Part shown: piece by piece, positions 1 to 20,425 of the stretch
Numbering within the stretch: position 1 is the first letter of the stretch
Layout: every line of letters starts with the position of its first letter
Assembly (NCBI GenBank): GCA_947594085.1
Contig: CANQEB010000010.1
Location: 1 to 20,425 of the forward strand
DNA length: 20,425 nt
Source of the DNA: an uncultured Lachnospiraceae bacterium
GTDB lineage: Bacteria > Bacillota > Clostridia > Lachnospirales > Lachnospiraceae
Direction: 5' to 3'
The notes under the pieces: model-generated
What the model was told of the DNA's origin: nothing
The model's database searches: none
What the model saw: the letters and a program-made list of their open reading frames with translations, nothing else
Position numbers and translations under genes: made by a program

Positions 1-1
1 G

Positions 2-871
2 GTCATCGCGGCGATCGAGGAGTGCAATGATCTTGCTCCGCTGCACAATCCGGCGAACCTGATCGGTATCCACGCTTGCGCGGAGCTGATGCCGGGTGTT
101 CCGATGGTGGCGGTGTTTGACACGGCATTCCATCAGACGATGCCGGAGAAGGCATATCTGTATGGGCTTCCATATGAGTACTATGAGAAATACAAGGTGC
201 GCCGCTACGGCTTCCACGGCACCAGCCACAGCTTCGTGTCAAAGCACATGGTCGATTTCCTTGGATTGGACAAGGACAACAGCAAGGTGATCGTTGCGCA
301 TCTGGGCAATGGCGCGTCTATCTCTGCGGTGGTGAATGGCAAGTGCGTGGACACCTCGATGGGGCTCACGCCGCTCGAGGGACTTGTGATGGGCACGCGC
401 TCCGGCGACATGGATCCAGCGATCATGGAGTTTATCGCGAAGAAGGAAGGTCTTGACATTGCAGGCGTCATGAATGTCCTGAACAAGAAGTCCGGCGTGC
501 TCGGCATCTCCGGCGGTCTTTCCAGCGATTTCCGTGATCTCGAGGAAGGCATGAATTCCGGCAACAAGCTGGCTGAGAATGCGATCGAAGTCTTCAGCTA
601 CCGCGTCGCGAAGTACATTGGCTCCTACGTAGCCGCTATGAACGGCGTGGATGCGATCGCGTTTACGGCAGGCATCGGTGAGAACGCTCCGATCGTGCGC
701 AAGAAAGTGGTCAGCTATCTCGGCTATCTGGGGATTAAGCTGGACGAAGAGGCGAACAGCAAGCGTGGCGACGACTGCGTGATTTCTACTTCAGATTCGA
801 AGGTGAAGGTTGCCGTGATCCCGACGAACGAGGAGTTGGCGATTTGCCGCGAGACGGTGGCACTTGTCTGA
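2..871 (+). CDS. ackA: Acetate kinase, 3' part (5' end outside the window)
   Basis: Acetate kinase interconverts acetyl phosphate plus ADP and acetate plus ATP in the cytoplasm, the last step of the Pta-AckA route that yields ATP from acetyl-CoA. The frame is open from the first bases of the window, so this is a partial gene: 289 residues are visible of a family length near 400, and roughly the first 110 are missing. Recognisable blocks are the PVFDTAFH-type segment (VAVFDTAFH), [37 protein letters not shown] and [10 protein letters not shown], in the usual order of the acetate/sugar kinase fold. The stop is TGA at 869-871. No terminator is obvious in the 77-nt gap to the next gene. pta would be expected upstream but is not visible. 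Identification is secure. Confidence 0.97.
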
Positions 872-948
872 CGGCGATTGTGATGGCAAATACTTTTGGG
901 AGCTGCTGCGCATTCCAATGAAATGCTTGAGAGGGAGGAGCCTGATAT

Positions 949-2166
949 ATGCGTAAAAAATTAATTAGTCTGATCAGTCTTTGGATGGTATTGTTTTTGC
1001 TGGCAGGCCAGAGTGTCCTCGCAGCAGCTCCCAGAGTCGATGCAAGTATAACGGAAGAGAATATTTTTGCTCTGTTGGATGCGTATGACAAGGATGGGGC
1101 ATATATCCTGAGAACGATGTCGCAGAAGGGCGACTCCATTCTATCCTGGTGGCAGGGATGTAACCTGATTGTCGATGGAGTTAACACCGGCGTGCATGAG
1201 GAGTTCCACGGGTACAGCTTCCTGAATCTGGCGCAGAATGTGGAGAATATCTATATTGGCAATCAAAAGCATATCGGCGTCCGCATGACCAAGGTATTCC
1301 CGACCAAGATTATGTCGACAACGATCCCCAGTAATCTTCGCACGCTGCGATGGTCGACTTATGTGGGCAATCCCATTCCGAATCTTGGATCGAATGATTT
1401 GGGGATATACGGGCTTTTCAATGAGTTCACGGCATACTATTGGGGTATGCATGCCCAGATGTCCTTGTATGATTACTATAAGAGCAATCATGCGTCTACG
1501 GATTATTGGCAGCAATTCATTTCGATGTGTGCAAACGATCGGCTGGCGTATGCGGAATTTAAGTATTACATGCTGCAGTATCTGGTGTATGCCAAGGAGC
1601 ATTATCGCTCTGTCTACAATGAGATTATTGGAAATAAATCATTTGTAATGGCATATCAGGTGATCGAGAAGCAATTTGCCGCCTTAATCGCGAAGTTTGA
1701 AAAGCGCATGCAGGACATAAGGACTTTGCTGGAAAAGGATGGTTATTCTGTTGAAATTGACGAATACTATTATATAGGCGAATATGGAACAGGCATTTTC
1801 CAAAGAGATTATGATAACCTGATGAATCAGCTGAAGAAACCAGTATACGGGAATATTCTGGGGAATTCTGCTGCTTCCTCTGACAAGACATCGCTTGGCA
1901 CGACTTCGATTACTTCTCTTTCCAAAGTCAAAAAAGGTGTAAAGCTCAAGTGGAAAAAGGCCTCCGGGGCGAAAGGCTACTATGTGTATCGCAAGAAAGC
2001 CGGAGAGAAGAAGTATAAAAAGGTCAAAACAATTTCCGGCACATCGTGGACAGACAAGTCGGTGAAGAAAGGAAAGAAATACAGTTATAAGATTATTCCT
2101 TATGCCAAAACGGGAACAACAATTACAAAGGGAAAATTTTCCGCAGCGAAATCTCTGCGGGTTTAA
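949..2166 (+). CDS. Secreted protein with HExxH motif and C-terminal Fn3-like domain; possible zinc metallopeptidase
   Basis: 405 residues. ATG at 949 follows a GGGAGG ribosome binding site. Residues 1-26 form a signal peptide (basic start, hydrophobic core, cleavage probably near LAAA), so the product is exported. The central part has H83-E-E-F-H87, which fits the HExxH zinc motif, and NEFTAYYWG at 168-176, where E169 could be the third ligand as in gluzincins; the spacing of about 80 residues is longer than in classical thermolysins. Residues about 312-405 form a lysine-rich fibronectin type III-like domain (VKLKWKKASGAKGYYVYR pattern), common at the C-terminus of clostridial surface proteins. 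No LPXTG motif is seen. It sits between ackA and yceD, which are often neighbours, so it may be a lineage-specific insertion. The secretion signal and Fn3 are seen; peptidase activity is inference. Confidence 0.75.
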   Translation: MRKKLISLISLWMVLFLLAGQSVLAAAPRVDASITEENIFALLDAYDKDGAYILRTMSQKGDSILSWWQGCNLIVDGVNTGVHEEFHGYSFLNLAQNVENIYIGNQKHIGVRMTKVFPTKIMSTTIPSNLRTLRWSTYVGNPIPNLGSNDLGIYGLFNEFTAYYWGMHAQMSLYDYYKSNHASTDYWQQFISMCANDRLAYAEFKYYMLQYLVYAKEHYRSVYNEIIGNKSFVMAYQVIEKQFAALIAKFEKRMQDIRTLLEKDGYSVEIDEYYYIGEYGTGIFQRDYDNLMNQLKKPVYGNILGNSAASSDKTSLGTTSITSLSKVKKGVKLKWKKASGAKGYYVYRKKAGEKKYKKVKTISGTSWTDKSVKKGKKYSYKIIPYAKTGTTITKGKFSAAKSLRV

Positions 2167-2194
2167 GACGGAAAGCTACGAGGAAAGGCTTTGG

Positions 2195-2210
2195 ATCAGC
2201 TTCCGCTGAT
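2195..2210. other. Small perfect hairpin after the secreted protein gene
   Basis: ATCAGC and GCTGAT form a 6-bp stem around a TTCC loop, 28 nt after the stop codon. No T-tract follows, so it is not a convincing intrinsic terminator. The rest of the 2167-2290 gap shows nothing else I recognise. Confidence 0.3.
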
Positions 2211-2294
2211 GATGGTGGAGAACAATATCTGTGTGCACGTATAACAGAGATTTTTTCGGATCAGGGCAAGGTATTTTATTGGATAAAAAATTTG

Positions 2295-2323
2295 TTGACA
2301 AAACAATATCTGGTAGGTATAAT
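2295..2323 (+). promoter_or_regulatory. Sigma-A type promoter for yceD-rpmF
   Basis: TTGACA at 2295-2300 and TATAAT at 2318-2323 are perfect consensus boxes separated by 17 bp. The predicted start lies near 2330, giving a leader of about 20 nt that contains the GGAGGAG ribosome binding site at about 2339-2345. Confidence 0.9.
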
Positions 2324-2351
2324 TGTTAGCGTGCGTTAGGAGGAGTATGTC

Positions 2352-2843
2352 TTGTTGGACCTGACAGAAGTGCTCTTGGACGAGGGAAAGGAAATTCAGC
2401 GGGAGATTGATCTTGAGTTGAATACCTTATCTTATCGATTTGGAAAGTTCAAGATTGCTGAGAAGACACCGCTTTCCATCACAGTGACGAATGCAGGTGA
2501 CCGGAAGCTTATTCTGACGGGGAACATTCAGCTTGAGGTGATGATTCCTTGCGCGCGATGTCTGGAGCCAGTGGCTGTCAGACTGGTGGTTCAGTTTGAT
2601 ACGGAGACTGAATTGGATAACCGAGATTATATTGATGGATATAACCTGAATGTGGATCAGCTTGTCCATGACGAAGCGTTGCTGGTCTGGCCGGAGAGGA
2701 CACTTTGCCGGGAAGACTGTCGAGGATTGTGCAGCGTTTGCGGACAAAATCTGAATGAAGGCTCCTGCAGTTGTGAGAGTACAGATTTGGATCCAAGAAT
2801 GGCAAAAGTCCTTGATATTTTCAGCAAATTTAAGGAGGTGTGA
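2352..2843 (+). CDS. yceD: YceD/DUF177 family protein
   Basis: 163 residues, of the family (DUF177, also called YceD) almost always encoded directly before rpmF. In E. coli and plants the family is linked to 23S rRNA accumulation; its biochemical role is not settled. The start is a TTG at 2352, placed 6-7 nt after a strong GGAGGAG site; the ATG at 2347 runs into a stop after five codons. The clostridial form has paired cysteines C67-x2-C70 (IPCARCLEP) and C119, C123, C127, C130 (LCREDC..LCSVCGQN), suggesting metal binding. The last bases overlap the AAGGAGGTG site of rpmF, and only 3 nt separate the genes, so the two are probably coupled in translation. Confidence 0.92.
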   Translation: MLDLTEVLLDEGKEIQREIDLELNTLSYRFGKFKIAEKTPLSITVTNAGDRKLILTGNIQLEVMIPCARCLEPVAVRLVVQFDTETELDNRDYIDGYNLNVDQLVHDEALLVWPERTLCREDCRGLCSVCGQNLNEGSCSCESTDLDPRMAKVLDIFSKFKEV

Positions 2844-2846
2844 CCG

Positions 2847-3032
2847 GTGGGTGCGATTTGTCCGAAAAACAAATCTTCTAAGTCGAGACGTGACAAGAGA
2901 AGAGCAAACTGGAAAATGTCTGTTCCGACACTTGTGAAGTGCAGCAAATGTGGCGAGCTGATGCTTCCGCACAGAGTTTGCAAGTCCTGTGGAACATACA
3001 ACAAAAAAGAGATTATTGCAATGGATAACTAA
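2847..3032 (+). CDS. rpmF: 50S ribosomal protein L32
   Basis: 61 residues, the normal size for bL32, a small protein of the large ribosomal subunit. The basic N-terminal part (KSSKSRRDKRRANWK, residues 9-23) is the family signature, followed by a zinc ribbon C32-x2-C35 ... C45-x2-C48. The start is GTG at 2847, supported by AAGGAGGTG at 2832-2840. The residues before the signature (MGAICPKNK) include an additional cysteine, C5. The gene is followed by an intrinsic terminator, so yceD-rpmF forms a two-gene transcription unit. Confidence 0.96.
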   Translation: MGAICPKNKSSKSRRDKRRANWKMSVPTLVKCSKCGELMLPHRVCKSCGTYNKKEIIAMDN

Positions 3033-3044
3033 ATGCAATGCAGG

Positions 3045-3072
3045 TAGGCATCTTTTCAAGATGCCTATTTTT
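3045..3072 (+). terminator. Intrinsic terminator after rpmF
   Basis: TAGGCATCTT and AAGATGCCTA form a perfect 10-bp stem with a TTC loop, followed at once by TTTTT (3068-3072). It lies 12 nt after the rpmF stop. Confidence 0.92.
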
Positions 3073-3085
3073 CTGTGTTTTTCTG

Positions 3086-3114
3086 TTGATTTTTAAGATA
3101 ATGTCTAGTATATT
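3086..3114 (+). promoter_or_regulatory. Promoter for plsX operon
   Basis: TTGATT (3086-3091), a 17-bp spacer, and TATATT (3109-3114) match 4/6 and 5/6 of the sigma-A consensus. It lies just after the rpmF terminator and about 40 nt before plsX. It probably drives plsX, acpP and perhaps rnc, smc and ftsY. Confidence 0.7.
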
Positions 3115-3122
3115 ATGTATCA

Positions 3123-3139
3123 AGGTATAAAATGTACCT
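3123..3139. promoter_or_regulatory. Inverted repeat in the plsX leader, possible operator
   Basis: AGGTA-N7-TACCT lies between the plsX -10 box and its ribosome binding site. plsX operons are controlled by FapR or FabT in many Firmicutes, so a lipid-responsive repressor site here is conceivable. I do not recognise the exact sequence as either box, and five-base arms can arise by chance. Confidence 0.3.
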
Positions 3140-3154
3140 CACAGGAGGATACAA

Positions 3155-4177
3155 ATGAGTGAGACAGTTCGGGTCGTGGTTGACGCGATGGGCGGGGATA
3201 ATGCCCCCGAGGAGATCGTAAAGGGCGCGGTACAGGCGGTGAATGATCATGAGAACATTCACGTGATCCTGACCGGCATCCGCGAGGCGGTGGAGCGCGA
3301 GCTGAAGAAATACACGTATCCTGCCGACCGGATCGAGCTGGTGCATACGAGCGAGGTGATCGAGACCGCGGAGCCGCCGGTTGCGGCGATTCGCTCGAAG
3401 AAGGATTCCTCTATCGTAGTCGGCATGATGATGGTAAAGCGCGGCGAGGCAGACGCCTTCGTCTCGGCCGGGAGCTCTGGGGCCGTGCTGGTAGGTGGCC
3501 AAGGCATCGTCGGGAGGATCAAGGGCATTGAGCGTCCGGCTCTGGCTCCTCTGATTCCGACGAAGGACGGGGTGTCGCTCCTGATCGACTGCGGCGCGAA
3601 TGTGGACGCGAGATCTTCCCATCTTGTCCAATTTGCCAGGATGGGTTCCATCTACATGGAGAATGTGCTTGGCGTCAGGAATCCAAAGGTCGGTATCGTC
3701 AACATCGGCGCGGAGGAGGAGAAGGGCAACGCCCTGGTGAAGGAGACGTTCCCGCTGCTAAAGGAGTGCAAGGACATCAATTTTGTCGGCAGCGTGGAGG
3801 CGAGGGAGATTCCCGCTGGCGTCTGTGATGTAGTTGTCTGTGAGGCCTTTACCGGAAATGTAATTCTGAAGCTGTACGAAGGTCTCGGCGGAACTCTGAT
3901 CAGTATGATCAAGGGAAGCATGATGAGCAGCCTAAAGTCGAAGATCGGCGCGCTTCTGGTCAAGCCTGCGCTGAAGAGTGCGCTCAAGTCGTTTGACCTC
4001 AGCGAATATGGGGGTGCCCCGCTGCTCGGGTTGAAGGGGCTTGTCGTGAAGACACATGGCAGCTCGACGGCGAAGGAAGTGGAGAATTCCATTTACCAGT
4101 GTGTGCAGTTCAAAGAACAGCAGATCAATGAGAAAATTAAAGAGCATATCGTTGTGGCGAACGAGAACCCGAATTAG
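3155..4177 (+). CDS. plsX: Phosphate acyltransferase PlsX
   Basis: 340 residues, usual length for PlsX, a peripheral membrane enzyme that converts acyl-ACP to acyl phosphate for PlsY in phospholipid synthesis. Visible family blocks are [19 protein letters not shown] near the N-terminus, [10 protein letters not shown] (about residues 108-117), [19 protein letters not shown], and [19 protein letters not shown] at 3155 follows ACAGGAGG with good spacing. acpP follows after 49 nt; PlsX uses acylated ACP as substrate, so the neighbourhood is functional as well as positional. Identification is secure. Confidence 0.97.
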
Positions 4178-4226
4178 TCACGAATATATATCAGCTTATA
4201 GAAGATCAAGAAGGAGTGAATTTTTT

Positions 4227-4457
4227 ATGGAATTTGAAAAATTGCAGGGTATCATTGCAGAGGTGCTGAACGTAGACGCGGACGAGATTAGTCCGGAGAC
4301 GACGTTTGTCGATGATCTGGGAGCGGATTCGCTTGATATTTTCCAGATTATCATGGGGATTGAGGAAGAGTTTGACATCGAGATCCCGAACGAGAAGGCA
4401 GAGAAGATTGTCTCTGTGGGAGACGCGGCGGAAGCGATTAAGAACGCAATCAACTAG
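4227..4457 (+). CDS. acpP: Acyl carrier protein
   Basis: 76 residues, the normal size of ACP, which carries growing fatty acyl chains on a 4'-phosphopantetheine arm. The attachment motif is LGADSLD with Ser35. The protein is strongly acidic with the expected helix II sequence ([20 protein letters not shown]). The frame is open further upstream, but ATG at 4227 with AAGGAG at 4210-4215 gives the canonical N-terminus [10 protein letters not shown]. It lies downstream of plsX in the same orientation, typical for Clostridia. Confidence 0.97.
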
Positions 4458-4658
4458 TATATAAGAGGGACTGTTGCAAGGAATACCGGGAGGGTTATGG
4501 CAATCCGAGATCGTATATGTGTTTGGGACAGATGTCTGGTCTGAGGCGGGCGCATCCGGCGCGGACAGTCAGATGTAACGAGGACTAGGCGGGTAATTGG
4601 ATTGTTGTGCTCCAACCTTCTTTGCATCGGCCCTATTTTATTTTACGGAGAATGTGAA

Positions 4659-5375
4659 ATGAGTGGTTTTGATATGAAAGAGCTGGAACAGAAGATTGGA
4701 TATAACTTCTGTGACAAGGGGATGCTCCGGCAGGCGATGTGTCACAGCTCCTATGCGAATGAGCACAGGATGGGGCAGATGCACGACAATGAACGCCTGG
4801 AATTTCTGGGCGACGCGGTGCTCGAGGTGGTGAGCAGTGATTTCCTGTATCACCGTTATCCGAAGATGGCGGAAGGCGAGCTTACGAAGCTCCGGGCAAG
4901 CATCGTATGTGAGCCGACACTTGCACTTTGCGCGAAGGAGATTGACCTGGGCAGTTATCTTCTTCTCGGAAAGGGTGAGGAGCAGACTGGTGGACGGCTG
5001 CGCAATTCCATCATATCCGATGCGATGGAGGCACTGATCGGCGCAATCTATCTGGATGGCGGATTTGTGAATGCAAAGAATTTCATCGAACACTTTGTCC
5101 TGACAGATATTGAGCACAAAAAACTTTTCTATGACAGTAAGACGATCCTGCAGGAGATCGTGCAGAGAGATCATCGGTCGGATGAGATCAACTACGTGAT
5201 CATCGGCGAAGAGGGCCCGGATCACGCGAAAGTCTTTCTGGTGGAGGTTCAAATCGGCGGTGTCGTGGAGGGCACTGGCCGGGGAAGCACGAAGAAGGCG
5301 GCGGAGCAGGAGGCTGCATACCGGGCGATCGTCGCTCTGAAAGGGAAAATGTCGGATGTATCTGAAGAGCATTGA
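4659..5375 (+). CDS. rnc: Ribonuclease III
   Basis: 238 residues. RNase III cleaves double-stranded RNA, including the rRNA precursor. The signature NERLEFLGDAVLE lies at 44-56 with acidic metal ligands E45, E48 and D52, and the second pair D121/E124 is in SDAMEALIGAIYLDGG. A double-stranded RNA binding domain occupies about residues 160-232 (ILQEIVQRD ... GRGSTKKAAEQEAAYRAI). I chose ATG at 4659 (MSGFDMKELEQ) because a GGAG precedes it by about 8 nt; the open frame reaches back to 4602 without a plausible site. About 200 nt separate it from acpP, and its end overlaps smc by 20 nt. Confidence 0.95.
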   Translation: MSGFDMKELEQKIGYNFCDKGMLRQAMCHSSYANEHRMGQMHDNERLEFLGDAVLEVVSSDFLYHRYPKMAEGELTKLRASIVCEPTLALCAKEIDLGSYLLLGKGEEQTGGRLRNSIISDAMEALIGAIYLDGGFVNAKNFIEHFVLTDIEHKKLFYDSKTILQEIVQRDHRSDEINYVIIGEEGPDHAKVFLVEVQIGGVVEGTGRGSTKKAAEQEAAYRAIVALKGKMSDVSEEH

Positions 5376-8300
5376 AGTACAGGGATTCAAGTCATTTGCA
5401 AATAGAATCTTATTCCAGTTTCACAATGGGATCACGGCGATTGTAGGTCCGAACGGGAGCGGCAAGAGCAATGTGGCGGACGCGGTGCGATGGGTGCTTG
5501 GCGAACAGAGCGCGAAGCAGCTGCGCGGCGCGAGCATGCAGGATGTTATTTTTTCCGGCACCGAGATGCGCAAGCCCCTTGGCTACGCAGCCGTGTCGAT
5601 CACGCTGGACAATTCGGACCATCAGCTTGCAGTCTCTTATGATGAGGTGACAGTGACCCGCCGCGTGTATCGCTCCGGGGAGAGTGAATACCTGCTCAAT
5701 GGGACACAGGTGCGCTTGCGAGACATCAATGAGATGTTCTACGACACCGGCATCGGCAAGGAAGGCTATTCGATCATCGGGCAGGGTCAGATTGATAAGA
5801 TCTTAAGCGGCAAGCCGGAGGAGCGCAGAGAGCTCTTCGACGAGGCGGCAGGTATCGTAAAGTTCAAGCGAAGAAAGAACGCTGCGCAGAAGAAGCTCGA
5901 GGCGGAACGACAGAATCTGGTTCGTGTCAATGATATTCTCACAGAGCTGACACGACAGCTCGGGCCGCTTTCCAAGCAGGCGGAGACAGCGAAGATCTAT
6001 TTGCAAAAGCGGGATGAGCTGAAGATTTGCGATGTTGGACTCTTCCTGTTGGAGTACGACAGGCTCAGGAAGGAGCTTGAGGAGCTGAGCGGGAAGCAGA
6101 AGCTTGCGGAGGCACAGCTTGAAGAGACGCGCGTGGAGTATGAGCGGACGAGAGAGGATTACGACAAACAAGAGCAGGAGATAGAGCAGCTCGATGCGGC
6201 TCTTGTGCAGAAACGAGAGGTGGTCGCACAGGGACAGCTCCGCAGACAGCAATTTCAGAACCAGATTGAGCTTCTGCGCGAGCAGATCAATACGGCGCGC
6301 ACCAGTGACGAGCATTTGCAGACGCGCATTGCTGCCATCGCGCAGCAGACGGAGGCGTATTCCGCCGAGGAGCAGGAGGCCGGGTGCGAGCTTGCGAAGC
6401 TGCAGGAGGAGCTTTCTGCGGTTCGTGAAGAGGAACAGAAATCGGAGGCTACTGTACAGGCGTTGCAGGATGAGACGGCGCGTTTGGAGCAGCAGATCGA
6501 GCAGGGAAAGAGCGATATCATCAACCTCTTGAACCAACGGGCATCTGTGAAGGCGCGGATTCAGCGCTATGATACGATGCTGGAGCAGACACAAATCCGC
6601 AGGGCTCAGCTCACGCAGGAGGCGTTGCGGCTGAAGACAGAGAAGGCGGAGCATGATGAAGTCCGCCAGGATGTTGCGCAGGAATATGAGGAGATTGAGC
6701 TGCGCATCCAAGAGCTGACGGCGAAGAGCGAGGAGGCAAACGAACGTCTCTCCGTCTTCCAGCAGCAGCTTCAGGAATACAACCGGCAGATTGAGGTGGA
6801 GCAGACGGAATTCCACAGGGAGTCCTCCCGCCTGGAATCGCTGAAAAATATTGCGGAGCGTTATGATGGTTATGGGAATAGCATTCGTCGGGTGATGGAG
6901 CAGAAGGAGAAGAATGCAGGAATCCTCGGCGTGGTCGCGGATCTTATCAAGGTGGAGAAGGCTTACGAGGTTGCGATTGAGACGGCGCTGGGCGGCAACA
7001 TCCAGAATATTGTGACGGATACGGAGGAGACGGCCAAGCAGCAGATCGAATTTCTGAAGAAAAACAAATTTGGTCGGGCGACGTTTCTGCCGCTCTCGGG
7101 TATCACCGCGAAGAACGAATTTTCCACGCCGCAGGCGCTCAAGGAGAAGGGCGTGATCGGGTTGGCGTCTTCGCTTGTGAAAGCGGAGAATCGATATGAA
7201 GCTCTGATCCGGCAGTTACTTGGAAGGACGGTTGTCGTGGATCACATTGATCAGGCGATCGCGTTGGCGCGAAAATACAGACATTCGCTGCGGATTGTGA
7301 CGGTGGATGGGGAGCTTCTGAGCCCGGGCGGCTCTATGTCCGGTGGCGCGTTTAAGAATTCCAGCAACCTGCTCGGCAGGAGACGAGAGATCGAAGAGCT
7401 GGAGAAGCAGGTACAGCGGCGACAGGAGATGCTGCTGGAGCTTCAGTCGCAGATAGATGAGAGCCGCTCGGCGCGCAATGAGCTGCGCGATGAAATTGTG
7501 CGGTTGCGCGATGCGCTGCAGGAAGAGTATCTTGCCCAGAACACGGCGAAGCTAAGGCTCGACGAGCTGGATGAAAAGGGCGGCGCGGCTATGCAGGATT
7601 TTGAACGGGTTCAGGGTGAGTCCGGAGAGATCGATCAGCAGGCGAAGGAGATCAAAGACAGCAGTGCAAAGGAGCAGCAGGAGTTGGCCGAGTCCGAACA
7701 AACCGAGAAGGACACGGGAGAAAAGATCGCAAAATGGCAGGATGAGTTGGAGCAGAAACGTGCCAAACACAGGGAAGCGCTCGCTGTGAAGGAAGAGGTG
7801 CATCTGAAATTGTCACAGATCGCACAGCAGGAATCTTTCGTAGAGCAGAACGTTGCCCGAATTCGCCAGCAGAAGAAGCAGCTTGCGCAGGAGCGCGCCA
7901 GATACGAAGCGGAGATCGATGATGCGGCGAGAAGCGTGGAGGACAAGAAGGCGCAGATTCGAGCGATCGAGGATAGTCTGGCGCAGTCGGACACCTCGGA
8001 GCAGGAGCTTCAGGAGGAGATCGACCGACTTCTAAAGGAGAAGGACGAAAAGAGCGCGCAGCATAAGAAATTCTTTGAGACGCGCGAGGAGCAGTCTGAG
8101 CGCATGAATCTTCTGGACCGTGAGAATTTCCGCCTGAATGCACAGATTGAGAAGGCGGAGGGACAGAAGGAGACGCAGATCAACTATATGTGGGAGGAGT
8201 ACGGGCTGACCTATGGAGTCGCGAAGGAGCTTGGCATGCCGGAGCAGGCAGGCGCGTCGGCTCTGAAGAAGAGTATTTCCACGTTGAAGAGCGAGATCAA

Positions 8301-8916
8301 AGCGCTTGGCAATGTTAATGTCAACGCGATCGAAGACTTCAAGGAGCTTTCGGAACGGCATACGTTTCTCTCTACACAGCATGAAGATCTCATGAAGGCG
8401 GAAGAAGCGCTGCTAAAGATCATCGAGGAGCTGGACAGCGGCATGCGTGCGCAGTTCAAAGACCAGTTCGCGAAGATTCAGACCGAGTTTGACAAGGCGT
8501 TCAAGGAGCTTTTCGGCGGCGGCCGTGGCACGCTGGAACTGGTCGAGGACGAGGATGTCCTGGAGGCTGGGATTCGCATTATTGCGCAGCCACCGGGAAA
8601 GAAGCTGCAGAATATGATGCAGCTCTCGGGTGGCGAGAAGTCTCTTACTGCGATTGCATTGCTCTTTGCGATCCAGAATCTGAAGCCTTCCCCGTTCTGT
8701 CTGCTGGATGAGATTGAGGCAGCACTGGATGAGAACAACGTGGAACGCTACGCGCGCTACTTGCATAAGTTGACAAAGAATACGCAATTTATTATTATTA
8801 CTCATAGAAGAGGCACGATGACTGCGGCGGACCGCTTGTACGGCATTACGATGCAGGAGAAGGGAGTTTCCGCTTTGGTGTCGGTCAACCTGGTAGAAAA
8901 TGATCTTGATAATTAA
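5356..8916 (+). CDS. smc: Chromosome partition protein SMC
   Basis: 1186 residues, full length for bacterial SMC, the ATPase of the condensin-like complex with ScpA and ScpB. Order: N-terminal head with Walker A GPNGSGKS at 31-38; long coiled coil (about 170-500); hinge at about 515-680, including [20 protein letters not shown] and the glycine-rich [10 protein letters not shown] near 657-666; second coiled coil (about 680-970); C-terminal head with ABC signature LSGGEK at 1090-1095 and Walker B CLLDE at 1115-1119. The ATG at 5356 lies inside the last codons of rnc (20-nt overlap, different frame), so translation is probably coupled. Codon use is rich in GAG/CAG, like the neighbouring core genes. 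No frameshift is seen. Confidence 0.98.
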
Positions 8917-9055
8917 ATCACGGGCTGATGCACTTGCAGTAAAGGCTGCGGGAGCGTGACTCAGGAGTGAGCGACCCATCGGCAAAGCCAATTCGATATG
9001 GGTTTATGAGATCGCATCTGCAAGGAAACCGGGCAGATAGAGGAGGTGTGACAAC

Positions 9056-9988
9056 ATGGAAGAGAAGAAAGGTTTTTTTAAACGGCTGGTAGCAGGACTT
9101 GCAAAGACGAGAGATAATATCGTATCGGGGATTGACGCGATTTTTAGTGGGTTCTCCAGTATTGACGATGATTTTTATGACGAGATCGAGGAGATCCTTG
9201 TCATGGGCGACATCGGGATCAACGCGACGACTTCCATCATTGAGGACCTCAAGCAAAAGGTAAAAGAGCAGAATATCAAGGATCCGGCCGAGTGCAAACA
9301 GCTTCTGATCGACAGCATCAAGAGCCAGATGAACGTCGGGGAGACTGCTTATGAGTTTGAGAATCGGAAGTCCGTCGTGCTTGTGATCGGCGTCAACGGC
9401 GTCGGCAAGACGACAAGCGTCGGAAAGCTGGCCGGGAAGCTGAAGGATCAGGGGAAAAAGGTCGTGCTGGCGGCGGCGGACACGTTCCGTGCGGCGGCAG
9501 GAGAGCAGCTGAAGGAGTGGGCGGACCGCGCGGATGTGGAGATCATCTGTGCGCAGGAGGGCTCCGATCCGGCCTCTGTAGTCTATGACGCGATCGCGGC
9601 GGCCAAGGCGAGAAACGCGGATGTGCTGCTCTGTGATACAGCGGGAAGGCTGCACAACAAGAAGAACCTGATGAGCGAGCTCGGGAAGATCAACCGCATC
9701 ATCGAGAGGGAGTACCCGGAGGCATTCCGCGAGACGCTTGTGGTGCTGGATGGCACGACAGGGCAGAATGCGCTCGCTCAGGCACGTGAATTCAAGGAAG
9801 TGGCTGACATCACAGGTATCATTCTGACGAAGCTCGACGGGACGGCCAAGGGTGGTATTGCCGTGGCGATCCACGCGGAGCTTGGCATCCCGGTGAAATA
9901 CATTGGTGTCGGCGAGTCGATTGACGATCTGCAGAAGTTTGACGCGGATCAGTTTGTGAATGCACTGTTCAACCAGGCGGAGAAATGA
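9056..9988 (+). CDS. ftsY: Signal recognition particle receptor FtsY
   Basis: 310 residues, a short Gram-positive type FtsY without a long acidic A domain. FtsY is the membrane-associated SRP-family GTPase that docks Ffh-ribosome complexes at the translocon. NG domain features: GVNGVGKTT at 112-120 (G1), AADTFRAAA (G2 region), DTAGR at 194-198 (G3), TKLDG at 258-262 (G4), and the closing [12 protein letters not shown] motif. A basic, amphipathic N-terminus ([21 protein letters not shown]) can bind membrane. ATG at 9056 follows GAGGAGGTG. The 139-nt gap after smc has no terminator that I can see. In many Firmicutes ylxM-ffh follows directly; here they are about 7.9 kb away. Confidence 0.97.
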
Positions 9989-10052
9989 CAGAGCGCCACA
10001 TGCAGGCTTGCTTGGTTGAATAAAATATAAGAGATAGAAAGAGGACATGCAT

Positions 10053-11264
10053 ATGCTTACATTGGACAAATTTGAGGAAGCTTCCGAGTGCGTCAAGCGC
10101 GTGATACAGGAGACGAAGCTTGTATACAGCGAGTATTTCAGTGCGCAGACGGGGAACAAGGTCTATCTCAAAGCTGAGAATATGCAGGTGACGGGGGCAT
10201 ACAAGATCCGCGGCGCCTACTACAAGATCAGCACGCTGACGGACGAGGAGCGCGCGAAGGGATTGATCACGGCATCCGCCGGGAACCATGCGCAGGGCGT
10301 CGCGTATGCGGCGAAAGCGTACGGCTGCAAGGCGGTGATTGTGATGCCTGCGACGACTCCGCTCATGAAGGTGAATCGGACGAAGAGCTACGGGGCGGAG
10401 GTCGTCCTGCACGGCGATGTGTACGATGAGGCTTACGAGCATGCGTGCAAGCTCGCGGAGGAGAACGGCTACACCTTTATCCATCCGTTCGACGATCCGG
10501 CGGTGGCGACCGGGCAGGGCACGATCGCGATGGAGATCGTCAAGGAGCTTCCGCTTGTGGATTATATCCTGGTGCCGATTGGAGGCGGCGGGCTCGCGAC
10601 CGGCGTTTCGACGCTGGCCAAGCTGCTGAACCCGAAGATCAAGGTGATCGGCGTGGAGCCGGAGGGAGCCGCGTGCATGAAGGCTTCTCTCGAGGCCGGC
10701 AAAGTGGTGACGCTCCCGGGTGTCAACACGATCGCGGACGGTACGGCGGTGAAAACTCCGGGCACGAATATTTTCCCGTATATTCAGCAGAATATCGACG
10801 ATATCATCACGGTGAGCGACGATGAGTTGATTGTGGCGTTTTTGGATATGGTTGAGAACCACAAGATGATCGTAGAGAATTCCGGACTGCTCACAGTGGC
10901 TGCGCTCAAGCATCTGAACGTGCAGAATAAGAAAGTGGTTGCGGTGCTTTCCGGCGGCAACATGGACGTCATCACGATGGCCTCTGTCGTCCAGCACGGG
11001 CTGATCCAGCGTGATCGGATCTTCACGATCTCTGTGCTGCTTCCGGACCGTCCGGGCGAGCTGGTGCGCGTGGCGACGATCATCGCACAGGAGCAGGGCA
11101 ACGTCATCAAGCTCGATCACAACCAGTTCGTGAGCACGAACCGCAACGCGGCCGTGGAGCTGACGATCACGATGGAAGCATTCGGCACTGAGCACAAGGA
11201 GCGTATCATAGGGGCGCTGCGCGAGCATGGGTATGAGCCGACCTTTAAGGTGGCGAATCTGTAG
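10053..11264 (+). CDS. ilvA: Threonine ammonia-lyase (threonine dehydratase), medium form with one ACT domain
   Basis: 403 residues. This PLP enzyme deaminates threonine to 2-oxobutanoate, for isoleucine synthesis or threonine catabolism. The PLP lysine is K51 in TGAYKIRGA; SAGNHAQG at 75-82 is the substrate/PLP loop; GGGGLATG at 177-184 binds the cofactor phosphate. A single ACT-type regulatory domain covers about 320-403 (TISVLLPDRPGELVRVATII...). This length and layout match the medium-length form with one ACT domain, sometimes named tdcB. Two in-frame ATGs exist at 10047 and 10053; the AGAGG at 10040-10044 is 8 nt from the second but only 2 nt from the first, so I chose 10053. No other branched-chain genes are nearby, so a catabolic or standalone role is possible. 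Confidence 0.93.
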   Translation: MLTLDKFEEASECVKRVIQETKLVYSEYFSAQTGNKVYLKAENMQVTGAYKIRGAYYKISTLTDEERAKGLITASAGNHAQGVAYAAKAYGCKAVIVMPATTPLMKVNRTKSYGAEVVLHGDVYDEAYEHACKLAEENGYTFIHPFDDPAVATGQGTIAMEIVKELPLVDYILVPIGGGGLATGVSTLAKLLNPKIKVIGVEPEGAACMKASLEAGKVVTLPGVNTIADGTAVKTPGTNIFPYIQQNIDDIITVSDDELIVAFLDMVENHKMIVENSGLLTVAALKHLNVQNKKVVAVLSGGNMDVITMASVVQHGLIQRDRIFTISVLLPDRPGELVRVATIIAQEQGNVIKLDHNQFVSTNRNAAVELTITMEAFGTEHKERIIGALREHGYEPTFKVANL

Positions 11265-11290
11265 AATAATTAAGAATGGGAGGAAATGAC

Positions 11291-12301
11291 ATGAAGATTC
11301 TTCTGATAGGCGGTACTGGTACGATCAGCATGGCGATCACGCGCAGGCTGGCGGAGCGCGGCGAGGAGCTTTACCTTCTGAACCGCGGGACACGCAGCGC
11401 GGAGTTGCCGGAGAATGTGAACACGATCGTCGCGGATATCAGCGATGAGGAGGAGACGGCACGTAAGTTGTCCGGAATGAAATTCGACGCGGTCTGCGAG
11501 TTCATCGGCTTTGTGCCGGAGCAGGTGGAGCGCGATTATCGGCTTTTTAAAGACAAGACGGAGCAGTATATTTACATCAGTTCCGCATCGGCTTACCACA
11601 AGCCGTCCCGATCCTATCTCATCAACGAGGGGACGGCGCTTGCGAATCCATACTGGCAGTATTCGCGGGACAAGATCGCCTGTGAGGACTTTCTCATGAA
11701 GATGTACCGGGAAAACGGCTTCCCGGTGACGATTGTCCGCCCGAGTCATACCTACGACGAGCGTTCCGTGCCGCTGGGTGTGCATGGAAAGAACGGAAGC
11801 TGGCAGGTGATCCGGCGCATGCTGGACGGCAAGCCGGTCATCATTCACGGAGATGGTTCATCCCTTTGGACGATGACGTTCAACACGGACTTCGCGATGG
11901 GCTACTGCGGCCTGGTTGGGAATCCGCATGCGATTGGTGAGGCGTTCCAGATCATGAATGACGAGACTTTGACCTGGGACCAGATCTATCAGACGATCGC
12001 CGACGTCCTTGGCGTGGAGCTGAAAGCGTATCACGTATCTTCAGAGTTTCTCGCTGCGGTCAGCGACTATGATTTTACGGGAAGCTTGACCGGAGACAAG
12101 GCTTGCTCCGTGGTCTTTGACACGTCGAAGCTGAAGAAAGCGGTGCCGGAGTTCCGGCCGACTGTCCATTTTGAGCAGGGTGTCCGCAGGGCGATCGAGC
12201 ATATCATGGCGCATCCGGAGCTGCAGATCGAGGATCCGGAGTTCGACGCCTGGTGCGACCGTGTGATCGCGGCGTTGGAGCGTGCGAAAGCGGAGATCTA
12301 A
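11291..12301 (+). CDS. NAD-dependent epimerase/dehydratase-like protein (extended SDR family)
   Basis: 336 residues. The N-terminal nucleotide-binding motif GGTGTIS (7-13) and beta-alpha-beta pattern mark a Rossmann fold. The catalytic region has SSASAYHKP (97-105) and YSRDK (Y124, K128), the YxxxK pair of SDR enzymes. Later segments (IVRPSHTYD, GDGSSLWTMTFNTDFA) resemble the atypical/extended SDRs that include plant CSP41-like and nucleotide-sugar epimerase-like proteins. The substrate cannot be told from the sequence. ATG at 11291 is preceded by GGGAGG (11278-11283); an upstream in-frame ATG at 11276 would overlap that site. It begins 26 nt after ilvA and is probably cotranscribed, ending at a hairpin at 12329. 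Confidence 0.85.
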   Translation: MKILLIGGTGTISMAITRRLAERGEELYLLNRGTRSAELPENVNTIVADISDEEETARKLSGMKFDAVCEFIGFVPEQVERDYRLFKDKTEQYIYISSASAYHKPSRSYLINEGTALANPYWQYSRDKIACEDFLMKMYRENGFPVTIVRPSHTYDERSVPLGVHGKNGSWQVIRRMLDGKPVIIHGDGSSLWTMTFNTDFAMGYCGLVGNPHAIGEAFQIMNDETLTWDQIYQTIADVLGVELKAYHVSSEFLAAVSDYDFTGSLTGDKACSVVFDTSKLKKAVPEFRPTVHFEQGVRRAIEHIMAHPELQIEDPEFDAWCDRVIAALERAKAEI

Positions 12302-12328
12302 AGGATTCTCTACGAAAACTTTCAAAAG

Positions 12329-12364
12329 AGCGGATAGGCGTGAGAACCTGTCCGCTTATTTTGA
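12329..12364 (+). terminator. Hairpin / terminator-like element, copy A
   Basis: AGCGGATAGG (12329-12338) and CCTGTCCGCT (12347-12356) pair over 10 bp with one G-T, followed by TATTTTG. It lies 27 nt after the epimerase-like gene and probably ends its transcript. The stretch 12321-12343 is identical over 23 nt to 16358-16380, where a similar hairpin lies downstream of the leucine-rich repeat gene. Confidence 0.65.
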
Positions 12365-12419
12365 TAATATACAATTTGATATTAGTGTTTGTTGCTTTTG
12401 CAATAACATTCCGAACAGA

Positions 12420-12641
12420 TTAGACTGTGTGCTGATCCTCCATCAGTTCAGTAAAAAGTTCCTCGGTGCTCCCGGTAAATACTGTACCGCCGCCGCGTTC
12501 GAGTGCTTCCATTGACGCCAATGTTTCGGCATTCGGAATTTCGTCCGGCACGGAGATTCCCTCCAAATAGGCAATAGCATACAACAGTTTGCTTTCCGGT
12601 AGCTGGTCAATAAGGGTTTTGGCAAACTCGCGGCTACTCAT
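12420..12641 (-). CDS. Small protein, paralogue of the 74-residue protein at 17506; possibly antitoxin-like
   Basis: 73 residues beginning MSSREFAKTLIDQLPESK. The reverse-strand AAAGGAAG lies about 6 nt before the ATG. It is acidic with no signal peptide or membrane segment. It is clearly related along its first 45 residues to the protein encoded at 17506-17730 (shared pattern MSxRExAKTLIDQxPxSK, then Y.xAxLxGxSxPxExPNAETL). Short proteins of this style are frequently found beside toxin genes in Clostridia, and this one follows an Rpn fragment and lies near hicB sequence, but I do not recognise a named family. The C-terminal halves of the two paralogues differ. Function unknown. Confidence 0.65.
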   Translation of the reverse strand: MSSREFAKTLIDQLPESKLLYAIAYLEGISVPDEIPNAETLASMEALERGGGTVFTGSTEELFTELMEDQHTV

Positions 12642-12714
12642 AAAACGCTTCCTTTCACGACTAAGGCAGCAACCACCAGTTGAAATGAACTTTTAAACCG
12701 CAGGCTCTTCTAGT

Positions 12715-13272
12715 TCATTTTCGCATTTCATCGATAAGCTTTCTCAGGCGTTCAATCTCTGCCTTCCGGCTGCCAATCTCCGCATCTTTGTCCGCAAGCT
12801 GCGCCCTTTGGCTGCCAATCTCCGCCTCTTTGTTCGCAAGCTGCGCCTTTTGGCTATCGATCTCCGCCTGCATCTCGTCTATCATGTACTGCACGGTATT
12901 CCGGTCAAGAATTCGTAACTCCTCTGAGAACATCCCCATCACCTTCTCCACATTCTGGCAAAGACGGTACACGTCTTCGTACATGGACATGAATTCCGGA
13001 TATCCATCAATCAGCCGGAGGATCATCCCCGGGTCATCCTGGCTGAGGAACGCAAGCCACGCGTCAGTTTCGCTTCTGATACCCCTACTATTTTGGATGT
13101 TCCAGCTGAAAATGTCAAGAGGAATAAACAAATATTTCTGCAACAGGTCGAGCTTCAAACCCGTGTCGGAACGCTGCTCAAAATAATGCAAATAATTCTC
13201 TGGAAACTCCCTGAATTCCACGGTGCTCCCCGCTATGAAGACGATCGTGTAAACCTCTTTGATCTCGTAGTA
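12715..13272 (-). pseudogene. Rpn/PD-(D/E)XK nuclease family transposase-like gene, N-terminally truncated
   Basis: The reverse strand codes continuously from about 13272 to the stop at 12715, starting YYEIKEVYTIVFIAG. Blocks typical of the recombination-promoting nuclease (Rpn) / PD-(D/E)XK transposase-like family are HYFEQRSDTGLKLDLLQKY, FIPLDIF and NTVQYMIDEMQ. The N-terminal catalytic nuclease part is absent: a stop lies at 13273-13275 and the sequence there changes into hicB. The C-terminus is a coiled coil built from a 14-residue unit repeated about 2.3 times (AQLANKEAEIGSQR, AQLADKDAEIGSRK). A GTG at 13219-13221 with GGGGAG before it could start a 168-residue protein. As a nuclease it is dead; whether the C-terminal part is expressed is open. 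Confidence 0.8.
12768..12860. repeat. Tandem 42-bp repeat in the Rpn C-terminal coiled coil
   Basis: Two full and one partial copies of a 42-bp unit (core CTGCCAATCTCCGC on the plus strand) encode successive 14-residue coiled-coil units. The copies differ at a few bases. Length variation by slippage or recombination would keep the reading frame. Confidence 0.7.
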
Positions 13273-13440
13273 TCAGCTTAATGGGAATTGATATGCAGGA
13301 TGACGGAAAAGAATTGCACCATCCCGTATTGGATGAGTGTGGAGTTTGATAAAGCAGGGCTGAACTATTCGAGGGTTTTGCAAGACGAAATCGTCAATAT
13401 GCTTGGTGAGGAGTACAGAAAGCTAACTAAATCTCTATAG
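13271..13440 (+). pseudogene. hicB remnant with internal deletion
   Basis: Aligns with 17103-17388 of the intact hicB. It starts abruptly at the junction with the Rpn fragment, keeps the segment matching codons around MGIDMQDDGKE, then jumps to TIPYWMSVE; the bases equivalent to 17146-17261 (116 bp) are missing, which shifts the frame and brings a TGA soon after. The C-terminal part (IPYWMSVEFDKAGLNYSRVLQDEIVNMLG) is well preserved in the shifted frame. One more single-base indel occurs near the end. No hicA lies upstream. It cannot make a working HicB. Confidence 0.88.
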
Positions 13441-13442
13441 CC

Positions 13443-13474
13443 AGGGGCAGCCTTCGGGGTGCTTTCCCTTTTTT
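13443..13474 (+). terminator. Terminator following the hicB remnant
   Basis: AGGG-GCAGCC / GGGTGC-TTT-CCCT forms a bulged stem around a TTCG loop, followed by a six-T run (13469-13474). It is homologous to the terminator after the intact hicB (17 identical nt, 13451-13467 and 17402-17418). It would insulate the leucine-rich repeat gene from upstream transcription. Confidence 0.75.
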
Positions 13475-13541
13475 CTATTCAGTGCATCTTGCTGACGTGT
13501 TTTGACAGGCTGCAAAGACGGTGAGTTTTGCAAAGAAGAAC

Positions 13542-13577
13542 TTGACAAAAACACATGGGGGGGGGTAAACTTATAAT
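13542..13577 (+). promoter_or_regulatory. Candidate promoter of the leucine-rich repeat gene with a G9 tract
   Basis: TTGACA is at 13542-13547. Nine G occupy 13557-13565. Two -10 candidates follow: TAAACT at 13566-13571 (18-bp spacer, 4/6 match) and TATAAT at 13572-13577 (perfect but with a 24-bp spacer). The number of G would set the spacing of either -10 relative to the -35. The leader then runs to GGGAGGAGAG before ATG 13643. Confidence 0.6.
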
Positions 13578-13642
13578 AGAGTTTTTCGGGTTTTTTTGGT
13601 TTCCCGGATCGTTCATTGCAGGAGTAAGGGAGGAGAGATTGC

Positions 13643-16237
13643 ATGAAAAGGAAAACAGCTATTGTAATGACGTTGATGTTGACAGCCGCTTTCGCGTTTG
13701 CTGACGGAGCGTCGACACTTGCGCAGGAGACGTCCCTTGATATGGCTGGGACGGAATCGGAAGAGACAGGTTATCCGGAGGACGAGATCGTTGAAGAATT
13801 GATTTTGGAGCCGGAGACGGAGGTGCATGATTTGGCGTGGACGGAAGAATCAGAGGAACAGTCTGGGCAGACAGAGCTTTCGACCGTGGCAGAAGCGGAA
13901 GATGGGCAAACGGATGCGGAGCAGCCAGAAGAGGGATTATCCATCGAAGCAATTTCTGTCGAGGATGCCCCGGTAGATCTGGACGACGTCTTGACAGACG
14001 CAGTTGTTGCAGTGTCAGACAGTACGGGAGCAGGCGAGAATACAGTGGTTGCGATTAACGAAGAAGCTTTCCCAGATACTAACTTCCGTGCGTATATAGT
14101 AGAGCAGCTTGATAAAAATGGTGATGGTAGTCTCTCGCAGGAAGAAAGAAGTGAGGTTCTGTCTATAGATGTCGAAGATAGACAGATTGCTGATCTCAAA
14201 GGAATTGAATATTTTCAGAATATTACAAGTCTGAATTGTAGCATTAATCTGCTGACGGCACTGGATGTAAGCCAGAATACAGCTTTGACACATTTGAACT
14301 GTGGTTCCAATCATATAACGAATCTGGATGTAAGTCAGAATACAGCTTTAACATATTTAGATTGCGCTGACAATCTAGTAACGGATCTGGATGTAAGCCA
14401 GAATACAGCTTTAACATATTTAGATTGCGATGACAATCTAGTAACGGATCTGGATGTAAGTCATAATGCAGCTTTGACGTATTTGGATTGTAGTTTTAAT
14501 GCGTTGGCGGATCTGAATGTAAGTCATAATACAGCCTTGACGGATTTGGTCTGTGCCTCCAATGAAATAACGGATTTGGATGTAAGTCATAATACGGTTT
14601 TGATGCATTTGAGCTGTGGTGGTAATCCTATAACGTCGTTGGATATAAGTCAAAATACAGCCTTAACGGATTTGACCTGTGCTTTCAATCAGATGACAAC
14701 GCTGGATGTAAGCCAGAATGCCGCCATGACGAAGTTGAACTGTAGTAATAATTCGATAACAACGCTAGACTTAAGTGAGAATACAGCTTTGATGCATTTG
14801 ACCTGTTCTAGCAATCATATGACGACATTAGATGTAAGACAGAATACAGGATTGACGTACTTGGACTGTAGTGATAATGAGTTAACGGCACTGGATGTAA
14901 GTCAGAATAAAGCTTTGACGTACTTGGACTGTAGTGATAATGAGTTAACGGCACTGGATGTAAGTCAGAACAAAGCTTTGACGGATTTGAATTGTGCTGT
15001 AAATCTGCTAACGGAATTGGATGTAAGTCATAATACAGCCTTGACGGATTTGAACTGTATTAACTGTTGGTTAGATACGCTGGATGTAAGCCAGAATACA
15101 GCTTTGAAGCGTTTGAGCTGTGCACTTAATTCGATAGATACGTTGGATGTAAGCCAGAATACAGCTTTGACTGAATTGTACTGTCATTATAATTCGTTGG
15201 TAGCACTGGATGTAAGCCAGAATACAGCTTTGAAGTATTTTGCAGGTGAAGGTCAGAGCAAACTTGTTTGGTTGTTTGATACGGAAAGCGGCTGGCAGCT
15301 GAATATGGCGGAACTTGTGGGGAACAGTAATCTTGGAAAGGTTACTTTCACTTCAGAAGTGCCAGAAATGAGTGCAGACGGTCTGATTGTTTTCTCGACA
15401 GATGCTGAATTTCCCAAAATGATCAGCTATGAGTATGCTTGTAATGAGGATAAGAAGCTTAGCGTTACTCTGAACTTGCAAACAGAGCCGGAACAAACTG
15501 AACAGCCAGAGCAAACTGAGCAGCCGGGGCAGACGGAAACGGAAAAGAAGCCGGAACAGCAGACTGAGAAAACGCCGGAGCAGACAGAGAAAAAGCCGGA
15601 ACAGACCGAAACAGCGCCGGAACACACAGTCCACAGCTTCGGAGAGTATACCGTTACGAAGGAGCCGACCGCACTGGAGGAAGGTGTCCAGACGCGGACT
15701 TGTACAGTCTGTGGCGTGAGCGAGAACGCGCCGCTTGCAAAGCTGCCTGCTACGATCAAACTGAATGTCTCATCCATAAAACTGAAGACGAAGCAGTCCA
15801 CCAACAAGGTTGAGGTAAGCGGACTGGCACGCGGCGATGCGGTGGCGTCCTGGGTGTCCAATAATCCTCAAATTGTAACTGTGAACTCTAACGGGAAGAT
15901 TACCGCGAGAGAGAAGAAGGGCAAAGCGACGATCACAGTTACATTAAAAAGCGGTCTTTCTAAAGATATCAAAGTGAAGGTGCAGAAAAAGGTTGTGACT
16001 TGCACGAAGATCACTCTGAACAAAAAGTCTGTGACGCTGAAAAAGGGTAAGAGTTTTATCCTGCAGCCGACTGTAACACCGCTCACCTGTATTCAGAAGG
16101 TCAAATATAAAACCTCGAATAAAACCGTCGCGACGGTGTCCGGTAAGGGAAAGATCAAGGCAAAGAAGAAAGGTAACGCTACGATTACCGTCACTGTCGG
16201 CAAAAAGAAAGTAAAATGCAAGGTGAAGGTGAAATAA
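13643..16237 (+). CDS. Secreted leucine-rich repeat protein (InlJ-like cysteine-containing repeats) with EF-hand-like loop and two BIG_2 domains
   Basis: 864 residues. Residues 1-28 are a signal peptide (MKRKTAIVMTLMLTAAFAFA...). An acidic Glu/Asp-rich linker runs to about 135. An EF-hand-like loop DKNGDGSLSQEE is at 157-168. Sixteen unbroken 21-residue repeats follow (residues 194-529), consensus LTxLxCxxNxLTxLDVSxNTA, each with a cysteine at position 6; this resembles the repeats of Listeria InlJ, whose cysteines stack as a ladder. Then an unrelated globular stretch, a Pro/Glu/Gln/Thr-rich spacer (about 613-660), a TRTCTVCG motif, and two BIG_2-type domains (about 705-785 and 786-864) with a lysine-rich end. 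No LPXTG is seen, so attachment may be charge-based or the protein is released. Likely role: binding a host or microbial ligand; inferred. ATG 13643 follows GGGAGGAGAG. Confidence 0.9.
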   Translation: MKRKTAIVMTLMLTAAFAFADGASTLAQETSLDMAGTESEETGYPEDEIVEELILEPETEVHDLAWTEESEEQSGQTELSTVAEAEDGQTDAEQPEEGLSIEAISVEDAPVDLDDVLTDAVVAVSDSTGAGENTVVAINEEAFPDTNFRAYIVEQLDKNGDGSLSQEERSEVLSIDVEDRQIADLKGIEYFQNITSLNCSINLLTALDVSQNTALTHLNCGSNHITNLDVSQNTALTYLDCADNLVTDLDVSQNTALTYLDCDDNLVTDLDVSHNAALTYLDCSFNALADLNVSHNTALTDLVCASNEITDLDVSHNTVLMHLSCGGNPITSLDISQNTALTDLTCAFNQMTTLDVSQNAAMTKLNCSNNSITTLDLSENTALMHLTCSSNHMTTLDVRQNTGLTYLDCSDNELTALDVSQNKALTYLDCSDNELTALDVSQNKALTDLNCAVNLLTELDVSHNTALTDLNCINCWLDTLDVSQNTALKRLSCALNSIDTLDVSQNTALTELYCHYNSLVALDVSQNTALKYFAGEGQSKLVWLFDTESGWQLNMAELVGNSNLGKVTFTSEVPEMSADGLIVFSTDAEFPKMISYEYACNEDKKLSVTLNLQTEPEQTEQPEQTEQPGQTETEKKPEQQTEKTPEQTEKKPEQTETAPEHTVHSFGEYTVTKEPTALEEGVQTRTCTVCGVSENAPLAKLPATIKLNVSSIKLKTKQSTNKVEVSGLARGDAVASWVSNNPQIVTVNSNGKITAREKKGKATITVTLKSGLSKDIKVKVQKKVVTCTKITLNKKSVTLKKGKSFILQPTVTPLTCIQKVKYKTSNKTVATVSGKGKIKAKKKGNATITVTVGKKKVKCKVKVK
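14222..15229 (+). repeat. Sixteen 63-bp tandem repeats encoding the LRR domain
   Basis: Sixteen in-phase units of exactly 63 bp. Units 11 (14852-14914) and 12 (14915-14977) differ by one silent base; units 3 and 4 are also very close. Others have diverged more. Unit 14 has an additional cysteine in place of the conserved asparagine (CINCWLD). Confidence 0.95.
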
Positions 16238-16673
16238 ACTTATATTTTGCAAAGAGGGTTGTCAAGAAAAAATATTTGATGTGTATTTTTGTAAAATGCT
16301 GCAAAACTGTTATTTGTAGTAATCGGAAAGCGGACTTTGTGACAATGTTGTAGCAATTTCAAAAGAGCGGATAGGCGTGACTACTTATCCGCTTTTGCAA
16401 TATTTAATATTGTACTTCTTTCATTTTCAACAGAATGTGTCATTGTAATAAAAAGAAGAGGAACCTGCACATGAAAATGGATTATTAATTTATACTACGA
16501 TATAAAGTCAATAGACGATATAACACTATTACAAGGGACTTGACTTTGAATATACAGATGCAAATATTGTAGCAAAAGGTCAGAGTAAATTGAATGATAT
16601 ATTGCCGAAAATTGCTATAGAGGTTGCATCTGGATAAAGGATTAAAGGGCGCATATTATACGCATAAAAAATG
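16238..16673. other. AT-rich gene-poor stretch between the LRR gene and hicAB
   Basis: No intact gene. It holds the hairpin element copy B (16366-16393), an inverted repeat AAAGTCAA (16504-16511) / TTGACTTT (16540-16547), and a short open frame 16524-16637 without a start codon that ends in TAA and encodes ...LDFEYTDANIVAKGQSK..., possibly the tail of a lost gene. No terminator with a T-run directly follows the LRR gene. Confidence 0.5.
16366..16396 (+). terminator. Hairpin / terminator-like element, copy B
   Basis: AGCGGATA (16366-16373) and TATCCGCT (16386-16393) form an 8-bp stem, followed by TTTG. Together with upstream AAAA it can extend by three pairs across a bulged G. It is 128 nt after the LRR stop. 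16358-16380 is identical to 12321-12343. Confidence 0.55.
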
Positions 16674-16702
16674 TTGACAAATACGTATTATATGCGTATA
16701 AT
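16655..16702. promoter_or_regulatory. Promoter of hicAB with overlapping inverted repeat, likely HicB operator
   Basis: TTGACA (16674-16679), a 17-bp spacer and TATAAT (16697-16702) form a perfect plus-strand sigma-A promoter. ATTATACGCATA (16655-16666) and TATGCGTATAAT (16691-16702) are perfect 12-bp inverted arms; the right arm covers the -10 box. A further ATACGTAT palindrome lies in the spacer. HicB proteins commonly repress their own operon, so these arms are the natural operator candidate. Confidence 0.75.
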
Positions 16703-16745
16703 ATCGATGTAACCGTAAATAATCCATTTAAGTAGGAGCAAGTAT

Positions 16746-16916
16746 ATGAAAAAAAGAGATTTAGTTAGACTTCTCGAAAAGAATGGATGGTATTTTAAGC
16801 GGAGCGGTAGCAATCATGATTTGTACACAAATGGTGATAGATGTGAAGCAATACCGAGACATTCTGAGATAAAGGAAGGACTAGCGCAATCAATCATCAA
16901 GAGGCTGGGGCTTTAG
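16746..16916 (+). CDS. hicA: HicA-type mRNA interferase toxin
   Basis: 56 residues, MKKRDLVRLLEKNGWYFKRS then GSNHDLYTNG. HicA toxins are small proteins with a double-stranded RNA binding-like fold that cleave mRNA; the catalytic histidine sits in a GSxH motif, here H24 in GSNHDLY. The C-terminal IPRHSEIKEGLAQSIIKRLGL matches the family's ending (PRHxEIKxGLxxxIxKxLGL). It is too short for many gene finders. ATG at 16746 is preceded by AGGAG about 9 nt upstream, and it begins 44 nt after the -10 box. It is followed by hicB after 58 nt. Complete and probably active. Confidence 0.93.
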   Translation: MKKRDLVRLLEKNGWYFKRSGSNHDLYTNGDRCEAIPRHSEIKEGLAQSIIKRLGL

Positions 16917-16933
16917 CCCCCAGACTTGATGAT
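16893..16933 (+). other. Large hairpin across the hicA stop codon and hicA-hicB junction
   Basis: ATCATCAAG (16893-16901) pairs with CTTGATGAT (16925-16933), 9 bp; inside, CTGGGG (16905-16910) pairs with CCCCAG (16918-16923); the 7-nt loop contains the hicA UAG. No T-run follows, so it is not a standard terminator. It could affect mRNA stability or the ratio of toxin to antitoxin. Confidence 0.7.
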
Positions 16934-16974
16934 CTGTTAAATGGGTTATTGGTAAATAAAAAAGGAGGAATACT

Positions 16975-17379
16975 ATGGAGAAAGGAGCTTACCCGATTAT
17001 CTTAAAACGGGAAGACGATGGTTATTATGTCGAAATACCGGATTTTGGTATTGGGACACAAGGCGATTCGATAGCTGAAGCTATGGAAATGGCTAGGGAT
17101 GCTATCGGTTTAATGGGAATCGATATGCAAGATGACGGAAAAGAACTGCCGAAACCGTACCACGCAGAAATTAAAACAGAAAAGGACGATATTGTTACGT
17201 TAGTGGATATTGATTTTTCTGAGTACAGAAAGAAAGTAGATAATAAAGCCGTGAAAAAAAATTGCACCATTCCGTATTGGATGAGTGTGGAGGCTGATAA
17301 AGCTGGGCTGAACTATTCGCGGATTTTACAAGACGCAATCGCCAATATGCTTGGTGTGGGCGTACAAAAAGCTAACTAA
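16975..17379 (+). CDS. hicB: HicB-type antitoxin
   Basis: 134 residues. The N-terminal part (YPIILKREDDGYYVEIPDFGIGTQGDSIAEAMEMARDAI, about 6-44) is the partly degraded RNase H-like fold of HicB that binds and blocks HicA. The C-terminal part (IPYWMSVEADKAGLNYSRILQDAIANMLG, about 98-126) looks like the ribbon-helix-helix DNA-binding type that mediates autorepression. ATG at 16975 follows a very strong AAGGAGGAA, much better than that of hicA, which would favour antitoxin excess. The pair forms a complete type II toxin-antitoxin operon ending at a UUCG-loop terminator. A damaged second copy lies 4 kb upstream. Confidence 0.94.
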   Translation: MEKGAYPIILKREDDGYYVEIPDFGIGTQGDSIAEAMEMARDAIGLMGIDMQDDGKELPKPYHAEIKTEKDDIVTLVDIDFSEYRKKVDNKAVKKNCTIPYWMSVEADKAGLNYSRILQDAIANMLGVGVQKAN

Positions 17380-17394
17380 ATCTCTATATCCAGA

Positions 17395-17416
17395 AAGGCA
17401 CCCTTCGGGGTGCTTT
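17395..17416 (+). terminator. Terminator-like hairpin after hicB
   Basis: AAGGCACCC and GGGTGCTTT form a 9-bp stem (one G-T) with a TTCG loop, 15 nt after the hicB stop. The following CCTCTC is only partly T-rich, so termination may be weak. Confidence 0.65.
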
Positions 17417-17505
17417 CCTCTCTGCATAAAATGATGCTCTTTATGACATGAGAGTCTAATAAGTATTTGGTTTTTACGTAAGATATTAGTCTAGTCGAAG
17501 CATGT

Positions 17506-17730
17506 TTAGTGCTCCGATAACAGCATATTAGTAAATTTTTCAGCAGATCCTTGAAAATGTTGACCGATTTCGGTGCGAATCATTTCCCCAATTTCGACCA
17601 TTGCCTTTAAGGTTTCGGCATTAGGAGCCTCTTCAGGAATAGACACACCTTGTAAAAAAGCAACAACGTAATACATCTTGCTGTCAGGTATTTGATCTAT
17701 GAGTGTTTTGGCAAGTTCCCTATAACTCAT
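17506..17730 (-). CDS. Small protein, paralogue of the 73-residue protein at 12420; possibly antitoxin-like
   Basis: 74 residues, MSYRELAKTLIDQIPDSKMYYVVAFLQG followed by SIPEEAPNAETL. It has no signal peptide or membrane segment. The ATG at 17728-17730 has AAAGGATG upstream on the reverse strand, and the leader (CACGAAAGGATGTGTTAC) resembles that of the paralogue (CGTGAAAGGAAGCGTTTT). It lies beside hicAB but in the opposite orientation, converging on its terminator. No toxin-sized partner is seen next to it on its own strand. Function unknown; antitoxin-like character is a guess from size and neighbourhood. Confidence 0.65.
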   Translation of the reverse strand: MSYRELAKTLIDQIPDSKMYYVVAFLQGVSIPEEAPNAETLKAMVEIGEMIRTEIGQHFQGSAEKFTNMLLSEH

Positions 17731-17874
17731 GGTAACACATCCTTTCGTGGAAATATCAGTATTATCAATACAAATTTCTTTTATTCATTTTATCATTTCG
17801 TCATGTTAAATACAAGCGAAAACGGATAGGAAGCAAAAAATATAAGATTTAGGACGCATGTCAACAGAAAATAC

Positions 17875-17903
17875 TTGACAGCCTTCTTTTTTTCCTGTAT
17901 GAT
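17875..17903 (+). promoter_or_regulatory. Promoter for ylxM-ffh
   Basis: TTGACA (17875-17880), a 17-bp spacer and TATGAT (17898-17903; 5/6). It lies immediately before ylxM, giving a very short leader of about 10 nt with AAGGTG at 17909-17914. This promoter would replace read-through from ftsY, from which ylxM is separated here. Confidence 0.85.
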
Positions 17904-17919
17904 AGCCAAGGTGATTGAC

Positions 17920-18264
17920 ATGGATCAGGTTTTGAAGCAGTCCCTCCTGTATGACTTTTATGGGGAATTGCTGACAGAGCATCAGAGGAGCGTGTACGAG
18001 GAGGTCGTGCAGAACGATCTGTCCTACTCGGAGGCGGCTGAGATGTTCGGGGTCAGCAGACAGGGGATCCACGAGCTTGTGAAGCGATGCAACCGCATTT
18101 TGGAGGACTACGAGTCCAGATTGCATTTGGTGGAGCGTTTCCTGCAGATACGGGCGAATGTGCAGCAGATTCAGGAATTATCCGCGCACTGTGAGTCGGT
18201 CAGCCGTGAGGCGCTGGCGAAGCAGGTGTACGAGATCTCGGAGAAGATTTTAGAGGAGTTGTAG
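17920..18264 (+). CDS. ylxM: YlxM family DNA-binding/SRP-associated protein
   Basis: 114 residues. YlxM (UPF0122) is a small sigma-70 region 4-like helix-turn-helix protein encoded just before ffh in Firmicutes; in Streptococcus it associates with the signal recognition particle. The family signature is LLYDFYGELLTEHQ (residues 9-22), followed by the HTH region DLSYSEAAEMFGVSRQGIHELVKR. The frame is open back to 17875, but that point is the -35 box; the ATG at 17920 with AAGGTG 6 nt upstream is the sensible start and gives the family N-terminus MDQVLKQSLLYDFYG. One base separates its stop from ffh, indicating coupling. Confidence 0.93.
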   Translation: MDQVLKQSLLYDFYGELLTEHQRSVYEEVVQNDLSYSEAAEMFGVSRQGIHELVKRCNRILEDYESRLHLVERFLQIRANVQQIQELSAHCESVSREALAKQVYEISEKILEEL

Positions 18265-18265
18265 T

Positions 18266-19612
18266 ATGGCGTTTGAGAGCTTATCGGAAAAGCTTCAGAA
18301 TGTGTTCAAAAACCTGCGCAGCAAGGGCAGACTGACCGAGGCAGACGTCAAGGCCGCGCTTCGCGAGGTCAAGATGGCGCTTCTGGAGGCGGACGTCAGC
18401 TTCAAGGTTGTAAAGCAGTTTATAAACGCGGTGCAAGAGAAGGCGATCGGGCAGGATGTTATGAACGGCCTGAATCCAGGGCAGATGGTGATCAAGATCG
18501 TCAACGACGAGCTAGTGTCACTGATGGGTTCCGAGACGACGGAGATTGCGCTGAAGCCGGGCTCTGAGGTGACTGTCATCATGATGGCGGGACTGCAGGG
18601 CGCGGGCAAGACGACGACGGCGGCGAAGCTCGCCGGGAAGTTCAAGTCGAAGGGCCGCAGGCCTCTGCTGGTGGCTTGTGATGTATATCGGCCGGCGGCG
18701 ATCAAACAGCTCGAGATCAACGGTGAGAAGCAGGGGGTCGAGGTCTTTTCCCTCGGGGATAAGATCAGCCCGGTGGAGATCGCGAGGCAGTCGGTGGATT
18801 ACGCAAAGGCACACGGGATCAATACTGTGATGCTCGACACGGCGGGTCGTCTCCACATCGACGAGGATATGATGCAGGAGCTTCAGGAGATCAAGCGGAC
18901 CGTGGATGTCGACCAGACGGTGCTCGTCGTGGACGCGATGACCGGTCAGGACGCGGTAAACGTGGCTGCGATGTTCGAGGAGAAGATCGGGATCGACGGC
19001 GTGATCGTGACAAAGCTCGACGGCGACACAAGGGGCGGCGCGGCGCTCTCCATCAAGGCGACCTGTGGCAAGCCGATTCTCTACGCGGGTATGGGCGAGA
19101 AGCTCTCCGATCTGGAGCAGTTCTATCCGGATCGTATGGCGTCGCGTATCCTCGGCATGGGCGATGTACTTTCCCTGATCGAGAAGGCGCAGGAGAATAT
19201 CGACGAGGAGAAGGCAAAGTCGATGGAACAGAAGCTGCGCAAGGCGCAGTTTGGCTTTGATGATTATCTGGAGAGCATGAATCAGATGAAGAATATGGGC
19301 GGGTTGTCCAGCATCATCAGCATGCTACCGGGTGTCGGTGGGCAGATGAAGCAGCTCGAGGACGCGATCGATGAGGGCAAGATGAAGCGAGTCGAGTCGA
19401 TCATCCTCTCGATGACACCGCAGGAGCGCTCGAATCCGGATATTCTGAATCCATCGCGGAAGCGCAGGATCGCGGATGGCGCGGGCGTCGACATCAGCGA
19501 GGTCAATAGGCTGGTGAAGCAGTTCGAGCAGAGCAGAAAGATCATGAAGCAGTACTCCGGTATGTTCGGAGGTAAAATGGGTAAAAGAGGTAAGTTCAAA
19601 CTTCCTTTTTAA
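18266..19612 (+). CDS. ffh: Signal recognition particle protein Ffh
   Basis: 448 residues, normal length. Ffh binds 4.5S/6S RNA and hydrophobic signal sequences and delivers ribosomes to FtsY. N domain helices span 1-90; G motifs are GLQGAGKTT (109-117), CDVYRPAAIKQLE (G2 region), DTAGR (191-195), TKLDG (249-253) and GMGEKLSDLEQF. The C-terminal M domain from about 300 is methionine-rich (MNQMKNMGG, SMLPGVGGQMKQ) and ends basic, with the RKRRIADGAG RNA-binding segment near 393-402. ATG at 18266 follows the ylxM stop by one base. Its partner receptor gene ftsY is in the same window. Confidence 0.98.
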   Translation: MAFESLSEKLQNVFKNLRSKGRLTEADVKAALREVKMALLEADVSFKVVKQFINAVQEKAIGQDVMNGLNPGQMVIKIVNDELVSLMGSETTEIALKPGSEVTVIMMAGLQGAGKTTTAAKLAGKFKSKGRRPLLVACDVYRPAAIKQLEINGEKQGVEVFSLGDKISPVEIARQSVDYAKAHGINTVMLDTAGRLHIDEDMMQELQEIKRTVDVDQTVLVVDAMTGQDAVNVAAMFEEKIGIDGVIVTKLDGDTRGGAALSIKATCGKPILYAGMGEKLSDLEQFYPDRMASRILGMGDVLSLIEKAQENIDEEKAKSMEQKLRKAQFGFDDYLESMNQMKNMGGLSSIISMLPGVGGQMKQLEDAIDEGKMKRVESIILSMTPQERSNPDILNPSRKRRIADGAGVDISEVNRLVKQFEQSRKIMKQYSGMFGGKMGKRGKFKLPF

Positions 19613-19664
19613 CATTTTGTGATGTGGCAGCATCAAGACAGTGTCAGACATGAAGCGATCCATA

Positions 19665-19693
19665 TGGTTTGATGTTCACATCATAACAAACCA
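19665..19693 (+). other. Hairpin in the rpsP leader
   Basis: TGGTTT-GATG (19665-19674) pairs with CATC (19679-19682) and AAACCA (19688-19693), with a 5-nt bulge on the right arm. It ends about 6 nt before the rpsP ribosome binding site. It may be an mRNA structure affecting S16 translation or processing after ffh; no known motif is recognised. Confidence 0.35.
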
Positions 19694-19712
19694 GGACAGG
19701 GAGGTGAAAGAG

Positions 19713-19958
19713 ATGGCGGTAAAGATCAGACTGAGAAGAATGGGAAAGAAGAAAGCTCCTTTCTATAGAATCGTTGTAGCGGATTCCAGATCTCCGAGAG
19801 ACGGCAGATGTATCGAGGAAATCGGCACCTACAATCCGAATGCTGATCCGAGCGAGTTCAAGATCAATGAGGAACTTGCGAAGAAGTGGCTTGCAAACGG
19901 AGCTCAGCCGACCGAGGTAGTCGGTAAGCTTTTCAAGATTGCCGGTATCGAGAAGTAA
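19713..19958 (+). CDS. rpsP: 30S ribosomal protein S16
   Basis: 81 residues, the family's normal size. The N-terminus [20 protein letters not shown] followed by [22 protein letters not shown] is unmistakable for bS16, an early assembly protein of the small subunit. The open frame extends to 19641, but ATG 19713 is preceded by GGGAGGTG with 7 nt spacing, which fixes the start. It lies 100 nt after ffh and 53 nt before khpA, the usual order in Firmicutes. Confidence 0.98.
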
Positions 19959-20011
19959 GACAGAGGTTGCTGGTCACGGTGTGAACAGTGACAGACACTG
20001 AGGTGAGCTGA

Positions 20012-20239
20012 ATGAAAGATTTAGTAGAAGTGATTGCGAAATCTCTGGTTGAGCATCCGGACGAGGTAGTGGTTACTGAAAAGCAGAGTGGCAAGACACT
20101 CGTGCTTGAGCTAAAGGTGGCACCGTCTGATATGGGTAAGGTGATCGGCAAGCAGGGCAGGATTGCGAAGGCGATCCGCTCAGTGGTGAAAGCCGCAGCA
20201 TCCAGAGAAGACAAGAAAGTAGTTGTGGATATCATGTAG
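20012..20239 (+). CDS. khpA: KH domain RNA-binding protein KhpA
   Basis: 75 residues, a single KH domain. The loop GKVIGKQGRIAKAIR (about 42-56) contains the GxxG motif GKQG. KhpA, with KhpB, binds RNAs and affects cell division and elongation in Streptococcus and others. ATG 20012 is preceded by GAGGTGAG. It normally lies between rpsP and rimM-trmD; here a hairpin and a group II intron end follow instead of rimM within the window. Confidence 0.95.
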   Translation: MKDLVEVIAKSLVEHPDEVVVTEKQSGKTLVLELKVAPSDMGKVIGKQGRIAKAIRSVVKAAASREDKKVVVDIM

Positions 20240-20323
20240 ATAGCAGGGTTCAAACGTCGTGTGTTTCATGCTTCCATGAAAAACATAGCTTAGAAATCCG
20301 TGGTATCCTAAGATGAAGTTAAG

Positions 20324-20355
20324 AGGGCTGTCGTATGACAGCCCTGAATTTTATA
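20324..20355 (+). terminator. Terminator-like hairpin, target of the group II intron
   Basis: AGGGCTGTC (20324-20332) and GACAGCCCT (20337-20345) form a perfect 9-bp stem with a GTAT loop, followed by GAATTTTATA. It looks like an intrinsic terminator whose T-run is short or was cut by the intron insertion at 20356. Confidence 0.75.
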
Positions 20356-20425
20356 GTGCGCCCGGCGGCGCACGTTTCTAACGGGTGAAAGTCCCGAATC
20401 CGCCCGGTAGTGGGAAGGATATAGC
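20356..20425 (+). mobile_element. Group II intron, 5' end (probably class C), runs off the window
   Basis: The sequence begins GTGCGCCCGGC, a typical group II 5' splice site, with GTGCGCC and GGCGCAC forming the first helix of domain I. It is followed by ACGGGTGAAAGTCCCGA, which matches the conserved early domain I hairpin of class C introns such as that of Oceanobacillus iheyensis. Class C introns insert just downstream of terminator hairpins, and a hairpin ends 10 nt upstream. The reverse transcriptase gene and 3' end are outside the window. Confidence 0.87.

Follow-up and report, generated by a model that had tools for sequence, protein, structure and literature searches.

The gene for a secreted LRR protein at 13643..16237 (+ strand) of the window, by which we mean the whole stretch of 20,425 nt that was analysed, is probably a contingency locus under a slipping G-tract promoter, and would belong to a dispersed group of such loci in the genus and the order. 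The promoter region begins with a perfect -35 box (TTGACA, 13542..13547). This is followed on the same strand by 9 nt of spacer outside the G tract (13548..13556; the nearest promoter found in another genome, G005, likewise has 9 nt here), by nine G (13557..13565), which recurrence of the layout in other genomes marks out as the proposed slipping element, and by two adjoining hexamers, TAAACT (13566..13571) and TATAAT (13572..13577). An earlier note had described nine G between a perfect TTGACA and two possible -10 boxes, ahead of a secreted repeat protein, and had placed TAAACT at 18 bp and TATAAT at 24 bp from TTGACA; the sequence confirms this description and both spacings. A homopolymer therefore lies between the -35 and -10 boxes, as at loci of the porA and tp0126 type, and the 18 bp to TAAACT are within 1-2 bp of 17 bp. 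The ATG of the LRR gene at 13643 lies 71 nt past TAAACT and is preceded by the ribosome binding site AAGGGAGGAG (13626..13635, + strand). In a promoter scan of positions 12300-17400, the site at 13542-13571 scored 10/12 matches, with one site scoring better (12/12) and two others equal. The count of such promoter-like sites over the same positions was unremarkable (12 vs 10.0 in shuffles, sd 3.9).

On the reading that we favour, G9 would form half of the spacer in a sigma-70-type promoter, TTGACA ... TAAACT, of the LRR gene. Slipped-strand mispairing would lengthen or shorten the tract in individual cells, moving the distance between the -35 and -10 boxes around the 17 bp optimum. Eight G (17 bp) would be the on state; nine G (18 bp, the length in this assembly) would be intermediate, usable and not best; ten G (19 bp) would be nearly off. 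The LRR gene would in this way work like porA or tp0126. We infer that the tract slips within a clone, that slippage alters transcription, and which of the lengths corresponds to the on state. As a prediction, phase variation at the LRR promoter is well supported by promoter anatomy and by comparison between genomes.

The translated LRR protein has 864 aa, with a signal-peptide-like start and, according to a domain search, LRR_4 repeats and C-terminal Big_2 domains; the predicted start and the LRR and Big_2 domains suggest a surface or secreted product. The LRRs are of the 21-residue InlJ type, as seen both from 63-nt direct repeat units (family D1, 14183..15301, + strand) and from a match of residues 141-478, the LRR part, to Internalin-J (3bz5, E 9e-70). 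The Listeria protein Internalin J has the same LRR domain type, and an LPXTG wall anchor is one of its features. No LPXTG was seen when the translation of the LRR protein was read by eye, and its Big_2 domains are C-terminal; because the anchor is absent from the translation, the predicted protein is InlJ-like in its LRRs only. Two diverged direct repeats flank the gene (12320-13444 and 16357-17393), with pieces that are 89-91% alike. The downstream copy contains an intact HicB-like antitoxin gene (16975-17379), of which the upstream copy has a fragment only. A small ORF at 12715-13221 (- strand) ends in 42-nt repeats coding for a coiled-coil-like tail, and its Pfam match is weak and below the cut-off. 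We also considered whether the tract might be a general feature of the LRR family. Eighteen regions with LRR relatives were fetched, 14 of them with a recognisable start; upstream of these 14 other LRR genes there was no run of at least 6 G or C (for two of them, less than 80 nt of upstream sequence was present), and the idea was rejected.

The layout recurs in related genomes. Within the genus, TTGACAN{2,22}G7 was found in 17/47 genomes (57 overlapping rows at 33 places; 6 rows for the reversed control), and a relaxed -35 box followed by seven or more G was found in 22/47 genomes (39 rows; control 0). The pattern TTGACA-N-G8+-TAnnnT was present in 33/397 genomes of the family (47 rows) and 20/196 genomes of the order (26 rows), vs no rows for the reversed pattern in either sample. 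These two samples overlap, leaving 68 distinct tract-promoter rows. In a phylum-wide sample only 2/249 genomes had the layout, one of them the genome studied here, and the device is therefore concentrated in this order. Among the matches listed for named genomes were spirochaetes, Alphaproteobacteria, Bacilli, Saccharibacteria and others, many of them from animal guts; the scan was run without control or denominator, and some of these matches will be due to chance. A search of a phage collection with three phage loci gave no match, and a search of viral contigs for further copies of two phage sites returned only the source loci, plus L103 and L107. In one genus genome, G006, a different type of tract promoter is present in multiple copies, with five near-identical sites (C38, C63, C84, C142 and C148), mostly TTGTGACTnn-G8 or G9-TATAAT. 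Related tract promoters with spacers of 15-16 bp were observed in the named genomes (L139, L141, L143, L210 and L218), at least three of them followed by an inverted repeat, and these are possibly a different, fixed promoter type.

The tract layout is enriched before predicted secreted proteins. Secreted-looking proteins were assigned by a simple hydropathy rule of our own. In the order, 60 sites were examined, of which 5 had no gene call, and by this rule 39 of the 55 genes behind tract promoters were secreted-looking, vs 4 of 24 behind ordinary promoters (an earlier, smaller ordinary-promoter control gave 4/16). The corresponding figures for the named genomes (118 sites) were 65/96 vs 1/13.

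Spacer lengths were compared between ordinary and tract promoters. The 148 rows of ordinary TTGACA-TATAAT promoters had spacers of 17 bp in 79 cases, 16 bp in 17, 18 bp in 17, 19 bp in 2 and 20 bp in 9, with 24 elsewhere. This set spans 12-24 bp in three genus genomes, two of which have many sites in common, and is partly made up of chance matches (15 rows for the reversed control vs 179 in those three genomes). The spacers of the 68 tract promoters were 13 bp (1), 14 (6), 15 (2), 16 (9), 17 (7), 18 (13), 19 (21) and 20 bp (9), and their G counts were 8 (14), 9 (23), 10 (21) and 11 (10). The distribution is not centred on 17 bp, with 43/68 tract promoters at 18-20 bp, which is explained in part by the minimum of eight G in the search pattern pushing lengths upward. 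Scatter of this kind would be expected from a slipping spacer, but the G8 minimum does not fully explain the bias towards 18-20 bp.

Moreover, G counts differ within several of the related pairs listed. The window has G9 and its G005 counterpart, from a different related species, G10 (80% identity over 66 nt). The second tract promoter of this genome, on contig C98, has G8 plus A, and its relative in G005 (C46) has G10 (92% over 556 nt). Counts of G11 and G9 were found in L087/L088 (87% over 672 nt) and again in L074/L075 (75% over 537 nt, the second with one extra base before the tract). Within a single genome, L040 and L041 have G9 and G10 and are 98% identical over 121 nt, after which the downstream DNA diverges. 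These two sites lie at a contig end (G016:C4) and a contig start (G016:C5), with common upstream and unlike downstream DNA, as if one promoter faced two alternatives in the population. Equal counts were seen in two of the pairs listed, L084/L085 (G9, 94% over 532 nt) and L036/L046 (G8, 80% over 407 nt). A pair of phage contigs, L108/L303, has G9 and G15 between 1500 nt upstream and 590 nt downstream that align without gaps; the site may not be a promoter, judging from its putative -10 box (TACCAT) and a downstream gene 293 nt away. A difference between L093 and L302 was set aside, the tract of L302 having T residues within it.

The run might instead be a fixed promoter element, either a regulator site or a spacer favoured by RNA polymerase, whose length is not a switch. 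The related pairs of equal length speak for this, as does the strand bias of the run: in the same 200 family genomes, 25 rows with G on the coding strand were found in 17 genomes, vs 0 rows with C (Fisher 1.1e-5 on genomes). However, tracts of 8 to 11 G and spacers of 13 to 20 bp in the 68 rows are a poor fit to a fixed element, differences of 1 or 2 G separate several related pairs, and a relative in G034 has no tract. In that relative TGCAAAGAA..CTTGACA is kept and is followed by a mixed, purine-rich spacer of 17 nt and then TAATAT, which would make it a locked form of the promoter. We therefore regard a fixed element as unlikely.

The strand bias itself extends beyond this question. In the genus, a search with C7 and no -10 requirement gave 10 rows at 7 places in 6/47 genomes (control 3 rows); the C version is rare, not absent. 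As a regular form of the cassette it was rejected (0/200 family genomes). A C run would shift the spacing equally well, and so distance alone does not account for the missing C runs; coding-strand G beside the -10 box may act on the polymerase, on the form of the DNA or on slippage. We give roughly even credence to a wider proposal, namely that a standard switch cassette, in which TTGACA is followed by about 9 nt, a run of G on the coding strand and an adjoining -10 box, serves the order as a scattered promoter phasome for secreted proteins, and that, given its G polarity, the run has a role beyond spacing, for example via RNA polymerase, DNA form or slippage rate.

Alternatively, the locus might be explained by coincidence, with a G run falling by chance close to a promoter-like TTGACA, or by an artefact of a fragmented assembly. 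Apart from G9 at 13557-13565, no run of G or C in the window exceeds 5, and the G run alone is within chance expectation: the G7 word has 3 overlapping matches in the window vs 1.61 expected, a count reached in 22/100 shuffles, and G9 is not in excess genome-wide (5 matches vs about 9 expected, a first-order estimate from window composition). An excess of G runs as such was accordingly rejected on the shuffles and the genome-wide count. The source assembly is also fragmentary (2.4 Mb in 319 contigs, 71% complete). The placement of the run behind TTGACA, however, is beyond chance. This genome has 2 sites with TTGACAN{2,22}G7 (reversed-pattern control 0), and the second, on C98, has a near-equal layout in which one A separates the tract from TATCAT. 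In addition, controls gave 0 in samples of 397, 196 and 47 genomes, against the layout in 33, 20 and 22, and the layout is enriched before secreted genes. Coincidence or artefact is thus quite improbable. Two other G9 runs of the genome (C32 and C154) have no TTGACA within 2-22 nt upstream; the one on C32 precedes a gene for a secreted protein by about 280 nt, and the one on C154 precedes a helicase-like gene by about 50 nt. The promoter region of the window had no match in a search against plasmids.

The gene behind the C98 tract promoter is split into pieces, and one piece carries G9 within a Flg_new repeat; the relative of this gene in G005 is a 702-aa Big_2 protein. A tract promoter and a coding G9 in one secreted-looking gene (L048, G000:C98, 510-2561) would be a possible double switch. 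Another coding G9 (L001, G000:C3, 1501-1509) stands shortly after the signal-peptide-like start of a secreted-looking FctA/DUF7601 protein and is a candidate translational switch.

The -10 box that operates here is likely to be TAAACT rather than TATAAT, since the box adjoining the tract is the usual one and G005 keeps TAAACT without TATAAT. In a genus search with no -10 requirement, TAnnnT directly followed the tract at 22/33 sites, with about 0.5 expected (1 in 64); at one of the 22 (L016), TTGACA lies at a distance of 31 nt, which is too great for it to pair with TAnnnT. The nearest promoter found (G005:C19) stands before an LRR gene resembling this one; in it TTGACA is followed by 9 nt, G10 and TAAACT, and TATAAT is missing from the place corresponding to 13572-13577 of the window. 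TAAACT has 4/6 consensus letters, and TATAAT is probably unused with the TTGACA at 13542-13547. The suggestion of the earlier note that the perfect TATAAT, which adjoins TAAACT, is the better -10 box at 24 bp, and that loss of G turns the gene on through it, is very hard to sustain and was rejected, as a spacing of 17 bp would require the loss of about seven of the nine G, the usual box adjoins the tract and G005 does not keep TATAAT.

What remains of the phase-variable promoter proposed in that note is the candidate itself, which is upheld by a layout more frequent than its reversed control, by enrichment before secreted genes and by G counts that differ between related loci; the part in which G loss serves TATAAT falls away. 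Set against the slipping reading are the 14 tract-free LRR genes, the two pairs with equal counts, the lack of a G9 excess, the four of six consensus letters in TAAACT, the bias of tract promoters towards 18-20 bp and the missing C runs.

The spacer-length mechanism is established for tp0126 and porA, as far as the available text of the source describes them (PMC7864442). In tp0126, an OmpW homologue of Treponema pallidum, a poly-G lies between the -35 and -10 boxes and transcription is best at a distance of 17 nt (PMC7864442). The position of the poly-G and its place before a surface-protein gene are the same here; tp0126 differs in phylum and in the experimental nature of its evidence, ours being drawn from sequence (PMC7864442). 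The -10 box adjoins the tract in our promoters, a feature not stated for tp0126 in the sections available (PMC7864442). Spacing set by a poly-G between the -10 and -35 boxes likewise controls expression of porA in Neisseria meningitidis (PMC7864442), a single well-studied locus of a pathogen, in contrast to a dispersed set in a gut-type order. For HPT_37 of Propionibacterium acnes a homopolymer between -10 and -35 was inferred, and expression differs between strains; there, in the portion of the paper available, the run is of 5 or 7 C and its length changes are read as slow accumulation, not active switching (PMC4746626). In Bifidobacterium breve, slippage of G runs affects the sortase-dependent pilus, a surface structure of this gut commensal, although those tracts are described in the available text as lying inside coding sequence and causing frameshifts, whereas here the tract is in a promoter spacer (PMC9187656).

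The gene content of this genome suggests a Lachnospiraceae-like organism. Among the papers listed by searches of the open-licence PubMed Central literature, none showed such a promoter for Lachnospiraceae or gut Clostridia. The kind of mechanism is already known, and it is the spread across an order and the G polarity that may be new. Promoters with a slipping homopolymer have been described mainly in a small number of pathogens. If the slipping reading is true, an order of gut bacteria carries many such promoters before secreted proteins. The restriction to G raises a testable question, that of what these tracts do besides setting distance. Moreover, on/off diversity within populations would then be readable from ordinary metagenome reads, via G counts at named promoters.
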